Origin: Chloropicon primus
Taxonomy: Eukaryota; Chlorophyta; Chloropicophyceae; Chloropicales; Chloropicaceae
Assembly: GCA_023205875.1 (NCBI GenBank)
Contig: CP060758.1
Location: 248,001 to 312,000 of the forward strand
Length of the DNA stretch: 64,000 nt
Reading direction: 5' to 3'
Shown in pieces: positions 1 through 64,000 of this stretch. Position numbers and translations under genes: made by a program. The notes below the pieces were generated by a model, which did not search any database, was not told the origin of the DNA, and saw only the letters and a program-made list of their open reading frames with translations. The stretch's first letter is position 1; each line of letters begins with the position of its first letter.

Positions 1-447
1 TCCTCCCCTCCACGAGGAGGCCAAGGTACGTGGATTACAAGATTAAGCGGTTTGAAACGAACGAGACACGTATTCCAAGGACAACACAAAGGTGAGGAAG
101 ACTGCTCCAAGGCGGACGGAAAGGCAGAAGAGAGGGACACCGGGCGACGCTACGTCTCGTGCTCTTTCGAAAGACCCCTCGGTCGAAGTTTTTGAAGCCG
201 GTTTGAGGCGCTGACGACCAGGACTTTTCTTTTTCCGTCGCCTTCTCCTTGTTTTCTGGTCAGCAGAAGAGAACACGAAAGGTGAGCGAGCAAAGGGTCG
301 AGAGCAACACCTCGCACGAGAGCAAAGAGGTCCAAGTCGTACCGTCTTTCCTCTCCTCTGCCCTGAAGACCTGTGGCACTCTCCTCCAACCTCCTTGCTG
401 ACCAACCACCGTGTTGACCACCTCTGTTCATCCCAACCCAAAACCAG
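1..447 (+). promoter_or_regulatory. Upstream region of the metallothionein gene
   Basis: No convincing coding exon is seen here. A strong sense-strand copy of the window's recurrent upstream motif lies at 149-183 (GCTACGTCTCGTGCTCTTTC followed by CCCCTCGG). A much weaker echo (CGTCTTTCC) sits 182 bp further on, near 344. An AAG/GTGAGC at about 281 and CCAG directly before the ATG at 448 would allow a 5' UTR intron ending at the start codon, which is inference only. Confidence 0.45.
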
Positions 448-591
448 ATGCCCTGCCAGACGTCTTGCGAAAGCTGTAAGAACTGCAACAACTGCTCCAA
501 GTGTGCCTGCGACGCCTGCCAGTGCGCCTGCAACTGCCAGTGCCCCTGCCAGTGCTGCGACGGCAAGTGCTCCAAGGGAAGCTGCTGCTAG
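448..591 (+). CDS. Metallothionein-like cysteine-rich protein, 47 aa
   Basis: This small ORF encodes 47 residues, of which 18 are Cys (positions 3, 7, 10, 13, 16, 19, 21, 24, 26, 28, 30, 32, 34, 36, 37, 41, 46, 47). They are arranged as C-X-C and C-X-X-C motifs with CC pairs. There are no aromatic residues, and Lys, Ser, Asn and Gln fill the gaps. This is the classic composition of metallothioneins, cytosolic proteins that bind Zn, Cu or Cd in thiolate clusters. Length and Cys density fit the family. I see no close match to a named class (animal 20-Cys, plant type 1-4 or fungal). The ATG sits directly after CCAG, so a 5' UTR intron could end there. The gene ends 245 bp from the convergent HARE-HTH gene. 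A Cys-rich fragment of a longer spliced protein is the alternative, but the clean start and stop make this unlikely. Confidence 0.85.
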   Translation: MPCQTSCESCKNCNNCSKCACDACQCACNCQCPCQCCDGKCSKGSCC

Positions 592-836
592 TTGCCTTGC
601 CCCTTCTCTGTCGAGGAGGGACACGAGAACCAAACCAAGAAGCACACCGGAAGGAGTTTTCTTTCATGCTTTGAGCATTAAAGCTGTAATGACAACTTCT
701 CTTTAGCGCGTCTAGCCCACCAACCCACCGAACCAAAGCGTGCTCCAAGCCGCCTGCTCCTCGTCCAAGAGAAACCGCCTCCGACGCGCTCCAGGGCAGC
801 AAAGACCACTTGCTCTGCGCAAAGCAAACTCCCACC

Positions 837-2579
837 TCACTCTTCCTCCTTGACCTTGACGATGGAAGGGGCCGTCTTGCTGCGCGTTCTCTTCGACGAC
901 GGACGACGAGGAGCAGCTTTGCAGAGCCCGACCTCTTCCAGGTACTCTCTCTTCACAATGCATTGTTCCTTGTCGCTCAGCTTAAGAGATGCGTCCGCAA
1001 AGATGATCCTCAACGCCTCGTTGTAGTCCGCGATCTCCCTCTTCTTCTCCGGCGACTTGCTGTCATAACGCTGGGCCTCCTGCACTGCGCTGGCGTACTC
1101 CTCCTCCGTCATCAGGCCGGACTCGAGAGCCTCTCTCAAATCCAAAGCATAGGGAGAAGGAGAAGGAGATCTCGTCGTCTTCATGTTGTTGTTGTTGGTG
1201 GTGGCGTTGGAATTCTGCTCATTGAGGTTGTCGGCGGTTGATCGATTCAAGTATTCCTTGGCAATGGCATACGTTCCACGTTCAGTGCGAACAAAGCGGG
1301 GGCTCTGTGAACACGCACAACAGACAGTGACCCGCATTATCTCAACATCAGTAGAAAGAGAACCATCTTTCCGCTTGAACACATACAACTTCTTGGCCTG
1401 GATCTTGGCATGGATCTCTCTGTAGTGCAAGCTCCCTCCCGCTTCTTGAAGAACGCGGTAGATGGCATCCCGAAGCGGGGAGGTGCTGACAGCACCTTGA
1501 GTATTGGACCCATTCAAGTATTCCTTGGCAATGGCATACATTCCCAAGGCAGTGCGAACAAAGAGGGGGCTCTGTAAACAAGCAGTCCCGACCCTCTTCT
1601 GCATTACCTTCAGATCAGTATGAACAGAGCCATCTCTCCGCCTGAACACATACAACTTCTTCGCCCGGATCTTGGCATGGATCTCTTCGTAGTGCAAGCT
1701 TCCTCCCGCTTCTTGAAGAACGCGGTAGATGGCATCCCGAAGCGGTGAGGGCCTGACAGCACCTTGAGTATTGGACCCATTCAAGTATTCCTTGGCAATG
1801 GCATACATTCCCAAGGCAGTGCGAACAAAGAGGGGGCTCTGTAAACAAGCAGTCCCGACCCTCTTCTGCATTACCTTCAGATCAGTATGAACAGAGCCAT
1901 CTCTCCGCCTGAACACATACAACTTCTTCGCCCGGATCTTGGCATGGATCTCTTCGTAGTGCAAGCTTCCTCCCGCTTCTTGAAGAACGCGGTAGATGGC
2001 ATCCCGAAGCGGTGAGGGCCTGACAGCAACTTGAGTATTGGACCCATTCAAGGGTTCCTTGGCAATGGCATATCTTGCGTATGCAGTGCGAACAAAGAAG
2101 GGGCTCTTTATACAAGCAGAGTTGACAAGTCTCCGCATACTCTTCGGATCAGTATGAACAGAGCCATCTCTCCGCTTGAACACATATAGCTTCTTGGCCC
2201 GGATCCGTGCATGGATCTCTTTGACCTGCAAGCTCTTTCCCGCATCTTGAAGAACGAGATAGATGGCATCCACAAGAGTTCTCTTTCCATTCCTAGTCTT
2301 GCTAGGACGTGCGTTGCCTCTCATCATAGTCACCTCTGCTGGCTCAGGCTGAAAAGACGAACCCGCACCACCACTATCCTCCTCACTGTCACTCTCCTCT
2401 TCGATGATCGTCGTAGAGCCCGTCACGAAGCTCGCCAAACACTCTCCGTCCACGTCCATGTCCATGGCACCTGGGGGCAACCCTCCCTTGTCGTCACCAC
2501 CGTCGGCGGCCCTCGCCGCGATCATCGCCGCCGTCGACCTGGTGCGTGTCCAGCGTCTCTGTCTCGTGGGACGCCTCAT
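837..2579 (-). CDS. Protein with four tandem HARE-HTH-like winged-helix repeats, 580 aa
   Basis: An acidic N-terminal segment (EEESDSEED near residues 60-68) precedes four tandem units of 89 residues starting near residues 102, 191, 280 and 369. Each contains L-x-DAIYRVLQEAG-x-SLHYEEIHAKI, then KKLYVF-R-DGSVHTD and YAIAKEYLN. This resembles the HARE-HTH fold (HB1, ASXL, restriction-endonuclease HTH), a winged helix proposed to read DNA or chromatin state. Repeats 2 and 3 are almost identical in protein and DNA (267-bp period), so duplication was recent or is being homogenised. Repeats 1 and 4 are diverged. A basic tail (KRTRSKTAPS) may be a nuclear signal. The start at 2579 was chosen because the preceding ten residues look like UTR. 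An in-frame ATG exists at 2609. A nuclear DNA- or chromatin-binding role is inferred and no exact orthologue is recognised. Confidence 0.75.
   Translation of the reverse strand: MRRPTRQRRWTRTRSTAAMIAARAADGGDDKGGLPPGAMDMDVDGECLASFVTGSTTIIEEESDSEEDSGGAGSSFQPEPAEVTMMRGNARPSKTRNGKRTLVDAIYLVLQDAGKSLQVKEIHARIRAKKLYVFKRRDGSVHTDPKSMRRLVNSACIKSPFFVRTAYARYAIAKEPLNGSNTQVAVRPSPLRDAIYRVLQEAGGSLHYEEIHAKIRAKKLYVFRRRDGSVHTDLKVMQKRVGTACLQSPLFVRTALGMYAIAKEYLNGSNTQGAVRPSPLRDAIYRVLQEAGGSLHYEEIHAKIRAKKLYVFRRRDGSVHTDLKVMQKRVGTACLQSPLFVRTALGMYAIAKEYLNGSNTQGAVSTSPLRDAIYRVLQEAGGSLHYREIHAKIQAKKLYVFKRKDGSLSTDVEIMRVTVCCACSQSPRFVRTERGTYAIAKEYLNRSTADNLNEQNSNATTNNNNMKTTRSPSPSPYALDLREALESGLMTEEEYASAVQEAQRYDSKSPEKKREIADYNEALRIIFADASLKLSDKEQCIVKREYLEEVGLCKAAPRRPSSKRTRSKTAPSIVKVKEEE
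1348..2150. repeat. Tandem 267-bp coding repeat (HARE-HTH units)
   Basis: About three consecutive 267-bp units (89 codons) are visible. The two inner units are nearly identical at DNA level, including silent positions, while the outer ones are diverged. Confidence 0.8.
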
Positions 2580-3083
2580 GATGAAATACAACACCGCACA
2601 ACACTGCACAGCTCGACGAAGACTGCCCTTCTCTTCCTCTTCACGAACCGAGCCAACAACTCACAAAACAAACTTCGAGGCACACCTCCACTAACGCCTG
2701 TCGTCTCAAAAGAAGGACCACTCTCCTTCTTGCCAAAACCTTCAGCCGAGGTATCAATCGAAAGCCCTTGAGATGCCCTTCCGTTCTTTTAACACCTCCT
2801 CCCCTTCTTCGTCCCCGTCCGTGCACAAAGTCCTCAACAAAAACGCCTTCCCTCTCCCTTGTCGTGCGACGTGCCCGGGCGTTACTTCTCACTCGCGTTT
2901 TCAACTCCTTATCTTCTTCTTCTTCTTCTAGGGTTTTTCGCGCGAGGAAATCCTCAGGAGGAGGGGACTCCTGGCGAACCAGGAGGATGGGGATGGAGGG
3001 AACGAGGGCAAGGGCACAAGAGGGAAGGGGCCAGACAAACTACGATACCAGGAAGGACTCTTGCTTGCTCTCCGCTGCTTTCG
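2580..3083. promoter_or_regulatory. Divergent promoter region between the HARE-HTH and glutamine-synthetase-family genes
   Basis: An antisense-oriented copy of the recurrent motif at 2733-2776 (CCAAAACC, GGTATCAATCGAAAGCCC, TTGAGATG) serves the minus-strand gene. A TCTTCTTCTTCTAG stretch near 2930 looks like a 3' splice site and may end a 5' UTR intron of the plus-strand gene. No separate gene is seen. Confidence 0.5.
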
Positions 3084-4433
3084 ATGGATCAAGAAGGGGA
3101 CGAGGGCATGAAGGGGGCAGGCCAAGCGACGGAGGTGGACTTCTTGCGTTACGAGTTCACGGACTATCACGGAATCTCACGATCAAAGGTGGTGCCAACC
3201 CGGAGGAGCGAGGGGAGGATACGCAGCGAGAAGCTCTTTGTCTATGGCGGTGTGCTTGGGATGACCACCACGAGCGAACCGGTCATGTTGGACGACCTTC
3301 TCGTGGACGGGTGCTGTCGTAACGTGAGGCTCTTGCCACAATGGGAAACGTTCCGAGTGCTTCCCCCGAATGGCAAGTACAAGACGGGGAGGGTTTTGTG
3401 CGAGTTGGGGGACCTTGCCGGCGACGGCTTCCTCAACGCGTACCCCCGAACGATGTGCAGGAGGCTCTTGGGCGAGCTGGAGGACATGGGCTACTCGATC
3501 AAGGGGGCCTTTGAGTACGAGTTCACGCTTGGCAAGATGGAGAATGGCGCCTTCACTCCCTTCTTCAACGACAGGCCCACCTTCTCGACCACGGTTTTCG
3601 CGCACTGTGAGGAGCTCCTTTATGACCTCGACCGGGAGCTTCAAGTGATGGGAATCGAAACGAACACGTTCAATTTAGAGTATGGCAAGGGACAAATCGA
3701 GATCACAATCAAGCCGGTCTTTGGCATTGAGATTGCCGACCAAGCCTTCACCTTTCGAACCACCGTGAAGGAGTTTTTCGCACGGAAAGGCTTGCTCGCC
3801 ACCTTCGTGTGCAGGCCGCTCAAGGATACCAAAGGGGCATCCAACGGAGGCCACTTCAATCATTCCCTGTGGGCGAAGAGCTCCGACTCTCGTAGCGCTT
3901 TCTTCAACGACGGGGAGCTGTCGGTGGTGGCCCACAGGTGGATCTCGGGAATCTTAAAGCATTCCAAGGGGCTTGAAGCCCTGTTTGCGCCGACGCTCTC
4001 CTGTTATAACAGAGTGAAACCCTGGTCATGGGCTCCCGTGAATGCAAGCTGGGGGGGAGAGAACAGGACCGCCGCCGTGCGGACCAAGGTGGACGGGGAG
4101 GACGGGACTTATCTCGAGTGCAGAGCGCCCTCCGCTTCAGCCTCGCCTTATCTGGTTTTGGCCGGAGTGCTGGCCGCTGGTATCAATGGCCTAAGGACGA
4201 CTGGCCCGGTTGAACTCCCACCAGAATCGCAAGCGAGCGCGTATGAAGACGAAACGCTCAAGCTCCCGACCAGTCTAGGCGAAAGCTTGCAAGCCTTGGA
4301 AGAGGATGCGGATTTAGTCCGGTCACTGGGTCCGCGCTTTGTCAAGTGGTTCAAGACCGTCAAGGAACACAAGCTCAGCAAAGATAATGTCGATGAGAAG
4401 CACGTTGACTTGGATGATCTCTCTCTGTTGTGA
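3084..4433 (+). CDS. Glutamine synthetase family protein (class I / lengsin-like), 449 aa
   Basis: Class I glutamine synthetases make glutamine from glutamate, ammonia and ATP. This branch also includes lengsin-like and gamma-glutamylation enzymes. Family landmarks are present: EYEF (144-147, metal-binding Glu pair), EYGKGQIE (199-206), GGHFNHS (255-261, nucleotide/metal His), the NR...ENRTAAVR block (309-333) and YLECRAPSASASPYL (343 onward) in place of the usual E-x-R-x-P-D-x-x-x-N-PYL. Several positions differ from bacterial GlnA, so the substrate is uncertain. The start at 3084 was chosen because similarity begins shortly after it and the 75 upstream codons look like UTR. The stop lies only 26 bp from the convergent DHX37 gene, with AATAAATAAT right after it, so the 3' ends probably overlap. 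Confidence 0.85.
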   Translation: MDQEGDEGMKGAGQATEVDFLRYEFTDYHGISRSKVVPTRRSEGRIRSEKLFVYGGVLGMTTTSEPVMLDDLLVDGCCRNVRLLPQWETFRVLPPNGKYKTGRVLCELGDLAGDGFLNAYPRTMCRRLLGELEDMGYSIKGAFEYEFTLGKMENGAFTPFFNDRPTFSTTVFAHCEELLYDLDRELQVMGIETNTFNLEYGKGQIEITIKPVFGIEIADQAFTFRTTVKEFFARKGLLATFVCRPLKDTKGASNGGHFNHSLWAKSSDSRSAFFNDGELSVVAHRWISGILKHSKGLEALFAPTLSCYNRVKPWSWAPVNASWGGENRTAAVRTKVDGEDGTYLECRAPSASASPYLVLAGVLAAGINGLRTTGPVELPPESQASAYEDETLKLPTSLGESLQALEEDADLVRSLGPRFVKWFKTVKEHKLSKDNVDEKHVDLDDLSLL

Positions 4434-4459
4434 ATAAATAATAAAAAGAATGATATGCG

Positions 4460-7450
4460 TTACACCACGTCGTGGTTGTCGTCGAAAGCGTCTGCGAGTG
4501 CATCGTCAGAGAGCCAGCCTTCCTTCACCTCCGTAACCATTTCCATGTACACCGCCTTTTTGGTCTGAATGAGGTCTCGGAAAACCACGAACGGGCTCTT
4601 GCTGCTCCTCTTACTCCTCACCAGCGTTTTCCCGTACATGTAATTCCTTCTTCCCTGGGCCCTCTTTGCGATCTTGTCTTGCCAGCCGACGCACAGCGCC
4701 CTTCGTATGACCATGGACAGCTGGGTCTTCACTCTCGGAGTCACAGCTTGCAGTCCAAGCCTTCCGCCCGCCTCGCTCACCGCTTTCTTCATGATCTCGT
4801 GCTCCTTCAGGTTGCTGCCTTCGCTGCTGTCCACCCTCGTCGCACAGATGCTGGCCAGCTGCCTCTTCAGCTGAAGGACGTCCCTGATGATTGTGGGGTG
4901 CAAGCCATTTCTCTGGCAGAAGGCCCGCAGGTTGTAAGAGTTCGTGGCCGCTTCCTCCTCGTACGCTCTCAGAACTTCCAGGGAGGCAAACACGTCGCCG
5001 CCGTACCTCTCCACAACCGTCCTCAAATAGTCTTTGCTGAGGCACTCGACCGATTCGCTGGACTCCTTGTTCCCCTTGCTGGCGTCCGGAAGTGGATCAC
5101 TCTTCTCTTGCGCAATGAAATTTTCAAAGCTCAAGATTGCAGCGACTGAGATGGCAGTCTGTAGACACTTGCCCAAGAGCTTTGGGGTCCCGCAATGCAT
5201 CACGGAGGCAACGAGCATCCTCGCGTGCCGCGGATTCACGGGGAACTTGGACAGGAAGCTGCCAAGAGAATTTATTTGCCCACTCTTAGGGTCCACCACA
5301 TCCAGTATTCTCAGGCACTTCTCCGCCTTGGAAAGGCTGCTGGGGTTGGGCTGGGTCGGAAAGGGGAAGCTCTCCGGCTTGTCCACGCCGATGGACTTGA
5401 GCTGCAGCACCACCGCTTCCAACGGCGTGTTCCTGATGTCTGGCACAGAGTACTGGGGGAAGTTGTCGTTGAAGAAAGCCGAGCTGAACAGGCGGTAACA
5501 GTGCCCAGGGCCCGTACGCCCCGCTCTTCCAGCCCTCTGAGTGGCGGACGACTTGGAGACCCAAGCAACCTCAAACTGGGTCAATCCAGAATCAACGCTC
5601 TTCACCGTCTTCTGCTTGGATCTTCCAGTGTCAACGACGTAACGAATTCCAGGAATTGTGATCGACGTCTCCGCCACATTCGTTGCGATGATGATGAGCC
5701 TGCTGTTTGCCGGAGGCTTCATGAAGGCCCTTCCCTGCGCCTCCCGCCCCAGCTTTGCATACAGGGGGACCACGATTGCATCTAGCCTCACATCTTTGCC
5801 CCTTCCTTCTTCCTCGTCCCCCTTGCCCGCGATTGTCCCCGGGAGCTCTTCTCGGTCCTCCTCCTCCGACTCGTCGTCATCCGATCTGTCTGCTTCCTCT
5901 TCGTCAAGATCAGAATCTTCCTCGTCACTCGAGAAATCCTCGGCGGCGTCTCCGTCAAAGGGGTTCAGGTCCCCCCCCTCCTCCTCGTCCTCCTCCTCGT
6001 CCTGACCGCTCTGTGCCGGGGCGGGCAGTTCCGCTCCTCGGCCCAGCCGCTTTTGTAGCCTCTTTGTCAGGTACATCACTTCTCTCTGCCCCGTGACGAA
6101 CACGAGAATGCCGCCGTTTGGCAGCTTTCGGTGGATGGCAACAACTTTCTTGTACGCCACGTCCAGGTAGCTGTGCATCTCAGTCTTGCGGCTAAAGTGA
6201 ATGGTCACTGGGAAGCGTTTCACGGGGATACTGATGACAGGAGGGGGTTCCCTGAACAGCCTCCTGTTCTCCACGAACTCCTTGGAGGACAAGGTCGCGC
6301 TCATGATCAGAAGCTTGAGCTCTTCGATCCCCGATCCCGGGTTTGAGGCCAGCTTCGCCCTCAAGGGGATGATCCTCGTCAGGAATCCGAGAATGACGTC
6401 CGTGTTCATGTTCCTCTCGTGAACCTCATCAAGGACGATGACGCTGTACTTTCTCAAGAGGGCGTCCTCTTGCAGCTCTCGCATCAATATTCCGTCCGTC
6501 ATGAACTTGAGCGCCGTTCTGCTTCCCATTCGTTTGTTGTGTCTCACCTGGTACCCGACGATGTCCCCAAGCTTGGTGTCCAGCTCCTGAGCCACCCTCT
6601 CAGCAGTGGAAGAGGCCGCGATTCTCCTGGGCTGGGTTATTCCCACCTGCCCCTTCGTCCTCTTGGTGCCGTATCCGGCCTCGTACAAAAATTGTGGAAT
6701 CTGCGTCGTCTTTCCGCTTCCCGTCTCTCCGCAGATCAAAACCGTGGCGTTGTAGTTCACCGCTTCCATGATCTCTTGCTCCATGGCGCAGATCGGCAGG
6801 GCCGTCCGCGAGTTCTCGATATCTTCCTTCCTCGTCACGTGGACCACGTAGTCCCCGGACCTCACGCTCTCCGCCTTCTTGCGCAACTCCTCCTCAAGCG
6901 TCGGTGCTCTTGGTACTCGCCGCTCAGGCTGCGGGTCCGTTTCCGCTCCGCCGTCATCCTCCCTCGCCTTGTCCACAGCGGCAGGCTTCGAGCTCGTCCC
7001 GGCACTTTTGTTCACCGTCTGCCGTCGGTCCTCCTCCCCTCGGCTTGGCCTCGAGGCCGGAGTCGCTTTTCCGGGCTTGCCCTTCCGAGGCTCGTCCCCG
7101 CCGACACCACCTGCAGTCCTTCCACCACCGACGGTCGCTCCCGGCACGAACAAGTCTTCTATGCCGCAAACGTCCCCGTTCCTCTCCCTTGGCGCGACGC
7201 TTGGGCCACCATTTGCCCCATTCCGGTCGCAGTCCGGTCCCCCTGCCCCCACCGCCTCCCCCTCCCTCTTGCTCGGTTCCTGCTTGCTGCCGTGCTTCCT
7301 CTCCCTCACGAGGTTCTTGTCCCAGCTCTGGAGATCCCGCGTCGATATCTGGTACTTGGCCAGGGTCTCCAACGCTCTGGAGGTCCTCGCTCTCTTCTCC
7401 TTCTTCGCCAGCGCCGCTAGCTCCTTCCTCCTCTTGCTCGACTTGCCCAT
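4460..7450 (-). CDS. DHX37: DEAH-family RNA helicase, DHX37/Dhr1 (Ecm16) type, 996 aa
   Basis: Dhr1/DHX37 releases U3 snoRNA from pre-ribosomes during small-subunit assembly in the nucleolus. The order fits: a Lys/Arg-rich N-terminus with a conserved-looking LETLAKYQI segment, Walker A GETGSGKTTQ (near residue 245), motif II DEVH (near 343, a variant of DEAH), motif III SAT, a long acidic insert rich in E/D/S (near 480-560, typical of Dhr1), motif VI QRAGRAGRTGPG, then helicase-associated winged-helix and OB regions. MGKSSKRRKELA is taken as the start (7450). An upstream in-frame ATG at 7513 adds 21 residues unlike the family. Two copies of the recurrent motif lie just upstream. Assignment to Dhr1 rather than another DEAH helicase rests on the N-terminus and acidic insert. 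Confidence 0.88.
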   Translation of the reverse strand: MGKSSKRRKELAALAKKEKRARTSRALETLAKYQISTRDLQSWDKNLVRERKHGSKQEPSKREGEAVGAGGPDCDRNGANGGPSVAPRERNGDVCGIEDLFVPGATVGGGRTAGGVGGDEPRKGKPGKATPASRPSRGEEDRRQTVNKSAGTSSKPAAVDKAREDDGGAETDPQPERRVPRAPTLEEELRKKAESVRSGDYVVHVTRKEDIENSRTALPICAMEQEIMEAVNYNATVLICGETGSGKTTQIPQFLYEAGYGTKRTKGQVGITQPRRIAASSTAERVAQELDTKLGDIVGYQVRHNKRMGSRTALKFMTDGILMRELQEDALLRKYSVIVLDEVHERNMNTDVILGFLTRIIPLRAKLASNPGSGIEELKLLIMSATLSSKEFVENRRLFREPPPVISIPVKRFPVTIHFSRKTEMHSYLDVAYKKVVAIHRKLPNGGILVFVTGQREVMYLTKRLQKRLGRGAELPAPAQSGQDEEEDEEEGGDLNPFDGDAAEDFSSDEEDSDLDEEEADRSDDDESEEEDREELPGTIAGKGDEEEGRGKDVRLDAIVVPLYAKLGREAQGRAFMKPPANSRLIIIATNVAETSITIPGIRYVVDTGRSKQKTVKSVDSGLTQFEVAWVSKSSATQRAGRAGRTGPGHCYRLFSSAFFNDNFPQYSVPDIRNTPLEAVVLQLKSIGVDKPESFPFPTQPNPSSLSKAEKCLRILDVVDPKSGQINSLGSFLSKFPVNPRHARMLVASVMHCGTPKLLGKCLQTAISVAAILSFENFIAQEKSDPLPDASKGNKESSESVECLSKDYLRTVVERYGGDVFASLEVLRAYEEEAATNSYNLRAFCQRNGLHPTIIRDVLQLKRQLASICATRVDSSEGSNLKEHEIMKKAVSEAGGRLGLQAVTPRVKTQLSMVIRRALCVGWQDKIAKRAQGRRNYMYGKTLVRSKRSSKSPFVVFRDLIQTKKAVYMEMVTEVKEGWLSDDALADAFDDNHDVV

Positions 7451-7505
7451 GGCGTCACAACGCGCATCGACCGTGCCCTCTCGCGAACCCAATTCAGGCA
7501 AACTC

Positions 7506-7534
7506 GGTGTCAATGGAAAGATCTCGAGACGAAG
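7506..7534 (-). promoter_or_regulatory. Recurrent upstream motif, DHX37 copy 1
   Basis: The plus strand reads GGTGTCAATGGAAAGATC then TCGAGACGAAG, so the motif is in the usual orientation relative to the minus-strand gene, about 60 bp from its ATG. A second copy starts 182 bp further upstream. Confidence 0.6.
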
Positions 7535-7670
7535 GTTTCATCCCCGTGATCCACCGTATCGATTGCACCGCTCCCTTTCCCTCCTCGGCACGAGAAGGTT
7601 CCTCTTCCCTCGCCAGCAGCAGAGCACCCACTCAGCACCTCCCCTCGGTCCTCCTCGCTCGGTCCTCCCG

Positions 7671-7718
7671 TCAAATTCTTCGAGTGAGGGCTCTTCGGAA
7701 AGATCTCGAGACGAAGTT
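7671..7718 (-). promoter_or_regulatory. Recurrent upstream motif, DHX37 copy 2
   Basis: The plus strand reads TCAAATTCTTCGAGTGAGGG, CTCTTCGGAAAGATC, TCGAGACGAAG. This matches the copy near 35592 over its whole length. Confidence 0.65.
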
Positions 7719-8344
7719 TCGTCCTGTCGTCCTGGCGCGCTCCCTTACTCTCTCCCTTGCCCTCCTCTCCCCCTCCTCCTCGTCTCTTCCGGCTCTCCCC
7801 CTTGGACGAGCAAAGCGATCGCAAGGAGTTTGGATAAGAGACTCAGAGAGGCGGTGGTGTCTAATCGCGTCGTCGAGGAGGAGCGAGCGACGAGGAAGGG
7901 AAGGGAAAGTGAGGAGAGTGGCTAGACACGGTGATACGTCTCACGATCTTTCGATCGACTCCTTGAACGAAGGATTTGGTTCACTGGAGAAGATTTGGCA
8001 ACGAGAAGAACGTTTTTCGTGTCAGATTTTGCCTCATCTGAAGGTGTGTTCGAGGAGACGCAGAGGGCGAGGAAAGCGGCGAGAGGGGAAGGAGAAGCAC
8101 CAAAGCGAAAGTTCATCTCTTCCTCTTTCGATTGGTGGGTCGCTTGACCGGTTTGGCTGGCCGGAGGCGAAGTGTTTTGGAAGGAATGAGGATGATGAGG
8201 TTGGGATGGAGAGGACCTGCTGGGTTGATGAAGGTGGGAGTGCGAGGGAGCGGAGGGCAAGGCGTGGGGACGAGGAGGTGCCCGAGGCACGAGGGGACCT
8301 TCCGATGTAACGTGTTCGACTCCGAGGCTGCGCAAGATTGTCGA
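7719..8344. promoter_or_regulatory. Divergent intergenic region with two motif copies facing the 8345 gene
   Basis: Sense copies occur at 7933-7979 (GATACGTCTCACGATCTTTC, GATCGACTCCTTG, GGATTTGG) and 8108-8157 (TCATCTCTTCCTCTTTCG, ATTGGTGGGTCGCTTGACC, GGTTTGG). Their TTTC anchors are 177 bp apart. The open frames crossing this stretch show biased, low-information translations and are judged non-coding. Confidence 0.55.
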
Positions 8345-8845
8345 ATGGAGGACGCAGAGGCGTACGAGTTCTTCGACTTGGAGAAGGCTGCTTCTGCTCC
8401 TGGTTCGGAGAGCGAGGCCGCGACGACGTCTCGTTCCGTTCACGGCAGCTTCACGGTGCAGGAGCAAGTGGCGAGGAACTTTACGAGGACGCAAAGGTAC
8501 CTTCCTCACGGGGGCCTCGGGTTGTGCCTCATCGTGTGCTGGGCCTACTTCGCGAACAGCAAGAAGCTGGCCACGCTGCAGGAGAGGAAGGCCAAGGAGA
8601 GGAGGGTCCTGGAGGAGAAGAAGGATTGGCTCAAGTCCAGGACTTTGCTGTCCATGTCGCCCCAAGACGAGCAGCAGCAGAAGGTGGATAGCACGGAGTA
8701 TCCCGAGAGTTTGATGGCGGCGGAGGACGACGGGAGTCTGGCGCGTCCGACGGATAAGGTTTACGACAGCTTCCTCAGGGACAGCAAGGCCGATCGAGTC
8801 CTCGCGCCCTCCGAAATCTTCCTGGACGGCGGGGAAGGGTCGTGA
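8345..8845 (+). CDS. Small single-pass membrane protein of unknown function, 166 aa
   Basis: I do not recognise the family. The protein has an acidic, Ser-rich N-terminal part, one hydrophobic segment (GGLGLCLIVCWAYFA, about residues 56-70), then a charged helical stretch (LQERKAKERRVLEEKKDWL) and an acidic tail. The layout resembles small organelle-membrane subunits or tethers, but nothing specific supports that. The start at 8345 was chosen because translation upstream is low-complexity and the recurrent motifs lie in that upstream part. The gene converges with VMA12, 102 bp from stop to stop. Confidence 0.6.
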   Translation: MEDAEAYEFFDLEKAASAPGSESEAATTSRSVHGSFTVQEQVARNFTRTQRYLPHGGLGLCLIVCWAYFANSKKLATLQERKAKERRVLEEKKDWLKSRTLLSMSPQDEQQQKVDSTEYPESLMAAEDDGSLARPTDKVYDSFLRDSKADRVLAPSEIFLDGGEGS

Positions 8846-8947
8846 GACCTCGTGACCGCCTGTAGAGCTCCTTGCTACTGTTGTTGTACACTTAAAAACC
8901 TTATTAATACAAACCTGTTTCTTAAACGACGACGACCAAAGGTTCCC

Positions 8948-9643
8948 TCACTGCTCCTTCAGCTTCACCTTGGTGGCTGGGCCCACGACCGGCTTCCCCC
9001 TCGATCTGCCCGCCGTCCTCTCCCTGGTGTCGCTTCGGAGCATGAACAGAAAGGTCTCCAGCAGGAGGCCGGCGAAGGCGCCGACGAGCCCGCAGCACAG
9101 GGGAACCACCTCGCCCTCTCCCTCGCCGCCCGTGACCTTGAGAGACACGTAGTAACCGAATGCGAAGAGACTCCCCATCACAGCCACGGTGTTCAAGCCC
9201 AATCCAAGCTGGTCTCTGTAACTCGACATGTACTCGTAGCCTCCCTTCTCCTGGGTTGAGGTGGGTTCGATGTCCTTGACCATGTCTGCATACTTCCTCT
9301 CCTCGAGGTCTGCCCTAATCTTCTCCAGCCTCTTGACGAGCTCCGGGTTCCGTCCAGGCTTCGGCTCCGGCGATGGGTAACACAACTTCGCATCGCGGCA
9401 CACATCCTGCAGCCAAGGACCTCCCTCACCCTCATCATCGTGGACATCCTCATCGTCGTGGGCACCCTCGCCATCCTCATGAGCGTCTCCTCGTTTTGCC
9501 TTTCGTATGGTGCGCAGAGCCTGAAGCAAGGTGGGCCAAGGGACCCAGTCCTCTTGTGCGAAGTCCTCGGCCTCGCGATAAGACAAGGAGGCGGCCGAGG
9601 TAAGCGCCTCCCTCACCGTCGGAGTCACCTCCACGAGGGCCAT
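8948..9643 (-). CDS. VMA12: V-ATPase assembly factor Vma12/TMEM199 family, 231 aa
   Basis: Vma12-family proteins are ER-membrane factors that help assemble the V0 sector of the vacuolar H+-ATPase. The C-terminal half carries the pattern: EERKYADMVKDIEP, then LGLGLNTVAVMGSLFAFGYYVS and a second hydrophobic segment (VPLCCGLVGAFAGLLLETFLFML), forming a helical hairpin with both ends cytosolic, followed by a basic tail. The N-terminal half is divergent, with an acidic His/Asp/Glu-rich linker near residues 53-73. The length matches the family (about 200-230 aa). Similarity is family-level and was recognised by pattern, not alignment. Confidence 0.7.
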   Translation of the reverse strand: MALVEVTPTVREALTSAASLSYREAEDFAQEDWVPWPTLLQALRTIRKAKRGDAHEDGEGAHDDEDVHDDEGEGGPWLQDVCRDAKLCYPSPEPKPGRNPELVKRLEKIRADLEERKYADMVKDIEPTSTQEKGGYEYMSSYRDQLGLGLNTVAVMGSLFAFGYYVSLKVTGGEGEGEVVPLCCGLVGAFAGLLLETFLFMLRSDTRERTAGRSRGKPVVGPATKVKLKEQ

Positions 9644-9886
9644 TCGCCAACTCCAGAGAGAGAGAGCTTAGATGCTGGGCTGTGCAGGTTGTCCAAGTGT
9701 GCGAGGGAGGAGGAGGAGGGAGGGCTTCATGAGGGATGCGGGGAGGGAGAGGTTCTCTCTGCATAGAGGTCAGCCTCTTTACTGGAGATGCTGGGTGATG
9801 GCCATATTCATATTTGGAGACCACACTTCACTTGGGATGAATGAAAGTTGCTTCACATCATCATAATTGATCATCAGTTGTGTTTT

Positions 9887-11669
9887 TCAGGTCCAGAGTC
9901 TCTCTAGAGCGTTCACAAAGCTTTGGTCGAAGGAAGCCTCCGAGAACCTGGCAATAGAGCTCCTCGCGGCGAGGCACATCTTTTCCCTCTCCTTCTCGCT
10001 GATGCAGAGGGCGTTGACGAGCGCGCTGGCGTACTCGTCCGTGGTGGAGGCGAGGTACCCCGTGGCCTGCAAGCTCCCCTTCTTCTCGTCCCTCAGCGGG
10101 GTGATGATGTCCGCAGCGGGGCCTCCGCTGTTGTTGGCCACGGCGATGACCCCCGAAGCCATGTACTCCACGATGCCGATGCCAAAGTGTTCGTCGACCA
10201 TGGTGTGTATGCCCACCACCGCCTGGGACAGGAGGTCCCTTATCGTGCTGTAGGGCACGTTCAAGAGAAATTCTACGCGGTCATCACCGAGCCCGAGCTC
10301 CTTTGCCCTCGCTTTCAAGTCCTCCACTCTCTGCCTGTCCGCATCGCTCCTGCACCCGCCCACGAGCACCAGTTTGCTTTGGAGAATGACCTTGAGGTTC
10401 TTGGAAGACCCTTCGGCACGCTTCAGAGCGAGGGCGTAAGCCTCCAGCTGCATGCGGTGGTCCTTCTCTGGTCTGAATTGGCCGATGGACAAGATGACGG
10501 GACTCTTCGTGTTTCTCTTCGGGGACTTGAGCGGAATCTTGGTCAAGCTCTCCGTGTTGCAAGGTGGAAAGACTCTCAGGGGTCGTATATACGCCGCCCT
10601 CCTCTGCCACCAGTATTTCCACCAGAAGATGTCCTGCACGTGCCCCCGCGTCCAGCTCGAGTTCGTCATGCAGACCTGGGCAAAGCTCCCGACGCACCCG
10701 TAGATCAGGGCGAAGAGCTTGTAGTAGACCATCTTGGCATAGCTCGAGGCCGTGCCCGTGGAGGCGTTGTTGTACATTCGTTTCCTCTGCTTCACCCTCT
10801 GCAGCATGTTCGTGCTTATCACTGGGTAGTGGACGTAGCAGGCAGTTCGGCACCCGAAGAGCCTCGCCAAGGGCAGAACGAACGGCACCCCGCACGTGTC
10901 TATGTACACCTGGGGCGTCAGCTTGTACAGGGCTTCCCCTCCCACCAGCGTCGATGTCAGGGACTGGAGCAAGAGGGTGAGTCTCGGGTACATGGACGGG
11001 TTCAGCAGGGAGGTAGTCTTGAGCTCCACGACCTCCAGCCTGGAGGGAAGAATCACTCCGAACTTCTCCCTCGCCCTCTCTCTCATGTACCGCGACCAGA
11101 ACGTCTCCTCCTCCTCCTCCTCCTCCCCTTCCACAGAGAACTCCTCGCTTCCATCGGACAACACCTCTCGGTCCTGTGCCACAGCCGGGAGGTCCGTGTA
11201 CAGCACCACCGATGCCTTTGGCCTCGCCGCCATCACCGCTCTCATCGCGCACCACAGCACCTTCACACAAAAACAAGTAAACCATGACGCAGGAAGACAA
11301 GACATCATCTATCAATCATCCATCCATCCATCCACGTGTTCCTCATCCAGAACAGAAGAAAAAAGTAAGGCTCGAGGGAGAGAGAGAGAGAGAAGGAAAG
11401 AGGGAGAGGTCGAGGGAGGACATGTTCGATCTGTTCCCTCCTCCTTCGTGATGTTCGCGACGCTTTCTTACCCTCTCCCCTCCTCCACCATCGTTTGCCA
11501 CGGGGTGAAAGAATCCCACAGTATTCCTCTTCACTCTCGTTGCCCTTGTCAAGTCAAACGCCTTGGCACCAAGAGCAGTCGCCGTCGCCGTCAAAAGCAA
11601 ACCTCCCGTCATCCCCCATAGGCTGTACCCTCCGCCACCCGACGTCGTCGTCGTCGAACCTCCTCTCAT
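9887..11669 (-). CDS. ALG11: ALG11, GDP-Man:Man3GlcNAc2-PP-dolichol alpha-1,2-mannosyltransferase, 523 aa, two exons
   Basis: ALG11 adds the fourth and fifth mannoses to the lipid-linked oligosaccharide on the cytosolic face of the ER (N-glycosylation). Exon 1 is 11472-11669: an N-terminal hydrophobic segment, then NTVGFFHPVANDGGGGER, the family's nucleotide-sugar loop. Exon 2 is 9887-11260, starting VLWCAMRA, with IDTCGVPFVLPLARLFGC, YVHYPVIS, KMVYYKLFALIYGCVGS, SIGQFRPEKDH and GIHTMVDEHFGIGIVEYMASG. The 211-bp intron is phase 0, AGG/GTAAGA to AAG/GTG. Joining the exons restores the family's GGGGERVLW motif, which confirms the junction. The E-x7-E motif lies in EHFGIGIVEYMA. The shared intergenic region with EIF1AD contains two recurrent motifs. 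Confidence 0.92.
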
Positions 11670-11815
11670 CCTCTCCGCTCTGCCTCGCGCGCTCTTGCCT
11701 CGACAATTGGTCTCGCCGTCGGCCTCGTCTGTCTCGCGTCAGCGGCGGAGAGAGGACTTTGCGAGTTTTGACGGGAGGAACGAAAGAAGCGGAAAGGAAG
11801 AGTGTTGGTTGAAGA

Positions 11816-11864
11816 GAATCTACATCTCGAGAGCTTTCCAGCGATACCTTGGTTGACCGAATCG
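11816..11864 (+). promoter_or_regulatory. Recurrent upstream motif, EIF1AD distal copy
   Basis: GAATCTACATCTCGAGAGC, TTTCCAGCGATACCTTGG, TTGACCGAATCG. Sense orientation to the plus-strand EIF1AD gene. Its TTTCC anchor is 174 bp upstream of the next copy. Confidence 0.6.
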
Positions 11865-11990
11865 ACGGTCGGAGTCGACGTGGAGGTTCATTGGAGTGAG
11901 GAAGAGGGAGGGAGAGGTCGACGAAGAAGCTACGTTTCACCGAGGTTTCGTTGGACTGGTTTAGGCGAGTGGAGTGGTCGGTAGAAGTTG

Positions 11991-12038
11991 AAGCTACGTC
12001 TCACGGTCTTTCCGTGGACACCTCGGTGGAACGATTTG
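11991..12038 (+). promoter_or_regulatory. Recurrent upstream motif, EIF1AD proximal copy
   Basis: AAGCTACGTCTCACGGTCTT, TCCGTGGACACCTCGG, GAACGATTTGG. One of the best matches to the consensus, about 85 bp before the ATG. Confidence 0.7.
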
Positions 12039-12123
12039 GCGTCCGGAGCGCTGGGCGAGAGGGGATAGAAGGTTGAAGCCATCCAAGCAGCAGGACCCAG
12101 CAGGAGGAGCAAAGGGGTAGAAG

Positions 12124-12814
12124 ATGAGTCGGCGGAAGCACCTGGAGGAGCAGATGATGGAGGTTCCGGAGATGGACGAGAACCACGCCTTTGCTCGAGT
12201 GGTGAAGCTTCACGGGACGAACATAGTGCAAGTGGAAACCCCGAGTACTCGTGGCGAGGCCGAGGGGGACGACAACGACGAAGGCCTTGTCGAGTGTCTG
12301 TGCCTCCTTCCGGCCAAGTTCAGCAAGCGCTTTTGGGTTAAGCGCGGCACCTACGTCGTGATCGAGTTCACCGTGGCCAAGGACCACAGCTCCTCGGGGA
12401 AAATCAAGGGCACGATAACGCATATTCTGTACCCGGACCAGCTGAAGAGGCTCAGGAAAGACGAAAGCGTTGCATGGTGAGTGGTTTGATTGGGCACGAG
12501 AGCACGGCTGGAAGGACCTCGCCTGGAAGTACCTCGCTGCAAGTGTTCTGTGACGGAAAGACTGACCTTCTTCTCCGCCCTCGTCCCTTTCTCCTGTTAC
12601 CAGGCCGGAAGTTTTCACGGAAGAGGAAGCGGGCGAGGCGCAAGGTAGCGCCTTTTGGGGCGGTAGTAGTCGCGGGGAGGAGCCTGTCGACGAGGGAAGC
12701 GACAGCTGCGATAGTGATGGCCTTCCTCCCCTCCCGCGGAATCCAAATCGACCGAAAGGCTACCGTCCCGGTGAGGAAGACTCTGACTCCGACTCCGACT
12801 CCGACTCCGACTGA
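12124..12814 (+). CDS. EIF1AD: EIF1AD-like protein (eIF1A-type S1/OB domain), 187 aa, two exons
   Basis: Exon 1 (12124-12476) encodes MSRRKHLEEQMMEVPE then an OB-fold domain with ARVVKLHGTNIVQVE, LLPAKFSKRFWVKRGTYVVIEF and ITHILYPDQLKRLRK, matching EIF1AD, a nuclear eIF1A-like protein linked to late 40S maturation. A 127-bp intron (G/GTGAGT to CAG/G) splits the Trp codon. Exon 2 (12604-12814) adds WPEVFTEEEAGEAQG, an acidic segment and a terminal (DS)n run coded by GACTCC repeats. Without splicing the frame would stop at 12480. The W-P-E restored across the junction is as in animal EIF1AD. Two motif copies lie upstream. Confidence 0.85.
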
Positions 12815-13048
12815 GGAGTCCATTTCTCTCGTCCTCCGTGTGTCGGGATGGCGTGCGTGCGTCCAATCCAGCAGGAGGGCGGGAAGGGGGCACACGATCC
12901 CCGTTCCCCTCTATTTAATCCATTCATCCTGTTGATTCCTTTCCAGGCGAACCTCATCTCCGCCGGCACCCTTCACAGTCTCGCCCCCCGGGCCTCTTCA
13001 GCAGCAGCCAGAAAATAATCATCCGAGAGAGAAGCGGCGAAGGAAGCG

Positions 13049-14686
13049 ATGAGTTCAGCACTTCCGTCGCCTCCGAGCACGGGCGGCGCTCCCGTGGCGA
13101 CCTCGGGTGGGACAGCCGAGGGCGAAGACCACAGCCTGTCCTTCCGCGTCATGCGGTTGGCCAGGCCGAGTTTCAAGCCATCCTTTGCAGGGATAAAGTG
13201 CGAGCTTCTGCATCATGGGGATGAAGTGAAGGCCGTCCCTCATCCCTCCTCGGGGGCGGACTGGTCGTCGCAGGTGCAGATGACCCACCCGAGCAAAGCT
13301 TGTGATCTGGACGGGAGCTTGGTCCTTCCTCAGAACTTTGGTAGCATCCAGTTGGGAGAGACTTTCTCGTGTTACATCAGTTTGGGCAACGTGAGCACCA
13401 AGCCGGTGTCAAACATATCGATAAGGGTGGAGCTTCAGACGGAGAGGCAGAGGAGGAACATCTTCGAGAACACGAGCAAACCCTTGGAGACTCTTGCTCC
13501 TGGCCAGAGGTACGACTTTATCATTCAGCACGACGTCAAGGAGCTTGGGACGCACACGCTTGTTTGCAGCTCTGTGTACACGGAGGGTGGAGCAGCCAGG
13601 CAGGAGCAGCAGCCCACGAGCCCAATCGATGGCGGCATCGTGAACGCTGCTCATGGTGACAGGAAGTACCTCCCTCAGTGGTACAAGTTCAAAGTCACTA
13701 ATCCTCTGGTGGTGCGTATGAAGGTTAGAACGGTGAGCAACCAGTTGAAGCAAAGGACGTTCGTGGAGGCCTGCTTGGAGAACGCCACGGGGGACCCTCT
13801 GCTCCTCGACGTCGTGAAGTTCGAGCAGACGCAAGGTTACAAGCTTTTGGATATGAACGCCAATCCCACGAGCTCGTCTGAAAAGACGGTGCTGGAAGAC
13901 CCTGGCGAGGTTGGGGACTACTTGAGTGACCTCGTCCTGTTGAAGCCGCGGGGCGGGAGCTACAACTTTGTCTTCGGGCTGGAACGATGCGTGAATGACT
14001 CGAGGGCGGGCGGGCCCAAGGACGCGGCGTCTGCCCCAGACGCATCGGGAGGCAGTGGCTTGGGGAAGCTTGAGATCAGGTGGAGTAAGCCCATGGGAGA
14101 CAGCGGCAGGCTTCAGACGCAGCAGATTCAAGGGGTGGCGTCTCACAACAAGAAGAGCCTGATCGAAGCGAGGGTGATCCGCTTAGAAAAGCGCTCTTCT
14201 GGATCCGGAGCAGGGGGAGGGGGTATTCACTTGCACTCGTGCTTCAGTATCACGGTCAGGGTGACCAACTTGACGGACAGAACCATGTATGGCGTGTTTG
14301 TGGTCCTCGGGCTGAACGGGGTGATGAGAAACGTCGGGCCCAGTGGCATGTATTTCAAGGAGATTCCGTCCGGGACCTCACCGGCGCCGGAGGAAGGGGG
14401 CGCGCTCGTGGGTTCAAGCAAATGCGTGGAGATCACCTTTGACTTGATTGCCTTGCAAGTCGGCGTCCACAAGCTCGGCACGGTGCTGCTCTACGATGAG
14501 CGGGGGAAGCAAGTCACTGAGACGCCTTGCAGCTTCTCGGTTGAAATTCTTCCGCCGCCTCAAAAGAAGGACAAGGAGCCGGACGCGCAGCACGCGAGGC
14601 ACGATACTTTGGAAATTCCAAGAAGCACGACGCTTGACTCAAACTTGGGCCTCGATTCGCTTCTTGACGTCCCTTCCATCCTGTGA
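13049..14686 (+). CDS. TRAPPC13: TRAPPC13, TRAPP complex subunit 13, 545 aa
   Basis: TRAPPC13 is an accessory subunit of the TRAPP tethering complex (Rab GEF, ER-Golgi and autophagic traffic). The family signature is clear in the N-terminal third: LSFRVMRLARPSF, then LVLPQNFGSIQLGETFSCYI, NVSTKPVSNISIRVELQTER, LAPGQRYDFIIQHDVKELG and HTLVCSSVYT. The middle has YKFKVTNPLVVRMKVR and LENATGDPLLLDVVKFEQ, and the C-terminus an immunoglobulin-like beta region (FDLIALQVGVHKLGT). A flexible Ser/Gly-rich N-terminus of about 25 residues precedes it. Longer than the human protein (about 420 aa) owing to inserts rich in Gly/Ser. It converges with the COMM-domain gene, 79 bp from stop to stop. Confidence 0.88.
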   Translation: MSSALPSPPSTGGAPVATSGGTAEGEDHSLSFRVMRLARPSFKPSFAGIKCELLHHGDEVKAVPHPSSGADWSSQVQMTHPSKACDLDGSLVLPQNFGSIQLGETFSCYISLGNVSTKPVSNISIRVELQTERQRRNIFENTSKPLETLAPGQRYDFIIQHDVKELGTHTLVCSSVYTEGGAARQEQQPTSPIDGGIVNAAHGDRKYLPQWYKFKVTNPLVVRMKVRTVSNQLKQRTFVEACLENATGDPLLLDVVKFEQTQGYKLLDMNANPTSSSEKTVLEDPGEVGDYLSDLVLLKPRGGSYNFVFGLERCVNDSRAGGPKDAASAPDASGGSGLGKLEIRWSKPMGDSGRLQTQQIQGVASHNKKSLIEARVIRLEKRSSGSGAGGGGIHLHSCFSITVRVTNLTDRTMYGVFVVLGLNGVMRNVGPSGMYFKEIPSGTSPAPEEGGALVGSSKCVEITFDLIALQVGVHKLGTVLLYDERGKQVTETPCSFSVEILPPPQKKDKEPDAQHARHDTLEIPRSTTLDSNLGLDSLLDVPSIL

Positions 14687-14765
14687 AAGGTACTTTAATC
14701 CGAGCTAATTCATTCTTTTCATAAAAAAGCAAAAACAGACGACGTTCGTTACGAGCCGCTTGCCT

Positions 14766-15308
14766 CTACGCGCCCGAGACGGACTGCAGTTCGTTCTTCA
14801 CCCTCTTCAGAGAGTCCGTGAGCACGGTCAGCATTCCCCTGCCCGCCTTGAATCGGATCTGCTCGTCTCCACCCTCTCCCGCGACTTTCAGATCGAAGTC
14901 TATCTTCGGCTCCACCGTGGCCTGGTCGACGACCTGCCACGAGACGTCCTTCAGCTTGGGCAGACTTACCATGGTCTGGACGTCTCCCTCTCTCCACCTC
15001 TCGCTATTGTCCACCAGAACCGCACGCATCACTTTCAGCGAGGCAGCCTTGGCATTCACCTCCGACAGCATGCCGTCCAATTCCTCCAGGCTGTACACTG
15101 CAGCTCTCTTCAGTCCCCTCATGACTTTCAGTGCCTCCCTTGAGCTTGCCCCTCCCAGTCCCAAAGCTTCTACCGGTGCGAGGTCTTCCATCGTCTCGGT
15201 CGTGCTCGTCGTCTCCACCAAGTCCAGAGATGTCTTGATCCTCTCCTCTGCCCCCCTCGCCCCCTCACGTCCCACCAAACCCTCCACCGTCTCCATCAGT
15301 GATTCCAT
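14766..15308 (-). CDS. COMM-domain protein (COMMD family), 180 aa
   Basis: COMMD proteins form the Commander complex ring that recycles membrane cargo from endosomes. The last 75 residues fit a COMM domain: LPKLKDVSWQVVDQATVEPKIDFDLKVAGEG, with the key Trp in a hydrophobic strand followed by beta strands, then a terminal helix (MLTVLTDSLKRVKNELQSV). The N-terminal 100 residues are helical, as in the family. Length matches (160-220 aa). Which of the ten paralogues it corresponds to cannot be decided by eye. A recurrent motif copy lies about 70-120 bp upstream of the ATG. Confidence 0.75.
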   Translation of the reverse strand: MESLMETVEGLVGREGARGAEERIKTSLDLVETTSTTETMEDLAPVEALGLGGASSREALKVMRGLKRAAVYSLEELDGMLSEVNAKAASLKVMRAVLVDNSERWREGDVQTMVSLPKLKDVSWQVVDQATVEPKIDFDLKVAGEGGDEQIRFKAGRGMLTVLTDSLKRVKNELQSVSGA

Positions 15309-15379
15309 ACTTGCACCTTGCCTCGGTAAAACACGTTTCGAAGGAAGCTTGTCACCTCCTCACCTCTCGACCAATGCCT

Positions 15380-15428
15380 CAAAATCCTCCACAAAGGTAT
15401 CAAACGAAAGATCACGAGATGTAGCTTT
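15380..15428 (-). promoter_or_regulatory. Recurrent upstream motif, COMMD gene
   Basis: Plus strand: CAAAATCCTCCACAAAGG, TATCAAACGAAAGATC, ACGAGATGTAGCTTT. Usual orientation relative to the minus-strand gene. Confidence 0.65.
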
Positions 15429-15836
15429 GTCCTAAACCTTTTCCTCTCCCTTTCCTTGCGCCCCTCCTCTCCAAATGGTTCCTGTTCTCTCGCCGCTCTC
15501 CAAAGGTCCCTCCCAAAGGTCCCAGCTGCTCCTTGTTATGGTGTTCAGACATCAGATCAAAACACAGCACACAGAAAAGTCACGAAAGGACGGTAGGGAA
15601 ATCACAGTCAATACTGGAAGCACAAAGGCAAGTTCTCCTTTCCACTGAAAGAGAGAAACACGGAGAGGCCGGCCACAACTTACCTGTTAGTTTTCTGCAA
15701 AGGTCGTTTCACCGAGTTTGTAAGTTTCTCGGCAGGGTAATTCAGCCCTACCACGACCATTCCACCGTACATGAACGAATACTTCCGCCCACGCACGGCA
15801 GCCCGTACTAACAAACGTATGTGCAACCCTGAGGAG
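15429..15836. other. 3' flank of the Fanzor gene and upstream flank of the COMMD gene
   Basis: This 0.4-kb stretch has no supported protein gene. It holds a three-way-junction-like foldback at 15702-15758 (listed separately) and, on the minus strand at about 15678-15686, a perfect 5' splice-site consensus (CAG/GTAAGT). It may be the 3' end of a mobile unit carrying the Fanzor gene. I could not find terminal inverted repeats by eye. Confidence 0.35.
15702..15758 (-). ncRNA. Candidate structured RNA downstream of Fanzor (possible fRNA/omegaRNA scaffold)
   Basis: The 57-nt segment can fold with an outer 6-bp stem (15702-15707 with 15753-15758, GGTCGT/ACGACC) enclosing two hairpins: CCGAG/CTCGG (15712-15716 with 15728-15732) and AGGG/CCCT (15734-15737 with 15746-15749). 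It begins 78 nt after the Fanzor stop, on the Fanzor strand. TnpB and Fanzor guide RNAs are known to be encoded at or just beyond the 3' end of the nuclease gene. The stems are short and no homologue was compared, so this is a hypothesis. Confidence 0.25.
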
Positions 15837-18005
15837 TTACACACTTTTTGGTTGACGCAAGTGCTTCAGGAGGACGTTGCGTGCCCCGTTCACATCCCGA
15901 CCGCACTTGAAGCCACACTTCTGGCACTTGTACACCTCTGCTCCACCCAGGTTCTTCTTGATGTGTCCGCACCTGCCACAGGTCTTGGAGGTGTACTCCT
16001 CCGTCACGATCGCCAGCTCACTGCCGTGCAAGAGCACCTTGGAAGCCAAGAACGTTCTGAACGCATAGTGCCTCAACGTCAAGAGCGTGCGAGCCGTCTT
16101 CTTCCTGATCACTCGGCGTCTCCCGTTGTTGTTCTTCTTCGCCATGTCTTGGGACTTGAACTCCGGGAGGAGGATTGTGTCGAACCTCCTGCATAGATCG
16201 TTGGCTACCTTTTTGTGAAGCTCGTTCGTCAGACCTCGAAGTTTCTCCATGCAGGCGTATTGCTGTCTCTTCAAGTCGCGGCGGTCGAGGTAAGGGAGCT
16301 TCACCTTTGGGTCTTTGCGCTCGGAAATGATCTCATCAATCCTCCAGCAGAGGTTGAACAGCCTCGCGAAGCCTCGCTCGCCCGTGGCATACTCCCCGAC
16401 GCCTTCTTGCGGCGAGTACGACGTCTGAAAGGTCCTGACTCCCGGATCCAGGGCGACAACCTTCCGCTTGTTCTCAGGCTTCAGGGGTGGCAGGCGATCC
16501 CATGGCGTCGCGATGGGAATGTGCATGTGGAACTGCCCAAGGCGATTTCTTGTGATCTTCACGGCACCCTCGATCTTGCCCCCGGGGATCTCCTCCGTCA
16601 AGTACAGGGGCCCGCCGGCCATCTTCTCCTTGAACACCTCCAGCTTGGTCCACTTGCGTCGTTTTTTGTGCTTCGTATCATCCTTGTGCCTCGTGTTTGG
16701 CCTTTCGATCGTCTCCACGTTCTTTAACTCTCTTGCATCAATTTCAATAGTCCAAGAGCTTGGTTGCTGACGTTGACGATACTTGAGAACGAAGCGGTGC
16801 CCCTTCTTCTCGCCGCGCTCCTTCATCGCTTCCTGCTTCGCGGTGTTCGAATCCCATGCCTTGATGAGACTTCGCACGGCAGCTTGTCTGATGGCACAGG
16901 GGGTTTCCTTCAGCCAAGGATGCTTCTGATTCACAAAGGCCCCGCTAACGTAGTCCCGGTCCTTGCCCACTTGGATGCGAAAAGCTCTGCCTCCAATTTG
17001 GCTCTCGAGTCTCTTCTCTCTGGCCGCGAAAAGCTCTGCCTCCTGTTTTGTCCATGGCCGTGGAGAGCATTGGATTTCTTTCAGCTCTTTCTCCAGGCCC
17101 TCAAAGACCTCAGGGCGTCGCGGTTTGGCCGTCACAAATCTGTCCAGCAGGACGGTCCAAACCAGCGGAAAACGCTCCTTCTTGACCGCCTCCAAACACT
17201 TGTTGTATGTGAAACGCGCAGCTCCCATCCAGTTGCAAAGTGTTCTCGCCTGCTCAGGGTTCAAGCGCATCCTAAGCTTCCTCGTCCGTATCACCGTTCG
17301 CTCCGACAATAGCTTGGAGGTCTTCAGTTTCTGCTCCCTCTTCCTTTTGGCGGGCGACTGCAATGTCTCCACGGATACCACAGAATCTTCTGGAAGGTTC
17401 AAGCACGACCTCCATCCCGTCTTCGGACACTTTACCTCTTCAAGTTCTCTCTTCATCGATGAGAACCAGGTCTTCTTCACGCTGTCGTCCGCCAAGCCAC
17501 CCGGCTGCTTCCCTGCTTTCTTCCCCCTCTTGTTCTTCTTCTTCTTACCCTTCTTCTTGTTCTTCTTCTTGCCCTTCTTGCGAGGCTTCTTGCGAGGCTT
17601 GCCTGACGAGCTCGAACTCTCACCCGCAGAGGCGTCCGCCTCCGGCTGCTTCCCCTTCCGCTCCCCCCCCCGCTTCTTGCGAGGCGTGCTCGAACCCTCC
17701 TCGAAAGCAGAGGCGGGGTCGTCCAGCGGCTTCTCCTTCCGCTTCCCCCCCCGCTTCTTGCGAGGCGTGCTCGAACCCTCACCCGCAGAGGCGGGGTCGT
17801 CCGCGATAGGAAGCATGCACTTCTCGTAGAGCCACTTCAACGCCTGATTCCAGAACCGACGTAACGGCTCCGTCGTCGGAGACTCCTGCCCCGACTTCGA
17901 AGCGCCCTGAGCATGACTCTCGCCAGAGTGCGACCTCCTTGTGGAACTCGTCGAGCCACTCCCCTGCTTCTCCTTTTTCTTACGGCGCTTCCCTGATCGC
18001 GCCAT
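15837..18005 (-). CDS. Fanzor nuclease (eukaryotic TnpB homologue), 722 aa, apparently complete
   Basis: Fanzors are eukaryotic relatives of transposon TnpB; characterised members are RNA-guided DNA endonucleases. After a 180-residue basic, low-complexity N-terminus (two repeats containing SSTPRKKRGG, then a Lys tract, a likely nuclear/nucleolar signal) comes the TnpB-type domain: RKLRMRLNPEQARTLCNWMG, ARFTYNKCLEAVKKE. RuvC-I is VVALDPGVRTF (Asp520), RuvC-II LLPEFKSQD (Glu615), and RuvC-III GRDVNGARN (Asp704), so the catalytic triad is present. A zinc ribbon (Cys676, 679, 694, 697) lies before RuvC-III. The NGARN form leans toward Fanzor1, but I cannot place it firmly. The start at 18005 (MARSGKRRKKKEK) was chosen because upstream translation is UTR-like. 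There is no transposase neighbour and no clear copy of the host upstream motif. Confidence 0.9.
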   Translation of the reverse strand: MARSGKRRKKKEKQGSGSTSSTRRSHSGESHAQGASKSGQESPTTEPLRRFWNQALKWLYEKCMLPIADDPASAGEGSSTPRKKRGGKRKEKPLDDPASAFEEGSSTPRKKRGGERKGKQPEADASAGESSSSSGKPRKKPRKKGKKKNKKKGKKKKNKRGKKAGKQPGGLADDSVKKTWFSSMKRELEEVKCPKTGWRSCLNLPEDSVVSVETLQSPAKRKREQKLKTSKLLSERTVIRTRKLRMRLNPEQARTLCNWMGAARFTYNKCLEAVKKERFPLVWTVLLDRFVTAKPRRPEVFEGLEKELKEIQCSPRPWTKQEAELFAAREKRLESQIGGRAFRIQVGKDRDYVSGAFVNQKHPWLKETPCAIRQAAVRSLIKAWDSNTAKQEAMKERGEKKGHRFVLKYRQRQQPSSWTIEIDARELKNVETIERPNTRHKDDTKHKKRRKWTKLEVFKEKMAGGPLYLTEEIPGGKIEGAVKITRNRLGQFHMHIPIATPWDRLPPLKPENKRKVVALDPGVRTFQTSYSPQEGVGEYATGERGFARLFNLCWRIDEIISERKDPKVKLPYLDRRDLKRQQYACMEKLRGLTNELHKKVANDLCRRFDTILLPEFKSQDMAKKNNNGRRRVIRKKTARTLLTLRHYAFRTFLASKVLLHGSELAIVTEEYTSKTCGRCGHIKKNLGGAEVYKCQKCGFKCGRDVNGARNVLLKHLRQPKSV

Positions 18006-18544
18006 GACTGTTAGGGTTTCACTCGGCGTCCTCCTCCCTTCCTCTCGCGAGGCTAGATTTTTTACCAGTGCCTTGCCCAGCAAGTGAGAACACGAGCAAA
18101 CATTTTGTGGGTTGTCCTTTGGGTGTGACCAAACTGGTATACACTGGAATCCCACCAACAGGGGAAAACCTCCAACACTCCTGTCGGCTGGCGACGGCCG
18201 AGAGAGAGAGAGAGGGAGAGAGGCGACGACTTTGCGATCAGGGGGGCAAGGAAGGCGAGGAGGCGAGGAGGGGAGAAAAACGAGAGAAAGATCTGCTCGA
18301 GATCTTTTCAACGACACCTTACTCGACCCATTTGGTGCTCGGATTGGTCGAGGAATCGGCTCGGAGGACGGAAAGGGAAGGAGAAACCACCCGAGTGACA
18401 CGCCTTGTCGAGGACGGTGGCGGCGAGGACGGCAAGGGGAGGTTAAAGAGGAGGGTGTTGAAAGAAAGTAGACCTCGCGTGCGGGTTGCTTGCCTGGTTT
18501 CGTGGTCGGAGGTGAAGTTCGCCGTCTGTTGCGAAACGATAACG
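18006..18544. promoter_or_regulatory. Divergent region between Fanzor and RPA49
   Basis: A motif copy at 18291-18343 (ATCTGCTCGAGATCTTTTC, AACGACACCTTACTCGACC, CATTTGG) faces the plus-strand RPA49 gene. The Fanzor-proximal part (18006-18200) has no recognisable motif copy. No gene is seen. Confidence 0.5.
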
Positions 18545-19876
18545 ATGGGAACTGGCGTGAGAGTGAAGGTGGTGGACCTGGGGGAGGAGAAGAAGGTGGC
18601 GAAGAATGGAGCGTACGCGTGCGCGCCGATAGTGGCAACGTTCCCTCAAAGCGTAGAGCGGTTCCAGGAGCGAAGCGGCGGACTGAAGGCGGAGCTCTAC
18701 GCGTCCAAGGACCACCTGCAGAGGAAGGAGTTTTATGTGTTGGCCAAAGGGAACGAGTCAGGTGGAGGGCTTCAGTACGTGGGTTCGTCCCTGGATTCGA
18801 GCTTGGGGCGTCCGGTTCGATACCTCGTGGGCTACCTGGACAAGAAGACGAGCACCTTGGAGTTTGTGAAGCCGCTGCACCACGCGACCGTGGCTCACAT
18901 GAGAGTGTATCGGGGCAAGGACGACGTCCTGAACAAGGGCACGGAGGGCGAGAGCAATGCGTCGAAGATGGATTATAGCGCCCTGGAATCGAGGCGGAAC
19001 CTGCTCAAGGAGTTCGGCTCGAATAAGATCAAGCGGGTGATTGCGAAGCGCGAGAGAACACAGCTGAAGGACGCGAGCTCGCTCTTCTTGGAGGACCAGG
19101 ACACTGTGCTGGACTGGGCGAGGAAGAAGGCCGACTCCTCGATGAGGAAGGGAATGAACGAGAAGGAGCAGCTCGCGCACCTCACCGAAAGCAGGAGGAG
19201 CGTTCTCCCCTTCTACAACTTGAAGGCGACGACTGCTTCCGAGGCCTACCCTCTTGGCAAGTTCGTGAGCGCGGCGGCCTGGCAGGCTCTCAAGTCGACC
19301 CAGTACTACCGCGACGTCTCCGAGGGAGCCGAGACCTGCGACGTGTACGTCCTGAATCGCCACAGCCGCCTGAACGCGGAAGGCAGCTCGGAACGGGAAA
19401 GCGTGCTGAAGGCCCTCTGTCTGTACGCCGTGCTCAAGTGGCTGCACACGTCCCACAGCAGGAGCATCAGGTGTCGCTTGGGGCAGGGCGTGGGGGCTCT
19501 GGCTCAGCAACTCGAGCTGCCGCAAGAGTTTGTCCAGGAGATGGTGCTCAAGTTCTTCAAGGAGGGGTCCCAGGGGGATTCCAAATTCTCGTCGTGGGAG
19601 TGCTCCAAGGAGGGCAGAATCTCACTGAAGCTGCACCTGATCCTGCTTCTCTTGATCCTTGAGGACTTTGACGTCGGCGCGCCAACCCTTGCGGAGGAGA
19701 TCGGCGTTCCCGCCCAGGAGGTCAAGTCACTGGCCAAGGAGTTGGGCTGCGACCTCAGCGGTGACAAAGTGAAGCTCCTGAAACGAAAGAGGACGTCGGA
19801 ATCCGGTGGCGCGACCATCGTGGACCTCGAGAGCAAGCTTCCTCGGATACAGATCAAGAGGGCTCGAGCGAGGTAA
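18545..19876 (+). CDS. RPA49: RNA polymerase I subunit RPA49 (POLR1E), 443 aa
   Basis: RPA49 forms, with RPA34, a TFIIF/TFIIE-like heterodimer on RNA polymerase I and supports rRNA transcription in the nucleolus. The N-terminal dimerisation region includes KAELYASKDHLQRKEFYVLAKG and YVGSSLDSSLG. The linker has YSALESRRNLLKEFGSNKIK then RVIAKRERTQLKDASSLFLE, the family hallmark. The C-terminal tandem winged helix includes LPFYNLKATTASEAYPLG and LCLYAVLKWLHTSHSRSIRC. Length is usual (about 415-480 aa). The start MGTGVRVKVVD was picked because the upstream frame is UTR and holds a recurrent motif about 200 bp before the ATG. Confidence 0.85.
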   Translation: MGTGVRVKVVDLGEEKKVAKNGAYACAPIVATFPQSVERFQERSGGLKAELYASKDHLQRKEFYVLAKGNESGGGLQYVGSSLDSSLGRPVRYLVGYLDKKTSTLEFVKPLHHATVAHMRVYRGKDDVLNKGTEGESNASKMDYSALESRRNLLKEFGSNKIKRVIAKRERTQLKDASSLFLEDQDTVLDWARKKADSSMRKGMNEKEQLAHLTESRRSVLPFYNLKATTASEAYPLGKFVSAAAWQALKSTQYYRDVSEGAETCDVYVLNRHSRLNAEGSSERESVLKALCLYAVLKWLHTSHSRSIRCRLGQGVGALAQQLELPQEFVQEMVLKFFKEGSQGDSKFSSWECSKEGRISLKLHLILLLLILEDFDVGAPTLAEEIGVPAQEVKSLAKELGCDLSGDKVKLLKRKRTSESGGATIVDLESKLPRIQIKRARAR

Positions 19877-20458
19877 AAAAAGGGTAATCATATCTATTCT
19901 GTCAACGTCAAATCACCGTCTCACCAAACTGAGTGGCCGTTCCAATGGAGGACCAAGGTCCAAGTGGCCCCTCAAAGTGTCTCCTCTCGGTTCTCCCCCC
20001 CCTCTCCTGTCTCCTTCATTCTACCTGCCAATTCCTCACCAGATCGTTGTTCCGTTCCAGCAAGGGCTCTTTCGAAAGAGAAAGAGACGGTCCTTCGTCC
20101 CATTGTCCTCCCTGACCCCATTGGCCTCTCCCAACCAACCATCTCTCTCTCCCAACCAACCATCTCTCTCTCCCAACCAACCATCTCTCTCTCCCCCTCT
20201 CTCCCTGGAATTCCAAGAAGAGAGAGGACGACTCTATCGTCGTCGCCCACAACTGGGAGGTGGAGGTAAGCGAGCGAGTGCGCGCGGACGAGGAGAGGAG
20301 GAGGGGGAGGGTCGACGGCCTTCGTGTTCGTCTCGTTTTCCTCTTTCGAACGACCCGCCGCACGAAGCGAACGACGAAGATATCACACGAGACTGAAACA
20401 CACATCACATTCCCCCTTGGCTTGGCTTTGCAGAGAGAGGAGAAAGGATCGAGAGGTC
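19877..20458. other. Intergenic region upstream of uL6m, with a tandem short repeat
   Basis: No gene. A 21-bp CT-rich unit (TCTCTCCCAACCAACCATC and close variants) is repeated three times at about 20127-20185. A motif-like stretch near 20060-20095 (GGCTCTTTCGAAAGAGAAAG) reads in the opposite orientation to most copies relative to the downstream gene. Confidence 0.4.
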
Positions 20459-21277
20459 ATGCTTTCGACTGCGCGTCGTTTGGGCCGCCTGGGTTTCCTT
20501 CCAGCTCGGAGTGTTCCTTGGTCTTGCGAAAATGCTTCCGTCTTGCCCTTGCGCGTGCAAGATCTCGTCGTCGAAGGAACTCCGGCGGCGTCTGTGAAGC
20601 ATGCCATGGAGCTGGAGAGCCATGCCATGATGATGCTTCGATCGTATTCTTCGGCCACGAGAAGGAAGCGGCCTCGGGAGAAGGACATCGGCAACGAGCT
20701 CAAGCTGGAGATTCCTGACGGCATCGTCGTGGAGTACAAGTATCCGAACTTGCAAGTGGCGGGTCCCTTGGGCGTGAAGGAAACCAACTTGGAGATCTTC
20801 GAGCACCTTGGGATACGTTTGACGGAGGACGGGAAGTCCCTGGCGTTCACTTCGTACACGCCAGGGACGTCGTACACGTTCGCGAGGGGTCCGAAGTGGC
20901 GGAGTCAGAAGGTTTACCATCGGTTGAACCAGGTGGCTCGTTTGGTGGAGAGGGACTTCGAGGGCGTGACGTCCGGCTACAGGAAGGACCTGGAGCTCCG
21001 AGGCCTGGGCTTCAAGTGGGCTCTGCAGACGGAGGGCAACGAGGACGTCCTCACGATGAACATAGGATTCTCCCACGAGGTTAGGTACGCCTTCCCAAAG
21101 GCCGTCAAGTGCACGGTGATGAACACGACGGAGCTGTTTTTGGAGTCCTGCTGCAAGGACACGCTCGGCCGAACCGCGAAAGACCTCATCAAGCTGCCGA
21201 GGAGGGACGTGTACAAGGGCAAGGGGATATTCGAGAAGGGGTTTACGCCAAGATTGAAGGAGGCCAAGAGGAAGTAG
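20459..21277 (+). CDS. uL6m: Mitochondrial large-subunit ribosomal protein uL6m, 272 aa
   Basis: This is a bacterial-type L6 protein: KLEIPDGIVVEYKYPNLQVAGPLG, GVTSGYRKDLELRGLGFKW, NIGFSHEVRYAFPKAV and DLIKLPRRDVYKGKGIFEKG correspond to the two L6 domains and the conserved C-terminal kGkGi loop. An Arg/Ser-rich N-terminal extension (MLSTARRLGRLGFLPARS...RSYSSATRRKR) looks like a mitochondrial presequence. Domain 1 is short and divergent, as in many mitochondrial L6 proteins. A plastid L6 is less likely given the presequence style. The gene converges with the DUF4079 gene, 104 bp from stop to stop. Confidence 0.85.
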   Translation: MLSTARRLGRLGFLPARSVPWSCENASVLPLRVQDLVVEGTPAASVKHAMELESHAMMMLRSYSSATRRKRPREKDIGNELKLEIPDGIVVEYKYPNLQVAGPLGVKETNLEIFEHLGIRLTEDGKSLAFTSYTPGTSYTFARGPKWRSQKVYHRLNQVARLVERDFEGVTSGYRKDLELRGLGFKWALQTEGNEDVLTMNIGFSHEVRYAFPKAVKCTVMNTTELFLESCCKDTLGRTAKDLIKLPRRDVYKGKGIFEKGFTPRLKEAKRK

Positions 21278-21381
21278 GCCCGCGTGCGGCGTGGAGTAAT
21301 CTATCTATCTTATCAAATAATCTGTGATGAACATGAACGAGAGAGGGAGATCTTCTTCCTTGCTCTTCTCGCTCGCTCTAT

Positions 21382-22271
21382 TTAGAAGGAGAGCCCGTTT
21401 GCGATCCCGAGGCCCGCGTGCGCCACGAGCAATGCCATGATGCTCGAGCCGAGGTAGGTGTGCAGCGTCCGTGCCCCAGGCTTGCCCTTCATCGTCGCCC
21501 CGATCACACCCTGAAGGCCGAGGAGCCCGAGCCCGCTGAGGGCCGAAATCGCGTGCGGACTCTCCAGCAGAGGGCGGTGCTCCATTATGGTGAAGACCAA
21601 GCCGCCCTGGCCGCCAAGGAAGAAGAAGAACGTCATGCCGAGCATCAACTTCGGGTGAAGCTCCCTGACCAGCTCCCCACCGAAGGCCTCCGTGCTCCCC
21701 TTTCCGCCCCTGATCTGGTAGCCCAGGTAAGCACCGTAGCCGCCCATAGCCGCGAGGACGATGCCCATGTTGATGGCGTGGAACCAGTGCAGCACCTTGT
21801 GAGCAAAAGATTCAAGTAGCAGAAGAAGAGATTGTCAGGTCAGAATGTTCATTTCCCCCCTCAGGGCCTCTGCCCTCAACTCACCCACTCCGGAGGATGG
21901 AGGAACTCGATGACAGGGACTCCAATGGCGTTGAAGTACGCCGTGAGCGGTTCGACCAGGACGTGGGATCCCACCAATCCCGCGGACGCGAGGAGGCTTC
22001 CGCCAACAATAGCCGCGGCAGTCTTCGCGGTATCCGACGCATCGCTGCTTGGACCTTCACCCGTCGACGCGCTCGTCTTCATCCACCTCCTCCTCCTCCT
22101 CCTCGCTTCAACATCTTCAACATCTTCACCTCCTCGCGCTTGGTGAACGGATTGGCGCAAGGCCGCAGGTCTCCGCACAGGGAGCGACCTCAAGCCGCCC
22201 GCCAGGCAGGAGTGAGGAGGAGGAGGAGCACCACATCGCGTCGCGAGCCTTGCCACTGAAACCGATATCAT
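21382..22271 (-). CDS. DUF4079 membrane protein, probably plastid, 266 aa, two exons
   Basis: DUF4079 proteins are small multi-pass membrane proteins of cyanobacteria and plastids; their function is not established. Exon 1 (21885-22271) gives an Arg/Ser/Pro-rich transit-like leader of about 60 residues, one hydrophobic segment (AAAIVGGSLLASAGLVGSHVL) and VPVIEFLHPPEW. Exon 2 (21382-21795) continues VLHWFHAINMGIVLAAMGGYGAYLGYQIR, HPKLMLGMTFFFFLGGQGGLV and HTYLGSSIMALLVAHAGLG. The 89-bp intron (TGG/GTGAGT to AAG/GTG, phase 0) is supported because the join restores the family HP-x-x-W region leading into the first conserved helix. His residues in helices resemble haem-binding b-type proteins, but that is speculation. 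Confidence 0.75.
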
Positions 22272-22387
22272 CGAGCCAGCCCTTGAGATGTCCTCGTCCC
22301 CGTTCGATGAAGGAGCGAACGAAGCTGAGCCACAAAATTTGGATAGAGGAGATCTCGGATCTCAGCTCGGCTGCTTGGTAGCTTTGT

Positions 22388-22421
22388 CGCGCGCGCGCGC
22401 GCGCGCGTGTGTGTGTGTGTG
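22388..22421. repeat. Alternating (CG)n(TG)n dinucleotide tract
   Basis: About 20 bp of CG repeats run directly into about 14 bp of TG repeats, an uninterrupted alternating purine-pyrimidine tract of the type known to form Z-DNA. It lies about 115 bp upstream of the DUF4079 start and 80 bp after the channel gene's stop. Confidence 0.9.
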
Positions 22422-22500
22422 CTTTGAGGCTTGATTGAGGCATGTAGTCTATAATATAATATACTTTTAATGATATCGTCCCGCATAAGAATACTTTTTT

Positions 22501-24540
22501 TTACTTGCTCGGTCCTTCGTCCTCGTTGCCCTCGGCGTTGCCATCGGTGTGGTCCTGGTCCTTGGCCTTGAAGAGCTCGTCCGTGGTGCCCGCGGAGGCC
22601 TTTTGATCGAGGTCCGTGATGTTCACAACGCCGTCGGCGGGCTTGATCTTGTTCGAGGCTCCTCCGCCACCGTAGGATCCCAGGATACCGAGGAGCTTGT
22701 TGGCCAGACTGTCGCGCCTGTGGGTGTTGACGAACTGCCTTCCCAAGTTCATGTTGCTCACAGTCGAGGGGCTGTTCTTCTTCTTTTTGCTGACGATGAT
22801 GTCGCCGACTTCTTGTTCCAGGTGCTTGTCCTCCAGGGCCTGGAGCTCGGGAATGACGTGCTTGAGCTCGATGTAGTCGTTCGCGTGCAGGACCGCCACC
22901 TCGACGAAGGTTTGAGTTTTGAGGGTGGCATTGTGAAGGAAGTTCTTGGCGATGTGGAACGCGCCGTAGACGCAGCCGTCCTTCAAGATTCCAACGAGCT
23001 CTTGACCCTTGCCCTTGCCGGAGCTGCCGGTAGTGCTCCCGATCACTCCTATCGTGCCCCTCGATATCATGTAGACCATGAGGGGGGACTCCCCAGCGTT
23101 CACGATGACTTCCCTTGGCATGTAGATCTCATTCCTGAGGTTCTCCGCCAGAATCTTCTTGTGGTGCTCGCTCGCGGTCTTGACCCACTTACACTTGTTG
23201 AAGATGTTCTTGAAAGAATGCATGAGAATCTCCTGCCTCAAGGGCTTGGTCATGTCCTCAAGGAGGAGGGCGTCCTGGATCCCCTTGTTCCTGGACCACA
23301 TCAGCCTGTAGTACATCGTCACCTTCTTCTGCGTCTCCTCTGGCACGTTCCTGTACTTGCAAAACTCAAGAACGGAGGAAACTTTTCTCAGGTAGGCCGT
23401 CTCCAAGTACTGGTAGTTGGCCAGGGTGCTGTAAACGTTTCCCAGAATGATGGCGTACACGAACACACCAACGAGGATGTTGACGAGGACAAAAATGTTC
23501 TCGTCAATGGTGATCGGCGTGAGGATGGCTCCGATACCCGTGAGTGACATCAGGGCCCAGCAAACGGAGCCCGTGTACGTCTGGTACAAGTCGTCCGGGT
23601 CAACCCCCGGGATGAAGAAGTGCGAGGGCCAGTCGTTCAACCTGTTGATCATGATGAACGCGCAAGCGTTCAGGTGCGTCGCGACGAGCAAGTAGAACAG
23701 CAAGATCAGCAAGCGCTGCATGTCACTCGTGTTGAACTTGTCGGGGGAGAACTCCTTGAGAATTCTCCCGACTTTGCTCAGCCTGAGGACCTTCAGGATA
23801 CGCACGGTCCTCCAGGCATTGCTCGGATAGATGAGCTGAACAATACCAGTGGGAAAGGACGAGACGACGTCAAAGTAAAAGTTCGCGGACTTGAGGTGGT
23901 GGTTCCTGATATGCGTCGAGCTCTTCAAGAACTTGTTGTCGAGGACCACCGCTGTCCGCAACAGGATGTAGATGTCCAGCATGAACAGGGCGTCGCAGAT
24001 GACATCGATGATTGTGATGGGCAGCGTCGTGTTCGCCGTGTTGAACGCCAGCTGTATGGGGTTCAAGGTCACACTATACAGCGTGGCGCACATGATGACT
24101 CGGACCCAGTTCCTCTTGTTCTTGGAGTCAGGCCTGATGATTTTGACGTGCCTCAATGGTATCTTGTCCCACCACTCCTTGAGAACCTGGAAGCAGCTGT
24201 CAAGCGAGGAGCTCGAGTCCGTCTCCTCTATCACATTGTCATTGGACCACTTGTTGACGCTCCGGAAGGACGGTGCCTTGGCCATCACATTCTTGAAGAA
24301 ACTCGCGGGGGCTTTGACATACTGCGATCCTGCCGTCTCGCTCCCTCCTTTGACGACCCTCACCTTGCCGGGCTGCGCTTGCCGTGGCGAGTGCTGTCCG
24401 TCCCTCTCGAAAGTCATTCCGGTCCCCACCGAACCTCTCCTGTCATTCCTTGCAAAGTCCGCCTTCTTGCTGGCGTCCAGGACCGCCACACTCTGCGCCA
24501 TGCTCGCCATCTCTCTCTCTCTCTCTATCTTCTTTGCCAA
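22501..24540 (-). CDS. CNG/HCN-like voltage-gated cation channel with cyclic-nucleotide-binding-like domain, 679 aa
   Basis: Six-segment channel: S1-S3 (RNWVRVIMCATLYSVTLNPI, IIDVICDALFMLDIYILLR), S4 with regularly spaced basic residues (RTVRILKVLRLSKVGRILKE), S5 (LLILLFYLLVATHLNACAF), pore and S6 (ENIFVLVNILVGVFVYAII), C-linker and a beta-roll like a cNMP domain (MPREVIVNAGESPLMVYMI). The selectivity filter reads T-GIG-A (335-337) instead of GYG, so strict K+ selectivity is doubtful. The phosphate-binding cassette (YGAFHIAKNFLHNATLKT) lacks the usual GE...R-A-T/S residues, so nucleotide binding may be lost, as in KCNH channels. It presumably acts in a plasma or ciliary membrane. The start at 24540 could instead be MASMAQS, ten codons later. 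Confidence 0.8.
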   Translation of the reverse strand: MAKKIEREREMASMAQSVAVLDASKKADFARNDRRGSVGTGMTFERDGQHSPRQAQPGKVRVVKGGSETAGSQYVKAPASFFKNVMAKAPSFRSVNKWSNDNVIEETDSSSSLDSCFQVLKEWWDKIPLRHVKIIRPDSKNKRNWVRVIMCATLYSVTLNPIQLAFNTANTTLPITIIDVICDALFMLDIYILLRTAVVLDNKFLKSSTHIRNHHLKSANFYFDVVSSFPTGIVQLIYPSNAWRTVRILKVLRLSKVGRILKEFSPDKFNTSDMQRLLILLFYLLVATHLNACAFIMINRLNDWPSHFFIPGVDPDDLYQTYTGSVCWALMSLTGIGAILTPITIDENIFVLVNILVGVFVYAIILGNVYSTLANYQYLETAYLRKVSSVLEFCKYRNVPEETQKKVTMYYRLMWSRNKGIQDALLLEDMTKPLRQEILMHSFKNIFNKCKWVKTASEHHKKILAENLRNEIYMPREVIVNAGESPLMVYMISRGTIGVIGSTTGSSGKGKGQELVGILKDGCVYGAFHIAKNFLHNATLKTQTFVEVAVLHANDYIELKHVIPELQALEDKHLEQEVGDIIVSKKKKNSPSTVSNMNLGRQFVNTHRRDSLANKLLGILGSYGGGGASNKIKPADGVVNITDLDQKASAGTTDELFKAKDQDHTDGNAEGNEDEGPSK

Positions 24541-25067
24541 GGACTCAGGCAGGGAAACCGTGCTTGTGACCTACCAATCGAATGCCCGCGAGACAAGCTT
24601 TTGTTCCACGCCTTGGATTGTTCCACCACGTCTCGCCCCTGTCGCCAAAATCCCTTCCAAAGGCTCGACCTCCTCCGCCTTGGCTCTGACCACGGCCTCG
24701 CGTTTTGCAAAAACCAAGGTCGGATCAAGTCGGAAGGAGAGGCCAAGCTGAGGAGATGAGGGGAAGGGGCAGTCTAATCCAATCCAAGGTCCCGGTGCAG
24801 TACCCCTGCAGCAAGCCAGGAGAGGGTTGCTTTGCTTTGCTTCCATCCATTGCAGCCAAGTGGCCGCCTTGGAAGGGATGGCGGTGGTCGGGAGATGGGG
24901 ATTGCCCCGGTGGGAGTACTTGGGCTCCAGAGGAACCCTCCAAGATCTAACCTTTCCTCCTCCTCGGTGCTGCGATGTTCTCCAAGAGGAGGGAATGGAA
25001 GGGAGCGAGGAGTGTGTGTCACATATTTAGGAAAAAAAAAGCTAGAAACTCTGTGCAACAAAAATGT
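24541..25067. promoter_or_regulatory. Upstream region of the channel gene
   Basis: A weaker motif copy at 24568-24602 (GACCTACCAATCGAATGCCC, GCGAGACAAGCTTTT) lies 28 bp from the channel ATG in the usual orientation. The rest shows nothing recognisable. Confidence 0.4.
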
Positions 25068-26324
25068 TCATACATCGAACTTGGGCTTGGCGTACTTTTG
25101 CATCGGGAGCTCCAAACCCTTCGCGCTGAGCAAGGTGCTCAGCTGCTGGATTCCATTGATCTCTCCGTCAACAATTTTTTGACTAAGCTTCTCGATCGAC
25201 TCCCTCAAAGGCTCCAGGGGCCTCTTGTCATGACCGAAGCTAACCAACCACATCGCCAAGAAGTCCGGGTTATTATACATTGTGACCATGCCAATCATGT
25301 GGAGTCTCAAAAGCTCTTGCGCCAGCTTTTCTCCCAGCGTCAGCGAGAGCGCGGGGATGTAGCTGTCGTAAAAGTCGCACCCCGTCGTAAAGGGGAGCTG
25401 GGCGTTCTTTGCAACGCACTTCTTCAACCTCGACCGAGCTTCCGCCAGCACGTTCATCGCTTTTCCAAGGTCGATGTCCAGCAGCCTTGTCTTTGCATCG
25501 GGACTGTACAGGATCTCGTGGACGTCGAGGCACTCCATGTAGAGCTCCTCGTCGCCCTTCTTCGTCAAGTCCTCCTTGAGGGTATCGTTCCTCTTCTTCA
25601 TCTCTTCGCCGAAGAACTCGAGAAGCTGGTTGACGACCGCGAGGAGAAGCTCGAGGGGGTTGGGAGTGAGCTGGGAGGCATCCGCAGCGTCCTGAGCAGT
25701 TGGGATCACGAGGTCCTCGCGGGACGTCTGACCCTGCATCGCTGCGGCGAGGAGAGAGTTGCTCCTGGCCTTCTGGGGCACTTGGAGAATCTTGGCGCGG
25801 CCTTGGGCCCCGTCGGCTGCCTGCGTCTGCTTCTGCTGGCCAGCTTCCCTGTTCAGTTTGGATCCGCCCATGACCTCGTCAACGAGTGCTTGCACATCCT
25901 TCGTGTGCTCAATCTCCTGTATGTGTCTCCCCGCTATCTTGGACGGCCACCTAACGATGCCAACCTCGCGGCACCTCGTCCTCAGAGTCTTGGTGCAGAT
26001 GTTCAACACCTTGGCGGCGTCCGCTTGCTGGAGGTGGAAGGTGGCCGTGATCTCCTTCTTGGTAATCGCGCTCTTCTTCGACTTCCTGATGATCGGTATT
26101 GGGGTCAAGTTGTTGTCGTGGCGCAACTTCTTGACTGTGGTACGGCTCACGCCCAGGACAGCGGCAGCGGCCCTCAAGCTCAAGTGAGACACCTTGTCCA
26201 AGCTCTCCCTCGTGACGTGCACCCTTGGACGGCGTCGCCTCACGGGCGGCCTCTCCGCCGTCACCTCCGCGAAGGGATGACTCTCCTCCTGCCTCGCCTC
26301 CTCCTGACTACTCGCCATCATCAA
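25068..26324 (-). CDS. RWP-RK-type DNA-binding protein with a degenerate second copy, 418 aa
   Basis: RWP-RK proteins (NLP and RKD types) are transcription factors of plants and algae acting in nitrate response, gametogenesis and mating type. The domain at about residues 90-136 reads ITATFHLQQADAAKVLNICT, KTLRTRCREVGIVRWPSK and IAGRHI: helix, helix-turn-helix, then RWP. The usual RWP-x-RK core is shortened to RWPSK. A preceding segment (residues 47-78: HLSLRAAAAVLGVSRTTVKK, LRHDNNLTPIP) has the same spacing and looks like a tandem, degenerate copy. The C-terminal 170 residues (EELYMECLDVHEILYSPDAK...) are helical and unfamiliar to me. There is no PB1 domain, so it is not a full NLP. Start among three adjacent Met is arbitrary. 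Confidence 0.8.
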   Translation of the reverse strand: MMMASSQEEARQEESHPFAEVTAERPPVRRRRPRVHVTRESLDKVSHLSLRAAAAVLGVSRTTVKKLRHDNNLTPIPIIRKSKKSAITKKEITATFHLQQADAAKVLNICTKTLRTRCREVGIVRWPSKIAGRHIQEIEHTKDVQALVDEVMGGSKLNREAGQQKQTQAADGAQGRAKILQVPQKARSNSLLAAAMQGQTSREDLVIPTAQDAADASQLTPNPLELLLAVVNQLLEFFGEEMKKRNDTLKEDLTKKGDEELYMECLDVHEILYSPDAKTRLLDIDLGKAMNVLAEARSRLKKCVAKNAQLPFTTGCDFYDSYIPALSLTLGEKLAQELLRLHMIGMVTMYNNPDFLAMWLVSFGHDKRPLEPLRESIEKLSQKIVDGEINGIQQLSTLLSAKGLELPMQKYAKPKFDV

Positions 26325-26835
26325 CGAACGCTATAGACGACCCTAGATGGACGGCGTCGCCACCTTCCCTTCTCTTGTGCTCTCAACTCAGAGCTTGTAG
26401 AGGCGTGTGACCTTCCACTATATAATCCCGGACCTCTCCGGTGTTTTCTTCTTCTTCTTCTTGGAACCCAAGCTGAGGTGCTGGTGGTTGTGTGGCTTGC
26501 TGCTGAAAGCAAAAGCAAATCCCTTTCCTTTGCAATACCGCAGCGAGGCGGCTTCTCTCGTCTTTGTCGTGGGTCAACCCCTTGGGACAACACAAAGGTT
26601 CTTGTTGTCTTGTTTGTGTGTGTGTGTTCCGACAAGCGGAGAGGATTGTGATGGATGGATGACAAAGCGGTTGTGACTGGTTCGGTCAAGACCAAGCCTT
26701 GCCGTGTCGTGTCCAGTCGAGTTTGTGTTCCTCCTCCTGTCCGCTTCCACTTGACACGTATCTGCTTCGTCAGGAATTGCTCTAATTCAATTATTCTCAA
26801 TTATGCTCACAGAGAGAGACAGACAGAGACAGAGA

Positions 26836-26868
<33 letters not shown>

Positions 26869-27558
26869 GAAGGAGGATCCAGTGAGATTAGTACGCATTA
26901 CTCCACGTTAGCATTGGATGAAGGATGACTGTTTGTCAAGAGCGAAGGCGAACGAAGAACGAAGGGTCACCTTGAGTGAACGAACAGGCAAACACAGGCA
27001 TACCAGCAGATGGTTGTTGTTGGTTGTTGGAGATGGAGACAAACCCTATTCAACTACACCAATGAAGGATGATGTGTGTGTGCGGATAAGTTCCCATGAT
27101 CCGCTCTCTCTCCGTCTCTTACTCGTGAAAGTGAGGGTATAGAACACAATTTCGGGAAAGGCCAGAGAGAGAGGAGCCCAAGGGGCATTGGCGCTTGGGT
27201 CAGGAGGGCAAGCAAGGGGGCAAGCGAGAGGGAGAGGCACACCAAGGCCAAGAGGAAGAATCCTTTCCTTTCCTTTCCTTTCCTTTCGTCGTGTTTCCGC
27301 TGACCCACCGACCCACCGACCCACCCACCCACGAGAGGGCAGTGAGCGAGTGAGCGAGTGAGTGAGTGGTGGGAGGCCTCGCCAAGGGACAGGGCACGAG
27401 TGGCCAGTTGAAGCGGAGGAGGGAAGGATTTTGCAAGCGAAGAGGAAAGCCCGTCCCACCCAAAGATCGGGATCTTGGGATCCAGCGCTGTCCAAGGTGC
27501 TGCAACAATACAAAGGAGGAGCTTGGTCCATTCATTGTTGGCTCCAGTGGTGAAAGCG
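26325..27558. other. 1.2-kb intergenic region with microsatellites
   Basis: No supported gene. It contains a GA/GACA-rich tract (26811-26869), a (TCCTT)n run (27261-27287), a CCCACCGA-type run (about 27301-27332) and GAGTGAGC repeats (about 27343-27368). It must hold the divergent promoters of the RWP-RK and RCC1 genes. I do not see the recurrent motif here. Confidence 0.5.
26811..26869. repeat. GA/GACA-rich microsatellite
   Basis: Near-perfect AG dinucleotide repeats interrupted by AGAC units over about 59 bp. Confidence 0.9.
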
Positions 27559-30003
27559 ATGAGTTCTCCACGTCATTCTCGTGCCGTGCTGTGTCTCCTT
27601 GCCATCGCGTTGGCTTCCGTTACAATGGCGGGCAGGTTCGCAGCAGCGGAGGAAGGAGGAAGCAAGGAGAGGCTATGGTCATGGGGGTTGAACAACGCCG
27701 GGCAGCTTGGGGTGGTTGACTTGGAGAACAGGTTCGAGCCCACGCTGGTGAGAGTTATCCAGGGAAAGGAAGTGTCAGGCTTGGCAGTCGGGGGGAGCGA
27801 CAGGAAGGAGAGTCACGTTCTGGCCCTCGTGTTCGGGACCAAGCTCTACGCTTTTGGGGACAACTCTCAGGGTCAGCTCGGCGTCGGGGATAACCTGGAC
27901 AGGGAGGGTCTGGCGCCGCTGCCGAGCGTGTTTGCCAACGACTTCGTGGGAATATCAAGCGGGGAGTCTCACAGCATCGCGGTGACGAGGGAAGGGGAGG
28001 TCTTCGTCTGGGGAAGCAACGAGCACGGTCAACTGGGCTTGAACCTTGCGTCCGGCTCGCGGTCCACGGCCACCGTGCCCGAGAGGCTCAAGGGCGAACC
28101 GTTCGGCCCTGGAAGCAAAGTCGTGGGCGTGGCGTGTGGATCTTGGCACTCCTTTGCGTGGCTGGAGAGCGGGGAACTGTTTGCCTGGGGCGACAACTCC
28201 TACGGCCAGCTGGGCATCGGCAGCAGCAAGAAGTCGGTCTCGGGGCCCGTGAAGGTGAAGCTCCCCTTGGCCGGCGGAGAGACGGTCAGGTCCATCTCCT
28301 CCGGTGGGACGCACAACCTGCTCTTGACGACCGGGGGGAAGGTGTACGCTTGGGGCAAGAACGATTACAGTCAGCTGGGCTTGGGCAAAAACGCTGGGAG
28401 CGGAAGCGTGCACGAGCCGACCCTCGTCAAGGGCCTCGGCCGAGGAGTCTCCGTGCAAAAAGTTGTGGCTGGACAGACTTTTGGTGCATTGCTCACGACC
28501 AAGGGAGAGGTGTACGCCTTTGGAGACAACAGCGCACTTCAGTTGGGGTCGAAGCTGAGCTCCGCTGTCCAAAAAGAGCCCAAGGTCATGCCCTCGGATG
28601 CCAAGTTCAAGGATCTGAGTTGCGGGAAGCTTCACTGCTTGGCGGCAACGACGGAGGGACTGGTGTTCGTGTGGGGGACCGATTCGTACGGCCAGCTCGG
28701 CCTGGGGGCTTCCAAGAGGTCCCTGGGCGTGGACAAGCCGGAGAGGGTGGGAGGCCTGGAGAGCATCGCAAAGGTGTTCGCGAGCGCAACGGGCTCCTAC
28801 GCGGTCTCTGCCAGGGGCGAGCTGTACGCTTGGGGGAAGAACAATGCTGGCCAGCTTGGCATCAGGTCGACGAAAAACCCAAAGTCGGAGCCCGAAACCG
28901 TCGTCGAGGTGAGCGAGGGCTCGCGGATCAAGAGCATGTCCGCGGGAGGCCACGCCTTTCAGTACGAGGGCCATTCGGCGGTGATCATGTCGAGCGGGGA
29001 AGTGTACACCTGGGGTTGGAACTTCTTCGCTCAGTTGGGCAACGGCGAGTCGGAGTCCAGGCAAGGCATCCCCCACGCCATACCGTGGCTCGCAAGGTTG
29101 AACCTCACCTCGATCGCTTGCGGACAGTTTTCCACCGCGGCGGTCACGGAGGAAGGCGAGCTTTACATGTGGGGCTCGAACGAAGCGGGGCAGCTCGGGA
29201 GGGGAGACTTTGCGGTGACCACGTCCGATCCGATCAAGATTCCGATCCAAGGCAAAGTCAAGGCGGTGTCCATTGGGTACGGGCACGTTCTCGCCGTGAC
29301 GACGGAGGGCAAGGTGTTCTCCTGGGGAAAGAATTTTTATGGCCAGCTCGGGGTGGGTGACCACAGGGACAAGGCCACCCCGCAGCCCGTGACTCACTTG
29401 CAGGAGGAGACGGTCGTGGATGTCAGCGCCGGGCAGTACCACTCCCTTGCGCTGACTGCCAAGGGGGGCGTGTTCGCATGGGGCTACAACAGGGAGTACG
29501 AGTTGGGCCTGAATGACAACATGGACAGGGTCCTGCCTCAGGGCGTGACGACCTTGAGGAACAGGAAAATCTCCCAAGTGTCTGCTGGGAGCTACCACAA
29601 TCTCGCCTTGGCGGAGGACGGGAGCATCTTGTCGTGGGGGCTCAACAACTACGAGCAGCTGGGGCGGGTAGCAGACAAGTACGGCAAGTTTCCAGGTTCC
29701 GTCTCCGTCACGGCCACGCCGAGCAAGGAGCACCAGGGCGGCAGAAAGGTCAGGGCCACGAAAGTTGCCGCGGGGGGCTGGCACTCGCTCGCCCTGGGGG
29801 AGGATGGCCACGTCTACTCCTGGGGCCGGTGTCATTTCGGCCAAGTGGGCTCCAGGTGCGACGCGGACGGCAGCAACACCAAGGGAGTTCAGACGTTTCC
29901 AGCGAGGGTTGTACAACTAGAAGGTATGAGAGCCACCGGGATCGCAGCTGGGGCTGCACACTCCATGGCCATCACGGCGGCGGCGGAGGAGGAAGAGCGA
30001 TGA
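27559..30003 (+). CDS. Secreted/lumenal protein with 14 RCC1-like repeats, 814 aa
   Basis: The N-terminus (SRAVLCLLAIALASVTMAG, then RFAAAEE) looks like a cleavable signal peptide, unusual for RCC1 proteins, which are mostly cytosolic or nuclear. Fourteen repeats follow, each with an xWGxNxxGQLG-type turn (LWSWGLNNAGQLG, YAFGDNSQGQLG ... YSWGRCHFGQVG). Fourteen is exactly twice the seven blades of an RCC1 beta-propeller, so two propellers are predicted. Several SAGxxHSLAL turns are intact. There is no transmembrane segment and no ER-retention tail; the C-terminus is EEEER. The RanGEF beta-wing is not evident, so guanine-nucleotide exchange should not be assumed. The start at 27559 was chosen because it begins the signal peptide. 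It converges with ZNG1, 105 bp from stop to stop. Confidence 0.85.
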   Translation: MSSPRHSRAVLCLLAIALASVTMAGRFAAAEEGGSKERLWSWGLNNAGQLGVVDLENRFEPTLVRVIQGKEVSGLAVGGSDRKESHVLALVFGTKLYAFGDNSQGQLGVGDNLDREGLAPLPSVFANDFVGISSGESHSIAVTREGEVFVWGSNEHGQLGLNLASGSRSTATVPERLKGEPFGPGSKVVGVACGSWHSFAWLESGELFAWGDNSYGQLGIGSSKKSVSGPVKVKLPLAGGETVRSISSGGTHNLLLTTGGKVYAWGKNDYSQLGLGKNAGSGSVHEPTLVKGLGRGVSVQKVVAGQTFGALLTTKGEVYAFGDNSALQLGSKLSSAVQKEPKVMPSDAKFKDLSCGKLHCLAATTEGLVFVWGTDSYGQLGLGASKRSLGVDKPERVGGLESIAKVFASATGSYAVSARGELYAWGKNNAGQLGIRSTKNPKSEPETVVEVSEGSRIKSMSAGGHAFQYEGHSAVIMSSGEVYTWGWNFFAQLGNGESESRQGIPHAIPWLARLNLTSIACGQFSTAAVTEEGELYMWGSNEAGQLGRGDFAVTTSDPIKIPIQGKVKAVSIGYGHVLAVTTEGKVFSWGKNFYGQLGVGDHRDKATPQPVTHLQEETVVDVSAGQYHSLALTAKGGVFAWGYNREYELGLNDNMDRVLPQGVTTLRNRKISQVSAGSYHNLALAEDGSILSWGLNNYEQLGRVADKYGKFPGSVSVTATPSKEHQGGRKVRATKVAAGGWHSLALGEDGHVYSWGRCHFGQVGSRCDADGSNTKGVQTFPARVVQLEGMRATGIAAGAAHSMAITAAAEEEER

Positions 30004-30108
30004 AGAGATCGATGAAGGGGGAAGGAAGCGGAGGATCTCGACGAAACTAAATATCTGAGAATGATCCTGAATTTTTTGTGGGCTTTCTTTAGGGACGTTA
30101 CGATTGTC

Positions 30109-31770
30109 TTACGATTGCTGTGCTTGTTGGATTCCAGCGAGCTTGAACAGCTCGGCGGGCGGCCAGCTAGGGAACGGGTCATTCAGGTAGTTCACTCCGA
30201 GCTTCCAAGCGTGCTCCTCAAAGTAGTCCGAGGACGTGTCGACCTCTTCCTCGTTCTTTGCGGTGTCCAGCTGGTCGAGCCGCTTCATGATCTCATCCAC
30301 GTCCTTGGTGCCGTGTCTGGACAGGTACGAGGCGGCCTTCTGCCTACTCAAGAGGTCGTCCTTCTTCTTGGTTTCCGACCGCTTGATCAGGCAGGCGTCC
30401 AGAGCCTTCGTGATGGCCTCCTGGTTGAGGTTCTGCCCAATGAACACGATCTCTTGCCGCTTGTCCTGAAGGACGGGGCCCTGCCACAGCTCTATCGCCC
30501 TCTCGTACTGCTTGGACCCCTCCGGCGGCCAATTGTCCTTGGGGAGAAAGCCCATCCAGAACCCGAGGCACGAGAAGTCCCCGACGCCTCCGGCTTGGGA
30601 CCACCCTCCGATCAGGTGGTCGCGCCCGGCGAGCCAGAGGCAGCCCTTGGACCGCAAGATGTGCCCGAACTTCTTCTGCATCCGCGCTTGCCTGACTTGC
30701 TGCCTCACCTCGAACGCGCGCTCCCCCCCCTTGGTCTTCACCTCCATGGCCTGGTCCTCGATCTTCACGAAGAAGTGATCGTTCAGGAAGAAGGCCAGGC
30801 GGGCCGGGTGGAAGGGCGTCCGGGCCTTGTACACGAAGCTGTGGATGCCGTACTCCTCGGTCTCGGGCACGTCCTCGTCCTCTATCAGTTGCATCCAGCC
30901 GGCCGCGTTCACGGCCTTCTCCATGTCAAAGAGGCCGGTGCAGAGAACCGAGGAGAGGGGAACGTCCCCCCTCAGCGCCCTAGTGATCCTGGCGCCCGGG
31001 TTCAGGGCCCTGACGGCGTCCTCGACGTCGTCAGCCTCCTTCGGGCTCACCAGATCGCACTTGCTCAACACAATCACGTCGGCGAACTCGATCTGCTGCG
31101 TCAGCAGAGGGCCCACGGATCGGTTGTCATCCTTCTCCACGGAGTCCTTGAACTGCTCCCGCATCTCGGCAGCCGTCCCCATGTTCGCCTTGAAGCCCGC
31201 CACGTCCACCATCGTGACGCAGGTGTCCAATCTCGCCACCTCGTTCAGCGTCCTCTTCCCCCTCAGCGCCTTGACGATGGCGTCCAGCTGGGCGGTCGCA
31301 GGGTTCTCGATGGTCTCCACCTCCCCCCGCTTGATCTCGGACTCGGGGCTGACGTCCGCCAGGAAGGTGTCCGCGACCTCGCGAGGCAGGGAGACTCCGG
31401 TAGACTCCACGATGATCGCATCGTAGCGGTTGCTGTCGTCGTGGACGAGATCGGCGAGGGATTTGACTAAATCTTCGCGAAGGGTGCAGCAGATGCATCC
31501 GTTGTGCAGCTCGACGAGTTTCTCGTCCGTTTCCAGCAGCTTGGTCCCCTGAATCAGGCTCGCATCCACGTTGATCTCCGCCATGTCGTTCACAAGGACA
31601 GCCACCTTGTACCTCCTCGCCTTCTTCGCGTCGTCATCACCTTCACCTTCCTTCGCGTGGTGGCACTGCTCTAAGATGCTCTTCAGCAAAGTCGTCTTGC
31701 CCGCACCGAGGAAGCCCGACAAGAGGGTCACGGGGACGGGGTTGTTAAACTCCGTTCTTTCCGTCGCCAT
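30109..31770 (-). CDS. ZNG1: COG0523/ZNG1-type GTPase metallochaperone, 553 aa
   Basis: COG0523 G3E GTPases deliver metals; ZNG1/CBWD transfers zinc to methionine aminopeptidase. The protein has Walker A GFLGAGKTT (19-27), the metal-binding motif C-I-C-C (92-95, in HNGCICCTLREDL), the Glu-rich switch region ESTGVSLPREVADTF, the base-recognition motif SKCD, and a CobW C-terminal domain (PFHPARLAFFLNDHFF, RSKGCLWLAGR). The C-terminal part is much longer than in human CBWD (about 395 aa), with a helical tail containing DQLDTAKNEEEVDTSSDYFE. No organelle presequence is evident from 31770. The longer frame to 32073 crosses a perfect-looking hairpin and is judged UTR. Other COG0523 subfamilies (cobalt, nitrile hydratase) are possible. 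Confidence 0.82.
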   Translation of the reverse strand: MATERTEFNNPVPVTLLSGFLGAGKTTLLKSILEQCHHAKEGEGDDDAKKARRYKVAVLVNDMAEINVDASLIQGTKLLETDEKLVELHNGCICCTLREDLVKSLADLVHDDSNRYDAIIVESTGVSLPREVADTFLADVSPESEIKRGEVETIENPATAQLDAIVKALRGKRTLNEVARLDTCVTMVDVAGFKANMGTAAEMREQFKDSVEKDDNRSVGPLLTQQIEFADVIVLSKCDLVSPKEADDVEDAVRALNPGARITRALRGDVPLSSVLCTGLFDMEKAVNAAGWMQLIEDEDVPETEEYGIHSFVYKARTPFHPARLAFFLNDHFFVKIEDQAMEVKTKGGERAFEVRQQVRQARMQKKFGHILRSKGCLWLAGRDHLIGGWSQAGGVGDFSCLGFWMGFLPKDNWPPEGSKQYERAIELWQGPVLQDKRQEIVFIGQNLNQEAITKALDACLIKRSETKKKDDLLSRQKAASYLSRHGTKDVDEIMKRLDQLDTAKNEEEVDTSSDYFEEHAWKLGVNYLNDPFPSWPPAELFKLAGIQQAQQS

Positions 31771-31839
31771 CGCAAGAGGGTGGAGGAGGATCCCGTCCCG
31801 TCTCTCTCGTGGCAAAGGCAGAAGCAAGCTTTTTGGACA

Positions 31840-31868
31840 CCAAAGGGTCAATGGAACGAGACGAAAAG
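31840..31868 (-). promoter_or_regulatory. Partial recurrent motif upstream of ZNG1
   Basis: Plus strand CCAAAGGGTCAATGGAACGA then GACGAAAAG; a partial match about 70 bp from the ATG. Confidence 0.4.
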
Positions 31869-31911
31869 TGGCGACGTCACGCGTGTTCACGAAGCCAGAC
31901 CTTACTCCACC

Positions 31912-32008
31912 CCTGCAGATGACAACAGATGACGATGGGCGGGAGTCGAGCCTCCGCCCCTCCGTGATCCCCCGACTCCCGCCATCGCCATCTGTTGTCA
32001 TCTGCAGG
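31912..32008. repeat. Large inverted repeat (36-37 bp arms, 24-nt loop)
   Basis: Left arm 31912-31948 and right arm 31973-32008 are complementary except for one mismatch and one single-base bulge. The arms start with CCTGCAGATGACAACAGATG. It lies 140-240 bp upstream of the ZNG1 start and could form a strong RNA hairpin in its leader or be a small foldback element. Confidence 0.9.
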
Positions 32009-32428
32009 TTTTTTGAGAGAGATCCATGGAGCATGCCGAGCCGAGGTGGAGGCCAAGGAGTGGAGGTTGACATCTTCTCTTCTCATCCTCATCTCTTGTC
32101 TTCTTCTCTTGTCTTCTTCTCTTCTCTTGTCTTCTCTGCTGGCCTCCTGTGGTGATGGTGATGATGATGGAGGTGGAGGCTCAACCGGGTTGTCCGGATC
32201 CCAAGCGACGAGGGTGCGTCGTGTGCGATGACCAGGAGCAGCAGGTCCTTCCAAGGAACGGGGGACTCACCAGGAAGAGGGGGGCTGGAACGCTTTCCCC
32301 CGGGACGGACATGATGGACGTCGACGGTGGTGGTGATGTTGTTGCTGGGGGCAGGCCGAAGAAGAGAGTTTTGCTGTGAGTCTTAAAAAAATGTTTGCGG
32401 CCCGCGCGTGTGTATTACAAAGAGTAAG
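32009..32428. other. Region between the ZNG1 hairpin and VMP1
   Basis: Apart from a possible short plus-strand gene (32167-32379), it contains CT-rich TCTTCTCTTG repeats (about 32069-32130) and no recognisable motif. Confidence 0.4.
32167..32379 (+). CDS. Possible small protein, 70 aa, unknown
   Basis: The frame starts MEVEAQPGCPDPKRRGCVVC and ends GGRPKKRVLL. A short basic C-terminal motif and an MMDVDGGG segment give it less biased composition than neighbouring spurious frames. Ten bases after the stop a run of A occurs. It could be the last exon of a small spliced gene read away from ZNG1, or noise. No family is recognised. Confidence 0.25.
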   Translation: MEVEAQPGCPDPKRRGCVVCDDQEQQVLPRNGGLTRKRGAGTLSPGTDMMDVDGGGDVVAGGRPKKRVLL

Positions 32429-33398
32429 TCAGTCTTCCTTGACCGCTCTGGTGATCTCCACCTCGTCCTGCTCTGCCTTGTACTGCTTAGCCAGCTGCTC
32501 GATGCAGCTGACTACAAAAATAATTACAAGGGCGCTCTGGAGGTAGGAGAGCATCCCCCTTCCCCCTCCTCCCGGTGCACCTCCCGACGCCCCGCCCCCC
32601 CTTTGGACGTTCTCGACCCCCCTCAAGATGGCGTCGCTGAGGAGGTCACCCAGATTCTCTTCCTTGCCCAGGAGCGGCACCGGCATCACCAGGGTGTTTC
32701 GAAGGTACGTCAGGATCACGTTGCGCGAAGACTCCCTGAAGAGAACCAGGAAGACTGTGCACTGCATGTGAACCTTGATGCAAGCCTTCCCCAGCACGAG
32801 GCCGACGAAGAACGTCCAGAACGGCATGAGGAAGTGGCCGCAGGCCATCCCGCACATATCGAACGCCGCGTTGGGCCACGCGGAGAGGAGCACAACGGCC
32901 GCGAGCCCGTGCCTCTCCACAAGCCTGAGCATCCACTCCAGCCAGGAGGCCATGTACCGCGAGAGGGCGTTCTTCTCTCCGCTGCTGCTCTGGTTCGTGA
33001 AGGCCTCCTCAAAGTCCTTGTTCTTTTTTCCCGCTGCGCTCGCAGAGTAGCACAGGGCGTAAGGCGGAATCTCGCCGATCGCCGTGCCCAAGCCCCAAAG
33101 AAAGCACTCGAGGGTCACCTTCTTCCACAGAGAGAAGTGTCCCACTTCTTGATCTGCTGCTTTTACATCTATTCTACACAAGAAAGCTTCCTCGCCCCGG
33201 GTACCCCACATGTCGCTGTACGACTCGAACTGAGTGTGGCCGCACTTCTCCACGGCAGTGACGACCCTAAATACGTGCGGCCACAAGAAGAGCAAGCCGG
33301 AGTGCATGCCGGTCCCCAAGCCTATCGAGCTGAGTATCCCCAGGCCAACCCACCAGGAAACAAAACCCACGGCAGTCTTGGGACGAGAGATCCCGGAC

Positions 33399-33462
<64 letters not shown>

Positions 33463-34231
33463 AGAACAAGGAGGGAGGTCAAGAGTCAGTTCCCCTCCCA
33501 TTCCCCTCGCGGCATTCCCTTCGATCCCACCCTCGCTCCAGCCACTCACCTCGATCGAGTCCGACCTGTCCGTGACTTTCAAGCCCGCATAGCCTGTCAA
33601 ACACAGTATGGCTCCGAGCCAAACTATTCTTGTATGATACGTGTTCCTCACCCCCGTTATGATGAGCTTCCACACCATCAGGTTGAAGTAATACAGCGTC
33701 TTTATCGGCTTCCTCAAGATGGACAGAGACTTTCGCTCCGCTTCGAGGTTCTGACTCAGCTTCCTTATCCGCTGGTACTGTGCTCGTCGACGTTGTCGTA
33801 ATGGACACAAGGATAGAGAGAGGAGTCAATGCAAAAACGAGTCCCAGAGGAAGACGAAAAGCGAGTCGGTTTGTCAGAAACACTTCGCAGGCTTCGAGTG
33901 GACCTCCCCTCCGCCCCTTCCGCTTCCTTCCACGCCTCCCTCTCGCGCGTCGGAGACCCTCGAACGACCTCACAGGGTTCCTCTCCTCCACGGAACACCT
34001 CCTCGTCCATTCGTTCGCCTCTCCTCTTCCACGAGATGGAAGCGAAGCGAGGCGAGGTTTCCCAAGCATGGCGAGGCGAGGAGAGCGGGATGGAATGAAC
34101 GTCTCGGTGGCGATGACAGCGGATCTGTGCCTTACCTTCCTCGGCGTGAGGGCCCTCCTCATGCTGTCCAGCCTTTCCATTGCGTCTTCCACCTCAAGCG
34201 TCCTCGCTCGTTTGCTCTCACCAGCGATCAC
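32429..34231 (-). CDS. VMP1: VMP1 (vacuole membrane protein 1, DedA superfamily), 423 aa, three exons
   Basis: VMP1 is an ER scramblase of the DedA/VTT superfamily needed for autophagosome formation and lipid traffic. Exons are 34136-34231 (32 codons), 33550-33777 (76 codons, including LSILRKPIKTLYYFNLMVW) and 32429-33376. Exon 3 has VGLGILSSIGLGTGMHSGLL, LWGLGTAIGEIPPYAL, SAWPNAAFDMCGMACGHFLM and PFWTFFVGLVLGKACIK, the VTT-domain signatures. Introns of 358 bp (AAG/GTAAGG to CAG/TAC) and 173 bp (GAG/GTGAGT to AAG/ACT) are both phase 0. The sum, 423 aa, matches the family (about 406). A lysine-type ER-retention motif is not obvious at the end (ITRAVKED). The second intron's polypyrimidine tract is a microsatellite. 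Confidence 0.9.
33403..33461. repeat. (CA)n(GA)n microsatellite inside VMP1 intron 2
   Basis: About 16 CA units followed by about 12 GA units on the plus strand, read as (TC)n(TG)n in the transcript, just before the 3' splice site at 33377. Confidence 0.95.
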
Positions 34232-34532
34232 ACGAGGATTCTAAACATTTGCTAAATCTGATGTAATATGGAATATGGCTTCGAACCAAGGACGAGATGG
34301 AGACGGAGACGAGGTGACGAGGAGGGAGGGGTCCGTGGATGAAAGGGGAAGAGAGGTCTCGCCCCGAGTGGATTAGGTCATTGTCCTCCGCTCTCTTTGC
34401 ATTCTTTCTCCAACCCCCCATCCCCCCCGTGTGTGGTGAAGGGAAGAGCTCGGCGGTGACCAAGTTGCCGGAAGTTTACATAGAAAGCCAGAGTCCACGG
34501 GAAGCGTCCGTGCTGTGTGATTACAAGAATAG

Positions 34533-35473
34533 TTACAGGCTCCAATCGTTGTTGATTCCGGAGCCCAAGCAGAGAGTGAGGCCCACCATGAAGGCGGCAT
34601 AAAATAGGTGCTTGAGTCCCGTGAGGAGCGGGTGGAAGAAACGAGAAAACGTTGGAGTCTCCCTCGCGAGAACGAACTCCAGGTAGGTGCCGCAAGCGTA
34701 GATGCAGCAGGCCACAAGGGCTGCCATGGTGGCGATTTGGTGCACCCTGCGAGGGAGCGAGCGAGAGGTAGGGGGCGTCAGTAACGTCATTGGAGCGAGC
34801 TCAAGGCGCGCCGTACTTACAAGTTCAAGGCGAGGCCCAGGAAGAAGACGTTCACCAGCCAGGGGAAGACGGGCACGAGGGCTCCGAAAGCGAAGGAGGC
34901 GCTGCACACGCACGTGCAAACGTACGACTTGGCAAAGTACTTCATGCTCATCGCCGTGCTTCCGGTCCCCGCGGCGACGCCCACGAGGGAGGAGAGGACG
35001 ACGCGCCTGTTCTGGTCCTCCTCCATCTCCAGCTTCAAGAGGTTGTGGGCGATGTTCCCCACGACGAGGGAAGTGGAGAAGGCCAGGCCGGCGAGGGCGA
35101 AAAGGCAGACGAAGAACCAGACCCCGTACTTGCGGCCGTTCACGTTGTACAAGGAGGAGGGCGCGGGCTCCGCGCTCCAGAGCGACCTTCCCTTCCCACC
35201 CTCCCCGCTCCCCTTCTTTGCCTTCATCTTCATCCCCTCCTCCAAGAGCGGAGAGGCCGGGCTTCCGAGGAGAGGGACCCTCTCGCTCGCCGCGGGGTTC
35301 TCCATCAGAAGGTCGTCGTCCACCTGCCTCGTGGGCGAGAAATCTCTCGTCAGGACTTTGCCATTTGTCTTGCTGCTCTTCTCCTCCGAGTTCCTTCCCT
35401 TCAAGAATATCTTCAAGCCCTGGAGCGGGGACGAAAGAAGCTTCGCCACGTCTGATGGTGTCAACGCCGTCAT
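34533..35473 (-). CDS. Multi-pass membrane protein of unknown family, 288 aa, two exons
   Basis: Exon 1 (34821-35473) encodes a hydrophilic N-terminal 110 residues (TRDFSPTRQVDDDLL, SERVPLLGSPASPLLEE with a dileucine-like signal) followed by hydrophobic segments YGVWFFVCLFALAGLAFSTS, VLSSLVGVAAGTGSTA, VCSASFAFGALVPVF and PWLVNVFFLGLALN. Exon 2 (34533-34746) adds VHQIATMAALVACCIYACG and KHLFYAAFMVGLTLCLGSG. The 74-bp intron (TT/GTAAGT to GCAG/G, phase 2) is needed because the unspliced frame stops within the donor. About six transmembrane helices are predicted. The ERVPLLG segment hints at endolysosomal sorting but I recognise no family. A strong recurrent motif lies about 120-165 bp upstream of the ATG. 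Confidence 0.7.
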
Positions 35474-35591
35474 GCTGCCGCCGCGCCGTCTTCGCTCACT
35501 CCTCACACCTGTGACATGCCACCAGCACAAAGCAGAGAGCAGAGCAGAGAGGACATCATCCGGCGCCTCGGGTCGTTAGTCCAGTCTCGAG

Positions 35592-35640
35592 CACCAAATC
35601 TTTCGAGTGAGGGACGTGTGGAAAGATCGTGAGACACGCT
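35592..35640 (-). promoter_or_regulatory. Recurrent upstream motif, 35473 membrane-protein gene
   Basis: Plus strand CACCAAATCTTTCGAGTGAG, GGACGTGTGGAAAGATCG, TGAGACACGCTT. Nearly full-length match to the consensus. Confidence 0.7.
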
Positions 35641-35820
35641 TTCCATCCATTGAGACAAAACCAACAAGAAAGGCGCGACACAAGGCCAAGTACGCGAGAA
35701 CAAAACGCGTCGACCCGACTCCCGACTCACCTTCCCCTATTGTCTGCAGAGCTTCGTGAAAATTTTTTCAAATTCATTCCACGAGTGTAAAGGGAGTGCA
35801 AACCGAGAGGTTTGAACGTT

Positions 35821-36127
35821 TGCCACAATGGCGTCCACCCTTGGCCGAGACTGTGCGATCGGTAGGCACAGGGCGAGACTACGCCTCAAGGGCTTTCCGT
35901 TCGTACCTCGATCTCCCCCATTGGCTCGCCCTCTCGTCCCCGCAGGGTCTAGGCAAGTGCATGCCAAGGATGCAAATCAGGATTCTCCTGGTGGTTTTCC
36001 TTCCCTTCTTGCCACAATGGCGTCCACCCTTGGCCGAGACTGTGCGATCGGTAGGCACAGGGCGAGACTACGCCTCAAGGGCTTTCCGTTCGTACCTCGA
36101 TCTCCCCCATTGGCTCGCCCTCTCGCT
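35821..36127 (+). repeat. Direct duplication of a 118-bp promoter segment (189-bp offset)
   Basis: The segment 35821-35938 is repeated essentially exactly at 36010-36127. Each copy contains one recurrent motif (GACTACGCCTCAAGGGCTTT, CCGTTCGTACCTCGATC, CCATTGG) at 35877-35924 and 36066-36113, in sense orientation to the 36252 gene. The 71 bp between copies are unrelated. An open frame through both copies (35828-36187) is a by-product. Confidence 0.9.
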
Positions 36128-36251
36128 CTGCAAGTGATGCGGTTGTCCCACGCTCCGGCTCCTGTGGCCCTGGAAGGTCCAAGATGATGCCAGGGCGAAT
36201 CTGTGGCTGAGGAGAAGCGTTTGGGCCTCGGAGGAGAGAAAGGGGAAGGGT

Positions 36252-38147
36252 TTGATGAAGCTTGCGTTAGGGAGGGCGTTGGGACGAGGGAAGGCGGCGA
36301 GGAGGGAGGGAAGGCGATGGACAGTGTCCTCAGGACCGCGGTTCCGTCGCCAGTTTTGGGTCCGGGCGTCCTCGGAGTCGTTCAAAGGAGCATCAGTGGA
36401 AGATTATCTCGCCGGGAGTGTGGATGAGGAGGATGAGACGACGGGGGAGGGGAAGAGGGAGGGGACGGTGGGGTCGGAGGAGTCCGCTCCGGGGCCGGGG
36501 TCGAGCCAATCGAGGGGCGGGGCCAAGGCAGCGCGAGGTGGGAAGGACGAGAGGGGGCACTGGGCACTCAAAGGTTTGAACGAGGTGGAGGCGACGGCTT
36601 TGGGGGTGGAGATACGGCTGCACACGGTGAAGGCTGCGGTGGTGGACGCGAGGACCGGGAACTTTCTGTCGAGGGGGGCGAGCGTGAAGATGGAGAGCTG
36701 CGAGCCGGGGGAGCTGAAGGAGGCCCTGCGGAGGCTCTGCCTGGAGTTCGCTTGGGACGGTCCGGTGGGGTGCAGCGTCACCTTGGCTGTGGCCAAGAGC
36801 TTGGGGGTCGAGGGGACGAGCTTCACGACGGTGGGGAACGGGGTGGGCAAAATTCTCAAGACATTTCTGCCCCGAAACCCCATGGTGACGATGGTGCACA
36901 CCGAGGCGGCGGGGTACGCGGAAATCTCCTTTGAGCGGAGCATGAAAAAGTACTTGGAGAAGGACGAGCTCGTGCTGGTGTGCACCATTGGCAGGAGCCT
37001 CGGGGCCGTGCTGTACAACGGGGGCCACAGGATGAGAAACATGGGGCTTAACAGGTCGATCACGACGACCTACGGGCCGAACCTAACGAAGCTGGAGGAG
37101 AAGTACAAGGACGTGTGGATGAAGGTGAGCAATGCCACGGTCCTGGTTCCCCCGCCTCCCGGCGTGAAGGCCAAGAGCCAGGACAACTACTCCAAGTGGC
37201 CGCAGGTCCCCAGCTTCGGCCAGAGAGGCAAAGACTACTCGGAGTGGCCGAGGGTGGGCGGTGGCATGAATCGGGAGGACGCGTCTTGGCACGAGTGGGT
37301 CAGTATGGTGGATTCTTACCTCATCCAGCTCTCGGACTACGTGAAGCCCAACGCCATCATCCTGATGCCGACTGGGCCCTACACGGCTGGTCCAATTGTG
37401 GAGAGCATGATGCTTGGGCTCAAGGTGCAGCGGGAGAGCGTCAGCAAGCCTGCGGTCATTCCGGTCCCGAGCGCCGTGGGCGCCATAGTGAAGGGGGCCG
37501 CGGTGGGCGCCCTGGTGGAGCTAAGGGTTCAAAAAGCGATGGATACGCTCAGGCAAGCCGTCGGCCAGGACAATATTCAGCTTTCTAAGCTGAGCGAGGA
37601 GCAACTGAGGGCGACTTTTGACTATTTTGACGACAACGGGGACGGCATCGTGACTTCCGAGAAGCTGAGGAACGGCCTCCAAAATCTCGGAAGCTCCCTC
37701 ACGCCAGAGCTGGTCGACAAGAAGCTGGATGGCATGAAAACGTCGACGGAGGGGAAAGTTACGTTCGACGAGTTTAGGCTCTGGTGGACGGAAGTGATCA
37801 ATAAGTCCCCCGTAACGTTCATCACCTCGCCGGTGGAATTCATGGAGATCATAGGGGAGAACAAGCTAGTCCTTCTGCAGGTCGGCTTCAGTTTCTGCAG
37901 GCCTTGCAAGAGGTTCGAGCCCACGTTCGAGGAGTTCGCGGAGCAGCACAAGGATGTGAAGTTCGTGCGCATGAACGGAAACGAGAACGAGGACACGATC
38001 CAATACTGTAAGGACGACCTGCAAGTACGGAAGACGCCAAGTTTCTTTATCTTTAAGAATGGGATGAAGCTCCTCTCCTGGACAGGGGCGAACGAAGAAA
38101 AATTCAAGAGCAGCTTGGACAGAGCAATTAGCGCAATAGAAGTTTAA
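36252..38147 (+). CDS. Fusion protein: ROK-like sugar-kinase fold, EF-hand pair, thioredoxin; 631 aa
   Basis: After a basic, transit-like N-terminus (MMKLALGRALGRGKAARREG) and an acidic linker, residues about 105-430 resemble a ROK/polyphosphate-glucokinase fold: LGVEIRLHTVKAAVVDARTG for the phosphate-1 strand and TIGRSLGAVLYNGG where ROK kinases have TLGTGIG. The catalytic N-D-A site appears as HTE (216-218), so kinase activity is probably lost. Residues about 452-520 hold two EF-hands, DDNGDGIVTSEK (Lys at position 12) and a second with Lys at position 1, both non-canonical. Residues about 525-631 are a thioredoxin domain with active site CRPC (Cys549, Cys552) and cis-Pro in RKTPSFFIF. EF-hand plus thioredoxin recalls algal calredoxin, but the ROK part is new to me. 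A plastid redox/calcium role is inference. Confidence 0.8.
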   Translation: MMKLALGRALGRGKAARREGRRWTVSSGPRFRRQFWVRASSESFKGASVEDYLAGSVDEEDETTGEGKREGTVGSEESAPGPGSSQSRGGAKAARGGKDERGHWALKGLNEVEATALGVEIRLHTVKAAVVDARTGNFLSRGASVKMESCEPGELKEALRRLCLEFAWDGPVGCSVTLAVAKSLGVEGTSFTTVGNGVGKILKTFLPRNPMVTMVHTEAAGYAEISFERSMKKYLEKDELVLVCTIGRSLGAVLYNGGHRMRNMGLNRSITTTYGPNLTKLEEKYKDVWMKVSNATVLVPPPPGVKAKSQDNYSKWPQVPSFGQRGKDYSEWPRVGGGMNREDASWHEWVSMVDSYLIQLSDYVKPNAIILMPTGPYTAGPIVESMMLGLKVQRESVSKPAVIPVPSAVGAIVKGAAVGALVELRVQKAMDTLRQAVGQDNIQLSKLSEEQLRATFDYFDDNGDGIVTSEKLRNGLQNLGSSLTPELVDKKLDGMKTSTEGKVTFDEFRLWWTEVINKSPVTFITSPVEFMEIIGENKLVLLQVGFSFCRPCKRFEPTFEEFAEQHKDVKFVRMNGNENEDTIQYCKDDLQVRKTPSFFIFKNGMKLLSWTGANEEKFKSSLDRAISAIEV

Positions 38148-38220
38148 GGCGGCAAGACTAAGCCTCTACAACAAAAAAAGCTTATATATATAAACAATAT
38201 TTATACAAAACATTTTATTC

Positions 38221-39522
38221 CTACAAAATTTCGTGCAGCAGCGGAACCAAGGCCAAGGCCAAGAAAGTTGCTAGAGCGTTCCCGAGATTGCCGACGAGGA
38301 CAGCGCTCGTCGGGTCGACGCCCTTGGACTTGGCCAGAGCTGCCGCCGTAGCTGGACCCCCAATCGCTGCGTTCGAGACGATGCCACAGTCGAGTTTTCT
38401 CATCTTGAAGAGAAGTGCGGCCAGGAACACAAAAGCGAGGTGGCACGCGTAAATGATGGCGAGCAACAAGCAAATGGGAAGAAATGCGCCAAGGTTCTCC
38501 ATCTCCACCACCTTCCCCCCAACAAGCCCAGCAGAAGCAAAGAAGAGTCCAAGGAAAACCTGTGCAAGCGAGTAACCAGGGCTCTTCAAAGCCTCAAAGG
38601 TGCGGGGCATCAATGTCGCCAGCGACACTGCGAGCGCGCTTGAAATGGCGATAGTGTTGCCGCCTCCACCAGCAAGCGCACTAGCGACGGCCAAGATGAC
38701 AAGGGACACGAACAGGCACAGGGTGATCTCGCCCGCACCAAAAGAGGTCTTAGGCATCACTGAAGCGTCCGAGACTTCATCCTTCTTTTTCGCCACTGGC
38801 GGTCCCGCCAGGAAACTGTTGAGAGGGAAGTATATCAGTGCTGCGACGTTGTCTGCTGCAAGCGCAAGGGCCACCAGTGCGGACGACACGGACGCGCTCT
38901 CAACAACAGCCACGAAATTAAACCCTCCCCCAACGTTTTTTGCAGCCAGAGCAGCGATCATTCCAGCAATATCCGAGCTTCCCGAGAGGCTTCCCATCGT
39001 CTCCTTCATCGTCCCCCCAAGCACCAGGGCTCCTAAGACTGCTCCGAGCAGTGTCCCGACACTTGCTAGCGCAAAAACGGGCAGCAACCTCTTTGCTCCC
39101 GACACGAGGGCCCTGATGTTCGCGCCGTAAAGCAGCAGCGGCGTCGCCACGCCTACGAGGAGGCTCTGGGTCGACCGGAGCTCCGCGAGGTCGAAGCCGA
39201 TCCCAATTGTCGCAGCCAAGTTCACCAGCACGGCTCCTAGAAGCATCGTCGTGACGGGTCCGGAGAGAGCTCGCCCGAGAGGCGTGCGCTCCTCCAGGGT
39301 CTCTCCAGCAAGCGAGCACCCAAGCAGCACCGCGTGCAGCTGAATCCCAGACACTTCTGCAATCCCAGGCGCCACTCCTCGTGCCGTTACCGAGGGTCTC
39401 ACCTTGGACTTCAGACCCCGCTCCAACGCCGGAAGGAACCGTCTCGATCCACGACGACGCAGGCCTGATGCAATTAGACCTCTGCAACGGGACTGGGTCT
39501 CTGCACCGAGCTTCGTTGCCAT
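38221..39522 (-). CDS. DUF819 (YjcL-like) membrane protein with plastid-type leader, 433 aa
   Basis: DUF819 proteins are polytopic membrane proteins found in bacteria and plant plastids; transport is suspected but the substrate is unknown. An Arg/Ser-rich, acid-poor N-terminus (residues 1-50) looks like a transit peptide. Roughly ten hydrophobic segments follow, with family motifs SGSSDIAGMIAALAAKNVGG, ALAADNVAALIYFPL, LFFASAGLVGG and NAAIGGPATAAALAKSKG, LVGNLGNALATFLALAL. The internal symmetry (Asn-rich half-helices) recalls secondary transporters. The recurrent motif is at 39565-39593 just upstream. It converges with the fusion gene, 73 bp from stop to stop. Confidence 0.78.
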   Translation of the reverse strand: MATKLGAETQSRCRGLIASGLRRRGSRRFLPALERGLKSKVRPSVTARGVAPGIAEVSGIQLHAVLLGCSLAGETLEERTPLGRALSGPVTTMLLGAVLVNLAATIGIGFDLAELRSTQSLLVGVATPLLLYGANIRALVSGAKRLLPVFALASVGTLLGAVLGALVLGGTMKETMGSLSGSSDIAGMIAALAAKNVGGGFNFVAVVESASVSSALVALALAADNVAALIYFPLNSFLAGPPVAKKKDEVSDASVMPKTSFGAGEITLCLFVSLVILAVASALAGGGGNTIAISSALAVSLATLMPRTFEALKSPGYSLAQVFLGLFFASAGLVGGKVVEMENLGAFLPICLLLAIIYACHLAFVFLAALLFKMRKLDCGIVSNAAIGGPATAAALAKSKGVDPTSAVLVGNLGNALATFLALALVPLLHEIL

Positions 39523-39950
39523 CCTTACCTCTTCCTCGTCAGAGATCCATTCCTTTCATGCGACCACCCAATCGAAAGAGAAAGACACGAGGATTCCATC
39601 CATCGAGTCTTTTACCCCCTCAACCACCCGTCCTCGCCGTCACAAGGCGCTCAACTGCAGCGCTTCCCCCTGCGGCGTGGAGCGCTCAGGTGGTGATTTT
39701 GATTGCACTCAAAATGAACTGATTGCACTCGAAATGAACTGAACCCTTTTGAATTGGCGCGAGACAGAGAGGACAGAGGAAGGGCCAAGTGGGTGAGAGA
39801 AGTCCCTTGTGCGGAGGCAAGATGGAGACAAGATGGAGGAAAGGTGGGATCTTTGGAGGGATCAGGGCTCAAGGCATGTTTGATTTCAAGTAGAGCCCTT
39901 GGTGGGCTCTTTTGTGTCCATCGGAAGCCCCTTTTTTTGTGGAGGGACAG
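39523..39950. promoter_or_regulatory. Divergent promoter region, DUF819 gene and SFI1-like gene
   Basis: A short motif copy at 39565-39593 (CCACCCAATCGAAAGAGAAA, GACACGAGG) faces the minus-strand gene. A small direct repeat (GATTGCACTCAAAATGAACT, then GATTGCACTCGAAATGAACT) is at 39702-39741. No gene is seen. Confidence 0.5.
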
Positions 39951-42900
39951 ATGGCTGAGGAGGGCTGGCTCCCGAGGGAGGGAGACGTGGTGGTGCTTTG
40001 GTTGGAGAGTGAGCAGGTGGGTGTGACGGTAACGGTGGAGGAGGGCCAAGAGAAGGTTCTTCTGAAGCAATGGCGTGACATATCGGAGCTCTGCGCGGAC
40101 CCAGGGGCGCCCTTCTTCGCTTTCAAGAAGCAAGACTATGTCGGTTTCAAGTCATGTAAGACTGGAAAGTTCTTGCAGGCGAGAAGGAAGCATCCCCACA
40201 AGCTGGCAACGTACTCGAACTTCTGGGGAGTGTGGGAGCAGTTTCGGATCAAGAAGTGCTCGAGGGTCGTCTCAAGCAGGGTCAGAGGCTGGAAGAGCTC
40301 CATCCTGCTCCTTCAGCCAAGGCAACTACCCAACGCTGTCCTGTCCCTGGGTTGCTACTTTTTGACGACGAGCATGGCTCCCACCCGAGCAGCTCCGAGG
40401 TCGATCGCTGCAGGGGAGGGAATACCGGTAAAAAAAGTCGAAGCTTTGAACATATCGATGAAGCTGGTGCACAGCTTTGCGAGGAAGTGCTCCAGTAGGT
40501 TCCTGCGGAGTGCGCTGACGAGTTGGAGGGACGCGGCCACCAGGAGGAGGTTGCTGCACTCCATCTGCTCGAACATGCGGAAGCACCTTTGCAGGAGGCT
40601 TTTGATGTCCGTCCTCAAGCGATGGCGCCACAGAATTGTGAGGAAGAAGCGTCAAGATGTATTTGTAGAAAGAATGCGAGCGAAGAAGCAGAAGAAGGAC
40701 GGCAACGCTTGCTTTTCTTGGTGGCGGGAATACTCGGCCTCTAAAAGGATGAAGGGCATCCATGTTAGAAAGTTGAAGGAAATGCAAAAGAGGAGAAGAA
40801 CACGCCGGCTGCTGAAAGAATGGAAAGCGTACTCGCACGAGAACAAAAGCTGTGCAGCAAAGCAGAAAAATTCTCTGACAAAGTTCGAAGCGAACAGAAA
40901 ACGGAGAATCATTCGTGCATGGTTCTCGAGTCTGCAGCAGCACAAAGAGCAAGAGAAACACGTCCATCGAAGCATCCGAGTTCGACAAAACAGCGAACTG
41001 CGCAACATCATTTACAAGTGGAGCATCTTGACGGAACGAGAGAAATACACTAGTACTTGCAATGCGCTGGTTACAAGGATGATGAACAGGTTGTACTTGC
41101 ACCGCGTCTTTGACCACTGGTCGTATCTCGTGCAAGAGTGTGTCCAAGTGCGGCATAAGGTGCAGACATGCATTGTCAGGCTGAGCATAAGACACATGAC
41201 CGATGCGTTTGAGGCTTGGCTTTCATACACATCAGATCAGAGAGCGAGGATGCATCTGCTGAATGTGGTCACCCAACGAATGCAGAGGTTGCGTCTTACT
41301 CATTGCTTTGGCACCTGGTGGTCCAATGTGGGTTACTTGGGACAAGTACAACGTAAGCTTCAGCGATGCGTGATGCAGCTGGCCCATCGCAAACTTGTTC
41401 ACGTTTTTGAGACCTGGTTGACTTACGTGGACCAGCAACGTGCCTTGGCTTGCGCACGGGCGAAGGCCAACAGAATGGGCGACGCGAGGAGACAAGACGC
41501 GATGTACGCAAGTCTGATGATTTGGGCAGAGCGTGCCCATGCTTGGAAGATGAAGAGGTACAGGATGAAGAGGGCGGTGATGCACATGAATCGCTTGTGC
41601 CTGCACCGGACGTTTGGCAAGTGGCTGAATTACGTTCGCCGCATTTTGGTAGAGCACATGGTGCTTCACAAGGTGATGCTGCGTATGCAGAGGCTTCGCC
41701 TGAGCCATTGTTTTGGCACGTGGTTGTCCAATGTGGGTTACTTGGGACAGGTGCGGCGAAAGCTGCAGAGACGTGTGACACAGATTGCTTACCAGAAGAT
41801 TGCAGGTGCCTTTGAGGCATGGTTGACTTACGTGGACCAGCAACGTGCCTTGGCTTGCGCACGGGCGAAGGCCAACAGAATGGGTGACGCGAGGAGACAA
41901 GACGCGATGTACGCAAGTCTGATGATTTGGGCCGACCGTGCCCATGCTTGGAAGATGAAGAGGTACAGGATGAAGAGGGCGGTGATGCACATGAATCGGC
42001 TGTGCCTGCACCGCGTCTTCGACCACTGGTCGTATCTCGTGCAAGAGTGTGTCCAAGTGCGGCATAAGGTGCAGACATGCATTGTCAGGCTGAGCATAAG
42101 ACACATGACCGATGCGTTTGAGGCTTGGCTTTCATACACATCAGATCAGAGAGCGAGGATGCATCTGCTGAATGTGGTCACCCAACGAATGCAGAGGTTG
42201 CGTCTTACTCATTGCTTTGGCACCTGGTGGTCCAATGTGGGTTACTTGGGACAAGTACAACGTAAGCTTCAGCGATGCGTGATGCAGCTGGCCCATCGCA
42301 AACTTGTTCACGTTTTTGAGACCTGGTTGACTTACGTGGACCAGCAACGTGCCTTGGCTTGCGCACGGGCGAAGGCCAACAGAATGGGCGACGCGAGGAG
42401 ACAAGACGCGATGTACGCAAGTCTGATGATTTGGGCAGAGCGTGCCCATGCTTGGAAGATGAAGAGGTACAGGATGAAGAGGGCGGTGATGCACATGAAT
42501 CGCTTGTGCCTGCACCGGACGTTTGGCAAGTGGCTGAATTACGTTCGCCGCATTTTGGTAGAGCACATGGTGCTTCACAAGGTGATGCTGCGTATGCAGA
42601 GGCTTCGCCTGAGCCATTGTTTTGGCACGTGGTTGTCCAATGTGGGTTACTTGGGACAGGTGCGGCGAAAGCTGCAGAGACGTGTGACACAGATTGCTTA
42701 CCAGAAGATTGCAGGTGCCTTTGAGGCATGGTTGACTTACGTGGACCAGCAACGTGCCTTGGCTTGCGCACGGGCGAAGGCCAACAGAATGGGTGACGCG
42801 AGGAGACAAGACGCGATGTACGCAAGTCTGATGATTTGGGCCGACCGTGCCCATGCTTGGAAGATGAAGAGGTACAGGATGAAGAGGGCGGTGATGCACA

Positions 42901-45900
42901 TGAATCGGCTGTGCCTGCACCGCGTCTTCGACCACTGGTCGTATCTCGTGCAAGAGTGTGTCCAAGTGCGGCATAAGGTGCAGACATGCATTGTCAGGCT
43001 GAGCATAAGACACATGACCGATGCGTTTGAGGCTTGGCTTTCATACACATCAGATCAGAGAGCGAGGATGCATCTGCTGAATGTGGTCACCCAACGAATG
43101 CAGAGGTTGCGTCTTACTCATTGCTTTGGCACCTGGTGGTCCAATGTAGATTATTTAGGACAAGTACAACGTAAGCTTCAGCGATGCGTGATGCAGCTGG
43201 CCCATCGCAAACTTGTTCACGTTTTTGAGACCTGGTTGACTTACGTGGACCAGCAACGTGCCTTGGCTTGCGCACGGGCGAAGGCCAACAGAATGGGCGA
43301 CGCGAGGAGACAAGACGCGATGTACGCAAGTCTGATGATTTGGGCAGAGCGTGCCCATGCTTGGAAGATGAAGAGGTACAGGATGAAGAGGGCGGTGATG
43401 CACATGAATCGCTTGTGCCTGCACCGGACGTTTGGCAAGTGGCTGAATTACGTTCGCCGCATTTTGGTAGAGCACATGGTGCTTCACAAGGTGATGCTGC
43501 GTATGCAGAGGCTTCGCCTGAGCCATTGTTTTGGCACGTGGTTGTCCAATGTGGGTTACTTGGGACAGGTGCGGCGAAAGCTGCAGAGACGTGTGACACA
43601 GATTGCTTACCAGAAGATTGCAGGTGCCTTTGAGGCATGGTTGACTTACGTGGACCAGCAACGTGCCTTGGCTTGCGCACGGGCGAAGGCCAACAGAATG
43701 GGTGACGCGAGGAGACAAGACGCGATGTACGCAAGTCTGATGATTTGGGCCGACCGTGCCCATGCTTGGAAGATGAAGAGGTACAGGATGAAGAGGGCGG
43801 TGATGCACATCCACCGGCTGTACTTGCATCAGTCTTTCGGCAAGTGGTCGAATTACGTCCAGAACATCTTGGTTGAGCGCATGGTGATGCACAAGGTTAT
43901 ACTGCGGATGCAGAGGCTCCACATGAGTCAGTGCTTTGAGACTTGGTGGTCGAATGTTGATTACTTGGGTCAAGTGAGGCGGAAGCTTCAGCGATGTTTT
44001 GATCATCGACGTCATCGTAATCTCTTTCACGCCTTTGAGACATGGTTGTCTTACGTGGATGAGCAGCATGCCTTGGCGAACGCTCGATCCAAGGCGAACA
44101 GGATTGCTGATGTGCGGAGACAAGACGCGATGTACGCAAGTCTGATGGCTTGGGCAGAGCGTGCCCATGCTTGGAAGATGAAGAGGTACAGGATGAAGAG
44201 GGCGGTGATGCATATCCACCGGCTGTACTTGCATCAGTCTTTCGGCAAGTGGTCGAATTACGTCCAGAACATCTTGGTTGAGCGCATGGTGATGCACAAG
44301 GTTATACTGCGGATGCAGAGGCTCCACATGAGTCAGTGCTTTGAGACTTGGTGGTCGAATGTTGATTACTTGGGTCAAGTGAGGCGGAAGCTTCAGCGAT
44401 GCGTGATGCACATGTCCTATCGTAATCTCGTTCACGCCTTTGAGACATGGTTGTCTTACGTGGACGAGCAGCATGCCTTGGCGATCGCTCGATCCAAGGC
44501 GAACAGGATTGCTGATGTGCGGAGACAAGACGCGATGTACGCAAGTCTGATGATTTGGGCAGAGCGTGCCCATGCTTGGAAGATGAAGAGGTACAGGATG
44601 AAGAGGGCGGTGATGCATATCCACCGGCTGTACTTGCATCAGTCTTTCGGCAAGTGGTCGAATTACGTCCAGAACATCTTGGTTGAGCGCATGGTGATGC
44701 ACAAGGTTATACTGCGGATGCAGAGGCTCCACATGAGTCAGTGCTTTGAGACTTGGTGGTCGAATGTTGATTACTTGGGTCAAGTGAGGCGGAAGCTTCA
44801 GCGATGTTTTGATCATCGACGTCATCGTAATCTCGTTCACGCCTTTGAGACATGGTTGTCTTACGTGGATGAGCAGCATGCCTTGGCGAACGCTCGATCC
44901 AAGGCGAACAGGATTGCTGATGTGCGGAGACAAGACGCGATGTACGCAAGTCTGATGGCTTGGGCAGAGCGTGCCCATGCTTGGAAGATGAAGAGGTACA
45001 GGATGAAGAGGGCGGTGATGCACATCCACCGGCTGTACTTGCATCAGTCTTTCGGCAAGTGGTCGAATTACGTCCAGAACATCTTGGTTGAGCGCATGGT
45101 GATGCACAAGGTTATACTGCGGATGCAGAGGCTCCACATGAGTCAGTGCTTTGAGACTTGGTGGTCGAATGTTGATTACTTGGGTCAAGTGAGGCGGAAG
45201 CTTCAGCGATGTTTTGATCATCGACGTCATCGTAATCTCGTTCACGCCTTTGAGACATGGTTGTCTTACGTGGATGAGCAGCATGCCTTGGCGAACGCTC
45301 GATCCAAGGCGAACAGGATTGCTGATGTGCGGAGACAAGACGCGATGTACGCAAGTCTGATGGCTTGGGCAGAGCGTGCCCATGCTTGGAAGATGAAGAG
45401 GTACAGGATGAAGAGGGCGGTGATGCATATCCACCGGCTGTACTTGCATCAGTCTTTCGGCAAGTGGTCGAATTACGTCCAGAACATCTTGGTTGAGCGC
45501 ATGGTGATGCACAAGGTTATACTGCGGATGCAGAGGCTCCACATGAGTCAGTGCTTTGAGACTTGGTGGTCGAATGTTGATTACTTGGGTCAAGTGAGGC
45601 GGAAGCTTCAGCGATGCGTGATGCACATGTCCTATCGTAATCTCTTTCACGCCTTTGAGACATGGTTGTCTTACGTGGACGAGCAGCATGCCTTGGCGAT
45701 CGCTCGATCCAAGGCGAACAGGATTGCTGATGTGCGGAGACAAGACGCGATGTACGCAAGTCTGATGATTTGGGCAGAGCGTGCCCATGCTTGGAAGATG
45801 AAGAGGTACAGGATGAAGAGGGCGGTGATGCACATCCACCGGCTGTACTTGCATCAGTCTTTCGGCAAGTGGTCGAATTACGTCCAGAACATCTTGGTTG

Positions 45901-48900
45901 AGCGCATGGTGATGCACAAGGTTATACTGCGGATGCAGAGGCTCCACATGAGTCAGTGCTTTGAGACTTGGTGGTCGAATGTTGATTACTTGGGTCAAGT
46001 GAGGCGGACGCTTCAGCGATGTTTTGATCATCGACGTCATCGTAATCTCTTTCACGCCTTTGAGACATGGTTGTCTTACGTGGACGAGCAGCATGCCTTG
46101 GCGAACGCTCGATCCAAGGCGAACAGGATTGCTGATGTGCGGAGACAAGACGCGATGTACGCAAGTCTGATGATTTGGGCAGAGCGTGCCCATGCTTGGA
46201 AGATGAAGAGGTACAGGATGAAGAGGGCGGTGATGCACATCCACCGGCTGTACTTGCATCAGTCTTTCGGCAAGTGGTCGAATTACGTCCAGAACATCTT
46301 GGTTGAGCGCATGGTGATGCACAAGGTTATACTGCGGATGCAGAGGCTCCACATGAGTCAGTGCTTTGAGACTTGGTGGTCGAATGTTGATTACTTGGGT
46401 CAAGTGAGGCGGAAGCTTCAGCGATGTTTTGATCATCGACGTCATCGTAATCTCGTTCACGCCTTTGAGACATGGTTGTCTTACGTGGATGAGCAGCATG
46501 CCTTGGCGAACGCTCGATCCAAGGCGAACAGGATTGCTGATGTGCGGAGACAAGACGCGATGTACGCAAGTCTGATGATTTGGGCAGAGCGTGCCCATGC
46601 TTGGAAGATGAAGAGGTACAGGATGAAGAGGGCGGTGATGCATATCCACCGGCTGTACTTGCATCAGTCTTTCGGCAAGTGGTCGAATTACGTCCAGAAC
46701 ATCTTGGTTGAGCGCATGGTGATGCACAAGGTTATACTGCGGATGCAGAGGCTCCACATGAGTCAGTGCTTTGAGACTTGGTGGTCGAATGTTGATTACT
46801 TGGGTCAAGTGAGGCGGAAGCTTCAGCGATGCGTGATGCACATGTCCTATCGTAATCTCTTTCACGCCTTTGAGACATGGTTGTCTTACATGGATGAGCA
46901 GCGTGCCTTGGCGAACGCTCGATCCAAGGCGAACAGGATTGCTGATGTGCGGAGACAAGACGCGATGTACGCAAGTCTGATGGCTTGGGCAGAGCGTGCC
47001 CATGCTTGGAAGATGAAGAGGTACAGGATGAAGAGGGCGGTGATGCACATCCACCGGCTGTACTTGCATCAATCTTTCGGCAAGTGGTTGAATTACGTCC
47101 AGAACATCTTGGTTGAGCGCATGGTGATGCACAAGGTTATACTGCGGATGCAGAGGCTCCACATGAGTCAGTGCTTTGAGACTTGGTGGTCGAATGTTGA
47201 TCATCTGAGGCAGATGCGATGGAAAGTACAGCGATTTGTTCTTCGGTGGTCGTTGTTCTGCATGAGCTACTACTTTTGGGAATGGCAAGATTGGGTAGAA
47301 ATAAAGATGAGGAAGAAGAAGAGGTTGGAGAGGGCGTTGCTGAGTATTGAAGGGTTGAAGTTGTATCACTCGTTTGGCAAGTGGCTGAGTTATGTACACA
47401 ATCACTTGAAGAAGAAGATGCTGCTGCAGAAGATTGTTTTTAGAATGCAAAAGGTCCACGTTGCCCAAGGGTTCTACACTTGGAGGTCAAACATCCACTA
47501 TTTGCATATGATTCAGATCAGATTGCAAAGGGCTTTAACACATATCGCCTATCGCACTTTTAGAGCAGTGTTCGATGGATGGGCATCAAGAATTCTTTTG
47601 TGGCAATCGAAGAGGTACAGGGTGAGAAGAGCGGTGATGCACATTCACCGGCTGTACTTGCATCAGTCTTTCGGCAAGTGGTCGAATTACGTCCAGAACA
47701 TCTTGGTTGAGCGCATGGTGATGCACAAGGTTATACTGCGGATGCAGAGGCTCCACATGAGTCAGTGCTTTGAGACTTGGTGGTCGAATGTTGATTACTT
47801 GGGTCAAGTGAGGCGGAAGCTTCAGCGATGCGTGATGCACATGTCCTATCGTAATCTCGTTCACGCCTTTGAGACATGGTTGTCTTACGTGGACGAGCAG
47901 CATGCCTTGGCGAACGCTCGATCCAAGGCGAACAGGATTGCTGATGTGCGGAGACAAGACGCGATGTACGCAAGTCTGATGGCTTGGGCAGAGCGTGCCC
48001 ATGCTTGGAAGATGAAGAGGTACAGGATGAAGAGGGCGGTGATGCATATCCACCGGCTGTACTTGCATCAGTCTTTCGGCAAATGGCTTGGGTACGTTGG
48101 AATGGTTTCAAAGGAGAAGACTCTCCTTCACAAGGTTATACTGCGGATGCAGAGGCTGCACCTTTGTCAATGCTTTGAGACTTGGTGGTCGAATGTTGAT
48201 TACTTGGGTCAAGTGAGGCGGAAGCTGGAGCGGTGCCTGATCAGGTACACTCACCGCAGTCTCGTGCTTGCTTTTGGTTCTTGGTTGCGCTGGACGAATA
48301 TCTCAAAGGCAACAAATTGTCGATTGAAGCAAGCAGTTAGAAAGATCGAGAGGCTGAGCATGTGCCATTCTTTCCAAATGTGGCTCTCAGCTGTCGACGA
48401 AAGCTCACATGACCGTCAGCTTCTGTTGAAGGTCATTACGCGCATGCAGAGGCTCCACATGAGTCAGTGCTTTGAGACTTGGTGGTCGAATGTTGATTAC
48501 TTGGGTCAAGTGAGGCGAAAAGTACAGCGATGCGTGATGCAGATGTCCCACCACAACGTTGTTTATGCCTTTGAGACATGGATGTCTTACGTGGACGAGC
48601 AGCGTGCCTTGGTGGCCGCGAATGTGCTTGCAGAGAGTCACTTTAGGAAGTTCACAACTTCCTCTACTTTCTTGAAGTGGTGGAAGCTTGTTAGGTTCGG
48701 GAAAGCAGTGAATCTATCGCACTTGAAGACAAAGTACGACGGCGTTTTGCTATACTCTGCCTTTAGTGGCTGGTTTTTGCTGTGCAGAAAATCTGTGGGA
48801 GACAAGAACGTGGCCAAAAGATACTTATCTGTTGGTGTCTCAAGAGTAAGACTCGCTTCTTTCAAGCGATGGGTGGGCTACGTCAACTTCAAAAGAAGGG

Positions 48901-50303
48901 AGGCCACACTGAGTACCATGTTATTCTCACGCTACCAGATGCTTTTGGGTAGGAAGGGGTTCCGAGCGTGGCGCAACCACATGCTGCTGTTGAATGAAAG
49001 GCGTGGCAAGGTTCGTCATTTCATTGTGGGCTGGCAAAGTCTGAACCTGAAAAGGTGCTTCCGGTCATGGAAAATTTGTGTCGATCAGGAGCAGATGATT
49101 GCAGCACTGGACGCTCTGGTGCTGAGCGGTGCTTTTGAAAAATGGAGAATGAAAGTAGCGAATTCAAGGATTCGCTACTCTGCCATCGACAACGTGTTCT
49201 GCATGAAAAAAGCGAGCCTGGCTCATTGCTTCAGGAGCTGGGCTGCTCATGTCAGGAAGGAGAAACTTGTCCTCCAAAAGTTCGCCCTAGTTGGGAAGAC
49301 GACGATGAAAGCCTCCTTCATGAAGCACTGGAGGCAGTACACCGGGTACAAAAAGAGCAAGCGCAGCTTGAGCGAGAAGCTCATTCTCCACTACAGGTTC
49401 AGGGTGGCAACAAAGTTCTTCAAGGCCTGGGCACGACACACTGCCCTGCGAGCTGAGAGGCTGCGGATGGTGAAGACGTTCATTGGCAGGTGGCTCGGGA
49501 TGAGTTTGCAGAAGCACTTCAGTTGCTGGGCAGTCAAGGTAGCCAGGAAGAAGTATATATTGAAGCAAATCTCAATTTCCGGGAGCGAGCACGACAAAAG
49601 GATACAGCTTGGAGTCTTCCGCTACTGGAAGCAATGTACGGACCAGATCAAAAAGCACAGAAGCAAGGCCGAGGAATACATCGTTCGTAACGGCCACTCA
49701 CGCAAGAGGAAATTGCTGCACAAGCAGTTCTGTCACTGGAGGTCTTTGAAATCCATGCGACAGGACATGGAAAGGGTGCTGCAGGACCGACGTGCTTTCA
49801 TAGCGATCTCGAGAGCGTTCAAGCACTGGAGAAGCGTGCATGCTCAGAAGGTCAAGTTGTCACAAATGATGAGACAAGAGCACGACGTGAAAGTGAGGGG
49901 CAATGTATTCAATTCCTGGCACAAAACCACACTGCAGAAGATCGCCTTCAGAAAGTACAGGCAAAAGCAGAAGTGGTTCCTCCGATGGAAGTTTGAGGCC
50001 ACGCTGAAAGAGAGCTTCTACGAGGAGAACGTCGTCTTGGAGCAGGCGAATCTTGGTTTGGATGACAGCGCTGGCAATGCGTTCTACCCTGACGTTCTGA
50101 GAAGTTCCTACACCAAAGCGATCGAAGACGTGGGCCTGCTCGAGGCCAAAATTGCGTCTTTCTCAGACGAAAGACAATCTTTCATGGCCAGCCCTCCGAA
50201 GTTCGAGGACTCTTTGCTGGACGACACAGAAGCGATCCTCAACGAGTTGGACAGCCAAAGCTCAAAGATAAGGAGGCGGCTGGCGGAAATGAAAACACCT
50301 TAG
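39951..50303 (+). CDS. Giant SFI1-like centrin-binding repeat protein, about 3,450 aa, single exon
   Basis: Sfi1-type proteins are long continuous helices with Trp-containing repeats of about 33 residues that each bind a centrin, building centrosome, basal-body or contractile fibres. Here about residues 170-3,350 are built of such units (SFGKWSNYV, CFETWWSNV, AFETWLSYV, YASLMAWAERA and variants: hydrophobic, F/L-x-x-W, basic spacing), roughly 95-100 of them. The N-terminal 145 residues (GDVVVLWLESEQVGVTVTVE, VGFKSCKTGKFLQARRK) look like a small beta domain, perhaps fascin/trefoil-like. The C-terminus is acidic and coiled. Three 909-bp and more than eight 405-bp near-identical tandem repeats occupy the middle. 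The start is MAEEGWLP; an upstream ATG at 39912 is possible. The frame is uninterrupted for 10.35 kb. Confidence 0.85.
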   Translation: MAEEGWLPREGDVVVLWLESEQVGVTVTVEEGQEKVLLKQWRDISELCADPGAPFFAFKKQDYVGFKSCKTGKFLQARRKHPHKLATYSNFWGVWEQFRIKKCSRVVSSRVRGWKSSILLLQPRQLPNAVLSLGCYFLTTSMAPTRAAPRSIAAGEGIPVKKVEALNISMKLVHSFARKCSSRFLRSALTSWRDAATRRRLLHSICSNMRKHLCRRLLMSVLKRWRHRIVRKKRQDVFVERMRAKKQKKDGNACFSWWREYSASKRMKGIHVRKLKEMQKRRRTRRLLKEWKAYSHENKSCAAKQKNSLTKFEANRKRRIIRAWFSSLQQHKEQEKHVHRSIRVRQNSELRNIIYKWSILTEREKYTSTCNALVTRMMNRLYLHRVFDHWSYLVQECVQVRHKVQTCIVRLSIRHMTDAFEAWLSYTSDQRARMHLLNVVTQRMQRLRLTHCFGTWWSNVGYLGQVQRKLQRCVMQLAHRKLVHVFETWLTYVDQQRALACARAKANRMGDARRQDAMYASLMIWAERAHAWKMKRYRMKRAVMHMNRLCLHRTFGKWLNYVRRILVEHMVLHKVMLRMQRLRLSHCFGTWLSNVGYLGQVRRKLQRRVTQIAYQKIAGAFEAWLTYVDQQRALACARAKANRMGDARRQDAMYASLMIWADRAHAWKMKRYRMKRAVMHMNRLCLHRVFDHWSYLVQECVQVRHKVQTCIVRLSIRHMTDAFEAWLSYTSDQRARMHLLNVVTQRMQRLRLTHCFGTWWSNVGYLGQVQRKLQRCVMQLAHRKLVHVFETWLTYVDQQRALACARAKANRMGDARRQDAMYASLMIWAERAHAWKMKRYRMKRAVMHMNRLCLHRTFGKWLNYVRRILVEHMVLHKVMLRMQRLRLSHCFGTWLSNVGYLGQVRRKLQRRVTQIAYQKIAGAFEAWLTYVDQQRALACARAKANRMGDARRQDAMYASLMIWADRAHAWKMKRYRMKRAVMHMNRLCLHRVFDHWSYLVQECVQVRHKVQTCIVRLSIRHMTDAFEAWLSYTSDQRARMHLLNVVTQRMQRLRLTHCFGTWWSNVDYLGQVQRKLQRCVMQLAHRKLVHVFETWLTYVDQQRALACARAKANRMGDARRQDAMYASLMIWAERAHAWKMKRYRMKRAVMHMNRLCLHRTFGKWLNYVRRILVEHMVLHKVMLRMQRLRLSHCFGTWLSNVGYLGQVRRKLQRRVTQIAYQKIAGAFEAWLTYVDQQRALACARAKANRMGDARRQDAMYASLMIWADRAHAWKMKRYRMKRAVMHIHRLYLHQSFGKWSNYVQNILVERMVMHKVILRMQRLHMSQCFETWWSNVDYLGQVRRKLQRCFDHRRHRNLFHAFETWLSYVDEQHALANARSKANRIADVRRQDAMYASLMAWAERAHAWKMKRYRMKRAVMHIHRLYLHQSFGKWSNYVQNILVERMVMHKVILRMQRLHMSQCFETWWSNVDYLGQVRRKLQRCVMHMSYRNLVHAFETWLSYVDEQHALAIARSKANRIADVRRQDAMYASLMIWAERAHAWKMKRYRMKRAVMHIHRLYLHQSFGKWSNYVQNILVERMVMHKVILRMQRLHMSQCFETWWSNVDYLGQVRRKLQRCFDHRRHRNLVHAFETWLSYVDEQHALANARSKANRIADVRRQDAMYASLMAWAERAHAWKMKRYRMKRAVMHIHRLYLHQSFGKWSNYVQNILVERMVMHKVILRMQRLHMSQCFETWWSNVDYLGQVRRKLQRCFDHRRHRNLVHAFETWLSYVDEQHALANARSKANRIADVRRQDAMYASLMAWAERAHAWKMKRYRMKRAVMHIHRLYLHQSFGKWSNYVQNILVERMVMHKVILRMQRLHMSQCFETWWSNVDYLGQVRRKLQRCVMHMSYRNLFHAFETWLSYVDEQHALAIARSKANRIADVRRQDAMYASLMIWAERAHAWKMKRYRMKRAVMHIHRLYLHQSFGKWSNYVQNILVERMVMHKVILRMQRLHMSQCFETWWSNVDYLGQVRRTLQRCFDHRRHRNLFHAFETWLSYVDEQHALANARSKANRIADVRRQDAMYASLMIWAERAHAWKMKRYRMKRAVMHIHRLYLHQSFGKWSNYVQNILVERMVMHKVILRMQRLHMSQCFETWWSNVDYLGQVRRKLQRCFDHRRHRNLVHAFETWLSYVDEQHALANARSKANRIADVRRQDAMYASLMIWAERAHAWKMKRYRMKRAVMHIHRLYLHQSFGKWSNYVQNILVERMVMHKVILRMQRLHMSQCFETWWSNVDYLGQVRRKLQRCVMHMSYRNLFHAFETWLSYMDEQRALANARSKANRIADVRRQDAMYASLMAWAERAHAWKMKRYRMKRAVMHIHRLYLHQSFGKWLNYVQNILVERMVMHKVILRMQRLHMSQCFETWWSNVDHLRQMRWKVQRFVLRWSLFCMSYYFWEWQDWVEIKMRKKKRLERALLSIEGLKLYHSFGKWLSYVHNHLKKKMLLQKIVFRMQKVHVAQGFYTWRSNIHYLHMIQIRLQRALTHIAYRTFRAVFDGWASRILLWQSKRYRVRRAVMHIHRLYLHQSFGKWSNYVQNILVERMVMHKVILRMQRLHMSQCFETWWSNVDYLGQVRRKLQRCVMHMSYRNLVHAFETWLSYVDEQHALANARSKANRIADVRRQDAMYASLMAWAERAHAWKMKRYRMKRAVMHIHRLYLHQSFGKWLGYVGMVSKEKTLLHKVILRMQRLHLCQCFETWWSNVDYLGQVRRKLERCLIRYTHRSLVLAFGSWLRWTNISKATNCRLKQAVRKIERLSMCHSFQMWLSAVDESSHDRQLLLKVITRMQRLHMSQCFETWWSNVDYLGQVRRKVQRCVMQMSHHNVVYAFETWMSYVDEQRALVAANVLAESHFRKFTTSSTFLKWWKLVRFGKAVNLSHLKTKYDGVLLYSAFSGWFLLCRKSVGDKNVAKRYLSVGVSRVRLASFKRWVGYVNFKRREATLSTMLFSRYQMLLGRKGFRAWRNHMLLLNERRGKVRHFIVGWQSLNLKRCFRSWKICVDQEQMIAALDALVLSGAFEKWRMKVANSRIRYSAIDNVFCMKKASLAHCFRSWAAHVRKEKLVLQKFALVGKTTMKASFMKHWRQYTGYKKSKRSLSEKLILHYRFRVATKFFKAWARHTALRAERLRMVKTFIGRWLGMSLQKHFSCWAVKVARKKYILKQISISGSEHDKRIQLGVFRYWKQCTDQIKKHRSKAEEYIVRNGHSRKRKLLHKQFCHWRSLKSMRQDMERVLQDRRAFIAISRAFKHWRSVHAQKVKLSQMMRQEHDVKVRGNVFNSWHKTTLQKIAFRKYRQKQKWFLRWKFEATLKESFYEENVVLEQANLGLDDSAGNAFYPDVLRSSYTKAIEDVGLLEAKIASFSDERQSFMASPPKFEDSLLDDTEAILNELDSQSSKIRRRLAEMKTP
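41095..43810 (+). repeat. Three tandem 909-bp coding units in the SFI1-like gene
   Basis: Units begin near 41095, 42004 and 42913. Each encodes 303 residues (nine Trp repeats). Copies are nearly identical, including silent sites, apart from the first boundary and a small patch at about 43147-43158 in unit 3 where the GGTTACTTGGGACAAG of the others reads as a Val-Asp-Tyr variant. Confidence 0.9.
43807..47197 (+). repeat. Eight tandem 405-bp coding units plus a partial ninth
   Basis: Units start near 43807, 44212, 44617, 45022, 45427, 45832, 46237, 46642, with a partial at 47047. Each encodes 135 residues (four Trp repeats). A displaced copy follows at 47640-48080, after about 430 bp of diverged repeat. 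Confidence 0.92.
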
Positions 50304-50349
50304 AAAAGACACTTGTTGTTGCTTGCAAATCACAAAGTTTATCATGCCA

Positions 50350-51399
50350 TCACTCCCTCTTCCCCTCGTAGCCGTACGGGTTATTGCTTGCCCAGGTCCA
50401 CTGGTCTTTGCAGGCATCTTCGATGGTGAGCTTCGCGGTCCAGCCAAGCTCCTCCTTTGCGAGATCAGGCGAGCAGAAGAGTTCCGCGACGTCGCCGGGC
50501 CTCCTGTCCGCCATCTTCGTCGGGATTTTCTTCCCACACGCGAGCTCAAACGCCTTCACGATCTCAAGCACGGTCGTGCCGATGCCCGTCCCAAGGTTGT
50601 AAACCTTGCACTTGACATCGTCCTCGCTCTGGAGCTTCTTCAATGCAGCGATGTGGCCCTCAGCCAAGTCCACGACGTGGATGTAGTCCCTCGATCCCGT
50701 GCCGTCCCTGGTGTTGTAATCCGATCCAAAAACGCTGAGCTCCTTCCTTCTTCCCACGGCCACCTGCTGCACGTAAGGCATGAGGTTGTTGGGAATGCCC
50801 TTGGGGTCCTCCCCAATCAGCCCGGACGGGTGGGCACCGACTGGGTTGAAGTAACGCAACAGAATTATCCGCCACTCCGGATCGCTCTTGCTCAGGTCCC
50901 TCAAGATCTCCTCGATGAAAAGCTTGGTCCTCCCGTACGGGTTCGTCGCGGACAACGGAAAGTGTTCCAGGACGGGGACCTCCTTCGCGTCGCCGTAGAC
51001 CGTCGCAGAGGACGAGAATATGAACTTCTTGCACCCATACTTGGACAAGAGGTTGAGCAACGTTACGGTTCCCCCGATGTTGTTCTCGTAATAGCTCAGT
51101 GGCTTCGCCACGCTCTCGCCCACCGCCTTGTACCCCGCGAAATGTATGCAGGCGTCGAACTTCACCTCCTTGAGGAGTCTCTCCGTCCCCTCCGCGTCGC
51201 AGATGTCAAGCTCCTCCACTCGGAGGTTCCCGTACCTCTCATCCCCAACCAGCGTCCTGATTCTGTCCTTCACTTTGAGACTCGCGTTGAACATGTTGTC
51301 CATGACGCAGACTCTGCACCCTTGCTTCAGCAAAGGGACGACGGTATGGGAACCGATGAAGCCCAAGCCTCCCGTCACGAGAACGCTGCACCCATCCAT
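50350..51399 (-). CDS. GALE: UDP-glucose 4-epimerase (GalE), 349 aa
   Basis: GalE interconverts UDP-glucose and UDP-galactose using bound NAD. The sequence starts with the Rossmann motif [14 protein letters not shown], then [36 protein letters not shown], the catalytic Ser in [10 protein letters not shown], the Y-x-x-x-K pair in [26 protein letters not shown] and [29 protein letters not shown]. All catalytic residues are present and the length (about 340-350) is normal. No targeting signal, so cytosolic. The stop is 46 bp from the convergent SFI1-like gene's stop. Confidence 0.96.
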
Positions 51400-51830
51400 C
51401 GCCTAAACCTAAACCTTTTCGAAGGATCGACGGATTCAGCAGATGACAAGAGCACGACGTGTTCGCTTGTTCCCCCCTCTCCGCTTCTCTTCACGCGCGC
51501 CGCGCGCTTTGCTTTCGTCTGTCGTCGTCGCCAATCCTCTCCCTCCCTCTTCTTGATTGCGTCGATCGTAGCCTCTCGTTTAGGATGAGGCCAGGCAAGG
51601 ATGATGGAGGATGGAGGACCCAAGGCAAGGATGATGGATGATGGAGGATGGAGGACCCAAGGCAAGGATGATGGAGGATGGAGGACTCAAGGCAAGGATG
51701 ATGGAGGGTATCGGATGGATGCGCCGTCTTCGTAATGATGGGATGTAACATATCCTATCTTATTTTTGGTACAACAAAAAGATTATTATTAGAACAGTTC
51801 TAGGCCTTAGGGTTCCCCGGTCGCTGCGGC
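51400..51830. other. Intergenic region with a minisatellite
   Basis: Upstream of GalE and downstream of the kinase gene. It contains a tandem array at about 51590-51712 (units of AAGGCAAGGATGATGGAGGA plus TGGAGGACCC variants, about 33-45 bp). No gene is seen. Confidence 0.6.
51590..51712. repeat. Minisatellite, GGCAAGGATGATGGAGGATGG-type units
   Basis: Four to five imperfect head-to-tail copies, with inner GATGATGGAG duplications. Confidence 0.85.
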
Positions 51831-53648
51831 CTAAACCCAATCTACATCTAGGTTTGGCGCAGGAGCTGCCCCACACGTGGTTGAACATAAGGAAGAGAAG
51901 GAGTCCTTGGGGTTGTAAATGAGCTCCAAGTTCTTCCTGGTCTCGAGCATGGTTATGGCCTCAACTCTCTGCCTCGACGTCTCCTCCAAGTTCGTGAGGC
52001 ATTGCGCGTTCAGAGAATTGACGTGGATCTCCATGACCTTGACCTTGGTGAGAGCCTTGCAGGTCGCTACCCTTGGTGACGTTCCTTTTGGGTTTTTGAT
52101 ACTCCTCAGAGCCGAAATCTCACCAATGGAGCCTCCCTTCCCAACAACCAGCGCACGGGGCCGCAAGGGTTGGCTCTTCTCCGTCCATTTCCCCCCCCTC
52201 TTGCCGTCGCCCCTCAGCTTCATGAGCATCTTCGTCGTCTCCGACTTGTACATCTCTGACATCGAGTTGGTCGCGACTCCGTACTCCAAGTCGAACGTGA
52301 TGTTGTCGCCGTCATACGCCGACAACTTCTCCAGCCTGGCCGCATCCTCGTCCTCGTCCGGGAACTCTTCCTCCGCGTTGGTCGAGGCGGAGTAACCAGA
52401 ATCCTTCACTTTGTCCGCCGACGACCAGAAATCGATGACTTGGACCTCGCCGCTCAAGATGAAAAACACTGTGTTTCCCGACTCCCCCTTCTTGAAAATC
52501 GTCTCGCCTCGCTTATACGTCGCGAACACGCTACTGTTGCCCAGGTTCTTCATCGGCTCCGTGTTGAAGCTCTCCATGATCGCCTTCTTCAGCATGAACC
52601 TCTTCAGCCACGTGTTGTTCACGATCTCTTTCATGCCGAACCGTTTTACCGGACAAGGCTCCAGCATCCCAGCCAAAAGCTTCGTGATCTCCTTGGAGAG
52701 GTCCTTCCGGAACTCCACTTTTCCCTCGAGTATGTTGTTGTAGACCTGAAACTTGTTCGTCCCCGGGAACGGCAGCCTGCCGTGCAACATGATGTACAAG
52801 CATATCCCCAAGGCCCACACATCGCTCTTGTACGAGTAGTTCGGCTCCTCTTCAGTCCCGTTCACGATCTCCGGAGCGCAGTACGCCGGGGTCGTCCTCC
52901 TCCTCTGGGGACAGCTAAAGTGAGCAGCTGAATCCATGTCACTTATCTTTAACCTTTCCCCAGACATGAGCATGTTCTTCAGCGTCAGGTCCCCGTGGAT
53001 GATTCCCCGGCTGTGGAGGTACTGCGTTCCGGTGATCATCTGCAAGAAAAGGCCCTTGACCCGAGAGAGCCTCATCGGGGTGCACTCCTTGGTGTAGCTG
53101 TCCTCACTCATGACGTGACCACCGTCCGCATACTCCATGGCTATGACGTAGAACTCGCCATTGGAGTCTTTGATAAGGCTGTTGCTCCGTATGACGTTCG
53201 GGTGGTCAAGGAGCATCAAGAACGTGCAGTACTTGGCGAACCCGAGGTTAAGCATCGAGAAGTCCTTCTTGCTCAGTATCTTCAACGCTTCCAAAGACCC
53301 CGTCTTGATGTTGATGCCAAGCTTTACCGTGGCCAGCGATCCCGTATTTATGTGCCGTAGCAAGATGTAGTTCCTGAAGTGCATGACGCCCCTCTTGTCC
53401 TTCATCACGCAGTCCACGTTGAGCTTCATCTCCGACAGGCGAAGAACTTCCTCCACGTCTTTCCGCAGCTTGTTGCTCTTCTTGTTCCTTTCTTTCTTAC
53501 TCCTCGTGGGCGTCATTTGATTTCTTTCTTCTCCGCTCTCGGATTTCCTCGCCCCACGGACACAACTGGAAAGGTACCTGTACAACCTCACGTAGGGGCA
53601 TTTCACGTGTCCGGTGACTCCCGCCTGACACACCTCTTCCAGTTCCAT
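51831..53648 (-). CDS. Protein kinase with C-terminal cyclic-nucleotide-binding domain, 605 aa
   Basis: The kinase domain (about residues 75-340) has a relaxed Gly loop (INTGSLATVKLG), the VAIK Lys in EALKIL, the catalytic loop HGDLTLKN with Asp220 (HGD instead of HRD), DMD where DFG is usual, and APE as CAPEIV. Asp, Lys and Asn needed for catalysis remain, so activity is plausible. The C-terminal domain starts FATYKRGETIFKKGESGNTV, FFILSGEVQVID, is split by an acidic insert of about 90 residues, and resumes with a phosphate-binding cassette GSIGEISAL...PRVATCKA holding the expected Glu and Arg. Kinase-then-cNBD is the reverse of PKG. The start at 53648 has purine at -3 and G at +4; ATGs at 53516 and 53918 are alternatives. 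Confidence 0.78.
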   Translation of the reverse strand: MELEEVCQAGVTGHVKCPYVRLYRYLSSCVRGARKSESGEERNQMTPTRSKKERNKKSNKLRKDVEEVLRLSEMKLNVDCVMKDKRGVMHFRNYILLRHINTGSLATVKLGINIKTGSLEALKILSKKDFSMLNLGFAKYCTFLMLLDHPNVIRSNSLIKDSNGEFYVIAMEYADGGHVMSEDSYTKECTPMRLSRVKGLFLQMITGTQYLHSRGIIHGDLTLKNMLMSGERLKISDMDSAAHFSCPQRRRTTPAYCAPEIVNGTEEEPNYSYKSDVWALGICLYIMLHGRLPFPGTNKFQVYNNILEGKVEFRKDLSKEITKLLAGMLEPCPVKRFGMKEIVNNTWLKRFMLKKAIMESFNTEPMKNLGNSSVFATYKRGETIFKKGESGNTVFFILSGEVQVIDFWSSADKVKDSGYSASTNAEEEFPDEDEDAARLEKLSAYDGDNITFDLEYGVATNSMSEMYKSETTKMLMKLRGDGKRGGKWTEKSQPLRPRALVVGKGGSIGEISALRSIKNPKGTSPRVATCKALTKVKVMEIHVNSLNAQCLTNLEETSRQRVEAITMLETRKNLELIYNPKDSFSSLCSTTCGAAPAPNLDVDWV

Positions 53649-54674
53649 CCTCCACTCCCACTTCGCCACCCCTGCCTTGCTACCTTCCACTCCACCTTGT
53701 GGGAGAAGTCCCAACCCAACCCACCCCCCCTGCTTTGCCTTCCTTCCCTGGCTTGGCTCCTGGCTTGGCTCTGTTGCTCTTCGCTCTCGTCGCTCCTTTC
53801 CTTGTTGCTCCGAGCGCGGACGAACGGTATGGCAGCAGGACAAGCGAAGCGGCGAGTGCTTGGTACCAAGAGCAAGGCAAGGCGCTTGCTCCCTTGGAGA
53901 AGGAGGAAGTACGACCAAGGCGCTTGCTCGTCGTGGCTCGTCGTGGCTCGTCGTGACTTCTTCTAAAAGTGGTTTAGAAGAAGCAAAACTGCAAACAAGG
54001 TTTCCATCCTCTCGCTAAGCTATAACGCAAAGACTTGATCCGCCCTCGCTAAACGAGACAGAGACAAGAGACAAGAGACAAGAGACAAGAGACAAGAGAC
54101 AAGAGACAAGAGAAGGTCGAAGAAGAAATAGGAGTAACCAAGAACAAGAGAGGAGAGGAGAGGAGAGGAGAACGATGAGAACAGAGAGAGAGAGAGAGCA
54201 AAGGAGGACAAGGACGCGCGAAAAGATCCCCCCCCAACCCAGAGACTCTCGAAACGTCATAAGGCAGACGGAGCCAATGAGGAGTCACAATGAAAAGAAC
54301 CCTTGGTAATGATAATCATAGCCATCAAACCCCCAAAAGAAAAGAACCCTTGGTTCGGGTTCCAGGTCTTATGCTTATGATTCTTCCCAATCCTTTCCTT
54401 CCTAAAAACGGACGCACCTTCGTATCTTCGCCCTTCGCTCTTCTCTCTCTCTCTTCTTTGCGGAGACGCCTCCTGCGGTCTCCGCAATTGTGGATAAAGT
54501 GAGAGCGATCTCCTCCGAACAGAGAGCGAATCGTCGATCAAGCGAGGCGACGACGAAGGCGAAGGCGAAGGCAAGCGCTCTCCCTCCCTCCCTCTCTCTT
54601 CCCCACCCGCCGCCGCCGCCGCCGCTCCCCCCCCTCCTCGCTTACCCTCCGCCGTCGTCCTCGTTTCCGCGAGG
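53649..54674. other. 1-kb divergent intergenic region
   Basis: Upstream of the kinase and of FZL. It contains a (GACAAGA)n tract, GAGAG and AGGAG runs (54140-54200), and a near-direct repeat of AAAAGAACCCTTGGT at 54293 and 54339. No coding exon and no clear copy of the recurrent motif. Confidence 0.5.
54055..54113. repeat. (GACAAGA)n heptanucleotide repeat
   Basis: About eight perfect 7-bp copies. Confidence 0.93.
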
Positions 54675-57440
54675 ATGAGCGGCGTCCAGTGCAGACGCAG
54701 AGGGAAGGTGAAGCATGGAGCATGGGTGAAGCAGCAAGAACACTATGGCTCCTCGACGAGGGCGAGGCCTCGTCGCCGCGTTCGAGAAGGAGGGAGAAGG
54801 AGAAGGGAAGGAGGATCTGGATCTACCTTCTTTGGTTCCGTGAGGCTGGCCGCGTCGGGTTCCACGACGACGACGACGACGATGAACTTGCCGTCTCCTG
54901 CGAGGAGGTTGCAGAGGTTGGAGGTGCCGTGTCTGGTGGCCAAGGTGACGCCTGAGGACGTGCTCGGGTCCTCGTCCGCCTGGAGGGAGCTCCAGACTTG
55001 CTTGAGGAACACCTCGGAAGCGAGGAGCCAAGGGAGAGGGAGCGGCCTGTCTGCCGTTGTCATCTTTGGCTCGGACGACGCCAACAAGCTCTACGAGGCG
55101 GGCATCAAGGCGAAGGAGGTGATGAAGAGCTTCCCGGCGGTGCCTCTTCTGCTGCACGGGAGGCCGGACATCGCGGCGGCTTGCGGGTGCGAGGGCGTCG
55201 TGCTCTCCGCGACGGACATCCCCACCGTGGCAGCGAGAAAAATTTTGGGGAACGACGAGAGCGGCGACGAGCAGGCCTCTATCGTGGTGAGGGAGGTCTC
55301 CGACGCGGAGACTGCTAGGACGAGCGCGGAGCAGGGCGCGTCCGCACTTCTCGTGGACTGCTCGCCGGGTAACGAAGTCGACCTCGACGCGATCAAGTCG
55401 TCCCAGCGTGGCGCGGCGTCCATTCCGGTGCTGGTCAGCATGGGCGCGGGCTCAGAGGCGGACGGGCCCGCCGCGCTCGAGGACATCGACGGGTTTGTGG
55501 GAGACATGGGAGCGCTGACGGACCTCGGGAACCATTTTAGGGGCAAGGGCCCCGGGTCCAAGTTTGCGGACATCTTCAGCAACGCGCTGCTGTCGAGAGA
55601 GGAGCGGGAGTCCTCCGCCAACGAGGGTTCGTCGCCAGATTCGTTCCTCACGTCGCCGGCAAAGGAAAGCGGTCCCGACGCCAGTGCCCCGAAGGAGCTC
55701 AAAAAAGGAATTGAGGGGGGGTTGAGAGACCTTCAAGCCGTGGTGAACGAGAAGGCCCCTCGGCTGATTGACGGCCAGGAAGGCAACGCGTCCACGCTTA
55801 TCTCCGATGCGTTGGAGGCCCTGAATGAGGCGATCCTCCTCGTGATCGTGGGCGAATTCAACGCAGGAAAGTCCTCCGTGATCAACGCGCTTCTCAGAGA
55901 GCCGATGCTTCCCACCGGGGTGGTGCCCACGACGAACGAGATCTGCATGATCAAGTACGGGGACGAGATGGAAATGACGCAGCAGGAGGACGGGACCTTC
56001 CTCAAGTTGGTTCCTTGTGACATGCTGAAGGCGATGACGATCGTGGACACGCCCGGCACGAATGTCGTGCTGGAGAGACAGCAGAAGCTGACGGAGGACT
56101 TCATTCCCAAAGCGGACCTGGTCCTGTTCACGCTGAGCGCGGACAGACCCTTGTCAGAAAGCGAGACGAAGTTCATGGCCTTCATCAAGCAGTGGAGCAA
56201 AAAGATCGTTTTTGTTCTCAACAAGAAGGAGCTGCTGACGGACCAAGAGGTCACGGAGGTCTCCTCATTCGTGCAAAGCAACGCCTCCCAGATACTGGGC
56301 CTGCAGGAGCCGAGGATTTACCCCGTCTCCGCAAAGTTGGAGGAGGAAAACAGCGCCGACAGCGGCTTTGGTCAGCTCAACCAGGTGATCAAGGACTCGA
56401 CGGGAGCCGCGCTTGGAGACGGCTGGAAGCTTAAGTTCCAAACCGCTTTGTCGCTGGGACAATCGCTTTGCAATGCCCTGAAGGAACAGATAAGGGTCAA
56501 GAACGAAGTGCTGGTGCAAGAGACGAAAGTCGTCGAATCGATCGCAAAGCAGATGAAGAAGTTCAGCCGGGAGATGCAGAGAGATGCGAATGTACAATAC
56601 TCAAACATGAACCGTTCGATGGATTCTGTTTTCAAGGCCACGGAGGAGCTGACGGACAACTTGCTGTCCCTCAACAATGCCAAGGACATCAGCGGGTACA
56701 TTTCGGGCAAGGACACTGTGAAGGCCTCTCCGAGTGCAGAGATCCTCAGCAATTTCGAGGAAGCTTTGAGGACCGCAGTAGCAGAGCACAGGGGCTGGCT
56801 GCTGGAGAACTGCAACCAGCAGCTCTCGTACTACAGCGCATTCCTGAACGAGAAAGCAAGCGACCTTGCCTCCCAGAAAAACAACTTGTCCTCCTCCGTG
56901 CAGTCCTCTGATGGTAGCTTGGGAGCACCAGTAGCCTGTGAGCTGGGCGAGCTGCTGAAGGACAGACTGAATGCGGAAGAGGCCTTGCTCTCGATGTCCT
57001 CGGAGGTGCTGACAGAGGTGTACGAGACTTCCGTGAAGGAGGCCGCAACGACCTCGTTTGGTACGGCCGGGGGCGCAGTCGTGGTGGCCCTGTTCCTGAC
57101 CTTCCTCCTCAACAGCTTCACGGAAGATCTCGTCGTCCTTGCTTTTGGCGCTGTCGTGGCGTACTTGAGCCTGCAAAGCATTCCGCTTCAAAGAGCACAG
57201 GTCAATTTCTCGATCAGGTCCAAGCTTCAAGACTACATCAAGTCCTTGACCGACGCCTTGAAGAAGGATTTGGAAGTGGCCGTGGAGGAGACCTCTCAAA
57301 GGGTGGAAGCTATGACTGTGCCGGTAGAAGAAATGATTTCGAGCGAGAAGGACGAGCTGGAGAGGCTGAGGAACCAGCAGGAAGAGCTAGAATCAAATTT
57401 CGAGGACTTGCTGGTGAAAGTGAGTGCTCTCAAGGGGTAA
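54675..57440 (+). CDS. FZL: FZL-type dynamin-like GTPase of plastid membranes, 921 aa
   Basis: FZL is a bacterial-dynamin/mitofusin-like GTPase remodelling thylakoids in plants. A basic, transit-like leader (about 70 residues) precedes a region resembling the thiamine-phosphate-synthase-like domain of plant FZL (LSAVVIFGSDDANKLYEAG, VPLLLHGRPDIAAACGCEGV). The GTPase domain follows: G1 GEFNAGKSS, G2 Thr in VVPTTNE, G3 VDTPGTN, G4 NKKE. Helical bundles follow, then a hydrophobic paddle/hairpin (GGAVVVALFLTFLLNSFTED, LVVLAFGAVVAYLSL) and a terminal coiled coil. The order and length match plant FZL (about 910 aa). The start at 54675 is the first ATG; MNLPSPARR (54882) is an alternative. Confidence 0.9.
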   Translation: MSGVQCRRRGKVKHGAWVKQQEHYGSSTRARPRRRVREGGRRRREGGSGSTFFGSVRLAASGSTTTTTTMNLPSPARRLQRLEVPCLVAKVTPEDVLGSSSAWRELQTCLRNTSEARSQGRGSGLSAVVIFGSDDANKLYEAGIKAKEVMKSFPAVPLLLHGRPDIAAACGCEGVVLSATDIPTVAARKILGNDESGDEQASIVVREVSDAETARTSAEQGASALLVDCSPGNEVDLDAIKSSQRGAASIPVLVSMGAGSEADGPAALEDIDGFVGDMGALTDLGNHFRGKGPGSKFADIFSNALLSREERESSANEGSSPDSFLTSPAKESGPDASAPKELKKGIEGGLRDLQAVVNEKAPRLIDGQEGNASTLISDALEALNEAILLVIVGEFNAGKSSVINALLREPMLPTGVVPTTNEICMIKYGDEMEMTQQEDGTFLKLVPCDMLKAMTIVDTPGTNVVLERQQKLTEDFIPKADLVLFTLSADRPLSESETKFMAFIKQWSKKIVFVLNKKELLTDQEVTEVSSFVQSNASQILGLQEPRIYPVSAKLEEENSADSGFGQLNQVIKDSTGAALGDGWKLKFQTALSLGQSLCNALKEQIRVKNEVLVQETKVVESIAKQMKKFSREMQRDANVQYSNMNRSMDSVFKATEELTDNLLSLNNAKDISGYISGKDTVKASPSAEILSNFEEALRTAVAEHRGWLLENCNQQLSYYSAFLNEKASDLASQKNNLSSSVQSSDGSLGAPVACELGELLKDRLNAEEALLSMSSEVLTEVYETSVKEAATTSFGTAGGAVVVALFLTFLLNSFTEDLVVLAFGAVVAYLSLQSIPLQRAQVNFSIRSKLQDYIKSLTDALKKDLEVAVEETSQRVEAMTVPVEEMISSEKDELERLRNQQEELESNFEDLLVKVSALKG

Positions 57441-57568
57441 GGCTTGGGGGCCAGGGGAACAACGAAGGTAATAAACTTTTTGGACAATAACTTCGAGAAA
57501 AGTTTTTATTGAAACAAGAAATAGCATTTAATGTACAGCAAACATACACACGCGTGATGCTCAAGTAA

Positions 57569-59602
57569 TCAACGCCTGTCCGTCTTTCCGATTCCTCTCT
57601 TACCCGAGAACAAATGCTTGGGCATCTCGTTTGGTATGATTCTGTCTCCCTCTCCCTTTCTGGCAAGCTTCTGCATCTTGCGTTGCATCTTGTCGGACAA
57701 GATCTGGGCCTTCATCTTCTGTGCGGAATGCTTGAAACCTGAACCTGGCTCAGCAGAATGAGCAACAGATGGTCCGCGGGATCTTGATCGCGACTTGGAA
57801 CTGTGCGTGCGGCCAAGGACTGCTGACCTGGACTTGGACCTGGACTTGGACCTGCCTTCCATGTCCTCGTCGTCCTCGAGGGCTCTCTTCTTGCCCCTTC
57901 TCGTGACAGACCTTCCCCTGTTCCTTTCGATGGCTGCACTTGCGTCCACGCCCATCTCCCCGAGCTCGTCTCTCATCCTCCTCGACGTCAACCTTCTCTC
58001 GGTGTCATGCTTGCGAGCGATGTGCGCGGAGCCTTGCCCCTTCTGCTTCTTCTTCCTGTGGTCCATGATAATCTTTGACTTCTTGGCCCTGATCTTCTTC
58101 AGCGTCTGCTTCTCCTCCGCCGTGAGGTCGTCCTCACTCTCCTCGTCCATCTGGTTCTCCTCTTCCTGGAGCATGGCTTCCTCCTCCCTCTCGAGCTCGG
58201 CGAGTCGCTCCTCGATATCCGGGTCCACGAAGTCAGCGACGTTGTGCCCGTCAAATATCTCGGGAATCTTGTCGTACTTCCACTCGTCCTTCTCCAGCAG
58301 GTAGTTCTTCCTGACATCCATGGAGTAGACGCCAGCTCCCCCGTTCTCCTCCTGCAAGTCCTTCTCTGTCTTGCGCTCCGATTTGGGGTACCCTGCCTTG
58401 GCGTTCGCGAGCACCGACTTGGGGATGTTCGGGGCTCGGACACCCGTTGACGGCAGGGCGACGTGAAGCCTGTTGAGCACATCATTCGTCTTCCTCGTCT
58501 TGAGCTTCTGGTCCACTCTGGACATCAAAAGCATCTCGCAGGCCTTGTTCTTGACGTCACTGACGCCGTCTTCCTTGAGGGTGCTCATGGTGACAAGACC
58601 TCCGTCGGCGCTGCTGGAGTCGACGACCATGCTCGCGGTGAGACCCGCGCAATTCATGTCCGCGGCCTTCTTCATCTCCTCAAGGAGGTCCTTGCTCTTC
58701 TGCGGCAGGTCCTCCATGGCCTGGGCGTCCGTCTTGTTGCACACGACCAAGAGGGGCTTGTTGGCGAAGAGGGGCTTGATGGAGTGGAAAAGGGCGGCCT
58801 GCTGAGCAATCGTGTAGCCGCACTGCTCGGAGATGTCCACGATGTACAGAATCACGGCCCTGAGGTGAGCCAAAGCGGTGATACTCTGCATCTCGATGGT
58901 GTTCCTCGTCTCCAGGGGCCTGTCCAAGATTCCCGGGGTATCGATGACCTGCCACCTCAGGTACTTGAAGTCCATGTGACCCACGTAAAGGGACTTGGTG
59001 GTGAAAGCGTAGGGCTCCACCTCCACGTCCGCCCTCGTGACCGTGTTCATGAAGCTCGACTTACCCACGTTGGGGTAGCCACAAACCAGGAGCGTCCTGG
59101 TGTTCGGGTCGATGGAGGGGAGACGAGACATGTGCTGCCTCACCTGCTCCAGGTACACGAGGCTTGCCTTCTGCTTCTTCATCAGGGTGCACATCCGCCC
59201 CAAAGCCGCCTTCTTCAGCTGCTTGCACCTGTACAGAGAGTCGCCGTACTTGAGAAGGCGCACGTAGTCCTTGGCGATCTTATCGATGAGACCCACCGCG
59301 GTGTGTATCTGACCAAGAGCCAACTTGTAGTGGTCCCTGTCATACAACACGTTCATCAGGTCGCTGTAGAACGGGTGGATGTCATCCAACTTTGGAAACG
59401 AGTCCAACACCTTGCCAAGCTTGTCGTGAAAAGTCTGCTGGGTGTACTTCACCTTCCTCATGTAAAACTGGCGGATCCTCGATATCTGCCACTTCCCTCT
59501 TACCACCGTGGGCGTCTGCCTTTGCGTCTTGCTCAACACCACGTCAAGCAAGTCCGACGCCGACGGCACGGTCGGCAACGCCTTGAAGTTGTACACCGGC
59601 AT
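57569..59602 (-). CDS. NOG1: NOG1/GTPBP4 nucleolar GTPase, 677 aa
   Basis: NOG1 is a GTPase of pre-60S particles that inserts its C-terminal tail into the peptide exit tunnel during assembly. The sequence begins MPVYNFKALPTVPSASDLLD, with DVVLSKTQRQTPTVV, RQFYMRKVKYTQQTFHDKL and the N-terminal helical bundle. The GTPase domain has G1 GYPNVGKSS, G3 DTPGILD and G4 NKTD. The NOGCT region (AEEKQTLKKIRAKKSKIIMD) and a basic tail (KSRSKSRS, SAQKMKAQILSDKMQRKMQK) follow. Length is as in the family (about 640-670). It overlaps the same process as DHX37 in this window. The motif is at 59731-59768. Confidence 0.95.
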   Translation of the reverse strand: MPVYNFKALPTVPSASDLLDVVLSKTQRQTPTVVRGKWQISRIRQFYMRKVKYTQQTFHDKLGKVLDSFPKLDDIHPFYSDLMNVLYDRDHYKLALGQIHTAVGLIDKIAKDYVRLLKYGDSLYRCKQLKKAALGRMCTLMKKQKASLVYLEQVRQHMSRLPSIDPNTRTLLVCGYPNVGKSSFMNTVTRADVEVEPYAFTTKSLYVGHMDFKYLRWQVIDTPGILDRPLETRNTIEMQSITALAHLRAVILYIVDISEQCGYTIAQQAALFHSIKPLFANKPLLVVCNKTDAQAMEDLPQKSKDLLEEMKKAADMNCAGLTASMVVDSSSADGGLVTMSTLKEDGVSDVKNKACEMLLMSRVDQKLKTRKTNDVLNRLHVALPSTGVRAPNIPKSVLANAKAGYPKSERKTEKDLQEENGGAGVYSMDVRKNYLLEKDEWKYDKIPEIFDGHNVADFVDPDIEERLAELEREEEAMLQEEENQMDEESEDDLTAEEKQTLKKIRAKKSKIIMDHRKKKQKGQGSAHIARKHDTERRLTSRRMRDELGEMGVDASAAIERNRGRSVTRRGKKRALEDDEDMEGRSKSRSKSRSAVLGRTHSSKSRSRSRGPSVAHSAEPGSGFKHSAQKMKAQILSDKMQRKMQKLARKGEGDRIIPNEMPKHLFSGKRGIGKTDRR

Positions 59603-59730
59603 GTTGGCTTGAAGACCGCGATACTACTCGAGCTGCTCTCTCTCTCTCTCTCCTCTCGCCTCTCTCCTCGATGCGAAGGGATGCGAAGGGATGCGCGAGT
59701 ATTCACAAGCGCGTCGTGGGTCAAAATCCA

Positions 59731-59768
59731 CAACCAAAGGGTCTATGGAAAGGTATCGAGACGCGCTC
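59731..59768 (-). promoter_or_regulatory. Recurrent upstream motif, NOG1
   Basis: Plus strand CAACCAAAGGGTCTATGGAA then AGGTATCGAGACGCGCTC, 130-165 bp before the ATG. Confidence 0.55.
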
Positions 59769-60082
59769 TCGTTCTGAAACAAGGAAGCTTCCCTTACTTT
59801 TCGCCCTCGTCGTCAAACTCCACGCGCTTTCCTCTCCAGTCGTGCGCCACTGCAGACTGCAGACTGCAGCTTTTTTCTGGCGGCTCCCCATGAAATTTCA
59901 CATTATACTTCATATGAACGAGTATACTTTAGTTTCATGAGTATAGTCTCAAATGTGAATCTTATCCTTGCGATCGGAGGATCAGCGAGTGGCGAGTGCG
60001 CGGGACGGCGAAGAGGTGAGTTTGCGAGCGAGGTGGAGGGCGAGGGAGGCGAGAGACGGGAAAGGAAGGTCGACAGGTGGAC

Positions 60083-60312
60083 GTGTCTCTTCGTTCTCTT
60101 TCGATAGACGTGTTGCTCGAAGGGTTTGGCGCCAGTTTGAGCACGAGACGGAGAGACTGATACGAACGCTTCGTCCTCGTTGGTGCCAGCCGGAGGGGTG
60201 AGCTTGTGGACGGTAGAGTGAGCGAGGGAGTCGAGGGAGGCGAGGGCGAGGGCGAGGGATCGAATCCTGGTCTCGCGATCTTTCCAACGACGCCTCGATC
60301 GAGTAGAATTGT
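60083..60312 (+). promoter_or_regulatory. Two recurrent motif copies upstream of the 60610 gene
   Basis: Copy 1 at 60083-60133 (CGTGTCTCTTCGTTCTCTTT, CGATAGACGTG, CTCGAAGGGTTTGG). Copy 2 at 60264-60312 (GAATCCTGGTCTCGCGATC, TTTCCAACGACGCCTCGATC). The TTTC anchors are 182 bp apart. The remaining 60313-60609 holds a short upstream ORF at 60436 (MLRPRRRLPLLFLVTLATLR, 48 aa) in frame with the main gene but closed by a stop. Confidence 0.55.
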
Positions 60313-60609
60313 GCGGCGGAAGACTGGAAGGAGAAGGGTTTCGCTTGACCTGCCTGCAACGACAAGAGGAGCGAAGAGGGAAGGTGAGTCCAGGGCGAGA
60401 AGCAGGTTCCAGGCGGCGTGTCTCGGTCGTCGTCGATGCTTCGCCCTCGTCGTCGCCTCCCGCTCCTCTTTCTCGTGACACTCGCGACTCTGAGGTCCTG
60501 CGGAGGGAAAATCACGCTGACAAACACAACTGCCTGCTCTCTCGTCGACGCTTGGGTTCTGGGGATGGCAGGCGTGGTCTGAGAGGCCAAGGCCAGGGCC
60601 AAGCGCAGG

Positions 60610-62367
60610 ATGGGTTCAAGCGGCGGGAGGGGGATCCTGATGAAGCCGAGGGCGTGTTGCGGCGCCAGATCGCCCGTCTTCCTCGGTACGACGGCTGGAA
60701 AGTGGGCGAGGATGACGAGAGGGAGGCGGGCGACGGGGCCCGTGAGCGACCAGGAGGGGGTGATCTTGAGGCACCGGGGGCGTTGCGTCAGGGGAAACGC
60801 GTCGGAGGAGGCCGAGACGAGGACGGTTTCTGACGAGAACGGGAAGCGGGACGACGGGAACGCGGAGGCCGACAGGGCCCTGACTTCCCTCTTGTCGAGG
60901 CCGGCGAGCAGGAGGCGGGTGACGAGCTGCGACTGCGCGGAGGAAGGCCTGTACGAGCTCCTCATGGTCGCCCAAGAGGGGGGGTACGACAACTCGGCGG
61001 AGTGGAGCCTTCGAGAGTCGTCGCTGGAGCGCCTGGTGGAGATGATCGTGGAGGACGGGAACCCAGATCTCGCGGTGGACTTGTTTCGGGTCGTGTACGG
61101 GGGCTCAAGGAGCCAACTTCCCTTCAAGTGGATCTTTGACGCGTCGCGGTTCAGGTCCTTTGTCCTCGTGTGCCTGATACGGTCCTTGTACCTGGAGAAC
61201 GCCCTGAAGTTCCTCGAGGACTCATGCAAGGTCAGCATGCCCGGGCCGGACCAAGTCAGCTTCGGCACGGTCGTCCCGTCCCCCTCCGCCCCCTCCTCCT
61301 CCCTGACGGTGGTGAAGAGTTTTCACGGCGAGGAGACGGTCGCTTGTGCGTCCTCCAGGTACCTCTTCGACTGCTACTCGGGAATGGTGGTGAGCGCGGA
61401 GAGTGACGCCCCGGCCTCGAGGAGCGAAGGGGCAGTCTTCGAGCTGCTCGAGAAGCGGGTGTTCGCGGGCAACAGCAACAAGTACGCGTTGAACCACAAG
61501 ATCGTCGTGGATGCACCCGACGGGACGGCGAGGGCGTACAAGTTTGCGACCGAGACAGACGAGCTCCCGGCAAAGGTTGGGGACAGGGTCACCGTCATAT
61601 GCGCCAGCAATTCGGAGTCCGCGGGGGGAAGCTTTCCTCCCATCCCTCCCGGATCTTTCAAGGGAGAGCCCAAGTCCCTTTACAATCACAGACAGAGGAA
61701 AACGACTCAGCTTCTCAGGACGTTTGACCCAAACAGCGGGGTCGCGCTGAAGTGGATCGTCCTTGGAACGGCCCTGCTCGCGGGGGGGGACTCCTCGAGC
61801 GCCCTGATCAACCCCGACTTTCCCGCCTTGATTGCTGCGGGGGCCCTCGGCGTGACTGCGGCGGGTGCCGCGGCGAAGGAGCTCATCTTGCCCCAGCTCG
61901 CCAAGCTTCCGACGAACACTTTGGCCTCCGCAGAGCTTCGGCAAGAATTTTTGCAGCAGTACGACGTGATCATAGGAAAGCTGGACGAGCTCCTCGTCTC
62001 GATCAACGAAGACATTCAGCTTCTCGGCAGGTTGTGGGGGCTCCACCACAAGATAGAAGCTCTCGGAAGCAGCGGATCGTACGACGCGCGGCTTCAAAAA
62101 ATTTTGGGGAGCGCCTCTACGCTGGAGGACAGGGTTGCCTCAAAGCTGCAGCTGATAGAGGGGTACTCCCGAGTGTCCCACATGATAGAGATAGAGGTCG
62201 AGCTGGATGCTGACATCGATGCCGCGGAGACGCGGGTGGCCATGTCAGGCATCACGGTGGAGCTCGGCAAGGTGGAAGAGCTGGAAGAGCTCAAGGACGA
62301 GTGGACGATGCAAGTGGAGGCCAAGGACGAGATAGAAAGGCTTCTGGGGTCGTCGGATCAACTCTGA
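60610..62367 (+). CDS. Conserved plastid-type protein of unknown function, 585 aa
   Basis: I recall the C-terminal part from unnamed plastid proteins of land plants and algae: a hydrophobic NPDFPALIAAGALGVTAAGA, AAKELILPQLAKLP, then LRQEFLQQYDVIIGKLDELL, KIEALGSSGSYDARLQKIL, SHMIEIEVELDADIDAAE and an acidic coiled tail. The middle (residues about 130-330) is a mixed alpha/beta region (FKWIFDASRFRSFVLVCLIR, VLNAL-like). The N-terminus is Arg-rich and may be a transit peptide; start choice among several Met is uncertain (60610 or MKPRACC at 60640). No catalytic motif is visible. Function unknown; plastid envelope or thylakoid association is inferred from the hydrophobic stretch. Confidence 0.65.
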   Translation: MGSSGGRGILMKPRACCGARSPVFLGTTAGKWARMTRGRRATGPVSDQEGVILRHRGRCVRGNASEEAETRTVSDENGKRDDGNAEADRALTSLLSRPASRRRVTSCDCAEEGLYELLMVAQEGGYDNSAEWSLRESSLERLVEMIVEDGNPDLAVDLFRVVYGGSRSQLPFKWIFDASRFRSFVLVCLIRSLYLENALKFLEDSCKVSMPGPDQVSFGTVVPSPSAPSSSLTVVKSFHGEETVACASSRYLFDCYSGMVVSAESDAPASRSEGAVFELLEKRVFAGNSNKYALNHKIVVDAPDGTARAYKFATETDELPAKVGDRVTVICASNSESAGGSFPPIPPGSFKGEPKSLYNHRQRKTTQLLRTFDPNSGVALKWIVLGTALLAGGDSSSALINPDFPALIAAGALGVTAAGAAAKELILPQLAKLPTNTLASAELRQEFLQQYDVIIGKLDELLVSINEDIQLLGRLWGLHHKIEALGSSGSYDARLQKILGSASTLEDRVASKLQLIEGYSRVSHMIEIEVELDADIDAAETRVAMSGITVELGKVEELEELKDEWTMQVEAKDEIERLLGSSDQL

Positions 62368-62508
62368 TGGGAAGCGTGGTGTACAAGAACAAGAAAAGAA
62401 GAAAACATTTTGTGGTGTATCGAATAGGAAGTATTATGAAACAAACAAACAAGCAAAATTATGAAACAAGAAGCCATCTATGGCTTTGATGAACCAGAAC
62501 GGGGCTCC

Positions 62509-64000
62509 TCAGACAATGAAAGCGATTGGCTTGACGAGGGAGAACGTGGGATCGGTCCTGAGTCCGCACCTCAAAAGCTTCGCCACATCCCTGTTCATTT
62601 GCGCCCTCTCCAACTTGAAGTGGATGTACCTCTCTCCAATCTCCTTCTCGAATTGGTGCCTCTCCGAGACGAAGCTGGCGATCGCGGCCGCCCTCGCGTT
62701 GTTTCTCGCGGCAGCCGTCTGCAGGGTGAAGAGGTTCTGATTCCTCCTGTTTTCCGCTGCCTTGATCCTGCCGACGCGGGCGCAGTCCTGGATCGCCGCT
62801 TTTGCCTTCGCGCAGATTTGGCTCTTCTCCACGCGCTCCGATCCAAGCTCGTTGGCCTTCTTTGACTTGGACGCCAAGACCCTCTTCCTCTTGGCCTCCG
62901 CTGCCTCGATCCTCTCGATCAGGGCCAAGGCTTTCTCGGACAGCACCCTCCTCCTCTTCTCGTTTGCTCCCTTGTCACCGAGCCTGCGAGCCTTCTGGGC
63001 CACCCCCGCGAGGTGCACGTTCCTCTTGGCCTCCGCGGCCTGGAGCTTTGCGGTCAATCCCAGGGAGAGGAGGGCCATCTTCTCGAAGTTGCTCGCCCTC
63101 ACGATCGCATCACCCATCTCGTAGGCCTTCCTCTGCGCCATGATCAGCCTGATGTTCCTCCTGGAGGTGGCAGCCTCCAGCTTCAACCTCCACAGGTTGG
63201 TCAGGGCCGCGCGCATCATCTCGCCCTCCAGGCGAATGAACTCGGCCACGGAGTCGCCAGACATTGTCCTTGCGCGTGCCCTGCGAGATTCAAGGTGGGA
63301 CGCCCTCCTGTCCGCCGCCTCCTGGAGCCTGGCGCTCAGGACATCGGAGAGGAAGACCCTCCTCCTGTTCATCCAGATCAGCACGGACCCCTCGCCGAGC
63401 TCGCCGGCACGCTTGACCCTCTGGGCCAAGGCGTTGGCCCTCCTTCCGGCCGCGGCCTCGAGCCTGTGGCGCATCGCTTGGCCCAAAGCCTGCCTCTTCC
63501 TCTCGCTGTCCTCCATGATCGCGGCGATGGCCTTGGTCCTCTCCGCGGCCTTGGCCCTCCTGGCCAAGAGGTTCTGGGACCTCCTCTCCTCGGCCGCCTG
63601 AAGCTTGGCCTCGATCTCGTCCTTCCTGAACATCCTCCTCTCCTCCATCTTGCGGGCCGAGTACGTTCCGACCCCAAGCCTCGCGGCTACGCCCGCCCTG
63701 GTGGCCAAGACGTCCTGTCTCCTCTGGTCCGCGGCGGCGTGCCTCTCCTCGACGGCGTCGCGAATCAAGTCCGGGCTGGACCTCTTCCGCCTCGGCGTCC
63801 TCAGCCTCGTGAGCTCCTTGGCTCGGCAGGCTCGGGCGCACATCATGGATGCCTTCCTCTTCTCGGCCCTCTCGAGGCGGAGGTTGACGGGGGAGGGGCC
63901 CTCCACCCTCTTGGCCTTCGAGGGCGGCGTCGACATCCGCCTCGCCTGGTTGACCCTCTCGCGGAGAAGGACGAGCCTCTTGCGGGACGCCCTGTCCTGC
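62509..64000 (-). CDS. Basic helical-repeat (coiled-coil) protein, unknown; N-terminus outside window
   Basis: At least 475 residues from an ATG at 63936, but the frame is open to the window edge (upstream codons read DRASRKRLVLLRERVNQAR, similar to the internal repeat), so the gene is probably partial. About nine imperfect repeats of 36-40 residues contain LxAAExRRxxxLxxRxxKAxELG (for example LQAAEERRSQNLLARRAKAA, IEAAEAKRKRVLASKSKKAN). The composition is Ala/Arg/Lys/Glu, predicting a long basic helix or coiled coil as in cytoskeletal or stathmin-like proteins. The C-terminal 60 residues (FEKEIGERYIHFKLERAQMN) are less repetitive. Converges with the 60610 gene, 141 bp from stop to stop. Confidence 0.7.
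   Translation of the reverse strand, partial: QDRASRKRLVLLRERVNQARRMSTPPSKAKRVEGPSPVNLRLERAEKRKASMMCARACRAKELTRLRTPRRKRSSPDLIRDAVEERHAAADQRRQDVLATRAGVAARLGVGTYSARKMEERRMFRKDEIEAKLQAAEERRSQNLLARRAKAAERTKAIAAIMEDSERKRQALGQAMRHRLEAAAGRRANALAQRVKRAGELGEGSVLIWMNRRRVFLSDVLSARLQEAADRRASHLESRRARARTMSGDSVAEFIRLEGEMMRAALTNLWRLKLEAATSRRNIRLIMAQRKAYEMGDAIVRASNFEKMALLSLGLTAKLQAAEAKRNVHLAGVAQKARRLGDKGANEKRRRVLSEKALALIERIEAAEAKRKRVLASKSKKANELGSERVEKSQICAKAKAAIQDCARVGRIKAAENRRNQNLFTLQTAAARNNARAAAIASFVSERHQFEKEIGERYIHFKLERAQMNRDVAKLLRCGLRTDPTFSLVKPIAFIV

Follow-up and report, generated by a model that had tools for sequence, protein, structure and literature searches.

Is the Fanzor-type gene in this stretch of algal DNA a solitary, perhaps domesticated, host gene or one copy of something mobile, and does the DNA around it keep a record of nuclease activity? 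The window analyzed here comprises 64,000 nucleotides of the Chloropicon primus genome (contig CP060758.1, positions 248,001 to 312,000), and coordinates below refer to it unless a locus is named. A preliminary description, made from the letters of the window, had presented the gene as an intact-looking single copy among housekeeping genes, either passively mobile or domesticated.

The window gene and its catalytic residues

An uninterrupted Fanzor-type frame of 722 amino acids was found at 15837-18005 on the minus strand, with its ATG at 18005 and its stop codon ending at 15837. The features of the gene and protein are as follows.

15837..18005, minus strand: Fanzor2-type protein, 722 aa (profile matches and alignment; start context GTCATGGCGCGA in 25 of 25 aligned copies)
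17466..18005, minus strand: Lys-rich, disordered leader, residues 1-180 (composition, repeat and predicted disorder)
17178..17291, minus strand: HTH_OrfB_IS605 domain, residues 239-276 (PF12323, 30.4 bits)
16446..16448, minus strand: Asp520, putative catalytic residue in an LDPG motif (invariant, 22/22)
16161..16163, minus strand: Glu615, catalytic candidate of the preliminary description (variable column, Glu in 8/22)
15999..16001, minus strand: Glu669, putative catalytic residue at the alternative position (invariant, 22/22; six residues between Glu669 and C676)
15915..15980, minus strand: four-Cys zinc ribbon, C676, C679, C694 and C697 (invariant, 22/22)
15894..15896, minus strand: Asp704, putative catalytic residue (invariant, 22/22)

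The protein matched the Pfam profiles for the TNB domain (PF07282, 64.6 bits) and HTH_OrfB, which place it in the TnpB family, as the preliminary description, which gave no strand, had proposed. Assignment to Fanzor2 is probable: the HTH_OrfB domain, a mimivirus Fanzor2 as the first solved relative and recombinase neighbors all point that way; relatives adjoined serine recombinase genes in 5/5 loci tested, of 7 found. A structure model of the protein was compatible with the Fanzor2 and TnpB folds. The leader of ∼180 residues contains 21% Lys and 9% Arg and carries an internal duplication at residues 69 and 95, corresponding to an 81-bp DNA repeat at 17626-17780 (1.9 copies, 87% matches), and residues 1-47 and 70-181 are predicted to be disordered (pLDDT < 50). 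Both this leader and the four-Cys ribbon had been recognized earlier, and both were recovered here. The setting among housekeeping genes was likewise borne out by Pfam matches in five of six hand-chosen ORFs (TRAPPC13, RNA polymerase I A49, ALG11, RCC1 repeats and CobW). Elsewhere in the window, a 3463-codon open frame occupies 39912-50303 on the plus strand, and GC content over 40-50 kb is 48-54% per kb, below most of the surroundings.

To assess the catalytic residues, the window protein was aligned with 21 relatives, chosen from the best 120 of 1081 homologues. Asp520, Glu669, Asp704 and the four Cys residues were invariant in all 22 sequences, whereas column 615 was variable (E 8, V 3, S 3, A 2, I 2, K 2, R 1 and T 1). 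In the published Fanzor fingerprint, a DPG motif is combined with a glutamate that precedes the zinc finger by six residues (PMC10711439). Here, the DPG feature of RuvC-I was present as D520-P521-G522 in 22/22 sequences and the alternative glutamate as E669, seven positions before C676, also in 22/22, with Glu at the canonical column 615 in the eight already noted. Given that E669 is invariant and fits the fingerprint while column 615 varies, the triad is most probably D520-E669-D704. Two of the three acidic residues named earlier, Asp520 and Asp704, are thus retained and Glu615 is replaced. An acidic residue off the catalytic position, which the preliminary description had said would tell against its reading, is literally what was observed for Glu615; D520-E669-D704 is nonetheless intact, and the view of an intact-looking algal Fanzor holds for the 722-aa frame.

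A dispersed transposon family

Copy number was determined in the C. primus genome (17,584,162 bases, 20 contigs). A search with the PF07282 profile returned 43 places, which hand sorting divided into 30 long elements of this family, 9 of its fragments and 4 members of a second family. A DNA search also gave 30 long copies, the 29 others being 95-98% identical to the window copy. The gene is therefore not the single copy originally described but one of 30 dispersed long copies. Whole-copy comparisons used 25 of the 30 (L017-L036 and L050-L054). Frames of 695-746 aa with an intact triad were present in 19 of these 25 and lacking in six; D520-E669-D704 was complete in all 19 intact copies. Pairwise dN/dS among the 19, a sample whose restriction to intact copies biases the estimate, was 0.65 overall, 0.88 for the leader and 0.55 for the core. 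For RuvC and zinc ribbon together the ratio was 1.79 on a pS of 0.004, that is, on very few synonymous changes. Selection on the copies appears to be weak purifying at most.

The second multi-copy Fanzor-like family is represented by L037:2716-4797, L045:755-2818, L038 and L039 (on C5, C2 and C13). Its copies are 96-98% alike, two of the four have frames of 687-693 aa, the TNB match is 30 bits, and the DPG and alternative-Glu motifs were seen by eye. Its sole homologue among 8000 scored candidates is one C. primus protein. In L038, ∼250 bp are inverted (2357-2617 and 8183-8428, reverse-complement coordinates) on both sides of ∼5.6 kb that hold the second-family copy, and these stretches may be long inverted termini belonging to a larger element.

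Comparison of the copies delimited the element in which the window gene lies.

15534..18177, minus strand: whole transposon copy, 2644 bp, 5' TGTTGGAGG ... 3' CACCATAACA (shared copy ends and target-site duplication)
18178..18182, minus strand: target-site duplication AGGAG, 5' side (same 5-mer on both sides)
15529..15533, minus strand: target-site duplication AGGAG, 3' side (same 5-mer on both sides)
18069..18177, minus strand: 5' carrier module (common to four short elements without a Fanzor gene)
15534..15664, minus strand: 3' carrier module (common to elements without a Fanzor gene)

Sharp ends, TGTTGGAGG...CATAACA, are common to most copies, and the inverted ends are short and degenerate. 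Both ends were found by pattern in 18 of 29 sequences (25 Fanzor copies and 4 carriers), one or both being missing in 11. An exact target-site duplication flanked 15 of the 18 two-ended sequences (5 bp in 14, 11 bp in L034), and three had none. The four carriers retain 73-109 nt from the start of the element and 60-131 nt from its 3' part, with different sequence between, and two lack the 3' terminus. Their 5' modules match element positions 1-108/109 (L046, L047 and L049) or 1-73 (L048) at 90-99%, and their 3' modules match positions 2514-2644 (L046, 96%), 2514-2609 (L047), 2514-2588 (L048) and 2585-2644 (L049).

The family has been described before. The first C. primus genome listed 25 proteins similar to IS605 transposases (Lemieux 2019, PMC6731263), and in 2023 C. 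primus Fanzor2 proteins were reported in cut-and-paste elements with target-site duplications and degenerate inverted ends, named “Fanzor2*” (PMC10711439); a preprint cites a 2023 paper for Fanzors in C. primus. The family is thus not new, and the window gene, as a further copy of it, makes the original claim an ordinary one. The Fanzor2* features are present here as the duplications in 15/18 sequences and the short, degenerate ends, and the window element very probably belongs to the same family, as judged from the published description. With high confidence, we regard the window copy as a non-autonomous cut-and-paste transposon carrying a captured, IS607-derived Fanzor2 of the Fanzor2* family.

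Two other origins were weighed against this transposon reading. That the gene is a single-copy domesticated host gene, as its position among housekeeping genes might suggest, is vanishingly improbable in the face of 30 long copies with target duplications and of the six copies without a full frame; of the two fates first proposed, passive mobility agrees with the high copy number and domestication is set aside. A solo-LTR-like remnant would account for ends of the form TGTTGG...AACA with a 5-bp duplication. Such TG...CA ends and 5-bp duplications are typical of retroviral-type integrases. A genome search for the rve integrase gave no match, however, with controls matching in 6/14, and this empty search with working controls led us to reject an LTR-retrotransposon origin and to consider a solo-LTR-like remnant very unlikely. 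The corresponding genome searches for RVT_2 and for a Plavaka transposase gave no match with their controls silent too, so that both are uninformative.

The source of mobility was sought within the genome, and no transposase partner was identified. The 5'-end pattern had 28 exact matches genome-wide, at 24 Fanzor copies and the 4 carriers and at no other element, giving no sign of an autonomous element sharing this end; five one-mismatch matches were within the control of 10. The TnpA serine recombinase profile (PF00239) matched four places in the genome, none in a long element and the nearest ∼2.9 kb from a Fanzor fragment on C16. These places (C2:316320, C3:1404945, C9:638220 and C16:68745, the last being L062) share the same weak score of 28.8 bits, have frames of 375-1006 aa and possibly form a dispersed recombinase family.

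At the insertion sites, 16 of 25 left flanks had a CAG no more than 8 nt ahead of the element (2.6 expected; p = 1.6e-10, a value for a motif spotted post hoc and uncorrected for the choice among 64 trinucleotides and several windows). The second-ranked left-flank trinucleotide, ACA, occurred in 11 (p = 2e-7). On the right flank, CTG was outside the six best trinucleotides, the best being TAA (4/19, p = 0.0004). The insertion CAG may reflect a transposase preference or a Fanzor adjacent motif. The latter is weakened because two of the four carriers without a Fanzor gene also have CAG and because the spacing from CAG to insertion varies from 0 to 4 nt; a plain transposase preference does as well. 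The genes around the insertions showed no common pattern at the 20 loci examined.

An internal right end and a hypervariable tract

Downstream of the frame, three consecutive segments were distinguished.

15684..15836, minus strand: presumed guide-RNA scaffold, ending ...GCAGAAAACTAACAG (conservation, fragment ends and predicted fold)
15669..15683, minus strand: 15 conserved nt GTAAGTTGTGGCCGG, place of the guide or of a 5' splice site (exact matches)
15645..15668, minus strand: hypervariable tract (copy comparison)

Within the ∼150 nt after the stop codon, six of eight 20-nt windows (element positions 2340-2500) were identical in 25/25 copies, and a fold was predicted for the scaffold without a shuffle control. 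A search of Rfam 15 gave no credible match over 15480-16150 or in four fragment loci. The scaffold terminates at ...ACTAACAG/G, an internal, IS607-like right end. Matches to seven 5'-truncated fragments stop within 4 nt of this point, and the four fragments that were read (L040, L041, L042 and L044) continue into unrelated DNA beyond it. By analogy, the internal end is probably the ancestral IS607 right end, now enclosed in a carrier. Since the hairpin regions that L040-L042 carry in the scaffold stretch are different and shorter, more than one guide-RNA type seems once to have existed.

Several fragments are of separate interest. L040 (C16:60975-61372), of the shorter guide-RNA type, and C16:65462-65859 are equal-scoring 3' Fanzor fragments on the same strand, 4.5 kb apart. 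L044 (C3:455267-455417) is a scaffold-only fragment of ∼150 bp with its own downstream sequence, possibly a stand-alone guide RNA. L043 (C1:71431-71565) is a 3' element piece that breaks off, on its 5' side, at the hypervariable tract.

The 15-nt lead that follows the internal end reads GTAAGT[T/A]G[T/G]GGCCGG, with one extra nucleotide in L031 and L052. Together with the preceding G (GGTAAGTWGKGGCCGG), it was matched exactly 28 times genome-wide, always at a long element; outside elements no exact copy was found, and the 2 one-mismatch and 16 two-mismatch matches compare with a control of 16. The tract itself is hypervariable. Tract and lead together are distinct in 25/25 copies and the tract alone in 24/25, as against 1 and 5 variants in the adjoining 20-nt windows, and the span from GTAAGT to CAG ranges from 24 to 63 nt across the 25 copies. 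When 2-nt differences were allowed, the tracts formed 11 clusters (7 at 3 nt and 5 at 4 nt), compared with at most 4 and a median of 1 in 123 control windows. Gap patterns per 100-nt bin numbered 18 at the tract and at most 7 elsewhere, with 4-5 in the bins of the 81-bp duplication. The element has 86 CAG sites when both strands are counted; the tract CAG had 15 different lengths at 15-24 nt and the next-best site had 4. Similarity in the tract was not correlated with relatedness elsewhere (rho = 0.06, p = 0.33); L021 and L024, for example, are 99.4% alike elsewhere and 14 edits apart here. Against the longest copy, L034, the shared start stops after 15-21 nt in 22/24 copies when two SNP sites are disregarded; an extra nucleotide puts L031 and L052 out of register. 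At the equivalent position, carriers L046-L048 are similar to one another.

The copies also show a mosaic pattern. Pairs of common SNPs in 24 copies showed all four combinations in 2668 of 3240 cases. For pairs lying to one side of the tract, mean r2 fell from 0.57 (<50 bp) to 0.09 (150-400 bp). Linkage disequilibrium across the tract was below that elsewhere, on few pairs (two at <50 bp). Synonymous diversity was tenfold lower in the RuvC half (0.0041) than in the REC/WED part (0.0405). These patterns suggest ectopic conversion among copies; Illumina polishing of repeats could mimic such a mosaic.

How did the tract arise? It is possible, though we hold this tentatively, that Fanzor has cut its own family in nature, that the tract consists of copy-specific mended scars and that repair from sister copies shuffled the family. 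Upon capture of an IS607-type Fanzor2, the right end would have become internal, and every copy's guide would therefore be read from the element itself; CAG (or AGG) just before the guide would then make each copy a target. Breaks 15-21 nt downstream, closed by end joining, would leave differing scars, and those repaired from sister copies would shuffle the family. The comparisons with L034 fit such self-cutting, showing arbitrary right ends, 1-6 filler nucleotides in most and no unit slippage. Moreover, the tract edges, 15-21 nt from the internal end, approximate published Fanzor and IS607-TnpB cut distances and are thus a possible record of it; reported cuts fall after nt 19 for NlovFz2, at 17-18 and 9-14 for MmeFz2, at 16-17 and 20-21 for SpuFz1 and at 14-17 for GtFz1 (PMC10432273). 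By contrast, the first 15 nt are never lost, and simple end joining would resect both sides.

That conservation is better accommodated if what varies is the unconstrained inside of a tiny intron, or an unstable repeat, and the nuclease is uninvolved, an explanation to which we give about an even chance and which we rank above self-cutting. The splice-like ends GTAAGT and CAG are kept in 25/25 copies while the inside drifts. The arrangement CAG/GTAAGT ... TTTCAG/T is a near-perfect fit to the splice-site consensus, and the predicted spliced join would bring CAG to TGGAAAGG. Two of the four carriers (L046 and L047) have the GTAAGT donor, and the TTTCAG acceptor is present in three (L046-L048), with more distance between the two sites, which makes an ancestral intron plausible. 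For an unstable repeat speaks the 12-nt repeat CCGTGTTTCTCT inside the tract; its lengths, however, fall into 11 different residues modulo 12, so that unit slippage alone is insufficient. Neither an intron nor a repeat readily explains why other parts of the element vary far less in gap patterns or why copies as alike as L021 and L024 differ so much in the tract, and the 24 nt of the shortest intron here would be very little against the published mean of 152 bp in C. primus (PMC12301720). An assembly artefact could instead account for some of the variation and some of the mosaic pattern among copies. The assembly was built from Nanopore reads with Nanopolish, four Pilon rounds with Illumina reads and then curation by eye (PMC12301720), and short reads that map ambiguously to repeats could create mosaics and small indels. 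Polishing would sooner homogenize the copies, however, the total length varies by up to 39 nt, and the excess of clusters over the control windows persists when 2-nt errors are allowed; we therefore consider an artefact improbable.

Proposed function and comparison with known systems

In the mechanism that we propose, the basic leader would take the Fanzor2 protein into the nucleus. The protein would bind, as its guide, an RNA excised from its own transcript at the 3' end (scaffold 15684-15836), and would cleave DNA matching the sequence after the scaffold, next to a short motif. A transposase from elsewhere, or one since lost, would move the element. The possible importance of the locus lies in the copy-specific tract rather than in the gene: if self-cutting is true, a natural indel record at the predicted cut distance would open native Fanzor activity to direct testing in a small alga for which two strains have assembled genomes, and the insertion CAG offers a concrete adjacent-motif prediction. 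The internal right end and the copy-specific tract look new on a limited literature search for self-cutting or an intron there.

The nearest described system is the C. primus Fanzor2* element (PMC10711439), which shares the species, a Fanzor2 protein, target-site duplications and degenerate inverted ends. Its inverted end and duplication are placed inside the predicted reRNA scaffold, and the main text of that paper describes neither an internal right end nor a copy-specific tract. Among solved structures, the closest relative by sequence and, tied, by fold is mimivirus Fanzor2 L79 (PDB 9b0l). A Lys-rich N-terminal stretch occurs in L79 as well, although it aligns weakly; the L79 leader is shorter and identity over the fold is ∼20%; mimivirus Fanzor2s are listed as IS607-type (PMC3627910). 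IS607 TnpB (ISFba1 and ISXfa1), in which the right end is followed by the guide, is the presumed ancestor. IS607 elements have their own TnpA, whereas none was found in the window element, whose right end lies inside another transposon. ISFba1 TnpB cuts mostly at 16 nt on the non-target and 22 nt on the target strand (PMC11061315), near the tract edges. Fanzors cut DNA in vitro and edit human cells (PMC10432273), and MmeFz2 and NlovFz2 were tested biochemically, whereas the C. primus protein is known here from its sequence. The motifs of MmeFz2 and NlovFz2 (TAG and CCG) and their cuts 9-19 nt away (PMC10432273) resemble the CAG and the 15-21 nt observed in the C. primus family.
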